NCBI RefSeq assembly: GCF_003324165.1
Contig: NW_025407837.1
Span: 248,001-312,000 of the forward strand
Length of the DNA: 64,000 nucleotides
DNA from: Naegleria lovaniensis
Taxonomy: Eukaryota; Heterolobosea; Eutetramitea; Acrasida; Naegleriidae
Reading direction: 5' to 3'
Positions 1 to 64,000 of this stretch are shown one piece after another. A program made the translations under genes and the position numbers. The notes under the pieces were generated by a model that worked only from the letters and a program-made list of their open reading frames with translations, was not told the origin of the DNA and searched no databases. Numbering within the stretch: the stretch's first letter is position 1; every line of letters begins with the position of its first letter.

Positions 1-1831
1 TAAATATCTTGGGATTTAAACAAAATATAAAGAGAGGAATGAATACAATTCGCAATACAACAATTAGAAATAAAACAATTTCCATTTTCTCAACTCGACA
101 TGCATTCCATAGCTTGCTCTTCCAATGATTCCATTCACCCTTCGTTTTGTTCGTCATGGTTTCAACGGTTTGATGTTGAATTGGAAAGAAGTCAATCCAA
201 TAATATGCAATTCTTCCAACAAAGTCATAAATTTGAAATGTTAAATTTGTCCATACAGGTAACCATGTTTCCATTGAAGTTCCAATATAAATAGTTTCAG
301 CACTACTACTCAAACCAGGAAATACAGAAAGTGTTACAAAAAAGTCCAAGAATAAACTTAATGCATAGATCCATGTTCTCTTTCCAATATTTGTAATAAT
401 ATTCTTAATAGAGGTAATTTCATGATGACTTTTGAGTTGATCTATTGAAGTAGTATGATGAGAAATGGAAGGATATATCGAATTGGAAATGGTAGTAGTA
501 GTGGCATCTACAATCGTCTCTTGTGACATGATGTTATCCATCGTCATGGTTGATGTGTGGTTTTGATCCATACTGGTTCTGTTGTTATTATTATTATTAT
601 TCATATCATTATTATTGTTCATATCATTATTATTATTATTCATATCATTATTATTATTATCATTATTATTCGTATGAGAATGATTATTGGTGTGATTATT
701 AATTTCATTATTATGAGAAGAATTGTGAGTAAAAGTATCGATCGTGGTATAATATTTCACAAATCGAGTTCTTGTCAATACATAAAAACTAATCAAACAC
801 ACCACATTCAAACATGCACAACATGCAAAATAAATAATAGTAGACATGGATAGAATATGAATTGGAACGTCACCATTGTATCCACTTTCAATGGTAAGTT
901 TTGTCAATATTCTCAAACATGTAATAAATAATCCAGCAAATGCACTTCCTAGTATAATTCAATAAATATCATATGAATGTGAATATAAATGTTCATATTC
1001 ATCAACCAAACACAACATTCAACAATGATATTGTGTCATCAACACATTCAACAATGGTATTATATCATTGTCATCATGGTCATCATGCTGATAAACTCTT
1101 ACACTATTGACACACTTACCTGATACAACCGTATTCATATAATGATGAGGTAATTTACTTGATAATCCATAAATTGAGCTTTGAATACTTCCTGTGCATA
1201 TAGCCATGAGTACAACAAGAGCTAAAATCAAATAAAATTCAATTTCTCGATTACCAATAACAACATATAATAATGGTACAATAATTAATAATACAGTGAG
1301 TAAACAATAAGGAATATAAATTCTAAATAAATATCGAATATGTGTTCCATATTTGATTAAAACAAATAATGAAATTAATGTTGAAAGAGAATAGACAGAT
1401 GTCATCCAGAGCATGATTTTTTGAGCGTGATATAATTTCAATAAATAATCTACAGCAGAGAGCATGGCATTCCATGGAAAGAGTTCACCCATTCCTTGTA
1501 AGAAGAATGTCATTGTGATCATGTGATATTTATCAATTGGTGGTTGAGAATGGTTGTTTGATGATTCAACCATATGAGAATGGTTGTTTGATGATTTGAC
1601 AATATTTGATGATTCAACCATATGAGAATCTTGTGAAACGTTGTGATGCGTGGTGGTGGTGGTGGTTATAATGGATGTTGTTGTTGCTGTTTCCAGAGTT
1701 TGAAGAGGATTTTTATGTCCTAAACATGAAACATTGGTTGTAGTGGTTAATTCTTCAACCTCCGATCCACCAGAGGAGTGCATATCATCATTGCGATCAT
1801 CATCGCTTCTCTTTGTGGCCATGATGATCAT
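1..1831 (-). CDS. equilibrative nucleoside transporter (ENT/SLC29 family), 3' part cut by window edge
   Basis: Integral membrane carrier for nucleosides or nucleobases. Exon 1 is 1120-1831 and exon 2 is 948 down to 1, running off the left edge; the 171-nt intron 949-1119 has GTAAGT and CTAG ends and splits the codon for Gly in a V-V-S-G-S-A-F-A-G segment, which matches the conserved ENT helix 4 region. Other ENT signs are the G-E-L-F-P-W-N-A segment at the first helix (about residue 115) and the Y-D-F-V-G-R motif in exon 2 (about 160-190 nt from the edge). The first 100 residues are Ser/Thr/His-rich and unconserved. A cytoplasmic loop carries a long Asn-rich stretch (577-690). Start: ATG at 1829-1831, or the nearby in-frame MATK at residue 4. 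The C-terminal helices are outside the window. Confidence 0.85.
577..690. repeat. (ATT)n-rich microsatellite inside the ENT coding exon
   Basis: Imperfect repeat of TTATTATTATT units punctuated by CATATCATT. On the minus strand it encodes runs of Asn broken by Asp-Met, within the large loop of the transporter. It stays in frame, so it is a coding low-complexity tract and not a spacer. Confidence 0.85.
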
Positions 1832-1856
1832 CTCACGCTCGTGGTTACGGGTCGGT

Positions 1857-2200
1857 ATTTTTTCGAGCTATCTCAGAAAAGAAACTTTTGGTGTTGTGGT
1901 TTGTCCAATCCAGCGTTGAGTTCAAACTTTGCGACACTTCTGTCTGTTTGACTCGTCCAAATCAAATACAATGTCCAACTTTCCAAGCAAATCCTCAAAA
2001 GTGAGGGATTGTTTGTGACTGACATCTCTACCAAAATGTCCAACATTCTTAAATTTCTTTCTTGATCGACAAATGTAGATTGCTTGTGTAAATCCAGATT
2101 TCAACAAGTGATTTTTCAAATCTTGATACCGCAATAAATTTTTTTTTCGAGCTATCTCACAATTCTGGTCTCTGGATTTGACAAACAACACCAAAAAAGC
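1857..2200. repeat. direct plus inverted repeat pair around an ATG-less ORF
   Basis: The 18-base word TTTTTTCGAGCTATCTCA occurs at about 1858-1875 and again at about 2141-2160. A second word of about 25 bases (TTTTGGTGTTGT..TTTGTC.AATCCAG) occurs forward at about 1884-1914 and inverted at about 2172-2197. The space between holds a minus-strand open frame of 90 codons (1922-2194) that begins with TTG and has no ATG; its translation is Lys/Arg-rich and I do not recognise it. This spacer between the ENT start and the GDH stop is 455 bp and holds no other gene that I can support. Confidence 0.6.
1922..2194 (-). pseudogene. possible ORF remnant, no start codon
   Basis: Ninety open codons on the minus strand ending in TGA. 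The translation looks protein-like (charged, with segments such as S-G-F-T-Q-A-I-Y-I-C and L-G-K-L-D-I-V-F-D-L) but has no methionine codon and no A-run before it, unlike every confident gene here. It sits between the repeats described at 1857-2200. It could be a fragment left by a duplication, or a random open frame. I assign no function. Confidence 0.25.
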
Positions 2201-2286
2201 ATGAAATGTTTAATTTCTCGATTACGTCCAAACAATATTGAGTGATCATAAATGATCATCCCTTTTCTTCGTTATTTCAAAAACAT

Positions 2287-4168
2287 TTATGGCCAAACTC
2301 CCATTTCTGTATAGCTTTGAGCGACCGAGTCAATAGCAGAAATATAAGCTGCAGTTCTCAAGTCAACATTGTACTGTTCCTTAACTTTCTTCAAGTTGTT
2401 CCAAGTGTCATGTTGAACACCTTCTAAACCGGAATAGACGTAATCAATTTCACCAGATCCAGAAGTGAGAACTTGATATTCAAATTGAGATAATCTTTGT
2501 TTTCCACTCAATCTAGTAATAGCATCAATCATGTCTCTCTTGTGTTTTTCTTCAGCTCTACGAGTCATTCTTCCGAATTGAACATGGCCCAAATTCTTTA
2601 ACCATTCAAAATATGAAGCAGTAACACCACCAGCATTTGCATAAATGTCTGGTAAAACTTCATGACCTCTCTTGAGTAAAGTGTCATATGCAGTGGATGA
2701 GATTGGCATATTTGCACCCTCAACAATCAATTTAGCTTGAATATCATTCACGTTATTATCATTGATTTGATTTTCCAAAGCAGCTAAAATGAGAATATCA
2801 GCGTCCACCTTCAACAATTCCTTTGGATCCTTAACAGAAAGTGCTTCTGGGAATCCCATCAAGGTCTTCTTTGTTTGTCTGTGCAATAAGACTTGAGAAA
2901 CATCTAAACCATTTGGATTGTAGATTGATCCAGTTGAGTCTGCAATACCGACAACAATAGCTCCTTGTCTTTGAAGGAATTGAGCTGTATGACTTCCTAC
3001 TCTTCCGATACCTTGAACAATGACCTTCTTTCCGAGAAGAACTTTATCTTCAGGAGTATTTCCCTCCTTGTCAGCGTAAAAATCTCTGATGGCAAAGTAG
3101 CAGCCCTTACCAGTAGCTTCTACACGTCCTCTGACACCACCTTGAGAAACTGGTTTACCAGTGACACAAGCTGCACTGTTAATGTTGTCAGGGAAGAATG
3201 CTCTGTATGTATCGGCAATCCATGAGAGTTCTCTTGAAGTTGTACCACTATTGAGTTGTGAAGATTGTTGTTGGAAATCGTGTTTGTTGTGAAGAAATTG
3301 AATGTCGAAAATCGTCAAGAGAATCAATGTTTTGAGAATGGAGAATGAGAAACTTGCGTCCACAGAAAATTGACTGTAAAACTTACATATCTGGACCAGG
3401 AACGTCGACTTCAGGGCTCATGTATTGTCTGGTGAACAATTCAGTGGCATATCTTCTTGTGATTTTTTCCAATTCAATTGAATTGTAGTCGTTCACATCA
3501 ATATCGATACCACCTGTGGTGATTTGGACCAGTTAAAATTGAACGTTCGTGATGGTTTACCATCATCATCAAATAATCATGATAACAACAAATTGAAAAT
3601 AAATGTCGGTAATAAATCATCAATGATAAATACATAAAGATGGAGAACAGAATAATTATTTGAAACGTTGCAATCAAACGAACATACCCTTAGCTCCACC
3701 AAATGGAATGTCATTCAAAGCACATTTCAATGTCATCATCAAAGACAAACCAACAATGTCATCTCTAGAGAGTCTTGTATATCTAATACCACCCTTGCAT
3801 GGTAGACAATGTCTCGAGTGTTGTGCTCTGTAAGCCTTCAAGAGGGTAACATCTTTATCAAAACTGTTCATAGCCTTTGTTCTTTGCACTGGAATAATAA
3901 ATTCATAAACAGCCTCTGGTTCTTTGATGTAGTCCAACAGTCCGATTGGATAATTGCTGTTCTTTGAAACAACTTCAGCGGCTTTGTCATAGAAATAGCT
4001 GACGTTACCCAACAAGCTGAACTTTCCTGATCCAGATGAGGAAGCGTCAGTAGATTTGAAGGCCTTTTGAGAAGCACATCCAATAGAGTTGATCAAAGAC
4101 ACATTATGATGATGAATGACGTTGCTGGTCTTTGCCGATTTCGAGATAAAGTTGAGTGATTGCTTCAT
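2287..4168 (-). CDS. glutamate dehydrogenase, mitochondrial-type, 3 exons
   Basis: Oxidative deamination of glutamate to 2-oxoglutarate with NAD(P), linking amino-acid and TCA metabolism. Exons: 3688-4168, 3387-3513, 2287-3247; introns of 174 and 139 nt with GTATGT/GTAAGT donors. The joined frame gives 522 residues, in the range of the hexameric GDH family. Visible motifs: the catalytic-lysine region P-C-K-G-G-I-R-Y, then F-G-G-A-K-G-G split by intron 1, then G-P-D-I-G-T split by intron 2, and the Rossmann motif G-I-G-R-V-G. The start MKQSLNFISKSAK has five As before it, and the first 50 residues are basic and Ser-rich, consistent with a mitochondrial presequence (inference). It shares a 270-bp divergent spacer with enkurin. 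Confidence 0.93.
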
Positions 4169-4438
4169 TTTTTGCGTGTGAGGATTGCAGGAGAAGGGAA
4201 ACAGGAATAAATTTGAGCAAAAGACCAAAATAATACGCCACCAGGTCTTGAGTTTACAACATCAGAATTCAAGGACTCTTATTCTTCAAGTGGATTGGGA
4301 ATTTGGAATTGTTCTATGCCAATCTTGCAATTCGAAATAAGCATAGAACTTCGGTACATATATTCTTCTTCCGATCAGAAAACCGTTAAATCTGCTGTAA
4401 ATTTTGGCGCCCTGTTACAAACAAATCTCTAAGAAAAA

Positions 4439-5314
4439 ATGTCATCGTATTATCACCAGAAAGTCGATATTGACGAAGAGGAGTCCGTGTATAACCTCAT
4501 TGAAAGGCCAGTTGAGGTAATGGCAAAGAAGGAGATGTATCGATCAGCATACCCGGGAACAACCCCACCTTCTTACTCAACGTTCGCTTTGAAAAATACT
4601 AGCAAACCAGGAGTTGCAAATGCAGGCGGAAGCTACTTTGATTTGGATGTCATGGGAGGACATCATACAATTAAAAAGAGTACTGCCACAATGGGAAGAC
4701 CGGTTAAACATGACGTTAAACCAGATTCTTTTACAAAGAAAAAACAAGGTCACTACACCGACGTTTTGAAAACTATGGAAACACAAAAGGCTAAAAAGTT
4801 TGAACGAACCTTGCCTGATGGGGTTTCGAAACGACCTCCAATCCCCAAGAAGGATGAGAAACCAATCATGGGCCTCATTACCAAAAAGAACTATATTGTT
4901 AGTAACGCTGTTGATAACATTTTGAGTGCTCCAAGAAAAGTGAAACAAATGGAGCCACTTTGGACACAAAAGGCAGAGTATGGTAAAGTTCCTGATTACC
5001 TTTCAAAAATCAAGCAAGAAATTCAGGATGAGTACGAGTACATTCAATCGTTACAGCAACAAAATGATTCAACTGGAAAGTCAATGAGAAAACTCTCAGA
5101 TGAAGAGAAGGAATCCCTCATAGATGGACTTCGAAAGAAGTGGAATGAGCTACATGAGAGATATCAATCGTTCAGTTTTGCAATGCCAAATGACAAAGTG
5201 CATATACAACGAAAAGAGGCAGTGGAGCAACAAATGGATGAAATAGAGAAAAGTATCATCAAGCTGTCCAAGCAAAATATTTTTGTTTATGACGAGGAGG
5301 ATATTGATTACTAA
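4439..5314 (+). CDS. ENKUR: enkurin (flagellar axoneme protein)
   Basis: Single-exon gene of 291 residues. The family is an axonemal component, reported as a microtubule inner protein in motile cilia and, in animals, an adaptor linked to calcium signalling in sperm. Evidence: the central segment from about residue 130, K-R-P-P-I-P-K-K-D-E-K-P-I-M-G-L, followed by N-A-V-D-N-I-L-S-A-P-R and then Y-G-K-V-P-D-Y-L, is the classic start of the C-terminal enkurin domain. The domain ends in a predicted helical coiled segment with many Gln and Lys. The start is preceded by AAGAAAAA. It converges on the EF-hand gene, with 35 bp between the two stops. It implies that the organism builds a motile flagellum at some stage. 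Confidence 0.9.
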   Translation: MSSYYHQKVDIDEEESVYNLIERPVEVMAKKEMYRSAYPGTTPPSYSTFALKNTSKPGVANAGGSYFDLDVMGGHHTIKKSTATMGRPVKHDVKPDSFTKKKQGHYTDVLKTMETQKAKKFERTLPDGVSKRPPIPKKDEKPIMGLITKKNYIVSNAVDNILSAPRKVKQMEPLWTQKAEYGKVPDYLSKIKQEIQDEYEYIQSLQQQNDSTGKSMRKLSDEEKESLIDGLRKKWNELHERYQSFSFAMPNDKVHIQRKEAVEQQMDEIEKSIIKLSKQNIFVYDEEDIDY

Positions 5315-5349
5315 ATCCAATTTTGTAGATATGTAAAAATTAAATTAAT

Positions 5350-6042
5350 TTACTTTAAGCTCTTCCTAATGTTAATTTGGGACAAAAATTCCTTAAATGA
5401 TATCTTTGAATTTCCTTCTCCAGTTCTAGAGTTAATGAAAAGGTTTCTAAGGACAAGTGTTAATGATATACACGTGTCGTGCAGCACATACCTTAATTTT
5501 ACGCTTTTCAAATTGTCCCCAAATCTATTATGTAGTAATAGAATGCATTGACTTGCAGTAATATAGCCCGTCAGCTTTCTGTCCTTGCTAACAAAGTCTA
5601 CAATATTGACAAGACGATCTGGGATGAAAGATGTTTTCTTTTCTTCCTTTACTCGCTGTACAATTTCTTCAAGATCGCTGACCATTAGAAAGTTTTTCGA
5701 ATTGTTGTCACACACTTCCCAGATCATCATGTCAACTTGAAACAACTCAGAACAAATTGACGCAAGCAAGTGTCATCACTTACCATTGTCTAAATATTCC
5801 TTTGGAGCTCGTAATTTCCTTAAAACCTTCAACAAATCACTCGAATCCAATTTTTTGTCTTTATTGCAGTCCAGTATTCCAAAGGTTGCCCTCACTCTTC
5901 CAATTTGGGCCTCTTTGGTTTCTATCGGCACTTGTCCGTCGTTGATGCATGTTTCTTGTGCATTCTCCGATAAATCATCGTTATTTATTGTGGCTTTCGA
6001 TGTGTTCATGGTGCTGTTGTTGGGGAGATTGCTTCTCAACAT
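5350..6042 (-). CDS. EF-hand calcium-binding protein, 3 exons
   Basis: Exons 5784-6042, 5492-5735 and 5350-5446; introns are only 48 and 45 nt. The joined frame gives 199 residues. Four EF-hand-like helix-loop-helix units can be seen. The first has a good loop (D-C-N-K-D-K-K-L-D-S-S-D); the second starts D-N-N-S-K-N; the third (S-K-D-R-K-L-T-G-Y) and the fourth (S-R-T-G-E-G-N-S-K) are degenerate. The order and the spacing of I-W-E-V and L-L-H-N-R-F-G remind me of flagellar EF-hand proteins, but I cannot name the family with certainty. A role in calcium control of the axoneme is inference, helped only by the neighbouring enkurin gene. The start may be residue 1 or the Met at residue 12. Confidence 0.8.
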
Positions 6043-6236
6043 TTTTTTGATATTTTACTTTGCAGAGATCGCCTTCCAGGAGATATTGCGAAACGAGATC
6101 AATCACTGGGAATACGAATTATGAAATAAATATTGATTTTATTAATGAAATTATTATTTTCATTGCAACCAAACGAGAGGTGATCCAGAGGATGATGAAA
6201 TTTCAACTCAATACCAATATATTTATTAAAAATATA

Positions 6237-6824
6237 TTAATTTTGAGAACCGAAATACTCCTTGGAGTCCTTTGGATTTGGCTTAATGGTTGGCTTTCCT
6301 TGTTGCCATCCTGCTGGGCAGACTTCTCCGTGCTTGGCAACATATTGGAAGGCTTGGACCAATCTCAAGGCTTCATCAACATTTCTACCAACTGGCAAGT
6401 CATTGACAGTGATTTGTCTCAAGTTTTGTTGATCATCAATGATGAACAATCCTCTGAGAGAAACACCATTTTCCAAGAGAACTCCATAATCACGAGCCAA
6501 GGACTTGTCGAGATCGGCAATCAATGGAATGTTCACTTGTCCCAAACCTCCTTGCTTTCTTGGAGTTTGAGTCCAAGCCAAGTGAGTGAATTCACTGTCG
6601 ACAGAAGCACCAATAACTTCAGCACCAATCTTTCTGAATTCCTCAGCCTTCTCAGAGAAAGCAATAATTTCGGTTGGGCAGACAAAAGTAAAGTCCAAAG
6701 GATAGAAGAACAAGACAACATATTTGCCCTTATAGTCGCTCAAGTTTACAGTACCGAATGATCCGTCTGGCAACAAGGCAGTCTTGGAGAATTGTGGAGC
6801 TGGCTTTTGAATTTGTGGAGTCAT
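6237..6824 (-). CDS. typical 2-Cys peroxiredoxin
   Basis: Single exon, 195 residues, the usual size for Prx1/AhpC-type enzymes that reduce hydrogen peroxide and alkyl hydroperoxides with thioredoxin. The peroxidatic Cys49 lies in F-V-C-P-T-E and the resolving Cys169 in G-E-V-C-P-A-G-W. Arg, Pro and Thr of the active site are present (P-L-D-F-T-F-V-C). The G-G-L-G motif and a C-terminal Y-F motif are both intact; in the family this pair marks enzymes that are easily hyperoxidised and could act as redox sensors. There is no obvious targeting peptide, so it is probably cytosolic. Unlike nearly all neighbours, its ATG is not preceded by an A-run. Confidence 0.96.
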
Positions 6825-7186
6825 GATAATGTTCTGTGCAAAGCAGGTGAATTTTTTTTGGTTGAGTTAAAATCGTTCGCGAAATTTGCTCAGTCTTTTG
6901 TTGTGTGGCTCCGTTTGTGCGCAACCAAGGACGTTCCTACAAGCTTGGATCCTCTTCTACGGAATAAAAACTAGATACGGAAGAAAACTAAAATGACCAA
7001 AACAAACATCAACCACTTTCGATAAATCGAAAAACAACTGTTGGAATGTTGTTGTTTTCAATATTATCAATTTCAACCTTTACTTTCAAGCACAACATGC
7101 CTGAAATTTTGGGCTTCAATCGAAAGCTGGCAAGTTTTTATTGGTGAACGTGATAAAAATACTGAGTAACAAATTCGTTCAAAAAA
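6825..7186. other. divergent spacer between peroxiredoxin and eIF5B
   Basis: A stretch of 362 bp between two start codons, presumably carrying both promoters. It is T/A-rich near each start. I see no RNA gene, repeat or further coding frame in it. Confidence 0.6.
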
Positions 7187-10100
7187 ATGGGTAAAGATAA
7201 AAAGAAGAAGGGACTCGCAGACGATGACTACATGTCTATGCTTGCTGGCGATGAAGCACCAGCAACGGAAGACACAACAACAGCCGAAACAACATCTACT
7301 CCTTCTCAATCAAACACAGAATCATCAAAAAATAACAAAAACAAAAAGGACAAAAAGAAAAAGAATGATGATTACGAGTCAATGATAGCTGGTAATGACA
7401 CTGATCAACAACAAGACGAAAATGCTTCTGAACAACAACAACCAAAAAAAGCTGAGCCAAAAAAGCAAGAAAATAAGAAAGATAAAAAGAAGAAAGGAGG
7501 TGATGATTATTTGTCCATGATTGCTGCTGAAGAAGTAGAAATTGAGGAAGAAAAACCAGCGGAACCAAAAGAAGAATCCAAAAAGGATGACAAGAAGAAT
7601 AAAAAAGAAGACAAAAAAGAGGACAAAAAGAAGGACGAAAAGAGCAAGAAGGAAGACAAAAAGAAGGATGAAAAGAACAAGGAAAAGAAAGAGGAGAAAA
7701 AAGATGAAAAGAAACCAACAGCAAAGCCAGGATCAGCAGCTGCAAGTAAAAAAGCTCCTCCAAAGGCTGTGGCCGCTTTAAAGGAAAAGCTTGAAAAGGA
7801 AAGGCTTGAAAGAGAGAGAATTGAGCGAGAAGAGGAGGAGAAGCGAAAAGAACTTGAAATGCTCCAAAAATTAGAAGAACAAGAGAAGAGAAGACAAGAG
7901 GAGGAGAAGAGAAAAGAAAAACTCAAAAAAAAGCAAGAAATTGAAGAACTAAAGAAGAAAGGACTTTACAAATCAAAGAAACAGCTTGAAGAAGAAAAAA
8001 GAGCAGAGAATATGAAAGCATTGATGCTTCAAATGGGTCATGTCGCTGCCTTGTCTGACAAGAAGAAGGATGATAAGAAGGATGACAAGACCAAGAAGGA
8101 GGCTAAAAAGAAGGACGAAACACAAGCAGAAAAAGCTCCAAAAGAAGAAAAAAAGAAAGAAGAAAAGAAGAAGAGAGAAGAAAAGAAGGAAGAACAAGTC
8201 AAACAAGTTGCAGTTGACGACGACAGTTGGGAAGATTTTGATCTTGATGGAGGCAGTAGTAGCTCAGATGTTAACAAGCCAACTACTGAGAGCCAAACTG
8301 CTGAACCTTCGAACATTGATGAACCCAAATCCGAAGACCGTGCTGAGGAGGAAGAAAACACTATTACTCATGCTGCTGAGCAAACTAGTGATCAATCCAA
8401 TGAACAAGGATTATCGTCAAGCCAGACTGAAGATGAGAAACAAAAAGGATCTACAGGTGATCTCCGTAACCCTATTTGCTGTGTTCTTGGTCACGTTGAC
8501 GTTGGTAAAACGAAAATTTTGGATAAGATCAGAAGTACTAATGTTCAAAGCGGAGAAGCTGGAGGTATTACTCAACAAATCGGTGCTACTTATGTTCCAA
8601 TCGATGCTATTAAGAAGCAAACTTTCAAGCTCAACGAGTCTGTTAAACAGCAATTGCAGTATAATCTGCCAGGTTTGCTTATCATTGATACTCCTGGACA
8701 CGAATCCTTCAACAATTTGAGAACTAGAGGTTCATCACTTTGTGATATTGCTATTCTTGTTATTGACATCATGCACGGCTTGGAAAGACAAACTATTGAG
8801 TCTTTACAATTGATTAGAAATAGAAAGACTCCATTTATTGTCGCATTGAACAAGGTTGATGCTTTGTATGAATGGAAGGCAACTCCAAATGCTCCAATTA
8901 GAGAATCTTTGAAGAACCAAAAGAAGAACGTCATTCAACAATTTGAACAAAAACTAAAAGATGTTCAAAACCAACTCATGCAGCATGGTATTAACTCTGA
9001 GCTTTACTTCAAGAACAAGGACTTTAAGAATTGTCTCTCTTTAGTTCCAACATCTGCACACACTGGTGAAGGTATTCCTGATCTATTGGCTCTCATGTGT
9101 CAATTAACTCAAAAGCACATGGTAAAGAAGTTAACCTATAAGACTGAGATTCAATGTACAATTTTGGAAGTGAAGGTCATTGAAGGTCACGGTACAACAA
9201 TTGACGTCATTCTTTCCAACGGTATCCTGCGAGAGGGAGACACCATTGTGGTTTGCGGTCTAAACGGTCCTATTGTCACTCAAATTCGTGCCTTATTGAC
9301 ACCGAAGCCCTTACGTGAAATTAGAGTGAAAGGTGAATATATTCACTGTAAGGAGGTGAAAGCATCCATGGGTATTAAGATTTCTGCTCAAGATTTAGAT
9401 GGTGCTGTTCCTGGAAGTAACGTACTTGTGTATAAACCAGGTGACAACTTGGACGAAATGAAAAAGGAAGTAATGGCTGATTTGAACGAAGTTTTGAATA
9501 GAATCTCTACTACTGGAAAAGGTGTTTTCGTACAAGCAAGTACATTGGGTTCACTGGAGGCTCTTCTTGAATTTTTGAAGTCAGAAAGTATTCCTGTTTG
9601 TGGTATTAACATTGGACCTGTTCACAAGAAGGACATTATTAGAACATCAGTAATGTTAGAGACTGCTCCCGAATATGCTGTATTACTGGCTTTTGATGTT
9701 AAAATTACCCAAGATGCAAAGGAAGAGGCTGAGAAATTAGGTATCACAATCTTCTCAGCAGATATTATTTACCACTTGTTCGACAGATTCAAGGAACATA
9801 AGGCCAAGAAACTCGAAGAAAAGAAGCTAGCGGCTCAAAATGATGTTGTTTGGCCTTGCGTTTTGAGAATCCTTCCAGATTGCATTTTCCACAAGAAAGA
9901 TCCAATCACTGTTGGTGTTGAAGTGATAGACGGTACTTTGAAGATTGGAACTCCAATTGTTGTACCAACGAAGGATCAACTTGTGATTGGTAAAATTGCA
10001 AGTATTGAGCATAACAAACAACCTGTTAAGGAGGCAGAAAAATCAAAGCAAGTTGCTGTTTCAATTGATTCAGGTGGCAAAAATATCGCATACGAAAAGC

Positions 10101-10243
10101 ATTTTGACCACAACGACCTTCTTTACTCCAAGATTTCCAGAAGATCTATTGATCTTCTCAAGGAACTCTATCCTGAAATCAAGGATAACAAGAACTTGCT
10201 TGTTTTAATCAAGAAACTCAAAGACATCCTCAATATTCCATAA
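7187..10243 (+). CDS. EIF5B: translation initiation factor eIF5B (IF2 family GTPase)
   Basis: Single exon, 1018 residues. It promotes ribosomal subunit joining and positions initiator tRNA. The N-terminal 400 residues are Lys/Glu-rich and low complexity, as in other eukaryotic eIF5B proteins. The G domain starts near residue 430: G-H-V-D-V-G-K-T (G1), G-G-I-T-Q-Q-I-G-A-T (switch I), D-T-P-G-H-E (G3), N-K-V-D (G4), and S-A-H-T-G-E-G (G5). Domains II to IV follow, ending in a helix. The N-terminus holds three copies of a short D-D-Y-x-S-M-[IL]-A motif, each after a Lys-rich run. The start has seven As before it. Its stop is one base from the stop of TMEM115 on the other strand. Confidence 0.97.
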   Translation: MGKDKKKKGLADDDYMSMLAGDEAPATEDTTTAETTSTPSQSNTESSKNNKNKKDKKKKNDDYESMIAGNDTDQQQDENASEQQQPKKAEPKKQENKKDKKKKGGDDYLSMIAAEEVEIEEEKPAEPKEESKKDDKKNKKEDKKEDKKKDEKSKKEDKKKDEKNKEKKEEKKDEKKPTAKPGSAAASKKAPPKAVAALKEKLEKERLERERIEREEEEKRKELEMLQKLEEQEKRRQEEEKRKEKLKKKQEIEELKKKGLYKSKKQLEEEKRAENMKALMLQMGHVAALSDKKKDDKKDDKTKKEAKKKDETQAEKAPKEEKKKEEKKKREEKKEEQVKQVAVDDDSWEDFDLDGGSSSSDVNKPTTESQTAEPSNIDEPKSEDRAEEEENTITHAAEQTSDQSNEQGLSSSQTEDEKQKGSTGDLRNPICCVLGHVDVGKTKILDKIRSTNVQSGEAGGITQQIGATYVPIDAIKKQTFKLNESVKQQLQYNLPGLLIIDTPGHESFNNLRTRGSSLCDIAILVIDIMHGLERQTIESLQLIRNRKTPFIVALNKVDALYEWKATPNAPIRESLKNQKKNVIQQFEQKLKDVQNQLMQHGINSELYFKNKDFKNCLSLVPTSAHTGEGIPDLLALMCQLTQKHMVKKLTYKTEIQCTILEVKVIEGHGTTIDVILSNGILREGDTIVVCGLNGPIVTQIRALLTPKPLREIRVKGEYIHCKEVKASMGIKISAQDLDGAVPGSNVLVYKPGDNLDEMKKEVMADLNEVLNRISTTGKGVFVQASTLGSLEALLEFLKSESIPVCGINIGPVHKKDIIRTSVMLETAPEYAVLLAFDVKITQDAKEEAEKLGITIFSADIIYHLFDRFKEHKAKKLEEKKLAAQNDVVWPCVLRILPDCIFHKKDPITVGVEVIDGTLKIGTPIVVPTKDQLVIGKIASIEHNKQPVKEAEKSKQVAVSIDSGGKNIAYEKHFDHNDLLYSKISRRSIDLLKELYPEIKDNKNLLVLIKKLKDILNIP

Positions 10244-10244
10244 A

Positions 10245-11351
10245 TTAAACGTTTTCACTTTTGTCCACTTTATTGGCAGTGTTCATGTTACTTTGCAATT
10301 TCTTATCAAGCTCTTGCAGAGCTAATTCTCGTCTCTTAGTTGTTTGTTCGGATGTCTTTGGAGTTGTCAAATGTTGATCAATTTGTGGAGATGCGGTGCT
10401 GCTTTGCACAAGCGGCTTAATTGGAGAATCTAAGAAAATGCTGTCAAAATTTGAACTGAGAGATACTTTGTTTGTGAAGGAAGGTTGAGGTTGTTGAACA
10501 GTCCTAATGTCTGATACAATTTTGAACTGTCTTGCAAGATTATAAACCTTAGTCCCAAATGGCTCCAATAAAGGATGTAAAATGCTAGGAAAAAGTGTAT
10601 GAAACGCAAAGGAATCCGAATGATCTCCTTTTGTGCCATCTTGTGTGGTCTGGTAAAATCTTAAATAGACCCAAGAAATATAAAAGCCAAATATTATAAA
10701 AGGTAAATCTGAGACTTGGTTGGTGAGAAATGACAAGGCAACACTAATCACGAGTGTAATAAATGGGACATTCTTTGCTCTGAGTGGAATAAAGTTGATT
10801 GGAAATTCATCTGGAATTTGTTGTTTTAAGATCATTGTAAATCCAAGAATCAGTCCATGAAAGCCATGATATCTAGAATGGAGAAGAACAATCTGTACTT
10901 CTTCTAACGCTGCTGGCATGTTATACATGGCTACAGCCAAAATATAATACAGTGATATGAGAGAAATCCAAGTAACTACTCCGCATAAACAGGTCATAAC
11001 AACCAAGAACCATAAATACATGCTTGTTGTCCAAATATTTGCGCTCGGAGATGTGTTAGATTGTGATCCTAACAGCACATTCTTATTAATTATCCATTTG
11101 CTCGTAATAATAACACTAAGAATTGTAAATAAAAAACTAAACGGCTCTGTTTCAATGAAAGCATATGTAAATAAATTCCAAATAAAAAAGCGATTGACTG
11201 TATTGATAGGAATGAGACAGAAAAGCCATGTAACGTCTTGCCAAAAAACTAATGATGAAATGAACAATAATGTTTGGATGATCACTATGATCTTGGCAAC
11301 CATCGGAACATTGCCGAATAACGGAAGAATATAATTCTGAAGAACGCTCAT
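10245..11351 (-). CDS. TMEM115: TMEM115-like rhomboid-fold Golgi membrane protein
   Basis: Single exon, 368 residues (human about 351). TMEM115 proteins are catalytically inactive rhomboid relatives in the Golgi that take part in retrograde transport. Six or seven hydrophobic helices fill the first 220 residues. The diagnostic segment W-V-Y-L-R-F-Y-Q followed by D-S-F-A-F-H-T-L-F-P-S-I-L closely matches the family, as does the C-terminal R-R-E-L-A-L-Q-E-L-D-K-K-L. No rhomboid Ser/His catalytic pair (GxSG) is visible, as expected. The 3' end abuts that of eIF5B, so the two 3' UTRs must overlap in antisense. Confidence 0.9.
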   Translation of the reverse strand: MSVLQNYILPLFGNVPMVAKIIVIIQTLLFISSLVFWQDVTWLFCLIPINTVNRFFIWNLFTYAFIETEPFSFLFTILSVIITSKWIINKNVLLGSQSNTSPSANIWTTSMYLWFLVVMTCLCGVVTWISLISLYYILAVAMYNMPAALEEVQIVLLHSRYHGFHGLILGFTMILKQQIPDEFPINFIPLRAKNVPFITLVISVALSFLTNQVSDLPFIIFGFYISWVYLRFYQTTQDGTKGDHSDSFAFHTLFPSILHPLLEPFGTKVYNLARQFKIVSDIRTVQQPQPSFTNKVSLSSNFDSIFLDSPIKPLVQSSTASPQIDQHLTTPKTSEQTTKRRELALQELDKKLQSNMNTANKVDKSENV

Positions 11352-11506
11352 GATGATCGTGAAGTATTTGTTTCAAAATTAGGACAGGGTCATGTAATGA
11401 TGGTGATTGATCGTTGTAAAGAATGACGTATTTTTTTCTGGAAAGGTTTTTAATGCAATGAAGGGAGCATTATTATGAATGTTTTTATTGCAAACAATTC
11501 ATTGTT

Positions 11507-13594
11507 TCACTTGGTAATGATGACTTGAGGGAAGAAGGGGAAAATGAACTGTTGTTGAGTTCTCTTATTATAAATACAAAGTAAATCCATGTGATGCAAG
11601 CCCTGTTGAACTCCAATGTAGTGTAGAACAACCTTTGTCGATTGACTTGGTTTAACAATACCAACATCTATTTGAGCATCTTGACAAATGATGGACGATT
11701 TGGCTGTTGGTTGAGAAGAAAGTATTAAATCACAATCACTATCTCCGAAATTAGATAAAAATATTGACACTGTAAATGGTTCCATAAGAGCCACCGATTG
11801 TTTGTCATACTTGATAGAGGCAAAAAGACCTCGTTTAAGTACAGCAATCCATGGAGCATCAATATAGCTCTTAAATCTTGTGGAATGCTTCGATTCTTGT
11901 TGATTTGTAGCTGCAACGTTGTTTTCATCTGAAGTTTCCTCTTTTTCTTCTTCCACATTCTTAATACTATAGGTAACCTCAATTCGAGATTTATAGAGAC
12001 CTAAACTATCGTCCCATACTAGAGAATTACTGTTGGATGGAGTAGAGTCAGTGCTATTGCTGTTGAAGCTTCTCATTGTGTTGAAAAAAAGGTTAGTAAT
12101 TGGTTTTCTATTTTGAAGCTTTTCAATAATTTCATCCATATTTCTATAAATGGGAGAAACGAGCAAGTTGGCTGTAAATTGTTCAAAAGGTTTTAACTCT
12201 AATGGAAATTGAGATTTTTCAATAAAGCAATTAAATAAATCGTAAATTGCATTTGGTGGAGGAGAAATTATATGATTGGCAGTTGTGGTATTTTTGAGTT
12301 GAGATTCGTCAGCATTGGAGACGAGTGTTTGTTGTGTATCACCTGGAGTGCAATATTTACAAAACTTGGCATTCGCTAGATTGAGCTCAATTTTTTCAAT
12401 TTTGATGGTCTGACTCTCACAGCTGTTCTCTAACACTAACTGAATATAATTTTTCATATTCATCAATTTTGTTTTTGAAGTAAGTTTTAGAGACTTTCTA
12501 AGAGCTATAGGTTTACAGAGAGCACATAAGAATATTCTAGATGGAATGTACTGTTGACTTGTGTCATAGGAGACTAAAAAATCTAAATCAAAGTTGTTAA
12601 CCATACTGAACGGAGATTTGACGTCAGCTAATGATCTGACCATACTATCAGAGAATTGGTCTGATGGAATAAATATTTCAGAGATAACAAAGAATGGATT
12701 TCTGTTCAAGTCATTGAAAGGAATGTCAATATTGAAAGGAAAGGTTAATTGAATATGTCTGTCATCTTGGTCTTGATCGTTCATTTCGTATCCCTTATTC
12801 GCATACTCATTCGCAGTCATCTCCATAAATATACTTTGTGAATTCACAGCTTGCTTGGCGACAAAGTTGCTTTTAAACAAATAAAAATCAATAAATTCTT
12901 TGCTGGCATCAAAATATTTGATATCAATGGATGTGGCACTATTAGAAGCCCCAGACGACGATGGAGTGGTAGATTTCACGCTTTCTGGAAATCTAGATGA
13001 AATGTATGTTTTGATGTGTAGTTTAGAGAATAAATCTTTCCAAGTTTTCTTTGCTTTTGTCAACAAAAGTTCTCTTTGCTTTTCATCTAACAACAATAAA
13101 TTATTTGTTGGTAAATATTCTTCTGCGCTGGCATTTACATCCTTATCAGGTTTGATATCAAATATATTCGTAAAAGTAGTAAATAAATATCCATTTGAAA
13201 TATCAGATGATGTATTTGATCCAGGAACGCTAGCAGTCAGAGGAGATGATAAATCTCGATCGAGAAAAGAAAGAGGTGATTGGTGAACTTGCTGTTGATA
13301 TTTCACTGCTGCAGCAATATCAAATACTTGTGATGATGGTTTCATGATTATATTTCCCATTAATTTTCCTCCTTCAAATACAACAGATCGATGGATATCA
13401 CTATGTACAGCTGATGTAAATTCAATAGAATAATCTACCAGCAACGGAAGTAATTTCTCCATTCTCAATTCATTTTCTGAAAACTTTCCCGATGGATTAT
13501 ACACACTCCCGGCTGTAGAAGGTGAGCTCGGAACACCAAATCCTGATGGTGATGATCTCGAAGTGGTCAAAAGAGTGGTGGGGGAGTGACTCAT
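11507..13594 (-). CDS. hypothetical protein, possibly a TRAPP-associated beta-sandwich protein
   Basis: Single exon, 695 residues. The first 30 residues are Ser/Pro/Thr-rich. The rest alternates short beta-like segments with Ser/Asn-rich linkers. The C-terminal part (about 600-695) looks like an immunoglobulin-like sandwich: V-A-L-M-E-P-F-T-V-S-I-F-L-S-N, then D-V-G-I-V-K-P-S-Q-S-T-K-V-V-L-H-Y, then G-L-H-H-M-D-L-L. This pattern is like the C-terminal modules of TRAPPC13/TRAPPC14-type trafficking proteins, but the resemblance is weak and from memory. There is one C-x2-C pair. No membrane segment or signal peptide. I would treat the function as unknown. It is divergent from the WD40 gene. Confidence 0.7.
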   Translation of the reverse strand: MSHSPTTLLTTSRSSPSGFGVPSSPSTAGSVYNPSGKFSENELRMEKLLPLLVDYSIEFTSAVHSDIHRSVVFEGGKLMGNIIMKPSSQVFDIAAAVKYQQQVHQSPLSFLDRDLSSPLTASVPGSNTSSDISNGYLFTTFTNIFDIKPDKDVNASAEEYLPTNNLLLLDEKQRELLLTKAKKTWKDLFSKLHIKTYISSRFPESVKSTTPSSSGASNSATSIDIKYFDASKEFIDFYLFKSNFVAKQAVNSQSIFMEMTANEYANKGYEMNDQDQDDRHIQLTFPFNIDIPFNDLNRNPFFVISEIFIPSDQFSDSMVRSLADVKSPFSMVNNFDLDFLVSYDTSQQYIPSRIFLCALCKPIALRKSLKLTSKTKLMNMKNYIQLVLENSCESQTIKIEKIELNLANAKFCKYCTPGDTQQTLVSNADESQLKNTTTANHIISPPPNAIYDLFNCFIEKSQFPLELKPFEQFTANLLVSPIYRNMDEIIEKLQNRKPITNLFFNTMRSFNSNSTDSTPSNSNSLVWDDSLGLYKSRIEVTYSIKNVEEEKEETSDENNVAATNQQESKHSTRFKSYIDAPWIAVLKRGLFASIKYDKQSVALMEPFTVSIFLSNFGDSDCDLILSSQPTAKSSIICQDAQIDVGIVKPSQSTKVVLHYIGVQQGLHHMDLLCIYNKRTQQQFIFPFFPQVIITK

Positions 13595-13934
13595 TTTTTT
13601 TGTTGTTGGGAAAGATGATGATTCTGTCTTTCGTTAATTGATGAGAAATGAGCTAGGAGATCTTTACATCACCAGCAACATCATTGATGGAGTATTGGCC
13701 CGGCAAGTTGTTGTGTAACCCCTAGTTGTTCATTTTGACATTTGTAAAATCTAATTTTTGAACGAGTTGTTAGCGATTGAACATATTTCATTTTCCAGAC
13801 AAAGGTGCTTCATATAATTGGTAGATAAGTTCAGGCTTGGATAAAAAGATTAACAACAGAACTTGTAGAATTCTTTGCTTTGAAGGTGTAACTGATGAAT
13901 GTTTGAGGAAAAAGGATTTCAATCACACAAAAAA
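13595..13934. other. divergent spacer between two start regions
   Basis: About 340 bp separating the start at 13594 (minus) from the A-run-associated ATG at 13935 (plus). It presumably holds both promoters. I see no gene, repeat or structured element that I can support. Confidence 0.5.
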
Positions 13935-13969
13935 ATGATACCACCCAACACAATAACGGAACAGCTGCT

Positions 13970-15991
13970 TTGAGTGATAATCATCATCGTCCACAACACT
14001 CTCACGATTCTAATAACAAATCAGATCCGATAATGAATACTACAAGTCATTTTGCAACTACAAATCATTCTTTTAGTGCCCCATCTTTGGTTTCCGTAAA
14101 TTTTAATAATCCAAATATTAAAAAAGAATTGTTATTGATGATCGCTGGATATCTGAATTGTGAAGGATACAATACATCGGCCATAACGTTACTAGAGGAA
14201 TGCCAAGCAAAACAAAAAAGAGAAGCTCAAAAACATTCCTTGATAGAACAGATTTGTTCCGATATGCGAGACGGTAATTGGTCAAGCGTTGATAATGCAC
14301 TTCAAGATTCTTTCAATAGCTCTACCATTGGTGTTAGCACCAATTCGACGATATCCAAATCAACGTTGTACGCAATATACAAGCAGTATTATTTTGAACT
14401 GATCGAAGGTGGAGAGTATCAAAAAGCCTTTTCAATACTCAATAAGAGATTGAAACCATTGAAATCAGTTTCTACAAAAGAAGAGTTTTCTGATTTATGT
14501 CTATTGCTGACATGTAAGAGCGTGAACGAGGTTGATAGATTTCAAGAGTGGAAAGGAAATATTTCAAATAATTCAATTCTGACATATGGAGGATATACTT
14601 CACGAGATGCATTAATTGAAAAGATACTTTACGAGTACAAACGAGAAGAAAGCCTTTCTATTTTATTTGAGGGAGACACCCATCAAATTTCTAGTGTAGT
14701 GCCTCAAAACAGACTTTTAGAACTACTTCATCAAGCTGTAAATTATCAAGCAATAGAATCTGCCAATTATATGGAAACCAGAAGCCATATATCAGAGAGG
14801 TTTAGAGGTAGTAGAGGACCGAATGCAGTATCATCTCTCTTGTTTGATTATGAAACATTGATTATACCAAATTCTTTATATAACACGTTCAAAGGGCACA
14901 AAGAGAACGTGAAGTGCGTGGAGTTTATTGGAAAACAAGGTTTATATTTGGCGTCATGCTCTAGTGATCACACCATCAAAATTTGGAACACTCTGGCACA
15001 CCCAAACGTCATTACGCTAAACTCATCTAACGAAAAGCCTGAAGATAGCACTTCACCAGTTGCTAAATCTGAAAATCATTCGTCAATTTTAGAATCCACA
15101 AGCTATGAAAACGAGCCATTAATAGTGTCATTAGAAGGACATTCCAATAGAGTCTGGGATTTATCTTGCTCATCCTCAGGAAATTTATTGGCCTCCGCAT
15201 CTAGCGATGGTACTGTAAAAATTTGGGATGTTAAGAATATTATTGAAAACAACGGCCAAAACAGAGTGGTTAATAACTGTTCTCATTCCATTGAATTCAA
15301 TACGACTGGTGTTAAATCAGATCTCTACAGTGTTGAGTTTGATCCAAATGGAAAATATATTGCAACAGGAGGATATGATAATGTGGTGATTCTATATGAT
15401 TTGGAAAAAAACGCAGTTGTAAAGAGATTTGAAGGGCATAGGTCATCAGTATGTTCAGTTGTGTTTAATCCTTTTGGAAATTTGTTGATAACAGGAGGAA
15501 AAGACAAGTCGATCAAATTTTGGGATATCACGAGTGGTGAATGTATTGCCTCCATTGATAAGCACCTTGGTGAAGTTACTGGTTTGCAAGTTAGCAAAAC
15601 AGGAGACAAATTACTTTCTTGCTCAAAAGACAATCTCAACAGACTGTGGGATGTACGAAAATTAGAAAGCAACTCGACAAATCAACAATCATTAGTGCAA
15701 CAAAAATTCAAAGGCCACCAAAATGCTTACAAGAACTTTATTCGATGTAAATTTGGACCCAAAGAAAGAGTAGTAATGAGTGGTAGTGAGGATGGTTATG
15801 TGTACATTTGGGACTCTCTTACTGGTCAATTAGTTCAAAAACTTGGTTCTAGCAACAAATTTTCCAGTTTGAATGGTGTTTTCAACGGAACGGTTTTTGA
15901 TGTTGCTTACAACGCTCATCAAGGGCTGATTGCCAGTGCAAGCGAAGATAATTTGGTCCGGCTCTTTAATTACAAGGGAATGGTGCATTAA
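13970..15991 (+). CDS. LisH-CTLH-WD40 repeat protein (SMU1-like)
   Basis: The open frame spans about 670 residues. Residues 45-85 form a LisH motif (K-K-E-L-L-L-M-I-A-G-Y-L), followed by a CTLH-like region, then a segment S-V-V-P-Q-N-R-L-L-E-L-L-H-Q-A that resembles SMU1, a splicing factor. Seven WD40 repeats follow from about residue 300 (G-H-K-E-N-V-K-C, K-I-W-N; G-H-S-N-R-V-W-D, K-I-W-D; and so on). WDR26/Gid7 is an alternative with the same domain order. Start problem: the frame has no ATG before 14033. The ATG with the typical A-run, at 13935, is in another frame and stops after 12 codons. Either translation starts at 14033, or one base is missing just after 13937 (see findings). Confidence 0.8.
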   Translation: MSDNHHRPQHSHDSNNKSDPIMNTTSHFATTNHSFSAPSLVSVNFNNPNIKKELLLMIAGYLNCEGYNTSAITLLEECQAKQKREAQKHSLIEQICSDMRDGNWSSVDNALQDSFNSSTIGVSTNSTISKSTLYAIYKQYYFELIEGGEYQKAFSILNKRLKPLKSVSTKEEFSDLCLLLTCKSVNEVDRFQEWKGNISNNSILTYGGYTSRDALIEKILYEYKREESLSILFEGDTHQISSVVPQNRLLELLHQAVNYQAIESANYMETRSHISERFRGSRGPNAVSSLLFDYETLIIPNSLYNTFKGHKENVKCVEFIGKQGLYLASCSSDHTIKIWNTLAHPNVITLNSSNEKPEDSTSPVAKSENHSSILESTSYENEPLIVSLEGHSNRVWDLSCSSSGNLLASASSDGTVKIWDVKNIIENNGQNRVVNNCSHSIEFNTTGVKSDLYSVEFDPNGKYIATGGYDNVVILYDLEKNAVVKRFEGHRSSVCSVVFNPFGNLLITGGKDKSIKFWDITSGECIASIDKHLGEVTGLQVSKTGDKLLSCSKDNLNRLWDVRKLESNSTNQQSLVQQKFKGHQNAYKNFIRCKFGPKERVVMSGSEDGYVYIWDSLTGQLVQKLGSSNKFSSLNGVFNGTVFDVAYNAHQGLIASASEDNLVRLFNYKGMVH

Positions 15992-16073
15992 TCAAGATTA
16001 ATACAGCATCAAACCACCACTGTTCGAATCCTAATTAAAATAATGTGAAAGGCCTTATTTATTTTTCTCGAAG

Positions 16074-17510
16074 TTAAACATTGGAGGTTTTTCTCTTTCT
16101 CTTCTTTGGAGCAGGATGCAAAGTATGAGCGGTGGCTAGCTGTGGAATCTTGGCCATTTCTTCTAGCAATCTTTCTTTTTCTTGTTGACTCTTTACCTTA
16201 GGTACAATGTGATTAACTGAAGCAACGAGAGGGTCGACAGGCAATTTCTTTGCTTGTTCTATGAAATAATCGACGTCATCATTTTCCAAAGCTGTTATTG
16301 TCTTATCGTCGAGTTTAGGAATTGCAACAGGTTCTCCAGGGCCTCCAAGAATTTCTTCTTCTTCTTCTGGTTTACGAGCTCTTTGTTTTGGTTGTTGAGC
16401 AGATTCATCCATATTAGGTGCCTTGCCAACAGCCTCCATAAATTCCAAAGCAGAAGAGTCGTCAAGTGCCTTCAATTGATTCTCTATAGAAATAGGTTCG
16501 TTGGCCAAAAGAGACTTCATATCTCGTAACAATCTTTCATATTTAGAATAATCAACTCCCTCTACTAATTCAGGTTTAGCTTTTTCGAATTTCTTTACAA
16601 ATTCATCAGAAAGAGCGGCTGGTATGTGGAAATCTTCCAAAGGTTCATCATCCTTCTCCAACTCCAACTGACTCATATCAAAGTTAACTTCCATGTCGTC
16701 AAGGTTTTGTTCCATCTCCTCTTCATCTGCCGTTTCTGAGACTTCTTGTGGTCGTGGCTGGCCTGAAGGTTGATTGTCAGATTCAGTGTCATTCAGGTAC
16801 TGGTACAAGTCAAATAATTCTGTAGTGTTTTGACCCAAATGAGTCTCCAAAAAGGCCATATGGTCTCCGAAAACCTTAGCATTAGGATAGAGTGGATCTT
16901 CCGCAATACTCTCTCTTCTCAAATGTTGTCTTTCTTTTCCTACTCTCAAATATTCAAGAGCAACCTCATCGTTAACACCAAACTTTCCTTCTCCGAACAT
17001 TGTTGGTACAACAATACGAGCTGGATTTAATTGATTGTCAATATGTCTATCAATATTTTCTGGTGTAATAAAGAATTCAGCCTCGGAAACTAATCTCTTC
17101 AAGTTATCCCTTCTTTTACTTTGTTCAATGGCCTCTAAATTAATTGCTCTTTGAGCTCGTTCCATTCTTGCTCTTTCATACTCTTCCTTCTGAATTTGCA
17201 TCATTCTTTCATGTTTTTGTATGTTTTGCATTGCAATGGTGCGTTTATGTTCACGGTAGGTTAAAACTCTTTCTCGGTGTTCGGCAAATTCCTTTCTGGA
17301 TTTTTCATCTTGTTGTTGTTTTGCTTGTTCGACATATTGCTTGTATTTCTTTCTCACATCTGTCATTTGCTCTTTGTGTTTTCTTTCTCCTACTTTGGAG
17401 TAACAAGCCTTCTGTGTACAAATGTACAAAGGAGCAAAAGACTTGTGGGAACAATGATGAATCACCTGATTGCCTGATGATGAAAATTTCTTGGTGATGG
17501 AGCGCAGCAT
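16074..17510 (-). CDS. mS26-like mitochondrial ribosomal protein with long C-terminal extension
   Basis: Single exon, 478 residues from the ATG at 17510 (AAAAAATG), which gives a basic, Ser-rich presequence-like start M-L-R-S-I-T-K-K-F. Residues about 50-190 form a long basic helix rich in Arg, Gln and Glu, ending in A-E-F-F-I-T-P-E-N-I-D-R-H-I; this ending resembles the F-I-T-R-E-N-L signature of mitochondrial small-subunit protein mS26. The remaining 280 residues are acidic and have no counterpart that I know in mS26, which is about 200 residues in mammals. The last residues are a basic K-K-R-K-R-K cluster. The mS26 assignment is moderate; a generic coiled-coil mitochondrial protein is the alternative. 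Confidence 0.55.
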   Translation of the reverse strand: MLRSITKKFSSSGNQVIHHCSHKSFAPLYICTQKACYSKVGERKHKEQMTDVRKKYKQYVEQAKQQQDEKSRKEFAEHRERVLTYREHKRTIAMQNIQKHERMMQIQKEEYERARMERAQRAINLEAIEQSKRRDNLKRLVSEAEFFITPENIDRHIDNQLNPARIVVPTMFGEGKFGVNDEVALEYLRVGKERQHLRRESIAEDPLYPNAKVFGDHMAFLETHLGQNTTELFDLYQYLNDTESDNQPSGQPRPQEVSETADEEEMEQNLDDMEVNFDMSQLELEKDDEPLEDFHIPAALSDEFVKKFEKAKPELVEGVDYSKYERLLRDMKSLLANEPISIENQLKALDDSSALEFMEAVGKAPNMDESAQQPKQRARKPEEEEEILGGPGEPVAIPKLDDKTITALENDDVDYFIEQAKKLPVDPLVASVNHIVPKVKSQQEKERLLEEMAKIPQLATAHTLHPAPKKRKRKTSNV

Positions 17511-17712
17511 TTTTTCTAAAAGCAATTTTGCAAAAATTTGTTTCTCGATCAATATTTTAAACAACGTTTTTATTGTTGTTATTATTATTCGGAGCAACGA
17601 GCCAAGATACTACGATCAACTTTGATTAAAATTCATAATCCCTATACGCAAAGGATTTATTCAATGAAGAAGATGAAGTTCCGTGCTCATCATTCAACAA
17701 AAAAAATTAATC

Positions 17713-18549
17713 ATGGGAAAATACGCCCAACTAGTGATTGGACCTGCAGGCTCTGGCAAATCTACATATTGTCAAACAATTCAGGAACATGCCAACAACA
17801 CCAAGAGAATTATTCATGTCGTTAATTTAGATCCTGCTGCAGAAGAATATAAATATCAATGTGCATTTGATATCCGAGACTTAATTACATTGGAGGACGT
17901 CATGGAAGAATTTCAACTTGGTCCTAATGGTGGTCTTGTGTATTGTATGGAATATTTGATGCAAAATTTGGAGGATTGGTTTTCGGAAGAGTTGAATGAC
18001 TATGAAGATGATTATTTAGTATTTGATTGTCCAGGACAGATTGAACTTTATAGCCACGTTCCGATCATGCAACTTTTCGTAAAAGAATTGGAACGAAGAG
18101 GATACAGAGTGTGTTGCGTTTATTGTATGGATGTGCAATTTATTGAGGATGTTACTAAATATATCAGTGGCATCACACAAGCATTATCTGCAATGATTCA
18201 ATTTGAGACTCCTCACGTTAATATTCTCACAAAATGTGACACAGTCAAGGGCAATCAAGAAAGACAAAAGGTGTTACAGAATCTTAAAGTTCCAGACAAG
18301 ACAGAATTGCTCTATGCATTGGAGAAGGAGACCAATCCTCATCAGAAAAATTCTCCGTTTTCACGACTAAACCATGCCATTGTTTCATTGATTGATAATT
18401 TTAACATGGTTGGATTTTTAGAGCTTGATATTTCTGATGAAGAATCTATTGATTATATTCTTTCATATGTTGACATGACCATCCAATATGGAGAAGATGA
18501 AGAAGCGAAAGAGCCAAAGGAAGATTATGGTGAGCCTCACGATGAGTAA
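17713..18549 (+). CDS. GPN3: GPN-loop GTPase 3
   Basis: Single exon, 278 residues, similar in length to human GPN3 (284). GPN GTPases help assemble and import RNA polymerase II. Visible motifs: G1 G-P-A-G-S-G-K-S-T at residues 9-17, V-N-L-D-P-A-A-E, the eponymous G-P-N in L-G-P-N-G-G, G3 D-C-P-G-Q-I-E, G4 T-K-C-D, and a C-terminal I-Q-Y-G-E-D followed by K-E-P-K-E, which is close to GPN3 and not GPN1 or GPN2. I chose the Met at 17713 since homologues begin M-x-x-Y-A-Q-L-V; ten upstream in-frame codons are not conserved. It is divergent from the mS26-like gene across 202 bp. Confidence 0.95.
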   Translation: MGKYAQLVIGPAGSGKSTYCQTIQEHANNTKRIIHVVNLDPAAEEYKYQCAFDIRDLITLEDVMEEFQLGPNGGLVYCMEYLMQNLEDWFSEELNDYEDDYLVFDCPGQIELYSHVPIMQLFVKELERRGYRVCCVYCMDVQFIEDVTKYISGITQALSAMIQFETPHVNILTKCDTVKGNQERQKVLQNLKVPDKTELLYALEKETNPHQKNSPFSRLNHAIVSLIDNFNMVGFLELDISDEESIDYILSYVDMTIQYGEDEEAKEPKEDYGEPHDE

Positions 18550-18667
18550 ATGAACAATCTTGAGAACTGATTCTTGTTGTAAAAGAATCAAGTTTTTCTT
18601 AACAAAGCCCTGTTAAAATTATTTATTTATTACAGATCTCTGCTGTGGAGTTACGATGCTGCGAGTC

Positions 18668-18714
18668 ACTACGCATCACAGAAAGGCAGCAATGGATTCC
18701 CGCCTTTGCGTAGT
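18668..18714. other. GC-richer potential hairpin
   Basis: In the spacer after GPN3: ACTACGC (18668-18674), a 7-nt bulge, AAAGGC (18682-18687), a 14-nt loop, then GCCTTTGCGTAGT (18702-18714), which can pair with both arms for 13 base pairs. The base composition is distinctly more GC than the flanks. It does not fold as a tRNA (no T-loop GTTCGA). It could be a 3'-UTR element of GPN3, part of the promoter of the next gene, or a small RNA. Confidence 0.4.
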
Positions 18715-18756
18715 CGAGCCTTAAAATTATATCAAATAAAAAAACAACACAACAAA

Positions 18757-19227
18757 ATGAACATGCACCAAAACTCTCACGATGCTCTCTACTGTGGAGA
18801 AGGAAATCAGATCAGAAACAGGTAAGTTGTATTTTCAGGAAGAACAGGGTTCTAATTTTGCTTCAGACCAAGTATTAAAGTACGAGAGGCACCTGGAGGT
18901 AGTACAGCCTACAACTTTATAACTGGAGAAACGAAAGAAGTTGGATCAAGTCAACGAAGCGGCGTAGTTTCAAGCACACCACAATCCCCACAGACGAACA
19001 ATAGAAATCCAAGAAAACCGCAACAAGAGGTTACTGGCAAAATTGGTTCAACTTCCTCTGTACAAGTAGCTCAATCAAATGCAAACACCGCAACCTCTCA
19101 TCCATTGCCTCAACATTCTCATCAGCAACAAGATTCTTCTTTGTTTTGCTCCGAGGGCAATCAAATTAGATCTAGACCAAGTGTTAGGGTAGCCCCTCAA
19201 AAGAAAGACAACATCAGTTTTTACTAG
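18757..19227 (+). CDS. small basic two-exon protein with a duplicated G-N-Q-I-R motif
   Basis: Exon 1 is 18757-18821 and exon 2 is 18867-19227, joined over a 45-nt intron with GTAAGT and TTCAG ends; the result is a clean 141-residue frame ending in TAG. The start has four As before it. Residues 12-28 (Y-C-G-E-G-N-Q-I-R-N-R-P-S-I-K-V-R) recur near the C-terminus at 115-130 (F-C-S-E-G-N-Q-I-R-S-R-P-S-V-R-V). The first copy is followed by A-P-G-G-S-T-A-Y-N-F, which faintly recalls the R-x-x-P-G-G-x-S-x-F blocks of the microtubule proteins HN1/Jupiter and SPIRAL1. The middle is Ser/Gln/Asn-rich and disordered. The matching repeats either side of 70 disordered residues, and the conserved intron ends, argue that this is a real gene. 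Function unknown. Confidence 0.7.
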
Positions 19228-19320
19228 TAAGCAAGGTTTGGACATTGGAAGTGCATCGGGAGGACCTGTGCATTTGTCTACACATTAAAAACGATTTCTG
19301 AATAATATCATTTTCCAAAG

Positions 19321-19647
19321 TCAGTCTTTCTCGTCTTGTTTATTATGAAAATAGGGAGTGTAGTTATATTGTAATTTAATGTTTCGTTTTTTCTTGAATT
19401 CTTCGATCTTTGCATCATTTTCTTCTTCCAACCTTTTCGCTCGTTCTTGTTCTTCTGTGTTTTCTTGCTCCGATTCTTCTGCTTGTTTCTTGAAATCGTC
19501 ATATTCCACTAATTTTCCTTGATGATATTCTGGTATGGAAGGGGTGTTAGATGAGGTTGTTGAGGAAGAAGAAGTGACACTCTTGTCATCACCCTGTACA
19601 TGTTTAGTTACCTCGTGAGTACCTTTGATGATCTTTCTTTGGGGCAT
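19321..19647 (-). CDS. small charged coiled-coil protein, unknown
   Basis: Single exon, 108 residues, starting M-P-Q-R-K-I-I-K at 19647. An N-terminal basic segment and a Ser/Thr-rich linker are followed by a Glu/Lys-rich predicted helix (about residues 50-92) and a short aromatic tail. I do not recognise a family. The upstream in-frame codons to 19734 overlap the divergent LRR coding sequence, so the later Met is preferred. Only 31 bp separate this start from that of the LRR gene. Confidence 0.6.
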   Translation of the reverse strand: MPQRKIIKGTHEVTKHVQGDDKSVTSSSSTTSSNTPSIPEYHQGKLVEYDDFKKQAEESEQENTEEQERAKRLEEENDAKIEEFKKKRNIKLQYNYTPYFHNKQDEKD

Positions 19648-19678
19648 TTTGTTTGATGTAAACACAACCAAAATAAAA

Positions 19679-21705
19679 ATGCTGCCATCACAACCACCGT
19701 TCTCTTCCGAAGGAGGAAAAGCAACACCCGTCAACTACATTGAATTATTTTCAAAAGTAAAGAATTTCTTGTACAATGAGGAAGTTTTAAAAGACTCGGA
19801 TGAAAATATTATCCAACAAGCATGCTCTCAACATTATATTAAATTAGAGAAAAAGGGTTATTCGTACTTTCCGGACTTTTTGCTGTACAGTAAATCTTTG
19901 AAATCGGAGCTTGATGTTCTAATACTCAGTTATAACAAGATTCAATCCATTCCTCCTGAAATTATTCAATTTGATGCTCTAAAAGTATTAGATTTGAGTC
20001 ACAATCATAACATCAAAAACTTTACTTACGAACTAATGAATTTAAAGAATTTAAAGGCATTGGATTTAAGTTATAACAGAGTGGAGAAAATACCAGATGC
20101 TTTCTTTGAAAAGATGGTATCAAAAATAATGGTTTTGAAATTGAGTAGTAATAATATTAGTTTTATAGGGAATGGAAATTGGAGTAATTTAGCGTCCACT
20201 TTGATCGAGTTAGATTTAGCAGATAACAAGTTGTCCATCATTCCACATACCATTTGTGATTTAGTTAACTTGACCTTTTTGAATTTTGCAGGTAATCAAA
20301 TATCTGTCATTCCAAAGGAGTTTTACAAGTTGACCAAATTAAAGCAACTCAATCTGAATAGGAATAGAATAAGAGAACTACCAACAATAGAACTCGAAGA
20401 TGGACGCTCTGTCTGCGTGTTTTACAACATGAGAGGGCTTGAACATTTTGACATTTCTCGAAATTCAATTCATGCAAAAGATTTGAGAGGTTTAGGTTCA
20501 ATCACTTCTCTCAAGGCCTACTTATTCTCAAACAACAAACTAACACATCTTTCAAGCAGGTTTGAGGTTACCAACATGTGCAAAAACCTTCAGATTATTG
20601 ACATTTCCAATAACGAGCTTCAGGACCTACCTACAATACTTGCAGATGTATGTTATCATGTTTTCAACACCTCTCTGATTTTCACTGCTTAACAGACTGT
20701 TGGCAAATATGTGACAGAGCTGAACATTTCAAACAATTATATTTCAACTTTGGGAGAAAATTTTGGAAAATTTATAGCTCTGAAGCGTTTACTCATGTCA
20801 AAAAATTATATAACTGAATTACCGACATCATTTGCTCGATTACATAGCTTGATTGTGCTAAAAGCAAGCCACAATGAAATTTCTGTCATTCCTGAAGAAT
20901 GTTTTAATGAAAATATGAAAGAACTCAAAGATATTGACTTGGATTATAATTGTTTACGTCAACTTCCCAAGAGTATCGGAGCGCTTGAGAGTCTAATCTC
21001 CTTACGTGTGGAGCACAACACATTAATGACATTACCTGATACGATTGTAAATTGCCCTTATTTGTACGGTATTTATGCTGCCTATAATGAGCTATCAAGC
21101 CTTCCTGAAAATATAGGTTCATGTAAAAGACTACGAAAAATCCATGTAGGTAGGTATCGAAGAAATGTTTTAACAACATTGTTGATTGGAAATTATCATG
21201 AAAAGAATATAATTTCCTGAAAGCTCTCCCACCAAGCTTGAAAAATCTGAAATATTTAGAAATTATTAATTTTGATCATAATTCTAAGGAGCTCATTGAA
21301 TTTATGAAAAATCAAATAGAGCTCGATAAAGCTGAGAAGGAGAGAATTCTTGCTGAATATACTGAAAAGTATGAAAAGATGAAAAATCAGACCAAAGGTT
21401 TCTTGGAAAAAATCAGCAGCGTACGTAGAAAGAAAGATTTCTTGGACGGTAGCATCAATGAGGCAATCTCATCAACCTCAGTAGTTGCTGCAAGTAGTTC
21501 CAACAATATTTCCACATCAAAGGATTATGGTAGTTCCTCGACAAATGTATCGGTGGCTGCTGCAATTGAATCGTCATCCACTCCACAGCAAGGCGCAGAT
21601 ATGATGAAAACTCCTGCAGAATTCATGGCAGAGCAAACGTTTCTTTCTGATATTTTGCAAACCAAAACTAAGGAAGTACTGCAATGGAGAAGAACCACAC
21701 AGTGA
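19679..21705 (+). CDS. leucine-rich repeat protein, 3 exons
   Basis: Exons 19679-20647, 20696-21149 and 21206-21705; introns of 48 and 56 nt. The joined frame encodes 640 residues. About 18 leucine-rich repeats of the L-x-x-L-x-L-x-x-N-x-[IL]-x-x-[IL]-P type fill residues 70-510, of the cytoplasmic SHOC2/LRRC40 style. Both introns lie inside repeats and splicing restores the consensus: the second junction rebuilds a repeat reading I-H-V-E-Y-N-F-L-K-A-L-P. The C-terminal 130 residues are a Lys/Glu helix followed by a Ser-rich tail. No signal peptide or membrane segment, so a cytoplasmic scaffold role is likely (inference). Confidence 0.85.
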
Positions 21706-21753
21706 AGAGGAGAAGAATGACAAGAGTAGAATTAGTGATCAGATTATGCAGTT

Positions 21754-22599
21754 TTACTTCTTCTTCTTCTTCTTTGTTTCTTTCTCAAAGATACTGGAAA
21801 GCTGTTCGAGAGTTGGTTCAAATTCTGCTTTTGTGGTAAAGGCCCACTTTCTTTCAAGGTCATAAGATCTTCGTCCTTCTGGAGAAAAAACTTGAACAAT
21901 AATATTACCAGCATCCACAACCATCCAATTAGTATCCATCTCGCCCTCAATTTTTGGTTTTAATTTATGAAGTCGTCGCTCATAAAGAGCGTCAACCACG
22001 CTTTTGGCCAATGTTTTCATGTGCCGATAACTGCTTCCAGTAACAAAAACTAAGTATTCGGCAAATGAACACTTCTCGCTCAGATTCATCACTAATAAAT
22101 CCAATCCAAAATGCTTGTCCATCAATTCACATACTTCATTAATTGTTAACAATCGATTGGCTTCCTCTGCAGTTAAAAGTTTAATTGTATCTTCTGGATA
22201 TCTGTCTTTAAATTCTTCAGCTTCACGAACTAGAGGAATTTCATCAGACGTGTCTTGTTGTTGTAGCTCAGATGGTAATTCAACAATATTGTTATCCTCA
22301 ACTGGTTGTTCTTCAACTACAGTTTTAGAAACTTTTTTAACTTTCTTTTTAGGCTTTTTCTCTACTACTTCAGCTTCATAATGTTTTGAACGTTGTTCAT
22401 ACTCCGCCAACAAAGAATCGATGGATGCCTCTGTCGAGCTTGTTTCTTTTTTCGTGATTTTTCTTGCATAATTCCGAGCAATAATTTCGTGTATTTTGGG
22501 AAACTTATTCGTATTGCATCGGAATTGAACAGGGTATAATTTGAAAGCACGAGATGATGGTAAGCAGAACTGCAGTGTTAATAATCTTGATTGGAGCAT
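21754..22599 (-). CDS. MALSU1: mitochondrial ribosome silencing factor (RsfS/MALSU1 family)
   Basis: Single exon, 281 residues. RsfS/Iojap proteins bind the large ribosomal subunit and aid its assembly or block premature joining. The conserved domain is at the C-terminus (about residues 145-265): D-L-L-V-M-N-L-S-E-K-C-S-F-A-E-Y-L-V-F-V-T-G-S-S, then H-M-K-T-L-A, then W-M-V-V-D-A-G-N-I-I-V-Q-V-F and Y-D-L-E-R-K-W. The N-terminus is basic with Arg and Leu, matching a mitochondrial presequence; a Lys-rich acidic linker follows. The start M-L-Q-S-R is preceded by seven As. It lies only 13 bp downstream of the CDC45 stop on the same strand. The last residues are poly-Lys. Confidence 0.92.
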   Translation of the reverse strand: MLQSRLLTLQFCLPSSRAFKLYPVQFRCNTNKFPKIHEIIARNYARKITKKETSSTEASIDSLLAEYEQRSKHYEAEVVEKKPKKKVKKVSKTVVEEQPVEDNNIVELPSELQQQDTSDEIPLVREAEEFKDRYPEDTIKLLTAEEANRLLTINEVCELMDKHFGLDLLVMNLSEKCSFAEYLVFVTGSSYRHMKTLAKSVVDALYERRLHKLKPKIEGEMDTNWMVVDAGNIIVQVFSPEGRRSYDLERKWAFTTKAEFEPTLEQLSSIFEKETKKKKKK

Positions 22600-22612
22600 T
22601 TTTTTTGGAGCT

Positions 22613-24776
22613 TTATTCGTCATTTCCTTCGTCATCGTTATCATCAACCATCAGAGCGTCATCTTCCTCCTCTTCAAATTGGTCATCTTCAAACTCGTGG
22701 TGAGAAGGTTTTGAACGGGATGGCATCTTCTTTGATTGCACTAGCGACCCTAGTAACACCGAAATAATGTCACTTCGTTTAGATTTGTCAATAATTTTGA
22801 CTTGGCTTCCAAAGTTTGAATATTTTGTTGGTTCATTATAAGTTCTGCATGCAAATTCAAAAGCTCTGTTGAAGGTTCGAATCTTTTGATGATTTTGATG
22901 AAGTCCACAAATGTAAACTTGATTTCCGAGTTGCTTGATGAGAATTACATGTACTTTTCCAAATAATTTGTTGTACTACAGATGTTTGTATCAAAGATGA
23001 ATGAAAAAAGTAAAAAAAACAAACCTTAACAAGTTTCATAAAATGTTGGGTCAATTGGAAAAACGCAACTGGGGAAATACTAGTTTCGGTCTCAGAGTTA
23101 ATGGAAGTGGTGGATGTAATGTTCCAATGTTGTTGATCGAGCTGTGATGAAAATGCAATGTTGAAGTGAGAAAGGTTAATACTTGTCAAATCGATAGCAA
23201 TAAATTCACGAGTATGTGTGTATGATTTGTTCTCCATGACCATTTTGAAAATGTCATTCATAGCTTGTCTCATTTGTTTCGCTTTTGTTATTCCTTGCTC
23301 AATTAGCTGCTTATTCTCTTTTGCATTAATGATACTATTAGAAATTGTAGTCAATAAATTTTGAGGTGGAACAATTTGCATCATGCCTAAAAGAGCAAAT
23401 ACTTGATCACTGGCAGTAAGAGAAAAGGCCTGTTCATAAACTCTTTCGAAAGAATTAAATACAATCGAGGAGAGATGATATTTGTTCTTCTCTTTTTTCA
23501 CGGCCTCAAGGAATCGGTCTTTGGTTGCTCCAGGCAGTGCTTGCCACGGTGACGTTGCGTCTTGTAATTTAATTCCTAAATCTGCAATAAATAGTTTCAT
23601 TGCTTCAATACCACTGTTCAGCCACGTGTTGAAAGCTCTAGCCACCAGAGTTGAGTTCAAACAAGCGTCATAAATGGTCCATTGTCGCAATAGTTCAATA
23701 TTTAAATCGTTATATTTGTTTCTTATATAATCCCCATCAAGAGGTATTGAAATACCATCAAACGACTTTTCGTTAGACCTGTAAACTAGGTCATAGGATA
23801 GTTTCGAATAATAATCTGGATATTCATTATCAGAGAGTCTATCGAATAAATAATGGAATGTTACGGAAATGATAGCAGCCCATCTCATGGAGAGAGAAAT
23901 TGAATGTTGTTCCAAGAAGGAATAGAGAAGGAATGCTGAGGGTTTGCTAAATCCATCACTATTGTTATACAATATTACTCGTTCTTCTCGAGTGCTTGCA
24001 TAATAGTGTTCATCAATTTCCGATAGAATAGACTCATTATCCATAGCCATATCGGAATTGTATCCCTCTCCATCACTAGGATTGCTTTGAACCTCATCAT
24101 CATCGTCTTCTTCCTCCTCTTCCTCATCATGAACAATAAAATCTGCCATTTCCTTATCAGCATTTAAATCATCATCGTCCTCAATGAAATTATCTTCATT
24201 GAGAGCTTCATCGGGATTGAGAGTAATTTTTTCTACCAATTCACTGGCACTCTTATCAAAGAAAGAAGATGAATGATAGGCTTCTCCTGCATCTTCCGTG
24301 CCTTGAATTATTTCATCCACAAAGCTCTTCTTTACAAATAAATATCGACCATGATTCTCTTCATCCTTATCAACAATTAAATGAACGTTTCTCACTTGTT
24401 GAAGAGTACTAAACACGTTGCATAAATAGAAAGGTCTACAAGCGTCCAACACGAAAAAGTGTTTGTCTTTGTACTTGTTAAAATCCTTATATTGTCCACC
24501 ACAATTGATCAAGAAGAAAATGGTCTTATCACTGTTGTTTTCAATATTCCGAGTAATGTCTTGATGATTACTCACTAACACTGCTGCATAGTTACCAAAA
24601 AATCTGTCCGACCTATAGAGAGAAGATAATATATGAAATGCTGCCAAAGCATCAACATCCAGAGAAGCGACCATGAAGATGGAATCTCGGTATGGAATCT
24701 CACTCACTACATCACGAATTCCTTGCAGGGATGTGATAAATGAAGTGTGTTGCAAGGAAGGACTGTTGTGAAACAT
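22613..24776 (-). CDS. CDC45: DNA replication factor CDC45, 2 exons
   Basis: CDC45 is part of the CMG replicative helicase. Exon 1 is 23025-24776 and exon 2 is 22613-22975, with a 49-nt intron that uses a GTTTGT donor. The protein is 704 residues (yeast about 650). N-terminal D-V-D-A-L-A-A-F-H-I-L and the following F-L-I-N-C-G-G are the RecJ/DHH-like core; an acidic insertion rich in Asp/Glu (about residues 190-260) is typical. Exon 2 restores a conserved ending: L-F-G-K-V-H-V-I-L-I, N-R-A-F-E-F-A, then a short acidic tail E-F-E-D-D-Q-F-E-E. Start M-F-H-N-S-P-S has an A-run. Without exon 2 the protein would lack its last 121 residues. Confidence 0.92.
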
Positions 24777-24915
24777 TTTTTTGAAATTTGATTTTTGAAT
24801 TTGAATGAAAGCGCCAAATTACATTTTTAACGGTCAAAGGCTTTCTCCTCATCAACCAGTCACCAACTGGTTCGTCTTCCTTTTGAATTGATCAGAGATT
24901 GTCAAACATCAAAAA

Positions 24916-26005
24916 ATGTCAAAACATGAATTTACAGTGGTCGTTGTAGGTTCGTTTCACACCATATGCACATCCTTTCACAAACTGAGCACTCGCTTGA
25001 ACACATTAAACTTTTCACAGGCCCCGGTGGCGTAGGGAAAACATCGCTGACCATTAATTTAACAGAAGGACGATTTGAAGAAGAATACAATCCAACCATC
25101 GGTAAGATCCGAAATTGATGAAAATATTTATTATTATTATTCAATGATCGTGTTATTAAAAAGAGGATGTAAGTGTGCATATGATGAACATTGTGATGAT
25201 CATCTGATTATTTTTACAAATAGAGCTATCAAAAAGTATTGAATGTAAATAACGAAAGAGTGTTATTAAATATTATTGATACAGCAGGTCAAGAAGATTA
25301 TCAGGTAAGCAATTTGACGATCGTTCAATGAAATGAAAATTCGTGATGACAACAATATGACTCTTGGTTTCTCTTTATAAGGTGGTAAGTTGAAACCAAA
25401 GTTGTTTTCATGAATTGAAAATTCTGAATTATTTACACTGTAACAAGATAAGAGATCAACATTTTAGATCAGGAGATGGGTTTTTATTGTATGTTTATTT
25501 AAGAATTTAATTTTACAGTTGTTATCTAATGTTAATTACTGAAAGAGTGTTTGATGTCACGTCAAAAAAGAGTTTTGAAGAAATTCCTAGTTTTTATGAT
25601 AACATCCTTAAAAGTAAAGAAGGATGTGAATATCCTGTAGTTTTATGTGGAAATAAGTGCGACTTACCAGCTAGTTCAAGAGCTGTGACAGATGTCGATG
25701 CTAAGAAATTATGTGAAACCAATGGATGGATGTACTTTGATACTTCTGCAAAGGTAAATTTTGAATTTTAATTATACACCATTGATAACAACCAAATTAA
25801 TGGTTTTTTATCTATCACCCTTTATACTCTGTTTTTGATTTCAAACAAAAAACAGCAAGGGTTAAATGTACAAAAATCCTTTGAGATGCTGTGTAAAATG
25901 ATTATTGATTTCAACACTGAAGATACAGACACGGGCAGCGGAAACCAAAAAGAAGAAAAACCAAAGAAACAAGGTTTTCTTTCCAAACTCTTCAAAAAGA
26001 AGTAA
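24916..26005 (+). CDS. Ras-family small GTPase, 8 exons including 5-nt and 3-nt micro-exons
   Basis: Exons: 24916-24949, 25021-25101, 25164-25168, 25224-25304, 25382-25384, 25448-25488, 25546-25753, 25856-26005. The sum is 603 nt, 200 residues, all in frame with GT..AG ends. P-loop G-P-G-G-V-G-K-T, effector loop Y-N-P-T-I-E-D-S-Y, D-T-A-G-Q-E-D-Y, N-K-C-D and T-S-A-K are all intact. The 5-nt exon AGGAT supplies Glu-Asp of the effector loop (Ras positions 37-38). The 3-nt exon GTG supplies one residue of switch II (position 66). The C-terminus ends L-F-K-K-K with a basic patch and no CaaX box. It is a Ras/Rap-like molecular switch; the partner is unknown. It converges on the RGS gene. Confidence 0.88.
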
Positions 26006-26081
26006 ATATACTGTATTGTTATCACACCTATTAAAATTTCACTTCTTAGATTACCAACTACTAGGTATTTTTAGTGTCCTC

Positions 26082-29000
26082 TCATTCCAGCTTAACAGTG
26101 TTGACATCTATCGTCGTGCTTGCATTGTTCGCAGTTGGAGATGTGCTTGTAGCAGCAGGAGGAGATGGTGAAATGATTGTTTCTGCCAACAACACTGTTG
26201 CACCATTTCCATTATTGAGATGAATGGTCACTGGGCTTTTCTTTGCTTGTCTCAACGCACTTTTAAGAACTTGAATGTTCTTGCGAGATTGTATCTTCCA
26301 TTCCTTGTATGATTGAGTCAATTGAAATCTTCGAAAGGTATCTCGAACATTTTTTACAACATCCAATGTAATGTAATCCAAATCATTTGGAAATTCATCG
26401 GATTTGATATATTCATCATTCCATCCATTTTGTTTCCACTTGTTAAAAATCATTTTGGATTGATTGGAAAAGTTCACTGAAAGTTTGGCATTTTCACTCA
26501 CATACAGATTGTAAAAATCTTCACAAACTGTCTGCTTTGCTTTTTCAATCGTATCACGGGAGAGATTTTGTCTGAGAGTTGGTTTATAACTCTTACTCAA
26601 GCTGCTACTGGTGGGAGATGCTGCTCCACTACCACTCAGCTTTCTTGATTCGTTAATATCACAAAACAGTAAAGTATAAATCTTTTCCATGTCGTTAATG
26701 AAAGCAAGATTCTCCATAGAAAATTCACTTCTAGAGAATAGTCTCAATAATTCAAAACCTTTTTCATCGACGAATAATTTGCCAAGATCATCACCAAGTA
26801 ATTCAAGAAGTGGAGAAAAAATGTTCGTTCTAAATTTCACATTCGATGGCTTCTTATCAATGGTTGGTATTTCTACTTGTGCATTTGGAGGCTCTTCTTG
26901 ATGTTCATTCTGATCTGCCTTTGAATGAGTATCATGTGAATAGTCATCTTGTTCACTCTCAAACAACATTTTGTACTTTTCATACAGAGTCATGATACAA
27001 ATAAATCCACCTCCAGAGGCTAAAATTTCAAAAACTACAGCAGTGAATTCTATTGGAAGAGAAGCAAATGTGGCAGTAGGTAAAGTACTTGAATAGGTCT
27101 TGTTATTGAGGAGTGAAATGTTATCCACACGATCTCTAACAATGAATAGCACTGCAACACTGGCAATAAACTGAAAAATCGAGAAGAAGTGAATAACCAG
27201 CTCTAAACGATAGTACAATGGATCATTTCTAAAAAAGTATTTCTTCCACTCACACCTCTTGATAATTCTTTTCCAATTCCATGCCATATCAAAAGAGAGA
27301 GCTCCAATAGCCATTGCAGAAGCTACTAAAAAATAAAATCCAAGAACACTTAACACGGTGGTTTGAAGTACTGATTCGCCAGTGAGCAAGAACACTGGAA
27401 GGATGGCCACAAGAGAAAGTGAAACAAGGAAAGCCACAAAGATGGTACTGCAAATTTTCACACGACGAGATTTTACCCACCATATGGAACCTAGTTCTGT
27501 TTTGGAAAGTACATCTTCATGAAGAATACTCATACTTCCACTACTAACATCTAGACCATTTTCTGAAAGATGGTTTGCAATGGTATTCTCAAGTGTTGAA
27601 TCTTTTTGTTGGGATACAGATTGCTGTGATTGTGGTGGTAGTGTTAATGGTTCTGCAACTCCTGCAGTTGTGGCAGTCATGTCAATGTCGCTAACAGAAT
27701 TCTGAGGTAGTAAATGCTGCTGTGGTTGAGGTGTTTGTGGTGTTTGTGATGGTTGTAATAACAATTCTCCTGATGAATTGGAATGTAAAGTAATGGCAGA
27801 TGAGGAACTAGTTGGATGAAGTGAACTCTCTAGAGATTTGTTACTGGAATCTGCATTCTCATGTGTCAAGGGAGTTAAAAAATGATTACCAGCTGAGGGA
27901 AGAGTAGGAGTTGCATCTCCATGGCTTGTGACAACAATGGCAATTGTGTTTTGATTTACAGATGCATTAGTTTTCTGTTTTTTCTGCTTATCCAAAGATT
28001 CTCTCTTCATCTTTTTATACCAATCGTTGTATACTTTTCTCTTATAAAAAACTACCAAGGTATTTAAGAAATACATGAGATAACTGAAGCAAAGTAAAAT
28101 CATTGTAGAAAATACAAAGACGAGAAGTAGAAATTCATCACCCCAATACGTCTGTAACAACAATCTCACAAAATTGACAAAAATTTGAATAAATATCACA
28201 TAAGGTAAATATCCACGAGATTCTCTAGGTTTTGATTTTCTAAGAATTACTAATAAACTCAATACAATGATGCTCAACGTTGCATTGATCACCACAATGA
28301 TGGTTGAGATGGCATGATGTACCTGAATGAGACTTTTTTGAAAATTCAAATCTGATAATTCCGTTTGACCAAGTGTTTTCAAAGAAATCTCAGCACATAA
28401 AAGTATTGAATTTGTTCCCAAAGGTTGTTTGATAATGAGAGGAAAGGTAAAAGGTAAATCAAATTTAGAGACCAACATTTTCAACTTGAAAATAGATTCT
28501 GAATTGGTCATGTTCATGGATGAAGAAGAATTGTTGGAAGAATTGGAAAAACTTAGAGAGGTCAGAAAGGTCTGTATGGATGGAGGAGGAATATTGTCTT
28601 GTTCACTTTTTAACATGTTGAATAAATCTTGTAATTTCAGTTCAATAGTATATTCAAATCCATAAAACATCTTTCTCATGAAGAGTGGTGTCATGAACAC
28701 TTGTGAGCCTGACACTAGACTTGCATAGGAACCATCTTCACGTGTTTCATTTGAGACCAAATATTGATCTTTCATTTCCACTAAATAACTTCCAGAATGG
28801 GTTCGAGTGAGATTGGTGGAAGCATGCAATTCAAAGAAGATGTTACGGAATCGAGGTTGATAGGCCACTCCCCACAAATCACTCTCAAATTCAGTCTTAT
28901 TATGTATAATATCCATAGAAACTGCAAAGTAGGTCATTCGATCAATGGTAGCACTCACTGAAATGGTTGTAATTTCAAAGAGATCAGGACATGGTACGAG

Positions 29001-29807
29001 ATGAGATGATGCCGACAAAGAGGTTGTACTGGAAACATTAGAGTATTTCAATCGCCAGGTTCCATATAGATTGGGCGTGAATTTAAAATCGTGGAGTTGG
29101 GTGAATAGAAAGGCTTGCTCTTGGGACAAGATGCACGACGAAGGAGATGTTGAGGGTGGTGGTGGTGATGATGATGATGATGATTCTTGAGCGAGTACGA
29201 CGAACATGCTCTCATCATGTAGTCTTTGTCGTTGTAATAAAGCATGCTCCGATGTGGTCCAATGGTGGTAGTCGTTATTATAATGATGATGATGAAGCCC
29301 TTGTGGTTGAAAATGGGAGTGGTAACGAGTAGTGGTTAATACATAGAGATTAGTGATGTTCAAAATAAATAGAGCTAGGAGTATGAATAAAGAAACCATG
29401 GTAGTTATTGATGATGATGACGACATGTAGGAACGATGAAACCGTGAGGAAGGTATGGTTCGTCTCGTGGTAAAGTCAACCACCATGGATTCTCGGGTGG
29501 ATAAGTGATCATGGCGGTAAAAAAGGAAATCAAAGTCTTGTTCTTCTTCTTTTCGGGCCGTGGAGGAGGAACATGTTGTGGTTAGTAGTAGCAGTGGGTT
29601 TGATGTCGTTGATGAAAGCTTCTTCGTGTAAGAGCTACAACAACAGTTACTCACTCTGCTTGGTTCCTCTTCCATGTTGTTGATGAAGGCAATTGTGTTG
29701 TACATGGTCGGTGGTGATGATTCATTCATGATGATTCTTTTGGTTATAGTTATGAAATCGTCATCGTCTAGATTTGTTTTTTTGAATGTACTTGTTGATT
29801 CATTCAT
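26082..29807 (-). CDS. seven-transmembrane protein with C-terminal RGS domain
   Basis: Single exon, 1241 residues. After a variable N-terminus there is a hydrophobic segment at about 134-155, a Ser/His-rich stretch, and an extracellular region to about 480 with many N-x-S/T sites. Seven hydrophobic helices follow, with a long Gln/Pro/Ser-rich loop between helices 3 and 4. The C-terminal RGS domain begins at about residue 990: L-L-R-L-F-S-R-S-E-F-S-M-E-N-L-A-F-I-N-D-M-E-K, and continues through F-S-N-Q-S-K-M-I-F-N-K-W to V-R-D-T-F-R-R-F. RGS domains speed GTP hydrolysis by G-alpha subunits. The same layout is known from plant RGS1 and from amoebae. A receptor-coupled G-protein brake is the likely role. 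Confidence 0.88.
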   Translation of the reverse strand: MNESTSTFKKTNLDDDDFITITKRIIMNESSPPTMYNTIAFINNMEEEPSRVSNCCCSSYTKKLSSTTSNPLLLLTTTCSSSTARKEEEQDFDFLFYRHDHLSTRESMVVDFTTRRTIPSSRFHRSYMSSSSSITTMVSLFILLALFILNITNLYVLTTTRYHSHFQPQGLHHHHYNNDYHHWTTSEHALLQRQRLHDESMFVVLAQESSSSSSPPPPSTSPSSCILSQEQAFLFTQLHDFKFTPNLYGTWRLKYSNVSSTTSLSASSHLVPCPDLFEITTISVSATIDRMTYFAVSMDIIHNKTEFESDLWGVAYQPRFRNIFFELHASTNLTRTHSGSYLVEMKDQYLVSNETREDGSYASLVSGSQVFMTPLFMRKMFYGFEYTIELKLQDLFNMLKSEQDNIPPPSIQTFLTSLSFSNSSNNSSSSMNMTNSESIFKLKMLVSKFDLPFTFPLIIKQPLGTNSILLCAEISLKTLGQTELSDLNFQKSLIQVHHAISTIIVVINATLSIIVLSLLVILRKSKPRESRGYLPYVIFIQIFVNFVRLLLQTYWGDEFLLLVFVFSTMILLCFSYLMYFLNTLVVFYKRKVYNDWYKKMKRESLDKQKKQKTNASVNQNTIAIVVTSHGDATPTLPSAGNHFLTPLTHENADSSNKSLESSLHPTSSSSAITLHSNSSGELLLQPSQTPQTPQPQQHLLPQNSVSDIDMTATTAGVAEPLTLPPQSQQSVSQQKDSTLENTIANHLSENGLDVSSGSMSILHEDVLSKTELGSIWWVKSRRVKICSTIFVAFLVSLSLVAILPVFLLTGESVLQTTVLSVLGFYFLVASAMAIGALSFDMAWNWKRIIKRCEWKKYFFRNDPLYYRLELVIHFFSIFQFIASVAVLFIVRDRVDNISLLNNKTYSSTLPTATFASLPIEFTAVVFEILASGGGFICIMTLYEKYKMLFESEQDDYSHDTHSKADQNEHQEEPPNAQVEIPTIDKKPSNVKFRTNIFSPLLELLGDDLGKLFVDEKGFELLRLFSRSEFSMENLAFINDMEKIYTLLFCDINESRKLSGSGAASPTSSSLSKSYKPTLRQNLSRDTIEKAKQTVCEDFYNLYVSENAKLSVNFSNQSKMIFNKWKQNGWNDEYIKSDEFPNDLDYITLDVVKNVRDTFRRFQLTQSYKEWKIQSRKNIQVLKSALRQAKKSPVTIHLNNGNGATVLLAETIISPSPPAATSTSPTANNASTTIDVNTVKLE

Positions 29808-30441
29808 TGTAGTATCTCAATGATGAAAAGAATATTGTTGTATTTGTTGATGATTAGTAAAGTCGGCATGCAGTAACGATATCGTTCGGATCCGAACGTG
29901 GAATTGTTGTTGAGAGTTGCCACTTGTCAAGGATTTTTGTGGACTCAGACGCACCAAACAACTTTTTAGCGCTTGCAAAATCCTTTAGATCATGCCACCA
30001 GTTCTAGAAGGCATGCCATTTGTGCGTTTTCGCATCAAGAAAAGAAACCTGCGGCAGTCCCTCGCGTTTGTTTTCGTTTAGGTGTTGCGCCACAGTTATT
30101 TCAAGTAATTCTAAAATTTCCTTCCATTGACCTTTTATATTAATTATTACCCACTCGAAAGGAATGAAAAAGTTGTAAAACGGGTCGGACTCGGTGTACG
30201 GTTGCATGAATATTCATGTACACAACCCACTACAGTATTTACTGCAACAATAAGGAAGTAGGGTAATCCGTACGCGTACATTCAACTCAAGGGCACTACA
30301 CAATGAACATGTGAGAGTCAAAGGCCCACGTTTAAATGTCACGAACAAGTTTCGTCTTGTGTGTTGAAAGTGTTACATACTTTTCATCAAATTCCATGAA
30401 TTATCAATTTTCAACAACTGCCACTAATCAAACTCAAAAAA
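29808..30441. other. divergent spacer with palindromes
   Basis: A 634-bp spacer between the RGS gene and the glycine-rich gene. It contains two overlapping perfect palindromes at 29875-29898 and a 14-bp palindrome at 30205-30218. A minus-strand frame of 67 codons (30004-30207) is open but lacks an A-run start and a recognisable family, so I do not call it a gene. Confidence 0.5.
29875..29898. promoter_or_regulatory. two overlapping perfect palindromes (12 and 16 bp)
   Basis: AACGATATCGTT at 29875-29886 and CGTTCGGATCCGAACG at 29883-29898 share four bases, giving AACG/CGTT half-sites in alternating orientation. They are about 70 bp upstream of the RGS start. AACG is a common Myb core, so a dimeric regulator site is possible; that is inference. 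Confidence 0.4.
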
Positions 30442-33400
30442 ATGGATTTACGTGTAGTGATTGATAAAAGTGGTCGGAAAGGACAGGACGGACCTTGTGG
30501 CGAGTATGTGTTGATGTAATCATCATTACAATTTTTTAATCAAAGCAAATTGTGAATAGAAATGGAATGGCAGGAAGTTGTGGAACTGTAAGTGTGATAA
30601 TCTCACCATGAAATTTAAGTCATATCATTTCGGATAAAGAATGGTATTCAAGGGATTAATGGAAATTACGGAGGTAATGATGGAACATTGGGAGGTAATG
30701 GAGGTGTGTGAATAATTTTTCAATTTTTTTGCAAATCTTTTTTCGGATTTCTTAACTATTAGGTCATGGCTCACATGCAACCAATGGAACGAAGGGATTG
30801 CATGGAGAGAATGGATCTCATGGAAGTGACATTCATATTGTGTTAGATTATTTTTCACCGACGCACATGACGCTTTGTGACGTCAATAATTTAAATTTTC
30901 AAAACAATCAAATAGTTCCAATGAAAGATGGGTCTGTAGTGCTCATCTCACGAGGTGGAGATGGTGGAAAGGGTGGAGAGTAAGTATATGATGACTTGAT
31001 CATTATGTTTTTTACATGACTTGGAATTCAAAGTGGTGGAGAGTAAGTGAAATTTTATTCAATGAGTGTATTAAGGAATATACAATGTACAATCTTGGAA
31101 TCTTAATGTAGTGGTGGAAAAGGAGGTGATGGTGGATGGTAAGTGTAGCTTATTCATTGTCATTTAATTTGGAAATTATTATTAAATAATTATCGTGTAT
31201 AATTAATGCTAAAAATACAACAGTGGTGGTCAAGGAGGAGATGGTGGTCCAGGATTGAATGGAAAACCAGGAGAACATGGAGCAAAGTAAGTATGATTCA
31301 TATTCATCATTCTCATTCATACTCATCGACCAAATAGTGGTGGAAGGTTTGTAACTATTTGAAATGTCATTTTCACACACTTTCAATTTCATAACACTTG
31401 TGAAATGAACATGTTGAATAATGATCATCAATGACTCTTAAACTTTACAGAGGAGGAGAGTAAGTATCCTTTAGAATTATAAATTTCATTGGAATGAATA
31501 TATTTGTTCAAATAGTGGTGGCAAGTAAGTACTGTCTATTAAGGCACTTGAAAATGTTTGAACAATATCTAAATTAATAATTATACATCAATCACAAGTG
31601 GTGGAAAGTAAGTATCTTAGCATACGTTTTAAACAAAACTCGAATAATCCATCGTTGATGTGCACAGTGGGGGCTCAGGTGGCGAGTAGGTACAATGATT
31701 TCATTCACAAACAAGTGTGTGACTATTAATGACTAACATGTTATTTACAATTTGTGTGACTATTAATTTGCATTGTTAAAAATGTAGTGCTGGAGATGGA
31801 GGAAAGTAAGTATCATATATATAATTCCAAAATGAACCATTCATTCTTTCAGTGGAGGTATGTTTATCAAAAGAATGTGACCTCATGATTCACACACCAA
31901 AATATATTTTTCATCCATTCACACCCTATCATCATCATCAGGCTGTGGAGGAAATGGAGGAAATATTATCATTGATACTCGAAATCCCTATCTCTTAAAA
32001 TTTGTATCTGCCTCAACTGAACCAGGAATGGGTGGTAAGGGTGGAAGGGGAGGTGAATTTGGTCGACCAGGATTTGGAGGAAGGTGAGTTTAGGTGTGTT
32101 CCATGTACAATAATAATCATAATTTTTTCAATTCACTTCGTTGTACCATCCATTGAATGATCCATCATTATTGGAATACTACTACTAGACCTGGAAATGG
32201 AGGAAATGGAGGAATGGGAGGTATGGCAGGTCCACAACTGGTCTATCAGGCACCACCTGGACATTCACAACCCAAACCACCACAATTATCGAATGGACAG
32301 AGAGGACCTAATGGAAATATGGGACTTGCAGGATATAATGGAGCACCTGGAAGAAGGTATGTGTGTGAATATTTGTTATTGAATTTTTTGTTATTGAATT
32401 TTAACCAATGTCTGATGATATTATTGTGTGTAAATGAAAAATGTTAATGATATTCAACTATATTTGGAATTTATTGAAATGGAATGAACATGATGAATTA
32501 TCATAGTGGATTACATGGAGTGGATGGTCTCGATGGTCACATGGGATCTGTCATGTTTCGAGTGTTGGATGCAAATAATCAAATTCTTGAACAATCTTCC
32601 ACTTGTTATTCACTCAAAGTGAAATCTTTTTCCTTACAAGTCCTTCGAGAGGAACAAGAAGAAGATGATGGAGTGTTAGAACCTGGTGAATTGGTATGCT
32701 TTAAGAATATCATACTCACGAATGAAGGAGGATTGACCTTACCTGTTGGAACTGTTATAACCATACCTGATCATCATTCGAAAGAGATTTCTTTCCTGTC
32801 GAATCATGTTTCATATATTTTAAATGTACCATTAAGACCCTACGAGGATTTTATCATTCCAGACCGTGTTGGATTTGGAGGTCAAATTTCAGAAAGAAAA
32901 AGTGCTATACTTGTTGGAGATACCTTCTCATCAAAACTCGGTATTGAAATTTGTTCGGAATTGAGTGGATCGAAATTTGAAGCATGTTGTCAGAAGCAGA
33001 ATTATCAAGTTCAGTATCCTGTGTGTTTTGAATTAATGTCAGCAACAGGAACGATTGGAAAGAAGGAATTGGCTACAGTGATTGTGACGATACGAAATGT
33101 GTCAACTGTCATGGCTTATGGAATTCAAAGTGGAACTGATGGATCAAAGCGAAGAGTAGCAATACAAATGGAGTTTGATCCAAGACTAATTTTACACAAG
33201 AATAGTGAAGATTCCATGACCTCTCAATGGATTTCTAATGGAAATTCAGTGTTTGTTGAAAGTAAGTATTCATTACATTCCAATTTCTCTGGACATTGAA
33301 TCCATTGTCATCAGTTCCAAACATTCATCCATCCGATTCATTCACACAAGTCTTTTTTGTTGAAATGAGTGATCGTATTCAATATTTTGAACATGCCACT

Positions 33401-35083
33401 ATTAAGGCAACTCTTTTATTGAGAAATATTCCTATTGAACAACATGAACGAGCCATTCGTTTCACTCCAACCTATTATCCACCCTCTGCTGGTGAAAATA
33501 ATTTTGATTTAATCTTTTTCACAGATTCCCATTTATCGAGAATTGAATTTTTAACTTATACTCAAGTCTTTGATGGACTCTCACTCTCAGTGAATTATTG
33601 GGACATTGAAAAGTATCATGGAGTTTCATATGTAGATGCATTACCTTCTCATGAAAAGAATTCTCCATTGCAAAGACATTCACCTGCTTCATGGGTCAAT
33701 GATTGTCATGGAAAAGTATTATTATATCCATTAAGACAATATACACAAATGGATGAAATTATTTCAACAAGTTCCTCGTCCCAAATGGATGCTCGAATGG
33801 ATGCTCGTGATATTTTCAAAGCAGTTGCTGGATTTGATATTCTTCCTACCACCACCTCAACATTGATGGGTCATCCACTCAGTTCCACGAGTACGACTAC
33901 GATCAATATATCTGAATCCCTTCTTACAAGTAGTAGCATGGAGAGTCGTTTGGATGGTTCAGTAGCAGCAACAGCAACAACAACCGTAGATTCAACGGAC
34001 CACTCGGAACTGGCACGAACTGATTTTGGAGGATTGATTTTCATTGGAAATGTAGATGCTGTGCAATTTGTACAACGTTTGTATCAGGCATGTCCTTTGA
34101 AAGAAATTCCAGAGAAAGACCTGAGTGAAAATTTAGTGGTTTCGAGTCCTACCTTGGAAATGTTTCAGAAAAAGTATACCGAATTTCACAAAAAGTTGCT
34201 CTCTCAGAAACCAAATGGATATTTCCAATTGTGTAGTAGTGATTTCTCACCAAAACCAAAACAAGGTGTGTTTGCAAAAACACTTCTTGGCAAGGGAACC
34301 TATAAGGAGATTCCACTCTCAGTCACAGATCCAATCCTTGCCATTACGACCATGAGTGGAGATGGAACAAACTTTCTCTCATCTGATTCACAAGTGAATT
34401 TCAACTCGACGCAATTTGAAGCTGGATCGAATATGGGAAGACTAGTGAACGCCATATTATGTTCATTACCCATTTCCAAGTTATTTTCCATTCTGAAAAA
34501 TCCAACTCAATGGCTAAAAGCACTCATAGTTGTTACTGAAATAGAAGGAACTCGACAATCCATGAGATATGTTCATGCATTGATTTGGGCCATCTATTTC
34601 AAATTATATCATGCTGTAGTGTTTAATGAGAATTTACATTGGCTATGTAATTTTATTTTGGATGAGTTTGAAAAGAATGCATCCACTTATAAGGTTCACC
34701 CAGAGAGAGATGTTTTGTGTGAAACTATTGTCATGGCATTGGCGGATTTAGAAAGAAAAATCAAATGGAAACAATCCTTGTTTTCCAAGTCGATTGAGCA
34801 AAAACAAGTCTATGACAAGTTCAAAGCAAGTCTTGAAAATTTGATCTATCAAAAGGTGATTGTTGATACCAAAACTTCGACAGCCATTAAGAAGTCAGTG
34901 AAGAAACGAATCAAACACATGGATGTCAATTATTTCTCTTTTCATATCAAGTGGATCACTCGATTGATGGTGAATGGAGGTGGTCTTCAATTTGAAAATG
35001 AACGATTATTGACGGATAAGAGTACAAAATCAACCTTTAGCTCCAAATCAGAGGACGATCAATCTGAATATTTATGGCAGTAG
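30442..35083 (+). CDS. glycine-rich (Gly-Gly-X) protein encoded by 18 exons with a micro-exon array
   Basis: Exons: 30442-30503, 30560-30587, 30640-30703, 30763-30979, 31034-31042, 31112-31138, 31224-31286, 31338-31346, 31451-31459, 31516-31524, 31599-31607, 31668-31685, 31788-31805, 31853-31857, 31942-32083, 32189-32356, 32507-33261, 33315-35083. The sum is 3381 nt, 1126 residues, in frame throughout. The first 285 residues are collagen-like or Gly-Gly-X-rich with a short non-glycine insert. Residues about 290-540 look like beta-sandwich modules (D-D-G-V-L-E-P-G-E, then I-I-L-T-N-E-G-G). The last 590 residues, with a Ser/Thr-rich stretch, are a helical region that I do not recognise. No clear signal peptide or membrane segment. 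Function unknown; filament-forming or scaffold roles are speculation. Confidence 0.75.
31034..31857 (+). repeat. array of ten tiny exons encoding Gly-Gly-X units
   Basis: Ten exons of 9, 27, 63, 9, 9, 9, 9, 18, 18 and 5 nt are separated by introns of 47-104 nt. All but the last are multiples of 9 and begin and end in phase 2. The 9-nt ones read T-GGT-GGR-RR or A-GGA-GGA-GA. Donors are mostly GTAAGT placed directly after GGA-[GA]A. Each unit can be removed or added with no frame change. Confidence 0.7.
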
Positions 35084-35139
35084 AGCAGTGGTCACACACT
35101 CACCTCTTCTTCTTTTCATACAGCACCATCTTTTTATTG

Positions 35140-36330
35140 TCATTGATCAATGACAGAAGACTCACCCACCAGAGTAGACTCAATTAAGGGATCGGATGAG
35201 ACGTTTATGGAGTGTATGAGGTCGTGTGGGTCTTGTCTCTGTTCTCTGAGTAGGGTCACGTTTTGTCTGCACCATTCATCACTCAGTTTCATGTAGCTGC
35301 TCAGACTGATTAGCTTGTTTTGAAACTGTCCTTCATGACATGTGAGTAGCTCAACAATATTTTTCTTAGTGTAATTATAGTCATGATCAAAACCTTTACA
35401 GTCTTTCATGACCAAATCAGCGGCACGTCTTTCTTCAAAACTCATTTCAAAATCAATTAAGGGTATGATATACAGGTGCTTACTGTAACCGAGTCTGTAA
35501 AGAGAAGGATGTTTATGAGGAGTTTTGTGATATCGAATTCGAGGAAGCAGAGATGGGTCGAGCAACAGTAAATAATTTCCATACAGTGACGTCCGAGAGT
35601 TATTATTCAAAACCTTTTCATTAAATCGATCTAATTTGCTCAGAAAAATCTGAACACATGTGACAATTCAATACTGTGCGTGACACACTTTTAAAATACT
35701 TACTTTATACATTTTGAGCAGATTGAGGGATTTCACTGTTGACTCGGACAACATTTTGGAAGGTTCGTTCACACCACTTGATTCATCGGAAGAGCCATAA
35801 CAAATCTCTTGTGATGGCTGTTCTAGTCTGCCTTTTGTCAAGACTCCATTCATGTAGCTGAAATAAAAGGTTCTAGCTATTGTTACAAGGTGAGACCGAG
35901 AGACATCTCTGTTTTGAAAAGAGACAATCCAATCAATATAAAATCGATCCCATCTCTTGAAATACATGCCAACAAACGTTGAACTAGAGTATAATTTGAA
36001 ATATTCTTCTTGTTTCAGTTCAAAGTCATGGAAGAGCTTTAAGGTTTCTAAAAGTACAGCAAAACCCTCAAGTAACACCATTACATGCATTTGAGTTGCT
36101 TCATCCTTGAGTGAGGCTAAATCAATGGAATCACCAGCATGATCAAGAACAAAGGATAGTGTTTCATGATGTAGTGTCGGAACAACTTGAAAACTAATCA
36201 CTTTGACCAATTCATTTAAAGAAATCTGAAGTGTCCTATCTGCTAAATGTTGAGGCAAGTCAGAGCATTGGTCTTGAGCCAATTGAGAAATGTTATTGAC
36301 TATATTCTTCAATACGTCCAACGATTGCAT
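35140..36330 (-). CDS. hypothetical protein, 2 exons
   Basis: Exon 1 is 35704-36330 and exon 2 is 35140-35649, with a 54-nt GTAAGT intron; 378 residues. The protein is mostly alpha-helical in appearance, with a Leu-rich N-terminal half and conserved-looking aromatic clusters (M-Y-F-K-R-W-D-R-F-Y-I-D-W). No membrane segment, signal peptide or catalytic motif is visible. I do not recognise a family. It is convergent with the glycine-rich gene, with 56 bp between stops. The start at 36330 is M-Q-S-L-D-V; it does not have the usual A-run. Confidence 0.65.
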
Positions 36331-36580
36331 GATGACAAGTGCAATATCAATGAATTTAAACAGTGGTGTTTGAAAAGTGCGTTTGAATGATGATTAGCGG
36401 TTGTTCTCCGATACGTATCGTGCCAGTGTGCGAGTGAAGTGATCAATGTTTTTTTTTCTTAAAGAGGCTTGTCTCAATGTATACACCTCACAAAGGCTTC
36501 GTCTGAGTGTTTGAAAATATTTCTGTTGGTCAGTGGTTCTAAATGATAGCCTTCTGCTTTCCCAACAAAAATGAAATCAT

Positions 36581-38981
36581 TCAAACATTATCTTCATCTT
36601 GGTAGTAGAAACTTTGTTCATTGTATGAGTCTACTTCATGCTTGCAAATGGCACAAATCTTCTTTTGTAGTAACCAATTGTCAATACACTCCTTATGGAA
36701 GATATGGAAGCAAGGTAAAGTTCTCAACTCATCACCATCCTCATAGTCGCAAAGACAAATTGGACATGTCGTGTTGAGCTGAACTCCCTCTTGCTGTTTG
36801 TAAATATGAGTTGGCAATGTGGCAAGATACTCTCGTGTAAGTCCCTGTGACACAGGTCTTGATCGTGCCTCCATCAATTCTTGAAGGAATTGCATTAGTG
36901 CAGCATTTCTTCCTGTATCTTGATGTTCGGTATCTGTGTGCTCTTGTTCTTGTTGTTCACGAATGAGAGAATGAAGATACAAAATCATGAGAGGTGAGAG
37001 ATTTGTTTGAGTATTGGTTGCACCGCTTCTGAGTGCTCTCATAGCTTCTGAATTGTTGAGAATGTCACGAACGCTCATTGTAGGTTCCTCGGAGGTGTCT
37101 TGCATTTCTGTTTCATTTGTAGCAGTTGACGATGAATGAGCTCTATAATATCTTTCAATAATTTTCTGTCTAAATGTTGTCCAAATACAAAGTAAAAATA
37201 TTGGAACTAGCAAAGGAATGAAAATTCCAAGATAGTGATGCCACTCTATCGTGTTTGCTTCTCCATAATAACTAATGAGGCCAAAACACACATTCACAGG
37301 AATGCTACACATGGCAGCGAAAATAGCATCCATTCTATTTTTAAGACGTTGCTTTTTCTGAACGTCTGTGAGAGATAATTCTGACTCATCATGCAAGGGT
37401 TCTCCGATATCTTCCTTTCTTTTTCTTTCCATACCATTGTACATGGTAATTAAAAGTCCAGAAAGTGTCATAAAACTGTCTTCCTTAATATTATTATTCT
37501 TATTTGGGTTTGGAGCAAGAGAAAACGATCGAACAGCACTAATAATATTATAAAGTAACAGCGCCGTGTTCAAACAAAATAGTGGAATCAAAGAAAAGGC
37601 ATAGGGCATGTAGTATACGTATTTGTCCAATCTTACTCCAAGTAAAATCAAGAAGCAAACAACGCATAATACCACTCCAAACATCTCTAATAGTACTTGC
37701 AGCTTGTTTTTAGCTGCTCCATGAATAACTCCCAAATAAATATAGGCTGCAATGCATTGCAACACTGAATATACCATAATGACACTGAAAATGGAGGTGA
37801 ATGGCAAAGCAAATTGATCGATATAGTCTAACTTGATGCAAATTAAAATAGCACACACTAGTCCAACAATGATGCCGGCAAAGACACTATAACCAACAAA
37901 TCTGTCAACAGCTTTTCGTTTTTCTCTTTGAATGGATCTCACTGAGCTATACCGCAGGGGATCAGTATTTCTAAATGTTGCTACAGCTCTACTAGCTTCA
38001 TCAAGTTGTGAAGCATATCGTTCAAATCTTCTATATTGTCGACTGTAATGCCTTCTCCATTTGATCAAATCTTTTACACCCCAGAAAGCAAGAGAGACCA
38101 AAAATATAAGTGACATGACATAGGTTGGAATGATCACCAAAACCCAACCAAATACCCATGCAGGAGCGTTAAACATAAAACGTGACTCTAATTTAAATAG
38201 AATTAATGCAATCTGCAAAAATAAGTAATAAGTAGTATACATTGAATTTACAAGTCCACTCTTCCAAAATGGTGTTTTGCTATTTCCATAATTCATGATC
38301 ACAAGATAATTTTCAAATGTACAGTTTGCATATATTGTATTTCAATGACTAAATAATCACTTACCTTCCGTTAGCAATATGGAAGCCATTAATTTCACTA
38401 AAATTACGGCTTCTATTTCTTCTGGCACGAGCTCGTAATCGGTAGAGTCTATTACCAAGTGCCAATCTGGCTGCAGCAGTATGAAAAAGATCATCTCTCG
38501 AATGAGCAGCTGCAGTGGTTGAAATGTTTTCCGTGTCGTTAGTGTTTGCTACAGGGTTGTTAGCGTTGTCTGAGGAAGAGGCTGTTGTTTCCTCAGCCGT
38601 GGTAGTATTGTCTCGTTGGTGTATATGAGAGGTTGATGATGATGAGGCTACAACTGGACTCCTCTGTTCATCATCTTCATCTTCGTCATCGTCTTCAATT
38701 AATAATCCGTGTCCACCTCTACGAGCACCACCAAATAGTAAATTACGAAATTGGTCATGATGATGATGTTGTCTTGTCTCCGATGAAGATGGCACTGATT
38801 GCTGTTGGTTATTATCTCTACTAATATTTCTGGTGTGATTGGTCTCATCATCGCTCCGAAGCTCTTCAGCGTGATGTTGTCCGTCCTGATGTCTTGTCTC
38901 CGCGATACGAGAGGAAGAACCGCTTTCATCCATCGAGCTAGCAACACTCGACGACAAGGAGTGGAGGAATTGTGAGAACAT
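36581..38981 (-). CDS. multi-pass membrane RING-H2 E3 ubiquitin ligase, 2 exons
   Basis: Exon 1 is 38365-38981 and exon 2 is 36581-38279, with an 85-nt intron; 771 residues. Exon 1 encodes a Ser/His/Asp-rich disordered N-terminus. Exon 2 encodes about nine hydrophobic helices arranged in pairs, a cytoplasmic linker, and a C-terminal RING-H2 domain: C-P-I-C-L-C-D-Y, L-P-C-F-H-I-F-H-K-E-C-I-D-N-W-L and C-A-I-C-K. All eight zinc ligands (C3H2C3) are present. It probably ubiquitinates proteins at the ER or another endomembrane; substrate unknown. The splice joins H-I-A-N-G to S-K-T-P-F-W, just before the first helix. Confidence 0.87.
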
Positions 38982-39457
38982 TTTTTAAATCTATTAATTG
39001 ATTCAGCTGAATAAAGAAACAAGAACCTCGATAGAGATGAAAACAACAATTTTGCAACTGGATTGATGTGTCCGTCGATGAGAGATTCTGTAACAACAAA
39101 ATGCGGTTTCTCTCCCAGAAATGACTGTTTCAAAGACTTTCAAAAGTTGTATTTACGCGAGAGTCACAACGTTGATGCAATTCTTTTGAGAGTGGTTGTG
39201 ACAGTTGTTTTATGAGAGACTGCTAATAATTTCTTGAACGTGTCAAATGTAGAACCAAGTTTAAATAAGGCATGCACTTTAATGTAATTTTAATAATGGC
39301 AACAGCTATCGTGCTTGCATGTCATTTTCTAAGTTGTCATTCAAAATATGAATCATGACACCATTACTAAATTCGACAACAAATGAATTGTTAACAGTTA
39401 ATATTAATTGTTTTTTACATTGTTCTTTTGTTTCTTGTCTGTGAAAGAGGAATAAAA
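38982..39457. other. divergent spacer between RING-H2 and NAA80 genes
   Basis: A 476-bp AT-rich spacer. An open minus-strand frame here is mostly antisense or out of frame to the RING gene and is not supported. I see no RNA gene or repeat. Confidence 0.5.
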
Positions 39458-40063
39458 ATGTCAAAAATCAATTCCCTTCTTTTGCATCAGCATTGGGACC
39501 AATTCATCGACGAGACCGTCCAACTAATTATTGATGAATGGCCATCATCAAGTTCTGTTCGGAAATCAATGCTTTTCAACGATAAAACTCAACTCGAACA
39601 ACAACCCAACTCTTTTGTACCAATCAGTCTAATTCTGATTGAAGAATCGGATAATCAATCATCACCAACAGTAGTTGCTCATGCCAAACTCATCCAATCT
39701 CAACAAAGTACTTTTATCATTGAAACAGTAGTAACAAGAAAAGACAAAAGAGGTTCGGGATTGGGTCGTAGAGTAATGGACGAATTATGCAGCTACGCCA
39801 AAACACATCTCCCTCAAGGCTCAACTCTCTATCTCAGCACAAAAATCCCAACGTTCTATGAAAAGTGTGGATTTGAAAGATGTGAGGCTCCCGAATCATT
39901 TGGAAAAGTGTGTTCCTCTCTCAATACTCAACAAATACATTCCTTATCGAATATGTTGGCAAAGAGATTCCCCCTACAACCACCTCCTTCATCTCAAGGA
40001 GCTACAACCACCTCTTCCGAGACTACCTCTGATGTATGGCTCAAAAAGATAATCCATTCATAA
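39458..40063 (+). CDS. NAA80: NAA80-like actin N-acetyltransferase
   Basis: Single exon, 201 residues from the ATG with AATAAAA before it; ten upstream in-frame codons lack conservation. GNAT fold: the acetyl-CoA loop K-R-G-S-G-L-G-R-R (R-x-x-G-x-G) lies at about residues 98-106, preceded by I-I-E-T-V-V-T and followed by L-Y-L-S-T and F-Y-E-K-C-G-F. The early D-E-W-P motif, H-A-K-L and the C-terminal W-L-K-K-I fit NAA80 (formerly NAT6), which in animals acetylates the processed N-terminus of actin. The Pro-rich insertion before the C-terminus is also a family feature. In an amoeba rich in actin, this enzyme would tune filament dynamics (inference). Confidence 0.82.
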   Translation: MSKINSLLLHQHWDQFIDETVQLIIDEWPSSSSVRKSMLFNDKTQLEQQPNSFVPISLILIEESDNQSSPTVVAHAKLIQSQQSTFIIETVVTRKDKRGSGLGRRVMDELCSYAKTHLPQGSTLYLSTKIPTFYEKCGFERCEAPESFGKVCSSLNTQQIHSLSNMLAKRFPLQPPPSSQGATTTSSETTSDVWLKKIIHS

Positions 40064-40212
40064 AGATTAAGGCCACGAAGAATTATTCCACCTTCCATTA
40101 ACCACCACTTCACATTAAAAACCCCAGAGGAAATGCTGTTGTATTTTTAGAAGAAAAATTAAAACAAATTTTTAAAAAATTAAATACACTCTCTTTGCCA
40201 TCAGCATCAACA

Positions 40213-41887
40213 ATGACGATCAAGGAAACAACAACATCAGATGCCGAGATGAAGGACGTAACAACAACTTCTGAAACCACTCCTCCAGTTAATCCTGAGG
40301 AAGAGTTGGAATTGGTGATTCGAGGAGAGTTGAAGGATCAATTGAAAATGATTGCCAAGTCTGTTCAACAAGATGATCTTGATAATGATAGAAAACAAAT
40401 GAGAGCCTTCAGATTGTTTTACAACAAATTGAGAAGACAAATGACAGATAAGATCCTTGTTGGAATCTTGAAGGTAGGTGTGAGCTTAAAGGTTGAATCC
40501 GATCAACATTAATCCATTCATGAATTATTATTTGATATTATCAAAAATTGAAAATGTACCTTTACCTACATTTGTTTTCCAGGAATTGAAATGTGCACAC
40601 CTTGTTTCATACATTGAAGAAACTATTGAAATGCAAGATGAGGAACAAAAGCCAATTCCAGAGGCTGAAGTTTACTTGTGGCTTATTACAATCATCTTTT
40701 TGACAGACAAAAAGCAATACAACAGAGCCTACGTTTGTGCTTATGATTGCGTGAAATATCAACACGTGTTGGAAAAGCAGCAAAGATCTCGCTCTATGAA
40801 TTTCCTCTTCTCGAAAGTGTATTTTTATTTCTCTTTTATTCATGAAAAGTTGCACGTTGTTTCTAACAACGAATTTAGAAATATTTTGCTTGGTAGATTG
40901 CGTAGTTGCACTTTGGCACATGACCATTGGAGTCAGTTTGTTATTTTGAACTGTCTTTTGAGATCATATTTGCAAGACAAGTTGGTAGAACAAGCAAACA
41001 AACTATTGAAGACTGTTTCTATTGATCAAACAATTGGTCATGTGGACAATAATCAATTGGCTAGATATTATTATTACAAAGGAAGAATTCAAGCTATTCA
41101 ATTGGACTATTCCGAAGCTTACAATTCATTGCAAACAGCACTCCGTAAGGCACCAGGTGCTCAACCAAATAAGCCAAAAGCTCAAAAAGAAGGAGCCGAA
41201 CAAGCCAATTTGAATAAGCGTAACGTAGGAAGAGGTTTCCGTATTCACGCCAACAAATTACTGATCGTTGTTAGCTTGTTGATGGGCCATATTCCTGAAC
41301 GTTCTCTTTTTGTGAACACTTTGGAGGCCACTAACGATAATGTGACCTTGGCTCAACTCAAGCCATACTATGAACTTACTCAACAAGTGAGACTTGGTAA
41401 TGTAAATGGATTTGAAACTATTGTTGAGAAGTACAGAGAACAATACGTGGCTGATGACAACCTCACTCTCATCAATCGTATTAGGCAAAATGTTATTCGT
41501 ACTGGTTTGAAGTCCATCATCAAGGCTTATTCCAGAATCTCTTTTGCTGATGTCAGCAAAAAGTTGAATTTAACTGACACAGATGTGAACGATGTTCAAG
41601 GTATTGTTGCCAAAGCCATCAAAGATGGTATCATCGATGCTAAGATTGATGAGCAAGCACAAAGCGTTGACACTGCCAAGAATCAAGACGTCTACCAAAC
41701 AAGTGAACCTTCAGACGAATTCGACAAACGTATTCAATTCTGCTTGAGCTGTAGAAGTCAATGCATCAAGGCAATGAGATATCGTGAAGAAAAGAAAAAG
41801 AAGCCAACAGTAGAGCAAGATGACTCTCTTCACTTGGATGTTGATGAAATTGTTGATGAAGTTGATGATGACATAATGGAAGATTAA
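40213..41887 (+). CDS. PSMD3: 26S proteasome regulatory subunit Rpn3/PSMD3, 2 exons
   Basis: Exon 1 is 40213-40473 and exon 2 is 40583-41887; the 109-nt intron joins L-K to E-L-K in phase 0. 521 residues, about the size of human PSMD3 (534). It is a PCI-domain subunit of the proteasome lid. Strong matches: V-E/A-Y-L-x-L-x-x-I-I-F-L region, R-Y-Y-Y-Y-K-G-R-I-Q-A-I-Q-L-D-Y-S-E-A, A-L-R-K-A-P, H-K/A-N-K-L-L-I-V-V-S-L-L-M-G, and in the PCI region R-Q-N-V-I-R-T-G with Y-S-R-I-S-F-A-D. The C-terminus is acidic. The first 35 residues are Thr-rich and variable. The start Met is chosen since the frame upstream has only a TTG. Confidence 0.96.
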
Positions 41888-41955
41888 ATTATTTACAGCA
41901 GTAAACTCTTTTTTAAACTTAAACAACGAAACATGAGTCTTCAAAAAGTAATAAA

Positions 41956-42639
41956 TTATTCCAAAGTTGGTGTTGAGACTGAGGCTAAGGAAGATATCGA
42001 ATCGCTAGAGACATGACTTGGTTTGATGATTTTTCTTATTTGCTTTTCTCTTTGTTTTAACTCTTTCTCATGTTGTTGATTTTGCTCTTTCAATGTTGCA
42101 TTTTCTTTTTGCAACGAAGCGTTTCTCTCTTTCAAAAGCTCAATATTATATTTCCTATTTTCGTCAGCAAATTTCTTTTTTTGTTCATGTTGTTGAATTT
42201 TATCTTCTAGCTCCTTTCGTTCCTTTTTTAATTGCTCAATTTGTTCTAGATATTGCTTTTCTTGTTCTATGAACGCTTCTCTGGATGCTTCTTTACTTTG
42301 CTGGAGAGCTGTCAACTCTTCATCATGCTTCTTTGTTAATTCTTTAAGTTCTTTTTCCTGTTGTTGCAGTAACAGTTCTAGTTGATGCATTCTCTTTGTG
42401 CTAAATAAGTATTCAACAGGATCTTGATGATTTAAATTGAAGGCTTCGTTCAAACGTTGTTTGATTATTTGCGGAATTTTGTGTTTTTGAAAATATTGAT
42501 CAACTTGTTGTTTGGAAGCTGTTTTCATCAATGGTTCTTCCTCTTCATCCAAAGTAGCATCATAGTGAAGCGAAACTTGTTGTTGATCGGATGATGGCTC
42601 GGTTGAAGATGATGGCAGATTCTCTGTTGTTGTGCTCAT
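41956..42639 (-). CDS. coiled-coil protein with N-terminal RIIa/Dpy-30-like docking motif
   Basis: Single exon, 227 residues. After a Ser-rich acidic start, residues 45-82 (Q-V-D-Q-Y-F-Q-K-H-K-I, then L-N-E-A-F-N-L-N-H-Q-D-P-V-E-Y-L-F) resemble the two-helix dimerisation/docking fold of RIIa, Dpy-30 and MYCBP proteins. Residues 85-205 form a long Glu/Lys/Gln coiled coil, and the tail is Ser-rich. Proteins with this layout are common in cilia and in A-kinase anchoring, but a flagellar role is only suggested. It follows the PHD gene on the same strand with 39 bp between stop and start. Confidence 0.75.
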   Translation of the reverse strand: MSTTTENLPSSSTEPSSDQQQVSLHYDATLDEEEEPLMKTASKQQVDQYFQKHKIPQIIKQRLNEAFNLNHQDPVEYLFSTKRMHQLELLLQQQEKELKELTKKHDEELTALQQSKEASREAFIEQEKQYLEQIEQLKKERKELEDKIQQHEQKKKFADENRKYNIELLKERNASLQKENATLKEQNQQHEKELKQREKQIRKIIKPSHVSSDSISSLASVSTPTLE

Positions 42640-42678
42640 TTTTTTTAAATTAAATTTTCATTTTGGATAGCATAGAAA

Positions 42679-43936
42679 TTATTTATTCTTTTTCTTCTTC
42701 TTTGGAGTTTTTGTTTTCTTTTCATTGGATGGTTGTTCTTGTTTGGTTGACGAGGGTGCTTCTGATTGTTTTGCTTTCTTAAATTCTTCAATCTTTTCAC
42801 TACTTTGTTCTTGACAAGTTGGACAAAACCACAGTCCTTTAGGAGCTTCGCTCAATGGCGGATCTAAACATCGGTAATGATATGCATTGTCACAATAATC
42901 ACAAATGATCATCTCACTCTCATCTGAATTCTTTTTACATTTGAGGCAAATTTTGCAGTCAGCACAAAGCCAATTATCTCTATATTGTTGCTCTAAATGA
43001 TCCATGTTGGGTTCATGACAAAAAGTATGGAAATAGCAGTTACAAGCTACACAATGAATGAGCTTATCCTCCTGATCTCCGCTGTCACATTTTTTACATA
43101 ATTTTCTAGACCTTAATAGAGTATGAGTTAAAGAAGCAATTTGTTGTAATGACGACTTACCTAGGTCTTCCTCTCTTTTTAGGAATTTGAGAAAGTTCTG
43201 ATTCAGAAAATAATGTTGATGCCTGTTGTTTTTCTTGTGCACTCAGGCTTGAATCTGTGTTTTCTGAATTATCGAGAAGCTGAAATAAAGACTCGGAAGG
43301 ATTGGCGGAAACTGGCTCAGTCTTGCTGTTGGATGAAATGGACTCCAATATGTCACCGTACGTGTTGACAACATTTTCTATTCTATCCTTAGCAATGATA
43401 ATAGAACTATTGAGAGTTGGTTCTTCATTAATCATGAATCCAACCTCCCTAGCATACTCTGGTCGTTTGCTGCAATACATTTCTAATATATTCTTAGTGT
43501 TGTGTATGAATCGTTGTTGCTGTTTGCTATTTAGGAAAAACTTGTTACAATAGCAAATTAATTTTGAAGTATATGGGCAAAGAGTATGAAATTGTGCTCG
43601 GTAACCATGATTTGTTCTTGGATCGGGAAAAGATGACAACATAAAAGGTACTTCTTCTCGTTGCCTTTTCATGATCATAATCTCCTCTGGAGTGAGCAAC
43701 CGAGTGGAAGGTATACTCGGAGAATCGATCTTGCCTTGATTTTCTACCGAGACTGATGATGAAGGGTTATTGTTGTTGTTGGGATTCAATACAGCAGAAC
43801 CGTCAGTTGTATCAATTGCCAAAGCCAACTCCATCTCATCCATTCCAGCCAAGTGATGTTCCTTCTGCTCCGAGCCATTCATTCTTGCTGGTGAATTCTC
43901 TTGGTTGGTATCAACGACAGTAGGAATTTGGGACAT
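42679..43936 (-). CDS. tandem PHD-finger protein with AT-hook, 2 exons
   Basis: Exon 1 is 43161-43936 and exon 2 is 42679-43111; the 49-nt intron joins K-K-R-G-R-P-R (an AT-hook) to S-R-K-L-C. 402 residues. The C-terminal half has two PHD fingers: the first with C-x2-C, H-C-V-A-C, H-T-F-C-H and W-L-C-A-D-C; the second with C-K-K, C-D-Y-C-D-N-A-Y-H-Y-R-C-L-D-P-P-L and W-F-C-P-T-C. Such pairs read histone-tail modifications in DPF/PHF10-type chromatin remodelling subunits and in methyltransferases. A role in SWI/SNF-type complexes is possible; the N-terminal half has no family signature that I recognise. The Lys-rich tail could be a nuclear localisation signal. Confidence 0.87.
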
Positions 43937-44145
43937 TTTTTGGCGATTAAATTATTAATGTGAAGTTAAACGATGTTGAATTATTTGTATCACAACACTC
44001 CCTTCAAATACATGTTAAACTCTCCAGTAGTGTCATTGAATCACACAAATACGTTGGGGATACTTTTACTAATTAATAATTAATTATCAACAGAATGGAG
44101 AAAATAAATAAAAATTTAATTCTAAAATATCCAAACAACAAAAAA

Positions 44146-44764
44146 ATGTCAAAGCCAAAACTTAGAACTGGATCCACCGCATTGCTCGGCATCATTGGCG
44201 ATGAGGAAACCGTAACTGGATTCTTATTAGCAGGAATTGGAGACAATGACGCAAAACATGCTGAAAACTTTCTTGTTGTAACTCCATGTACGTGCATAGT
44301 TGTTATTTTTATAGAATCATCATCATGACTTATTATTGTTGGGACATTTCTTCACGGAAATTACTATTGATATTTAAATATCTATGATGTAATCTCGCAA
44401 CATAATGACCTGATGTTTTTGTCAACAATTACCTCATGATCACTTCTCCGATGATACGAACCGCCATCACTACAGCAACACCACAAACACAAATTGAAGA
44501 GGCTTTCAAGAAGCTCACTTCCAGAGAGGATATTGCAATTTTGTTAATCAACCAACACGTAAGTGCTTGAAATTTATGAAATTTAGATGGATCATTCGGG
44601 ATTTCATGATTTGAAAATAGGTCGCCGAAAGTATTAGATATTTACTTGATAGCTACAGCCAAATCACTCCTGCCATTTTGGAAATTCCTTCTAAGGATTC
44701 ACCTTATGATCCATCAAAAGACTACATTCTTTCTCGTGTGAAAATGTTCTTCTCAGACAATTAA
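44146..44764 (+). CDS. ATP6V1F: V-type H+-ATPase subunit F, 3 exons
   Basis: Exons 44146-44287, 44476-44558 and 44621-44764; introns of 188 and 62 nt with GTACGT and GTAAGT donors. 122 residues, equal to the family norm (about 119). Subunit F belongs to the central stalk of the V1 rotor, coupling ATP hydrolysis to proton pumping into vacuoles and contractile vacuoles. Near-identical landmarks: I-I-G-D-E-E-T-V-T-G-F-L-L-A-G-I-G, N-F-L-V-V, I-L-L-I-N-Q-H-V-A-E-S-I-R, and L-E-I-P-S-K-D-S-P-Y-D. Splicing restores I-E-E-A-F downstream of junction one. Start has seven As before ATG. Confidence 0.95.
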
Positions 44765-44797
44765 GTTTCTTAATAAATTTTATTTAATCTTCATCAC

Positions 44798-47700
44798 CTA
44801 TTGTTGACTTGATGGTTGATTATTTGCTGATGCAGATTTAGATGCAGAAGTAAACCTGGCATAAATTGGAGCGAATTGATCCAAATGATTCCTTAAAGCA
44901 TTCTTAATGCTTGCCATGTATGGCTCAATATCAAACTCTTCGCTGCCACTGGATGTGGGAGGAGTTGTCGACGAGATGGAATCTGCAGAGGAGGTTGGTG
45001 TGGTTGTTGTTGGTGGAGTCGTGGAGGATACATTTCCTGTTGTTGCTGCTGCAGTAGACATTGCTTTCAACCTGCCCATACACCGAAATACATCCATCAG
45101 CATTTCCACAGCCTCTTTTGGCGAAACATGTGGAATAATTTCAGTAACAAGATCCATCGGTTCAATCACTAATTCAGCACGAATCAACACGTTTGTGATT
45201 TGAATGGTCTTCATAATTAGATGTTTGTCATTTTCTGATGATCCAAACCCCTTATTGTTTGACAATACCCTTAAATTCCATTCTCCAATCGCATTAGCAA
45301 ATAAACTTATCAAAGTTGTCTCCATATTTTCAATTTCAATGAATTTTCTTGGATACGCCAAAGAAATGAAATCAATCAAGCTATAAATGATTGGAAATTT
45401 GTGGAACATCTTGTCAATAACTATTTCTCTTTCGGTCATTGGCTTCTTTGGAAGAGATTCTAGCAATTGAGTTATGGTTTGAATTGGATTTTGCAATTTC
45501 AACCTCTTCATGAGTTGTTTTCCTAATTGAAGCGTGCATGAAATGTTATGCTCTTCTGTTTGAGAAAAAAGACATTTTGAAAATAGGCTCAAAATATGGG
45601 ACTTGTTCAATTTCACAACCTCTTCGTTGTGCTTATCGAAATAATATGTGTCTTTCTTCAACGTGAATGATTGATTCTTCAACTTTTTGTGAACATTGGA
45701 TGGGTTTACAAATACGACGCCTTTTGTTCTGATTGTCAACTTGTCTTCAAGAACTGTTTTCGTTTTCGACATTTTATGATTGGGCTGAATCAATTGAGTT
45801 ACCAAGCTCTGATGATCTGATGTTGAAGTAATTGGGGTTATTTCTGAAATGTGAGTCAACTCAATCATACTCTCATCTTCCACATTCTTAAACAATAACT
45901 TGATGATGGTGCTTTTATCCTCAGGTTTGATGTCATCATTGCTTAGGACTTTAGAAAAGACCGATGTTTCTTCTGGAAAGAAATAATTAATGATAGAAAG
46001 AGCATCTTTCTGATAGAGAAGTGGATAATTGATTTGTTCATGTACTTGAGACGACGTGAACACGTTTGTAGCATGAAGTCTAGATTCCATATGATTACAA
46101 AATATTAGATCCAAAGCAAAGTCAAACGTAGAGCATGCTACTTGTTCAAATCGAGAACACATCACAGAAATAATTTCCTTAATAACATTTCTACATTTTT
46201 CAATAATATCTGTTCTTCCTGCCATTACAATCAAAACAAAGTAGTAATAATATAAAGTGCTTGCCACGTCAGTTTCTGGCTCTAGTATAATGGTTGGTAT
46301 TAAATCGTGAGATAATCTTTGCTTGCTTCTTAATTGATGTCTTCTTTGATGTTTGGTTGTAAATGTTGGCTTCAAAAGGAAAAAGTAGTATGCCAAAAGT
46401 GCCTGTGAAAATTGGTTGGCTATCAGTTCTGGTATCGTAATCACCGCTGTATATGTTGCTGGTGTGGTGGTGTCTTCAATTTTGGAACTTGATTTAAGAA
46501 TTGAAATAAATGATTCGAGAAGGCGCAAAGGAAGATCTTGCACATTGGAACCGTTTCTAAAGAGAAAAGGGTACAAAAGTTGCCATCTGATAATAAAATT
46601 GTAAAATATTACTGGTTTGTAGTGCACTTCTTGATCAGCACTGAAAGTCATTGTTATTGATCATATAAGCACAAGAATATTGTCGATACTTACACATCTT
46701 TCAAAAGGTTGACCCATAGGCATAGATTGCTGATAATGGTACAAGTCTTTTCACTGTTGTTTGTGTTGGAAACTATCCATAGAACTTTTTCGATAAAAGG
46801 TCTTTTCAGAAATGTCAATAAACACTGAAATGAGAAGTTAATCCAACAATACTTACTCATCAAAAATGGCATAGTTTTTGGAGAATGAGTCATAGAGTTT
46901 AAGAAATAAGACAGTAGCATTGCCATTTCTATCTTTTGAGGATGTGGAAAAGTAATAATTGGTTAGTAAGTGCAGCAAAATATTTGATGCCATTGTTTCT
47001 CCTCCCGAAAGACCTAAAAGCTCTATCAAGAAGAACCAAACAGACTCTTTCATTTTGGAAGACTCCAATGCAAAGCCTATAATTTCCTCTGTTTTGGAGT
47101 GAAGAGAGTTCAGGAAAGTAAGGGAATTCAATCTATAAACAAAAGGAGGAGACGTTTGATGAAAAGTGTCTAGTGAGTAATTGTACTCCTGCAGTTTGCA
47201 CGAGTAAACAATAAAGTCTTCTTGGAGAATGGAAACAGTGTAGTTGAGAATGGTATGGCACTTGTCTCTCAGATTTTGAGGAATTGAGTCATCTTCAATC
47301 CAGCGTTTTAAAGTTACAAGATATTCAAAAGAAAAATCTTTCATCTGTTGTAGGTGCTCACTGATTATTTCAAGGATTGCTCCTAAACCATGTCTGTCAA
47401 TATTTGAATATGGCAATAAATTAAAGAATTCCAAAAATTCTATCTGGTGATTTTTGGAAAGCTCAAGGAAATCAGGTAAAATAACCTTAAGAATCCCATC
47501 ACACTCACTCATCATGTATAACAACATCGTGACGATGATCTCTTTCCTTTCATTCCATGTATTAACATTGGAAAAAATTAATTCTTCGATGAATGGAAAA
47601 ATTAGTGTTTTTGGTAAATCTGGGATCTTAATGCACATATGGTTCAGTACCAGTAATTCTCTCTTGCACTGATGATTAATAGTTTTAGTAAGTGAATGAA

Positions 47701-48658
47701 ACACATCAGTGTTGAAAATTTTTTGTTTTTGGTCTCCTAGTTGTTGAAAAGAGTAATAAATGTTCATGAGTATTGTTGCAAAAGTCATAGGTAAGGTAAC
47801 AAATGGATTCTCCAATGACATACAGACATAGAGGAAGTCACTAGATGTAATACTTAGAAAGTGTAAAAGGCGTGAATAATTTTGTTGGAAAGTTTGAAGA
47901 GAAGGAAGAAAATCTAATAGGGAACCATGCTCCTCAATGCCGTCAGGTATTGTGATTGGAACTAGCTTATACTGGGAGGCTAACTTGTCTGATGGTCTGC
48001 AAATAAATCTAACAATGTCCAAATATAATTGACAGAGAGGATGAAGCTCTAACTTCTCAAGAATGTATCTTATGGAAATATTATTCGATTCAAAAATTTC
48101 ATTTGCTGTTTTTCGCTTCTTTTGGGGAGGATCAAATTCGCTATCCTCATCATTTGATGAGTCAGAAGACGAAATTGGAAGTGAAAAGCCTCTATTAATC
48201 TCATCAACAACTTGTTGTGTGAGATATTTGAATAAATTTTCAATCATAATGTCATTTTGTTGTGCTTTCATCCTCACCTTGAGGTCGTTCGTGATGGATT
48301 TTTTGATCACATAATAATTTAATTTCCATTGCTCTTCTAATTGTTCCAACTGTCTGCTCAAATATTCCATCTTTTGATTGTAACCTCGGTTATACGACTG
48401 TTGTTTTTGCTCCCGATGAATGGAATATTTACATTCTTCGAATTGATGAAAGTAACGTTCAACTTGAGAGCACAATACCTGAAAGGTAGGCAGATAGTCA
48501 TCATCAGATAATTGATTTGAAAATACTTCTCGGAGAGTTTGAGAGAGAATTGTTGGATCTACGATATGCAATGTCTGTTTAAAATATGCATAAGTATGAT
48601 AATCTGATGGCCTCTTTCCAGAGAAGGTGAAGATGGATTGAATTTTGTTCTGCATCAT
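44798..48658 (-). CDS. large alpha-helical protein, function unrecognised, 3 exons
   Basis: Exons 46857-48658, 46694-46801 and 44798-46640; introns of 55 and 53 nt. The joined frame gives 1250 residues. It is mostly amphipathic helices of the alpha-solenoid kind, with a Lys/Arg-rich possible nuclear localisation signal at about residue 185 (P-P-Q-K-K-R-K). The C-terminal half contains T-E-R-E-I-V-I-D-K-M-F-H-K-F-P-I, which faintly recalls large nuclear scaffold subunits such as those of the Integrator complex, but I cannot defend that assignment. The C-terminus is Ser/Thr/Pro-rich. The intron-1 acceptor is set by the frame: the closer TTTCAG would lead to a stop, the one at 46802 does not. 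Confidence 0.65.
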
Positions 48659-48780
48659 TTGTTGTGAACAACGGAAGTGGATGATCAAAACAATTTTTTA
48701 ATAAAATTTTTTAAAAAAATTTTAATGTTGGAAATGAATGGAGAATAATTTATTCATCGTACTACACCACGATTAGATGG

Positions 48781-49887
48781 TCAATTCTGAACGTGGTTGC
48801 TTTTATGTCGAATTTTGACTGTACATCGCTTTTTCCATTCTGTGGGCGTATCATTAGAAATGTTTGGTGCTTGTTTTCTCTTGCAAATCTGAGGAGATGA
48901 AGAACAACTGCTCTCTCGTTCATTATCGTCATCATCACTGTTTTCATCTCTTTTAAAGGGTGGTGTTAATATGATAATGGAAGAATCTTCAGGAGAAAGA
49001 ACTATTGCTGTGAATGATGAGGAATTGGCTGAGTCATCTTTGATTGTCTCATCTTTGTGTGGAGAGATTTTTAGAGACTTGTTTAAACGCGAAACCTTTG
49101 GTTCATTGAAAGTACTCTCTGTGATTTCAGAATTCGAATAGTCAAAACTTGATGGAGAGGCACTTGAGATGTCTTGTTTCTTTGGAGTTTTAGAGAAAAA
49201 GGAATTGACAGTTCCTTTAGATTTTAGCTGTTCTCTCTCTCTTTCTTCTTTCACTATTGAGGAGATTATTTGTTCTTCTGAAAAAGGTTTAACTCTGTCA
49301 ATATTCGAATTATGTCGTAAAATATATTCCTTAATTCTCCAAATCATTTGCTCTCTTGTTCCATGGGTTGGTAAATTGAATTTTTTAAGGTATTCTTTGA
49401 GTTGATTGTTTTTCAATATGGAATAACATAATGAGGGAATTTTAGAAGAAGAAGAGGAGGGAGAAGAATGGTTTGATCTCTGGCAAGACCAATCGAAAGA
49501 TTCTTGGCTTTCCGAAATTGAAGCTGTGGAGTGACGATCATTTAAATCTGATCGATCGTGTTCTTTTTGAGAGTTTGTTAATTGTTGAATAAGATCTTTC
49601 CTAGCATTTGAGTATAGGTTCATCATGTCCGACACAAATGGTACTTTGATGATATCACTTTTTGAATATTCTTCCTTGCAGATTGGACATCGATTCCGAA
49701 ATGAAAATTCTCTTGAAATACACAAATCACAAAAAAAGTGCAAACACGTTCGAATACATTTTGGATTGTCCAATAGCTCTTTACAAATCGGACACTGCAA
49801 CGAGTTCTCAAAAGCCGACAGGGATTGCAAATTCGTTCGTTTCTCCCATGTTGGTTCTTCATCGAGAAGGCTTTCATTTTTGCTCAT
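48781..49887 (-). CDS. RAD18: RAD18-like E3 ubiquitin ligase (RING plus SAP)
   Basis: Single exon, 368 residues. RAD18 with RAD6 monoubiquitinates PCNA at stalled replication forks. Residues 27-75 are a RING finger close to RAD18: L-Q-C-P-I-C-K-E-L, C-L-H-F-F-C-D-L-C-I and R-C-P-I-C. The region about 155-195 has a SAP motif, N-N-Q-L-K-E-Y-L-K-K-F-N-L-P-T-H-G-T-R-E-Q-M, followed by the R-H-N-S-N-I-D stretch, which is also RAD18-like. The UBZ zinc finger that sits between these domains in fungal and animal RAD18 is absent. The C-terminal third is Ser-rich and disordered. Start M-S-K-N-E with an A-run; divergent from CFAP161 over 219 bp. Confidence 0.85.
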   Translation of the reverse strand: MSKNESLLDEEPTWEKRTNLQSLSAFENSLQCPICKELLDNPKCIRTCLHFFCDLCISREFSFRNRCPICKEEYSKSDIIKVPFVSDMMNLYSNARKDLIQQLTNSQKEHDRSDLNDRHSTASISESQESFDWSCQRSNHSSPSSSSSKIPSLCYSILKNNQLKEYLKKFNLPTHGTREQMIWRIKEYILRHNSNIDRVKPFSEEQIISSIVKEEREREQLKSKGTVNSFFSKTPKKQDISSASPSSFDYSNSEITESTFNEPKVSRLNKSLKISPHKDETIKDDSANSSSFTAIVLSPEDSSIIILTPPFKRDENSDDDDNERESSCSSSPQICKRKQAPNISNDTPTEWKKRCTVKIRHKSNHVQN

Positions 49888-50106
49888 TTTTTACTTCGTG
49901 TGTTTTCTGTAACTGTAAAAATCAAGAACATGTCGCCTTTCTTCATCACTCACAGTTCTGCCAATTCAAAACGTGGTAGCAAGGTGCCGCGTATCATTTC
50001 ATATCGACACAAGTGAGTTGATGATCTTGTTGAAGTAAGATAGGTTTTTTGAAAAAGTCAAAAGGCGCCAAAATTGATTGACTACAATAATTACAATTTT
50101 AAAAAA

Positions 50107-51009
50107 ATGCAACAGTACTATACAACTCAGCAACTTCAAGGGCACACTACTTTCAAACCACACGTTCGGATCGGGAACTGGAATGAGGATATTGAGCTGC
50201 TCAATGAAAAACAAAAGGAGTTTTTACGAGCAAAGGAAGAGGGTTTACTGCCTCATCAAATAATGGAGCGCAAAATGAATAGACATCTAAGTCCAATTCC
50301 TTTAACGGAGAAGCGAGAGAATGGTGCTATTCATTTTGGAGATATTGTCATGATCAAGAGTGTAAATACAGGTGGAATTTTGTGCATGGATTTAGATACA
50401 ATATTGCATCATGTCAATGACCGTTTTGCATGTACAACGTCCACCCTTACCACAACGCCTTGTGCAAGAAATTGTTTTGTTGTTGAGAAAGTTCCAAACG
50501 ACACGAGTGCTGACATGATCATTCCTGAGGAGGAGAGTCACATACTTCACTATGGACAGAAATTTAGATTGAAGTGTGTTTCTCAATTCCATTCACCAGT
50601 AAGTACTTGATGTTGCAAACAGCTGTGTAAAAATGTTTCTATTCAATCACGTTAGCTTTACTTACGTTCGGAAAAACCTTCTCCAACTTGTTTTGCTTCT
50701 GGTACATCCTCTGCAGAGAAATGTCAGGAAGTCTCTGTGGACCAGGTCGTCAGTTATGAAACTGTTTGGAAAATTCAATATCTTCACAAGGGGTATCGCC
50801 TTGAGTATGAAGGACAAGCTGTAAATGTAAATGAGCCAATTGTTCTTACACACTGCGCAACAAACCAGTGTTTGAGCTCTAATCAGAGTATTGTAATGTT
50901 GAATGATTTTGGCAAAGAGTACCAAGTTTTTTGTAAAACTTCGTTAACGATTCACAAGACAGAGGATGTTTGTAATCATTTCATGATTTTGCAAGCAGAA
51001 AATCAATAA
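50107..51009 (+). CDS. CFAP161: CFAP161 (cilia- and flagella-associated protein), 2 exons
   Basis: Exon 1 is 50107-50598 and exon 2 is 50656-51009, over a 57-nt GTAAGT intron; 281 residues, near the size of human CFAP161. The protein is a microtubule inner protein of axonemal doublets. Matches: V-R-I-G-N-W-N-E-D near the N-terminus, I-H-F-G-D-I-V-M-I, R-N-C-F-V-V-E, H-Y-G-Q-K-F-R-L, then in exon 2 L-Y-L-R-S, W-K-I-Q-Y-L and R-L-E-Y-E-G-Q-A-V-N-V-N-E-P-I-V-L-T-H-C. The start M-Q-Q-Y-Y follows seven As. It supports a flagellate stage, as enkurin does. Confidence 0.92.
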
Positions 51010-51040
51010 TAGTGTATAGCTAATAATAATTTACAAGTGG

Positions 51041-53248
51041 CTATTTCTTCTTGTGACTTGTCTTTTTCTTTTTCTTTGGTTTTTCTGTGGAACTGGAGGG
51101 TAAGGAAAATACAGAAACCGATTGTTTGGTTTGTTTTTGCTTTTTCCGCTCTTGCTGAGCAGCAAATTGTTTTGCCTTTTGTCGATTAGTGTTGTTAAGG
51201 AAGGAAGATTTAGGAGCAGCATGTTTGTTGTGAGATGATGATTTGGATGGTTGAGAAGTGGTGCTTGTTGTTCTTGGAGTTTGTTGAATGATGGATAAAA
51301 CTTCTTGAGAATTGGACAATGAGAATGACAGAGATGGAAGGCTTGAAGATGATGCTAAACTGCTGCTTTCTGAATCTTGTTCAGATGTTGCTGTCTCTTG
51401 ACTTGCAAGTAATTCTCTTTTTCGCTTTTTCAAAGCATTTCTATAGGCCTCTACTTGTCGTTTTTCAGCTTCTTTCTTTTTGGTTTCAAGCTCCAATCTT
51501 TCCTTTCTTTGGTCGAGTTTCTCTTTATCAGCTTCCACAGCAGATTGAGGAATTGCGAATTTAGAAAGGGTCAAATTCAAAAGACGAGAAGTTCTAGAGC
51601 TGAATGGCCCATAGCCACCATCTTTTCGTTTCATACTCTTGAGTAATTCTTGATTCTTCTCAAATTGTTCTTTAAGCATTTGTGGGGTGTATTCCTTTTT
51701 CACACGTTTCTTATGGAGGCTCGATAAGTTATTATCGTCATTTCCAAAGCTCATGAGTTCATCGTCCTCTTCTTCCTCTTCGTCGGTGATATCTGTAATT
51801 TCACTTTCTACTTCTGATCGTTGCACAGTTGATTCTTCATCAGATTCGTTGAATTCAATAAAGCTTTCAATTTCCTTTTCTAACTCTTTATCATCCAAGT
51901 TGTGAATATCATCCAGAGTTCTGTAGTTCAACACATTTCCATCATCATCTTCCTCTTCACATTCATCAGACATGTATGCTTCAGCAGCCTTTGCTTCTGC
52001 CTTCATTTCTTCAATGTATTGCTTGATGGCTAACTTGCGTTGCAATTCACGTTGTTGTTTTTCCTCTTCAGACATCTCTGGTGGTTTCTTGTGTTCTTCT
52101 CGATCTGATGAATGATCATCGGAAGATGTTTCTGCTTCTGGTTCCTCTTCATTTGCTTGGTGTGTGATCTCTTCTTCGGGAGCTAATGTGAGTGTCTGAG
52201 GCAATAGAGGTTCATTGAAAGTATCTTTGATTCCCGAGGTGATGACTGTGTCAGGAATGGTCGTTTCTGTGGGAAGAAGAGTTGATGATGATTTTCCTTC
52301 TGCTTCTTCTTGTGCACAAGAAGGTTCATTTCCATGAGATGGCTCTGTTGAAGCAATGGGATCCATATGGAGTATATCCTCTCCGTTGTCTTCCTCGTCA
52401 TCACTAGAGTCATCGTCATCACGAGAAGTGCTACTGACTGGTTGTGAAGATATATCTTTCGTTACAATCAAGTCAAAGTCACCGTCATCATCGTCGTCTG
52501 AGGAATCCTCATCGTCACTTGAAACAAGTGCATGCTTGTATTGAACTTTGTCTGATGCAGTAATATATTTATCGATTTTGATTTCTGGTTTGAGAGGACG
52601 TTTGTGACTAATTGGATGACCAACCTTAATGATAATGAACAAAGTATTTTCAACTTACCAAGAAAAGGAGTCAATAATAGGCGTCAAATGTGTGAGAATT
52701 TTAGGAACAAGTTCCTCCATTTTGAAAATGTGCTTGAGAGCTCTATGTGGAAGATCTTCATCAACCTCCTTTGTTCTCTTATATTGTGCATAGACAGCAT
52801 CTTCCAAATCTTTAATTTCTTTTTGTTTTTTCTTTGAAACTTTGTTCTTCTTATTGGATGTTGTTGAATGAACAGCTGCCTCTTCTTCCTGTGGTTCATT
52901 CATTTCATCTACTGTTGGCTCTTCGTTTATGGATTTTCTCTTGACAGAATAAAGTACACTTTCATCAATGGGAGCATCCTCTCCATCCATCAAGGCATCC
53001 AAATCATCCAAACCGCTCCGACCTCCGATTGAAGATTTCAAGAGAGCTAATTGTTTGATTTTACGAGCTTGTGCACCATCGTCTTCATCATCAAATTCAA
53101 GAGGTTGTTGCTCCTCATCCGATGATGTTTCAACATTTTCCTGTTGTTGTGGTGATGATGATGTGTCCTCCGTGTTGTTCATTTCATCATCTTCCATAAA
53201 ATCATTACGCTGTGCGAGATGTGAATTTTCCAATTCAACTTCTGACAT
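51041..53248 (-). CDS. acidic, Ser-rich nuclear-type protein, 2 exons, unknown
   Basis: Exon 1 is 52659-53248 and exon 2 is 51041-52607. The frame demands the acceptor ATTAG at 52608-52609, giving a 51-nt intron and a Cys codon at the junction (S-F-S-C-H-K-R-P-L-K-P). 718 residues, dominated by Asp/Glu/Ser tracts with two Lys-rich helices; the last part (A-D-K-E-K-L-D-Q-R-K-E-R-L-E) is a coiled coil followed by a basic tail. The composition resembles Claspin/Mrc1 or nucleolar proteins but I see no diagnostic motif. Probably nuclear, given the basic clusters. Its 3' end is 31 bp from that of CFAP161. Confidence 0.7.
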
Positions 53249-53414
53249 TTTTTTGAAAGTGTTGAAGTTGCGAAAAACGGTCCTAATTGGCGGGAACGAT
53301 TCATTGCCCAGGATAACAATCGATTAGGAGACATGATAACATAGGAGCTCGTATGACCGTTAAAATGATCTGGATGACAAGATAACAACCACCCAGTCTT
53401 TCACTCACAAAAAA

Positions 53415-54910
53415 ATGCAACGAATTAAGCCTCTCATTCCTGTCGCTTTCCACCGATGCTCCGACTTACAGAAAGCCAAGAACAATCTTCGGAATTATGC
53501 AGCAACCGGAGGTGATTTGTCGTTAGTGCGAGAATATGTATTGAATCCCTATGTTTATGAACCTCTCATGAAATTTGTTCCAATGAATGTCGCGTAGGTT
53601 GATAGGATCTTTTTTCGTGATAAGAGTTGACATTATTGTTTCATCATCAAATGATTATCATCATCAAAAAATTAGACCAAATGTTATTACTATTGCTGGA
53701 TTTATTTGTTTATGGATTTCTGTAATTTTGACCTATATTCACTGCCCAACATTTTCAGAGACAATTCCGAATTGGGTTTTCCTTGTGAACGCTGGTTGTC
53801 TCTTTGCCTATCAAACATTGGACAATATGGATGGTAAACAAGCACGTAGGACAAAAACAAGCTCACCTTTAGGAGAACTTATGGACCATGGTGTTGACGC
53901 TGTGGGTAAGTTGTAAAAGCAATGCTCAAAAGTTTTACTGAGACCGTGGTTATTTAACACATGCTTCACCATCAACCTTTTTCAAAAATAGCAACTACAT
54001 TGTGTGCCATTTCTTGGATTTGCGCCTGCAAACAAGGACCTACCATCGTGTCATACCTTATTTGTTTGATTGGTTATGTTCCATTTATTTTTGCTACTTT
54101 AGAAGGTTTGTTTTAAATATTGTACAGCGTATTCACCATCACGCCATTCAAAAAGAGTATTATATTGGAGGATTATATTTAGGAAAATTTAATGGTCCAA
54201 TTGAGGGACTTTTAGGATTTATTGCCATGCAATTCCTTGGAGGAATTTTTGGTCACAGTGTGTATCAGACAAAGGTGTTTGGGCTTGTTCCTTTGTGGGC
54301 GTTTTTCTCTGGATTGACAGCATTGTAAGTTGTGAATTTTTCTTGACATTCTCGAGTTAATTAACTCTCTAATTATTTCATCAGCGGATCAACTTACGCT
54401 TCTATTGAGAATATTTTGAACATTAGAGCAAAGATTAATGATAATAAGAAATCGAAATTGGAGAACAAGGACTCTGCTTTGGATGAAGAACAAAAATCTC
54501 CATGCTTTGAAACCGATTTTCTTAAGAGTCTGCTTCCAGCCATTCCTTTCATCATTATGCTTGGCTCGTTTTTCACTTTTATCAACGTTGATACAGAGAC
54601 AGTCCAAAACTATCCTTATCTAACGCTGTTTAGTATGGCCATTGGGTTTGGATATTTGGCTAGCAATCTCACTCTTGCATTTCTTGTCAAGAAATCTCTT
54701 GCATTATTCTCTGTCATGTGTATTCCTTCTGTACTTCTCCTTCTGAATGCATTGACAGGCCATCAAATTGCTTCAGGATTCTATGCTTTGCTCTTATGTG
54801 CAGTTGCAACCTTTTCAATTTATGGAAACTACGTTGTTTCTGTTTGTGATGATATCTGCAATGCCCTGAATATTAATGTCTTTTTCCTTCCTTCCATCAA
54901 ACGTGAATAA
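53415..54910 (+). CDS. CDP-alcohol phosphotransferase (choline/ethanolamine phosphotransferase type), 5 exons
   Basis: Exons 53415-53593, 53676-53905, 53992-54105, 54156-54324 and 54385-54910; introns of 50-86 nt, one with a GTTTGT donor. 405 residues. It makes phosphatidylcholine or phosphatidylethanolamine from CDP-choline/ethanolamine and diacylglycerol at the ER. The full signature DGx2ARx8Gx3Dx3D is present at residues 112-134 (D112, G113, A116, R117, G126, D130, D134). About eight hydrophobic helices. Splicing between exons 3 and 4 restores E-E-Y-Y-I-G-G before [12 protein letters not shown], where sibling enzymes have a similar block. CEPT1 and EPT1-type substrates cannot be separated from the sequence. 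Confidence 0.92.
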
Positions 54911-55068
54911 TGTTTTTTTAATAACTATAATATTTATTAAATACTAAGGGGTAAGTTGGCAGCCCCAGTCCACATTTGGAAATTTTTATACGCTCACCTC
55001 TTTTCAATTTGGTCAAAATTTTGTATTTCGCTCTTCGTTCAAAAAAAAGTGTGAAAACAGCCATCACC

Positions 55069-56486
55069 ATGCACAATACTAGCGTGTGTTGCAACGTTTT
55101 GATTATCGGAGGAGGTCTAGCTGGTCTCTCAGCAGCTCACTATTTCAATTCGGTGGGTATGAGCGACTTTTTAATTGTTGAAGCAGACAATAGATTGGGA
55201 GGAAGAATTTATTCCGACTTGAAAACTGGTATTGAAATTGGAGCTGAGTTCATCCATGGTGAGGGAAATATGGCGTACGATATTGTTGCCAACAAGATGA
55301 AAGTGCCATTACACATGGTGTTTGATTTCTCAAAGACAGATCCCAAACAACACGGAGCAATGTATTTCATTGGTAGGTTTTGAATAGCCTTAATGATCAT
55401 ATTCTTAAACTCTCTCAAGATGGTAAATTACACGGAATTGATTCCCCAATTGCTAAGCAAATGCTCAATTACATTGATGATTTGATGAATGATGAGCAAT
55501 TGAAAAAAGGACCAGACATGTCTGTTAAGGAATGGCTGATTTCCAGAAAGGTTCCTGAAAAGTATCATGTCTTCATTGATTCACTATTAGCTAAAACTAA
55601 TGGAGGATGTTTATTATCAGCTTCTGCTAAAGGTCTTCAAGAAGAAGGAAACAAGTGGCCATACGGTTCTGGAAACTTTCAACTGAACGATGACAATTAC
55701 ATGGAACCATCCATGATGAAATATTTAACAAGTAATTTGTGCTTGAAGGATCAAGTCAGGTTGAATTATAAGGTTTACAACATTGATTACACATGTAAAA
55801 ATGGAATGATTAAGGTGAACAATGGAGAAATTATGTGTAACAAAGTTATTTTAACGGTTCCAATTTCTGTATTGAGAAGCCAACAAATTGTTTTCAATCC
55901 ACCATTGTCTCCCTTGAAGACGCACATTATTCAGAACATGCTTCCAATGCAGAGTGGTATGAAGGTTGTGTTGAGGTTTAAGAGACCATTTTGGAGAGAG
56001 CTAATTCCAGACACAAATATCATTATTCTAGGTGATAACCATCCATTTGTTGCTCAATTATGGTTCCCTCATGTTTCCCAGAAGAAGCACGATGAGTTTG
56101 GCTATTACTTAACTGGATTCAGCATGGGAAATAAGACTGACAACGCATTATTCTATTCTGAAGAAGAAATTGCCAATAGTGTGAGAGAACTAGTTCAAAA
56201 AGTTTTCAACCTCAACGCCAATAACGATGGATTTATTGGGGGAATTGTGAAGAATTGGCAGTCATTCCAATTTGTTGGAGGGTCTTACTCATTTGCTGGA
56301 GTTTCTGACGCTTCAAGAATGAATTTTGTTGAGAACTGCAGAGAAGTGTTAGCTGAACCAATTGAGAATAGAATATTTTTTGCGGGAGAAGCTTATGCTG
56401 ATTACTCTCCTGCATCACTTCATGGATCCTTAGAGACGGGTCAAAAAGCAGCACAAACAATTATGTCTAAACATTCAAAATTATAA
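55069..56486 (+). CDS. FAD-dependent amine oxidase (polyamine oxidase type), 2 exons
   Basis: Exon 1 is 55069-55372 and exon 2 is 55420-56486, with a 47-nt intron ending CTCAAG; joining gives A-M-Y-F-I-D-G-K-L. 456 residues. The N-terminal Rossmann motif I-I-G-G-G-L-A-G-L-S-A-A followed by E-A-D-N-R-L-G-G-R-I binds FAD; the C-terminal F-F-A-G-E-A-Y, H-G-S-L-E-T-G is the second FAD motif. G-A-E-F-I-H-G is also typical of spermine/polyamine oxidases. It oxidises acetylated or free polyamines, producing peroxide; the precise substrate is unknown. A shorter 15-nt intron that would also avoid the stop was rejected as too short. No clear peroxisomal C-terminal signal (ends H-S-K-L; S-K-L is a PTS1 match, so peroxisomal import is possible). 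Confidence 0.92.
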
Positions 56487-56605
56487 ATTCACAAACTTGT
56501 GGATGTTCTAAATAATGGAACACGTGTTATTTTGAAATAAAATGTTAATTAGAAAATAAATTTTAAATGAATTTTGGATGAATTTAACTTTTTCGTTTTT
56601 AAAAA

Positions 56606-58126
56606 ATGTCTTCAAGCACAACAGGAGAAGTTGCTTTATCGGAAACGTCACTTCGTCATCGAAAAAATCTTACCAATGATGATAACGTGGAAGGCATCGA
56701 ATTAACAAGTGATGAAGAAGCTGAATTACTAAAAGAAGAAGAGGAAGAAGAACGTAGGAAATTAATTCAATCCGGACAAACACCTCCGCCACCCAGTTGG
56801 ACTCAATCTTTCTGGCTTCGGTGGTTAGGAATTGTTTTTCCAATCATTCTTTCATTAGGAGATGTTGTTTTGTTTGTTTTTGAATATCTATTTACAAACA
56901 CTATTGTTCAAACTTTATTAGCGTCCGTATCCTTTCACACCTATAGATCCTTCTCTTCCATCCATAAATGTAATGCTTGTACGATGAATGCATTACCACA
57001 GGATGGTACTTTTCAAAATAATAATCAAGCCTTCTCTGCATTTAATGAAATGATGAATTTAAATTGGAAAGAATGTATTGCCTGTGTAGTGTCTCATGAT
57101 TATGCATTAATTGCAACTAATTTTCTCTATGTTACGGTTTGGACTTGCTGTATTTGTTATTATTTCACGTGGAGATATGGAGTAACTTTGAAGAGAATTA
57201 AAAAACCAAGCGCTAAGGCCATACTCGTTGTTTCAGTCATTGCCATAGGAATGGCTTTGATGGTTTGGTTCCAATATAGAAATAATCAATGGGTCTATTC
57301 ATTGTCAAATTTTAAGGCTATTAAGAGAGATACTAAAAATCCTTTTGGGCTGTTTGGTACCAATGAAACTGATGTTGCAACAAATTTAGAAACAGCCAAT
57401 AACGAAGAGAGTGATGTTGCTTCATTTGTCTCTGAAGACACCATATTGACTGCCAATACAACCAATATGACGACTCCATTCCCTGATTTGAATGAAGAAG
57501 GTTCTCAAGTGGATTACCTTAAAATGATACAACTACTTATTGGATCACCAATAGTTGAGGAAATTATTCTCAGAGTTGTGCTCGTTCACATGTTTTTCAG
57601 GAGAACAGGCAAACCAATTGTTAGCTTTTTCATGACGAACTTACTATTTGCTGTTTTACACATGTTTTCTATTAATTGGGGAGCTTCTGAGCTTTACACC
57701 TATTTCCAAGTATTGGCCGGATTTGTGTTGGGCATGTTCTACAGCACTAGATACTACTTGACTGAAAATCTAATAGAAAATGCCATGCTCCATATTGCGA
57801 ACAATATTTCTGCAATTTTCATTCCTGTCACTCTCAAGTTTCAAGATGTCTATCCAAATTATATTGTTCCAAGTAAGTAGTTTGTTGTAAAATGTAAAGT
57901 TTTACGAATTTAACATTTTATTCAACCAGTTATTCTTTCCTTATCTTTTTACGTGATCATGTTGATTTTGGACATTGTTAAAATAATGCAAATGCCAACC
58001 AAGCAAATTGTGCCAGTCATTGAGGAATCTAAAAACAACACAACCAATAACGCAACACAACAAGCATCCAATGCAGTGCCTGTGTCCACCTCCAACAAAA
58101 AGAGCTCCAAAAAAAAGAAAAATTAA
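56606..58126 (+). CDS. CPBP/CAAX-protease-like integral membrane protein, 2 exons
   Basis: Exon 1 is 56606-57872 and exon 2 is 57930-58126, with a 57-nt intron; 487 residues. After an acidic N-terminus and two helices there is a lumenal region, then the CPBP core: S-P-I-V-E-E-I-I-L-R (EExxxR, about residue 323), F-A-V-L-H-M-F (His) and E-N-A-M-L-H-I-A-N-N (second His). These are the metalloprotease motifs of the Rce1/CAAX-protease superfamily that cleave prenylated CaaX ends or other membrane substrates. A long Asn/Thr-rich loop is inserted between helices 5 and 6. The tail is Lys-rich. Its TAA overlaps by two bases the TAA of Notchless on the other strand. Confidence 0.85.
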
Positions 58127-59818
58127 TGTCGCCATCTATTTGTGAAGATTAAATTTCACTGCAAAATAAATTATTAGAAATACTTACATTTTGAGAACTC
58201 GATCTTTTCCACCACTGGCAGCTTTATCACCTCCCGGTGACCAATCTACAGCAAAAACTTCATCGTAGTGACCAGGCATGTCATTAAGCAGTTGTCGTTT
58301 TTGAACATCCCAAACTTTTGCTGTCGAATCTTTGCTGGCTGAGAGAAGTAATCTGCTGTCACCGCTCCAACAGCATTGATAAACAGCGCCAACATGTCCT
58401 CTAAGGCTGGATAAGTACTTTCCTGTCTGTGCATCCCACAGCTTTATGGTCTTATCAAATGATGCACTAGCAATGAGTCTTCCATCAGGAGAAAATTTAA
58501 CTTGATTCACGACACCCTTGTGACCTGTCAATCTTGCGATTGGTTTGTCGCTCTTTGTAGGCTCCCACAAAATTAAGGTATTGTCATCAGAACCAGTAAT
58601 AATTCGGACTGGTTGAGATCCAAAAGTCTTGTTGTATAGGGTTAATAAATCTTGTCTCCGTTTCTCAATCTCCTCTTCAGTTTGTGGGAGAGGTTCGCAG
58701 TTATGATCAAAAGCTCCTCTTCTTAAAAAGTATTCAGTGCTTACGGACATAGTATTCACCCAGTGGGCATGTCCGCTCAAAATTTGAGTGCATTGCTTTG
58801 TTTCAGTATTCCATAACCGAACTGTGCAGTCTTGAGAGCAGCTATAAAGAATGTTATTAATGCCCCACATTATTGATGTCACACCCTTTGAGTGCCCAGA
58901 GAGAGTGAATTCTTTTTTCGAAAGTACCACGTCCCAAATGATAATCATTCCATCCTTGCTACAACTTGCAACTCTTCTGCATTTTGTTGATGTTAAAAAT
59001 GGTTCCCAAGTAAGGCCAGTAATCCACTTCTTGTGACCTCTCAACACATTTCCACATTTTTTGCCAGAGTCTCCATACCAAATTTTAACTAAACCGTCCT
59101 TACAACCACTCGCAAGCTTTTTCGCATCTGGTGACCATGCCACACATAATACCCAACTTTCGTGACCTTTTAGAGTATATTGAGGCATTTCTGTATTTAA
59201 ATCCCAAATTCTGACAGTGTTGTCTCCCGAGCCTGTGGCAAGCTGTTCACCATTAGGAGAGAAATTTACTGAAAGAATAGCTTCCGAATGTCCAGGAAGT
59301 GTAGAAGTACATCTACTGACAGGTCTAACTCTAAACAATGCTTGTGGATGATACACAATTTGTAATGGAGCATCCTGAGTAGATGCAAAATCAAACATAT
59401 CTTCTCTCTTCTTTAAACTATTCTGATTCTTTGAGCTCAACTGTTCTGTAAGTGTTGAAAGCAAGGTATCTCTTACGGAAGCTTCGATTTCTTCTCCGTT
59501 CACGGTGAATGAATAGGGTAATTCCTCTTCATTGTCCAAAAACAAGTTGCTATTCAAAAGCTGATTCAATTGTGTTTTGGACATGTTTGCATCAATTTCA
59601 ACGGTCGTTCCAGTCTTTTCCGAGTCAATACCACTCACAAACTCTATAAAATATCTTCGTTCCGAAGCAATTCCCGATTCAGTCATTTTGGGTTGTTTGG
59701 AAGCTGTTTCCAAAGGGTTGTTATTGGATTCATCCGAGCCTTCGTCTTGATGATTCGAAGAGGATGTTGAAGCCTCTTCCATGCGTTTTCTTTTAGTGCT
59801 TGTTGAAGGTTTGGGCAT
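58123..59818 (-). CDS. NLE1: Notchless/Rsa4 ribosome biogenesis WD40 protein, 2 exons
   Basis: Exon 1 is 58188-59818 and exon 2 is the 13-nt piece 58123-58135, joined over a 52-nt intron. 547 residues. Splicing changes the end from K-M-stop to K-I-W-R-H-stop, which matches the family ending K-D-x-x-L-[RK]-I-W-R. The N-terminal ubiquitin-like NLE domain (about residues 55-120: Y-F-I-E-F-V-S-G-I-D-S-E-K-T-G-T-T-V-E-I) binds the MIDAS ATPase Rea1 during 60S maturation. Eight WD40 repeats follow, opening with G-H-S-E-A-I-L-S-V-N-F-S-P. The Glu in the NLE loop needed for MIDAS binding is plausibly among E-x-x-x motifs but I could not assign it. Starts with an A-run. Confidence 0.93.
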
Positions 59819-59893
59819 TTTTTTTGAAGTTTATTAAATTTTTGAACTATTCGAAAAGTGTTGAATCTCCATTTGCCAACCAAAGTGCCAAGT
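59817..59893. repeat. 77-bp direct repeat, copy A
   Basis: Identical over 77 bp to 60826-60902. This copy overlaps the Notchless start codon (59816-59818) and covers its immediate promoter. It bounds the 932-bp insertion on the left. Confidence 0.95.
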
Positions 59894-60825
59894 CTAAACC
59901 AACTCAACCAAAACCTGAACCAACCATCAAAATTTCTCAAGCTCAAAATGAAGCGCAAAAAATTCACCCTCAACCTGAACCAACCCAACAACCAAAACAG
60001 GAAACTAAACATTTAGAAACTCCTCAACTCAAAATTGAACATACTGGTCAACCAAGAACAAAACTAATTCAATCTACTCGGACAGCAATATCTCATCCTC
60101 ATTTGTTAAATTTATTCTAAAAGATTTGAATCAGTCATTGAACACTGTACATCCAGACAGCAAGACAACACTCTCAATTAGTCATTCAAAATGCGAAACT
60201 CAACAACAAATACTAAAGAAACTTAATTCACCAGCCATGACAGAAAAAACACAAACAAAATATTTCGCTTCACCAATGATTTTTACATCATCTCCAACAA
60301 CATTAATAGCCAAAGAAAAATCAATTTCGAACATCGAAACTCTCATCAAGTACTCAATCAACCAAAAGAAATGTAGAATTGAACAAATGTGCCTAACATT
60401 CAATCCTCGAGAAACCTTGTACAAACTTAAAATTAACTTTGATTCCAAGAATCCCAACACTGAATTGATTGAACAAGGATTTGAAATTATCAAAAGAAAG
60501 CAAGAAACACACATAGCAAATTGCATACTTCCTGAATCAACAAGTGAACTCGCAATTACCAAAGCAATTAAAACACTATGCAAGAACACAACCATCAAAT
60601 TCGAAAAAGAGAGACTCAGTATTAAGAAAAAGGTAAAAGATACCTATTCATACTTAATTGTTGAATACAAGCTTAATGACATCAACGAATTGAATAGACT
60701 AACCTCAACAAGATTCATTGCTCCAAGATTGAACAATTTCAAGACAGTTCAAGCCAAAGTCAACCGCATGAACGTGCGTTTAATAGTTTTACCAGCACCA
60801 ATGGTGCTAACAATAAACTAATTAG
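59894..60825 (+). mobile_element. 932-bp C/A-rich insertion between identical 77-bp repeats
   Basis: The segment is rich in A and C and poor in G on the plus strand, unlike neighbours. It carries a 106-codon frame ending at 60120 that starts inside copy A, then a 231-codon frame from 60126 to 60821 with first ATG at 60237. Both look protein-like but hold no motif I know; the Pro/Gln-rich first part and the Lys-rich second part could be an ORF1-type or gag-type protein with a frame break between them. Its function as a mobile element is inferred from the flanking repeats and odd composition. I could not find terminal inverted repeats or a poly-A tail. Confidence 0.5.
60126..60821 (+). CDS. unknown protein inside the insertion
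   Basis: Open frame of 231 codons beginning with TTG; the first ATG is at 60237, leaving 194 residues. Rich in Lys, Asn, Thr and Ile, with alternating helices and strands (I-E-Q-M-C-L-T-F-N-P, K-L-K-I-N-F-D-S-K). No zinc finger, nuclease, integrase or polymerase motif can be seen. The preceding frame (to 60120) is offset and may be the 5' half of the same gene. It may not be functional. Confidence 0.35.
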   Translation: MNQSLNTVHPDSKTTLSISHSKCETQQQILKKLNSPAMTEKTQTKYFASPMIFTSSPTTLIAKEKSISNIETLIKYSINQKKCRIEQMCLTFNPRETLYKLKINFDSKNPNTELIEQGFEIIKRKQETHIANCILPESTSELAITKAIKTLCKNTTIKFEKERLSIKKKVKDTYSYLIVEYKLNDINELNRLTSTRFIAPRLNNFKTVQAKVNRMNVRLIVLPAPMVLTIN

Positions 60826-60902
60826 ATTTTTTTTGAAGTTTATTAAATTTTTGAACTATTCGAAAAGTGTTGAATCTCCATTTGCCAACCAAAGTGCCAA
60901 GT
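60826..60902. repeat. 77-bp direct repeat, copy B
   Basis: Identical to 59817-59893 with eight Ts at the left end. After it the sequence continues as an ordinary spacer until the stop of the receptor kinase at 60949. Confidence 0.95.
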
Positions 60903-60948
60903 TTGAAGCAATGTAACCTGTTCATTCCATCCACCATTTGATTCAAAT

Positions 60949-63900
60949 TTAGTTTTTAAAATAGGGCAAAGAGAGAATATCCTGAGCATTAGGTCTTGTC
61001 AAGTTATCTTTATCCATCATCTGGACCACTGCATCGACTAATTCTTCAGAATACTGGTGGTTCATCATCATCTTGCTTTTAAGGAATTGCTTGGATTCCT
61101 GTGGGTCTTTGGATAACAAAATATGACTGATCGAAGTGTACACATCTCGAGTCATGATTTGATAAATGGTCACTCCCAACGAATAAACATCCGTGTTGTA
61201 ATAGTATTTACATCCCATACAAATTTCAGGGGACATGTAGAGTGGAGTTCCAGCGTAGGATTGATGTTCTGATTGAATGGTATTTCCTTTAGCTAATCCA
61301 AAATCAGCGAGTACCACCCATATCTTGTGGTCGTTAAGGTCCTTAATGAAGATATTGGAAGGTTTAATGTCACGATGGATGATGTTCAAAGTTCCATGAA
61401 TATATGACAGTGCATTACAGATCTGATAAATAATTTGCTTGACCATATTTTCAGAGCACTCAATTTGTCCTGATGTAAATCGATACAAATCACCATAATC
61501 ACAAAATTCCATATCGAGGCATAGTAATTGATCTTTGGAAACAAATACATCGTTCACTTTCAAAATGTTGACATGACTGATCTTTAACAATTCAATACCT
61601 TCTTTCATGAGATTGTTCAATTCATCCATGGACGAAAACTTCAAAACTTTAACTGCAACAGTCTTGTTGGTTTTTGAGTCATGGGCTTTGAACACAGAGG
61701 CAAATCCGCCTTGCCCAATTTTCTGAATGTTTTGATATCTTGAAAAGGGATCTTGTTGAACTCGAGTGGACTCTCTTGAATTAGAGCTCAATAAGGGTGC
61801 AAAATTAACACTTGCATCCGATGGAAAATCTGAGATTGTTTGAAGGTCTGCCGTAATTGTATCGGTCTCGTTTTTCACACCTGTCAATTGTGTTTGGTTC
61901 ATTTCAATATCATTACATTGGTTGTCTCTTCTTCGTTTCAAACCCAAGACGAGGGCAGCAATGACAATTCCAACAAGCAATACAAGTGCAGCAAGAGTAG
62001 CAATGGGAACCACCACTGCAACAATGATTGTTGTAGTTTGAGAAGAAATTTCACAAAAGTTACCTTCGAAACCAGTGTCACAGGAGCACATATTTGGATT
62101 CTTACATTGACCTCTTCCAGAGCATACCGTGTTGGAAACTGCAGATATTCCATTACATGTGGGTATGTCACAAGAGGTTCCTGTCCATCCTTTTAAACAT
62201 GTGCAATCTGAATACGTAGAATCTAACGTGTAATTTCCTTCACAATAAGGAACCAGTTTGCGAATAAGGCCATTGGCAGTGTCACCGAAAATAACCTCTC
62301 CCTGTTTACCAACAAACATGGAGGTACCACCTGAAATGCATGAAAATGTTGATAAAAGACCATCTCCATTATAGGAACACACACCAGCAGCTGATGGGAC
62401 TCCAGCAACAGTGGTGATGTTTCCATTGGATATTTTGCGAATACAAAAATTACCAGTGTCCAAAACCAACAAGTCTCCGTTCGATGTAAAAGCCAAAGCA
62501 GAAGGTGCTTTAAGAGAAGCCTCTAATGCTGAAATTCCCTCTCCATAAAAACCTGGTTTACCGTTTCCGGCAACTACTGAAACAGTACTTGAGGAAATGT
62601 TGAACATTTTGATCACATGACTGGACACATCTGTGAAATAAATATCTCCAGATTGTGATACAACAAGACCTTGAATGGCTTTGGTTGCATTTACCACAAC
62701 TGTCAGTAACGTTCCTGAATGAGAGAGTTTTCGAATTCTTCCACTGCCAGCTTCTGCAAAAATAATTTCATTATTAGAAGTAATGACAGGAATCTTGGGA
62801 AGTCGTAATTTGGACAAGTGTGATGGAGTACCATCCTCACTGAATCCACTATAAAGTGGATCGCCTGCCAATAGAGAAATAGTGTCATTATTATGATCAA
62901 CTTTGTAAATCACATGATTCTTTGAATCAATAATAATTAAATCTCCATTTAAATCAAATGTAAAAAACGGAAATCCAATAAATGAATAGGCGAGAGGACC
63001 TTCATACTTGTTAGGACTGAGTGGTAACAGAGCTCGATGTCCAGCAAGTAGATTCACTCCGCCCTTGGAGTCCAAGTTGAGTAAAAGGTTAGAAAGACTA
63101 GGATCATTGATATTGAAAATCAATCCTCCATCTTGTCCAGGTGCAACACCAAAAACTGTTGGAAAAATAGATTGAGTGAGTGTTGGACCTATTTTGAACG
63201 GTGTATGACCTGCCACAGAAATAAGATGTCCTTCTCGAGTTACCTTTCGCACAAGTCCTGATTTTTCTGAAAAGAAAACCTCCCCGTCATCTGAAACAAA
63301 CAAACTATTTGGAAACCTAAATTCACAATTTGCACATCTCATAGAATTCAAGAAGTCATTGTACATACCTTATCATGGATTCCTTTGCATTTTTGGATTC
63401 TCCACTATAGCCAGCTACTTCATATCCTCCAATGGGGCCAACTCCAGCCACATGTTGAATGGATCCATCTGCCTGTAATTGAACAATTCTAGAATTTCCC
63501 TTAACGAAATGAACGGTGTTACTTTTCACGAAAATACTGGTCACTGTTTGGTTGTTGGTGTCCTGATATACAGTCATTTGTGTTTGATTCTTTTCATAAT
63601 ACTTTACGAGAGAATAATGTCCATATTCAGACAAAAAGATCACATTGCCATCCTGTTGCGCGCTCACATGAAATTTCATTGCAGCCGCGTCCAAGAATGG
63701 AGAGGTTTGGTATTTGTACACTAGAAAGGCGTTGAAAAAAGTATCACATTTGTAAATACCAGTTGCATTAGAAAAATAAATTTCTCCATGTGTGGAATTG
63801 AAACCTGTGGCAAATACAGATATTGGGCTGGTTACATTAAACAATGTAGTAATGTTTCCATTTTTTTGAATCACCCTTATCAAATTATTTCCCTTATCGG

Positions 63901-64000
63901 TAATTAGTATTTCTCCATTTTCATAAACAAAAGCTCCAATCGGATTTGAAAGCAATACTTGAGATGCTTTTCCATCACCATTATATCCAAAAGTCTTTGG
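60949..64000 (-). CDS. NHL-repeat, EGF-like, transmembrane serine/threonine kinase receptor, N-terminus outside window
   Basis: Exon 2 is 60949-63316 (789 codons plus one base) and exon 1 is 63369-64000 and beyond; intron 63317-63368 is 52 nt. The frame stays open to the window edge (G-Y-N-G-D-G-K-A-S-Q). The ectodomain has many beta-propeller-like NHL repeats (G-D-G-x-x-S, I-R-K-L/I), then two EGF-like modules (C-S-G-R-G-Q-C, C-S-C-D-T-G-F-E-G-N-F-C). A single membrane helix I-I-V-A-V-V-V-P-I-A-T-L-A-A-L follows. The kinase has G-Q-G-G-F-A-S-V-F-K, V-A-V-K-V-L-K, H-R-D-I-K-P-S-N and D-F-G-L-A. All catalytic residues are present, so it is probably an active receptor kinase at the plasma membrane. 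Ligand unknown. Confidence 0.9.

Follow-up and report, generated by a model that had tools for sequence, protein, structure and literature searches.

Within a gene for a collagen-like protein in the window (the whole 64,000-nt stretch of Naegleria lovaniensis DNA that was analysed), a tract of 81 residues, mostly Gly-Gly-X, appears to be divided among a run of very small exons, four consecutive ones being exactly 9 nt long. We consider it likely that this is an old micro-exon run, created by recurrent intron gain in a tract of fixed length, with its exons included constitutively and spliced by intron definition. Recounted from the sequence, the gene has 18 exons and a CDS of 3381 nt encoding 1126 aa; the exon sizes, phases and 18-exon sum given in the initial annotation proved exact to the base, and the joined frame holds no internal stop. 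Exons 5–13 measure 9, 27, 63, 9, 9, 9, 9, 18 and 18 nt, every one starting and ending in phase 2, and are followed by exon 14 with just 5 nt (Table 1). All 17 introns are 47–150 nt long. The description of the units as coding for Gly-Gly-X holds for most of them, the exceptions being exon 7, whose last four triplets are Gly-X-Y of a different type, and exon 13, which begins with Ala.

Table 1. Features of the micro-exon gene, in window coordinates.
Feature	Position	Strand	Phase	Remarks
Gene	30442..35083	+		Collagen-like N-terminal part, Gly-Gly-X tract, DUF7932, long C-terminal part without Pfam match
81-aa tract, genomic span	30954..31982	+		243 coding nt in 1029 bases; 11 introns inside
Exon 4, 217 nt	30763..30979	+		Tract starts in its 3' end
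Exon 5, 9 nt, TGGTGGAGA	31034..31042	+	2-2	3' intron position common to both array paralogs
Exon 6, 27 nt	31112..31138	+	2-2	
Exon 7, 63 nt	31224..31286	+	2-2	Includes Gly-X-Y triplets other than Gly-Gly-X
Exon 8, 9 nt	31338..31346	+	2-2	Opens the series of four consecutive 9-nt exons
Exon 9, 9 nt	31451..31459	+	2-2	Both boundaries in both array paralogs
Exon 10, 9 nt	31516..31524	+	2-2	Both boundaries in both array paralogs
Exon 11, 9 nt	31599..31607	+	2-2	Both boundaries in both array paralogs
Exon 12, 18 nt	31668..31685	+	2-2	Both boundaries in both array paralogs
Exon 13, 18 nt	31788..31805	+	2-2	Both boundaries in both array paralogs
Exon 14, 5 nt	31853..31857	+	2-1	Less secure than the 9-nt exons
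Ten tract introns I4–I13, 47–104 nt	30980..31852	+	2	In-frame stop on retention in 10/10
DUF7932 domain (PF25560), aa 335–456	32652..33017	+		Profile match

Relatives were sought in the organism's own genome (30.69 Mb, 97 contigs) with a protein search and a DUF7932 search, and at least seven were found. Two of these, L021 (contig C50) and L022 (C8), contain comparable arrays, of 90-9-9-9-9-18-18 nt and 72-27-9-9-9-18-18 nt, respectively, in gene models that are the output of our own decoder (described below). Their identity is 37% with the window protein and 62% with each other, counted downstream from where the tract ends. The series 9-9-9-18-18 is common to all three genes. With tract residues numbered from 0, the introns of the window gene lie at residues 8, 11, 20, 41, 44, 47, 50, 53, 59 and 65 (all phase 2) and 67 (phase 1), those of L021 at 11, 41, 44, 47, 50, 53, 59 and 65, and those of L022 at 11, 35, 44, 47, 50, 53, 59 and 65. 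Thus all eight tract introns of L021 and seven of the eight of L022 interrupt the same codon in the same phase as an intron of the window gene, and seven positions are common to all three. Over 24 equivalent sites, the hypergeometric probability of such coincidence is 6e-5 for the window gene and L021, 0.0023 for the window gene and L022, and 1.8e-4 for L021 and L022. Exon 8 has both boundaries in common with L021 and only the 3' boundary with L022; the intron after exon 14 (31858–31941) has no counterpart in the three other tracts of 81 residues.

Since two paralogs with only 37% identity to the window protein have introns at the same codons and in the same phase, the micro-exons are, to judge from this comparison, very probably real and older than the duplications that separated the window gene from its two array paralogs. 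The proposal that tiny exons coding mostly for Gly-Gly-X lie between full introns is thereby not only supported but strengthened. The other relatives are built differently: the tract of L023 has three introns (residues 17, 55 and 61), none of them at an array position or in common with the window gene or L021; that of L025 has no introns and a different length; and L034 and L035 have no comparable tract. An 18-nt exon peculiar to L023 is predicted at L023:2112-2129, in phase 1-1 and preceded by a 46-nt intron, and small exons may have arisen in this gene too, elsewhere in the repeat. Beyond the organism's own genome, pattern searches gave 430 matches in the genome_contigs set and 22 in the viral_contigs set; none was confirmed as a relative, tblastn having been run on the 430.

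The length of the tract, counted from the first Gly-Gly to a conserved NPxLLKF, is 81 aa in the window gene, in L021, in L022 and also in L023, which has no array. As the array-less gene has a tract of equal length, the array did not lengthen it. Counting against an exactly fixed length, a measurement begun at the closest anchor beyond the glycine tract gives 91 aa for the window gene and 94 aa for L021, L022 and L023; the discrepancy arises before the first Gly-Gly. The second point to note is the placement of the introns within the repeat. Among the 44 introns of the three array genes, 34 are in phase 2, and 26 of those 34 lie at (A/G)(A/G)|TGG, within the X codon just before Gly. If introns occupy only one place in a repeat that recurs every 9 nt, the exons between them are bound to measure 9, 18, 27 nt and so on, so that neither the exon sizes nor the frame neutrality needs a separate explanation.

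The array may then have arisen as follows. A glycine tract held at 81 residues and coded by a 9-nt repeat would have gained introns repeatedly at the same place of the repeat, between the second and third bases of the X codon and mostly at (A/G)(A/G)|TGG. Where adjacent repeats both received an intron, a 9-nt exon would result; where one or two sites stayed empty, the exon would be 18 or 27 nt. At least seven introns would have been present before the window gene and the two array paralogs split. Each short GT-AG intron would be recognised as a whole, its donor being GTAAGT where the exon before it ends in A, and the inclusion of every unit would keep the tract constant. We infer gain rather than loss, although the present sample of genes fits gain in the array genes and loss in L023 alike, and although the array genes form a single clade in the tree with weak support (64/55); both points count against this reading.

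The splice sites and introns of the tract are consistent with intron definition. In the three array genes, GTAAGT is the donor of 20 of the 23 tract introns, against 29 of 66 other donors, a set that includes unverified introns (p = 0.0005). The last exon base is G at 2 of the 23 tract donors and at 37 of the 66 others, and the GTAAGT bias looks like compensation for a weaker exon end. Two observations count against such compensation: the total U1 match of the tract donors is hardly higher (7.70 versus 7.45 of 11), and outside the tract the association of A at -1 with GTAAGT is not significant (9/14 versus 13/37, p = 0.11). All 23 tract introns of the three genes would introduce an in-frame stop if retained. 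In L021, introns that directly follow an exon no longer than 18 nt measure 49–71 nt and the seven others 136–286 nt (p = 0.0012); the same contrast is absent in the window gene (p = 0.56) and in L022 (p = 0.55). For plant micro-exons, the available part of PMC8831610 describes the flanking introns as probably removed one after another, and recursive splicing under intron definition has been put forward for an Arabidopsis exon of one nucleotide (PMC4674806, likewise from the part available). Consecutive 9-nt exons probe the minimum size of an exon whose neighbours are also tiny, and favour intron definition and stepwise removal. As a separate observation, the introns outside the L021 array, at 136–286 nt, exceed in length the introns of the window gene and L022 (43–150 nt), and the second intron of L021 (1862–2027) contains a 47-nt tandem repeat in two copies with 97% match.

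Why the introns should have been kept is a further question, and one answer is compatible with recurrent gain: introns that break up a 9-nt coding repeat prone to slip or recombine might be retained because they stabilise its length. The spliced tracts of the three array genes are indeed tandem repeats according to TRF (best scores 132, 173 and 174; periods 27, 9 and 45), the genomic tracts of the window gene and L022 give no TRF repeat, and the spliced tract of the array-less L023 has none either, as if its codons had diverged instead. On the other side, the intron-free tract of L025 is also a 9-nt TRF repeat (score 66) and differs in tract length, and genomic arrays remain in L021, some of them inside its 90-nt exon. 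We regard this explanation as possible but doubtful. The same tentative standing applies to the fullest version of the argument, in which a fixed collagen-like tract was cut triplet by triplet through successive gains at one site, the introns were kept because they stabilise the repeat, and the four 9-nt exons are joined constitutively by intron definition. If true, it would provide a natural counter-example to the growth of collagens by exon amplification and an instance in which introns safeguard a coding repeat. Three array paralogs, one array-less relative of equal length and one intron-free tract offer a ready comparison for studying intron gain in coding repeats.

It was originally suggested that the array grew by duplication of exon–intron units, that is, by tandem copying of one 9-nt exon together with its intron. 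Several of the 9-nt exons differ little or not at all (TGGTGGAGA), and all are in a single phase, as such copying would leave them. An alignment of the ten tract introns had been proposed as a check on shared ancestry, and the introns turned out to be no more alike than control introns: the mean z within the three tracts was 0.56, 0.52 and -0.04, and between matching positions 0.84, -0.58 and 0.06, against 0.89 and 0.57 in two controls. The top intron pair of the window tract (w5-w12, z = 4.4) lies close to the top control pairs (4.2 and 3.8). A recent exon–intron duplication was accordingly rejected. Any duplication would have to have happened before the array genes diverged, and in the array-less relative the tract is equally 81 residues long. 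A variant in which an older duplication was followed by intron loss in L023 may be considered; overall we think copying of exon–intron units unlikely. With positions kept and sequences lost, the introns look old.

A further proposal was that any unit could be skipped and that regulated skipping varies the length of the tract; the symmetric 9-nt exons would then be cassette exons, tuning the glycine tract as in the micro-exon genes of flatworms. Exons 5–13 all being in phase 2-2, each can be left out singly without creating a stop. For combinations the claim needs correction: 480 of the 512 are open and 32 give a stop, all of the latter dropping exons 7 and 8 whilst keeping 6 and 9. In this part of the gene (31112–31459) the TG that ends exon 6 would be joined to the A that starts exon 9, forming a stop codon and so limiting combined skipping. 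Loss of exon 14 shifts the frame. RNA-seq of Naegleria gruberi shows both exon skipping and intron retention, and retention is commoner than skipping in all species studied but one, as far as the available part of PMC6142364 goes. We found no evidence for regulated length variation. The frame neutrality is a consequence of the repeat geometry, and the equal length of the tract in four genes, together with the 9-9-9-18-18 series kept in three, speaks for constitutive inclusion. An equal tract length with and without the array argues against both length tuning and duplication, though not finally, as L023 may have lost introns and skipping may take place in RNA. Length tuning thus appears improbable, and constitutive inclusion of every unit remains the reading that we prefer.

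The exon models themselves were examined with a Viterbi decoder that combines codon usage, donor and acceptor matrices and intron length, imposes no minimum exon size and is given the start and the stop. A first version, with six training introns and empty exons allowed, merged exons 11 and 12, turned exon 14 into an empty exon and overran the stop; the decoder was then altered by forbidding empty exons, supplying the stop and adding training introns. In this form, with training introns derived from open frames and not from RNA, and with open frames built into the decoder, it returned 18 of the 18 exons of the window gene. It did so again in nine of nine settings whose training held no intron of the window gene (three training sets, one of them from other genes of the window only and one without the family, combined with three intron-opening values). 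A ban on internal exons shorter than 12 nt was costly in all three array genes, with a drop in score of 25 nats for the window gene, 24 for L021 and 18 for L022. The start of L022 is unsure, and some training sets altered one or two exons of L021 or L022, never the 9-nt ones. In L024, as a comparison by eye showed, the decoder chose an incorrect acceptor within the glycine-coding region and translated some of that region in the wrong frame; we therefore base no conclusion on that gene.

When the region 31295–31925 was shuffled with its dinucleotides preserved (n = 150), 145 shuffles yielded no 9-nt exon apart from exon 5, which lies outside the shuffled region, and five yielded one more, compared with four more in the real sequence. 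With extra exons of 12 nt or less of other sizes included, 61 shuffles had one and 13 had two (74/150), against five in the real sequence. Four 9-nt exons in this region are far from chance. Since the decoder does invent short exons in shuffled sequence, more confidence can be placed in the 9-nt exons than in the lone 5-nt exon 14. Thus, although the exon models are drawn from sequence and the decoder adds one or two exons of up to 12 nt to about half of the shuffled tracts, an artefact, with the tract in reality spliced as fewer longer exons or as a single large intron, is very improbable in view of the cost of a 12-nt minimum in each of three genes, the limit of one additional 9-nt exon per shuffle, the identical boundaries in three diverged genes and the confinement to these genes of a splice-bounded 9-mer.

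This 9-mer, AGNGGNGGNRAGTAAGT, a pattern modelled on these very exons, has 11 matches in the 30.69 Mb (11 forward and 0 reverse, with 0 for the reversed-pattern control and ∼0.2 expected), and all 11 fall in the window gene, L021 and L022. A genome-wide class of such micro-exons was also considered and rejected, the splice-bounded Gly-Gly-X 9-mer being confined to the three genes. An 18-nt variant of the strict pattern, with a badly chosen spacing, gave 0 matches and 1 control match. A search free of exon content, for a GTAAGT intron, a 9-nt exon and a further GTAAGT, gave 14 matches: eight in the three genes, one in L023 that is not a predicted 9-nt exon, and five elsewhere. At a 10-nt spacing there were nine, of which two lay in the three genes (both within 18-nt exons) and seven elsewhere. 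The reversed-pattern controls of these content-free searches gave more matches (54 and 56; 71 and 59), and the searches consequently carry little weight alone.

Runs of small exons are known from the micro-exon genes (MEGs) of flatworms such as Schistosoma, Echinococcus and Hymenolepis, which resemble the window gene in having long runs of small exons divisible by three. An operational definition, as worded in the available part of PMC7653826, sets three thresholds: the gene has seven or more exons, no fewer than half are micro-exons (length <70 nt and a multiple of three), and four or more of these follow one another. By these measures the window gene qualifies, with micro-exons making up exactly half of its exons (9 of 18) and a run of nine, as does L021 (8 of 14, run of six); L022, with 6 of 15 and a run of six, falls under half. 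In Schistosoma mansoni, MEG products are secreted, introns are between 100 and nearly 5000 bp in length, exons mostly have 15 bp, and the production of protein variants through micro-exon skipping is a trait of the Schistosoma superfamily (PMC10526429, in the part available). In contrast, the window protein has no hydrophobic N-terminus (a 15-residue maximum of 0.08, from hydropathy only and not from a signal-peptide predictor), the tract introns are only 47–104 nt long and the exons follow a 9-nt repeat. As the window gene has neither a hydrophobic N-terminus nor long introns, we describe it, from its structure, as built like a MEG rather than as a member of that group.

Micro-exons of plants, among them the 9-nt one in potato invertase, are likewise very small and conserved in position and phase (PMC8831610). 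In the available part of that source, however, they occur as single micro-exons or adjacent pairs, with tags of at most five exons, whereas the window gene has four 9-nt and two 18-nt exons in succession within a coding repeat. Very small exons are often missed or misannotated in plants, according to PMC8831610, and proteins of the present kind may therefore be wrong in public databases. Among open-licence papers, a search for Naegleria under the spelling 'microexon' gave no account, and one for runs of micro-exons gave no comparable 9-nt array in the parts of the papers available.

The exons of fibrillar collagen genes start with a whole Gly codon. The array exons of the window gene, at 9–63 nt, are in phase 2 and none is 54 nt long. 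In fibrillar collagen genes Gly-X-Y repeats are commonly coded by exons of 54 bp (PMC5395295, citing Yamada 1980, in the part available); the likeness is thus one of Gly-X-Y coding repeats cut into exons sized in multiples of 9. The difference is that a 54-bp exon holds six triplets, whereas the smallest exons of the window gene hold one, with phase 2 in the X codon.

DUF7932 is a domain of unknown function. In the window protein, in which N-terminal Gly-X-Y triplets are followed by the mostly Gly-Gly-X tract, DUF7932 and a long C-terminal part, this domain (PF25560) scores 37 bits against a cut-off of 27, and the Pfam Collagen profile (PF01391) stays below its own cut-off (20.7 versus 27.2 bits). 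A search of open-licence papers that required a further term besides the name found, among the papers listed, no account of DUF7932 gene structure. The C-terminal part from exon 18 (33315–35083) has counterparts in the paralogs and no Pfam or NCBIfam match; NCBIfam likewise had no match for exon 17. Compared with solved structures, exon 17 came closest to glutathione transferases (E = 0.04) and exon 18 reached no better than E = 0.23; both results were taken as chance. Rfam had no match in 30400–33400, and the 64-kb window contains no predicted tRNA. In the organism's own genome, eight places lie above the DUF7932 cut-off, two of them only just or jointly with neighbours. Two larger DUF7932 relatives, L034 (G000 C86:4000-13000) and L035 (G000 C17:55000-64000), on contigs of 22 kb and 689 kb, are nearly identical, and the pair has the appearance of a haplotype left uncollapsed or of a segment copied recently.
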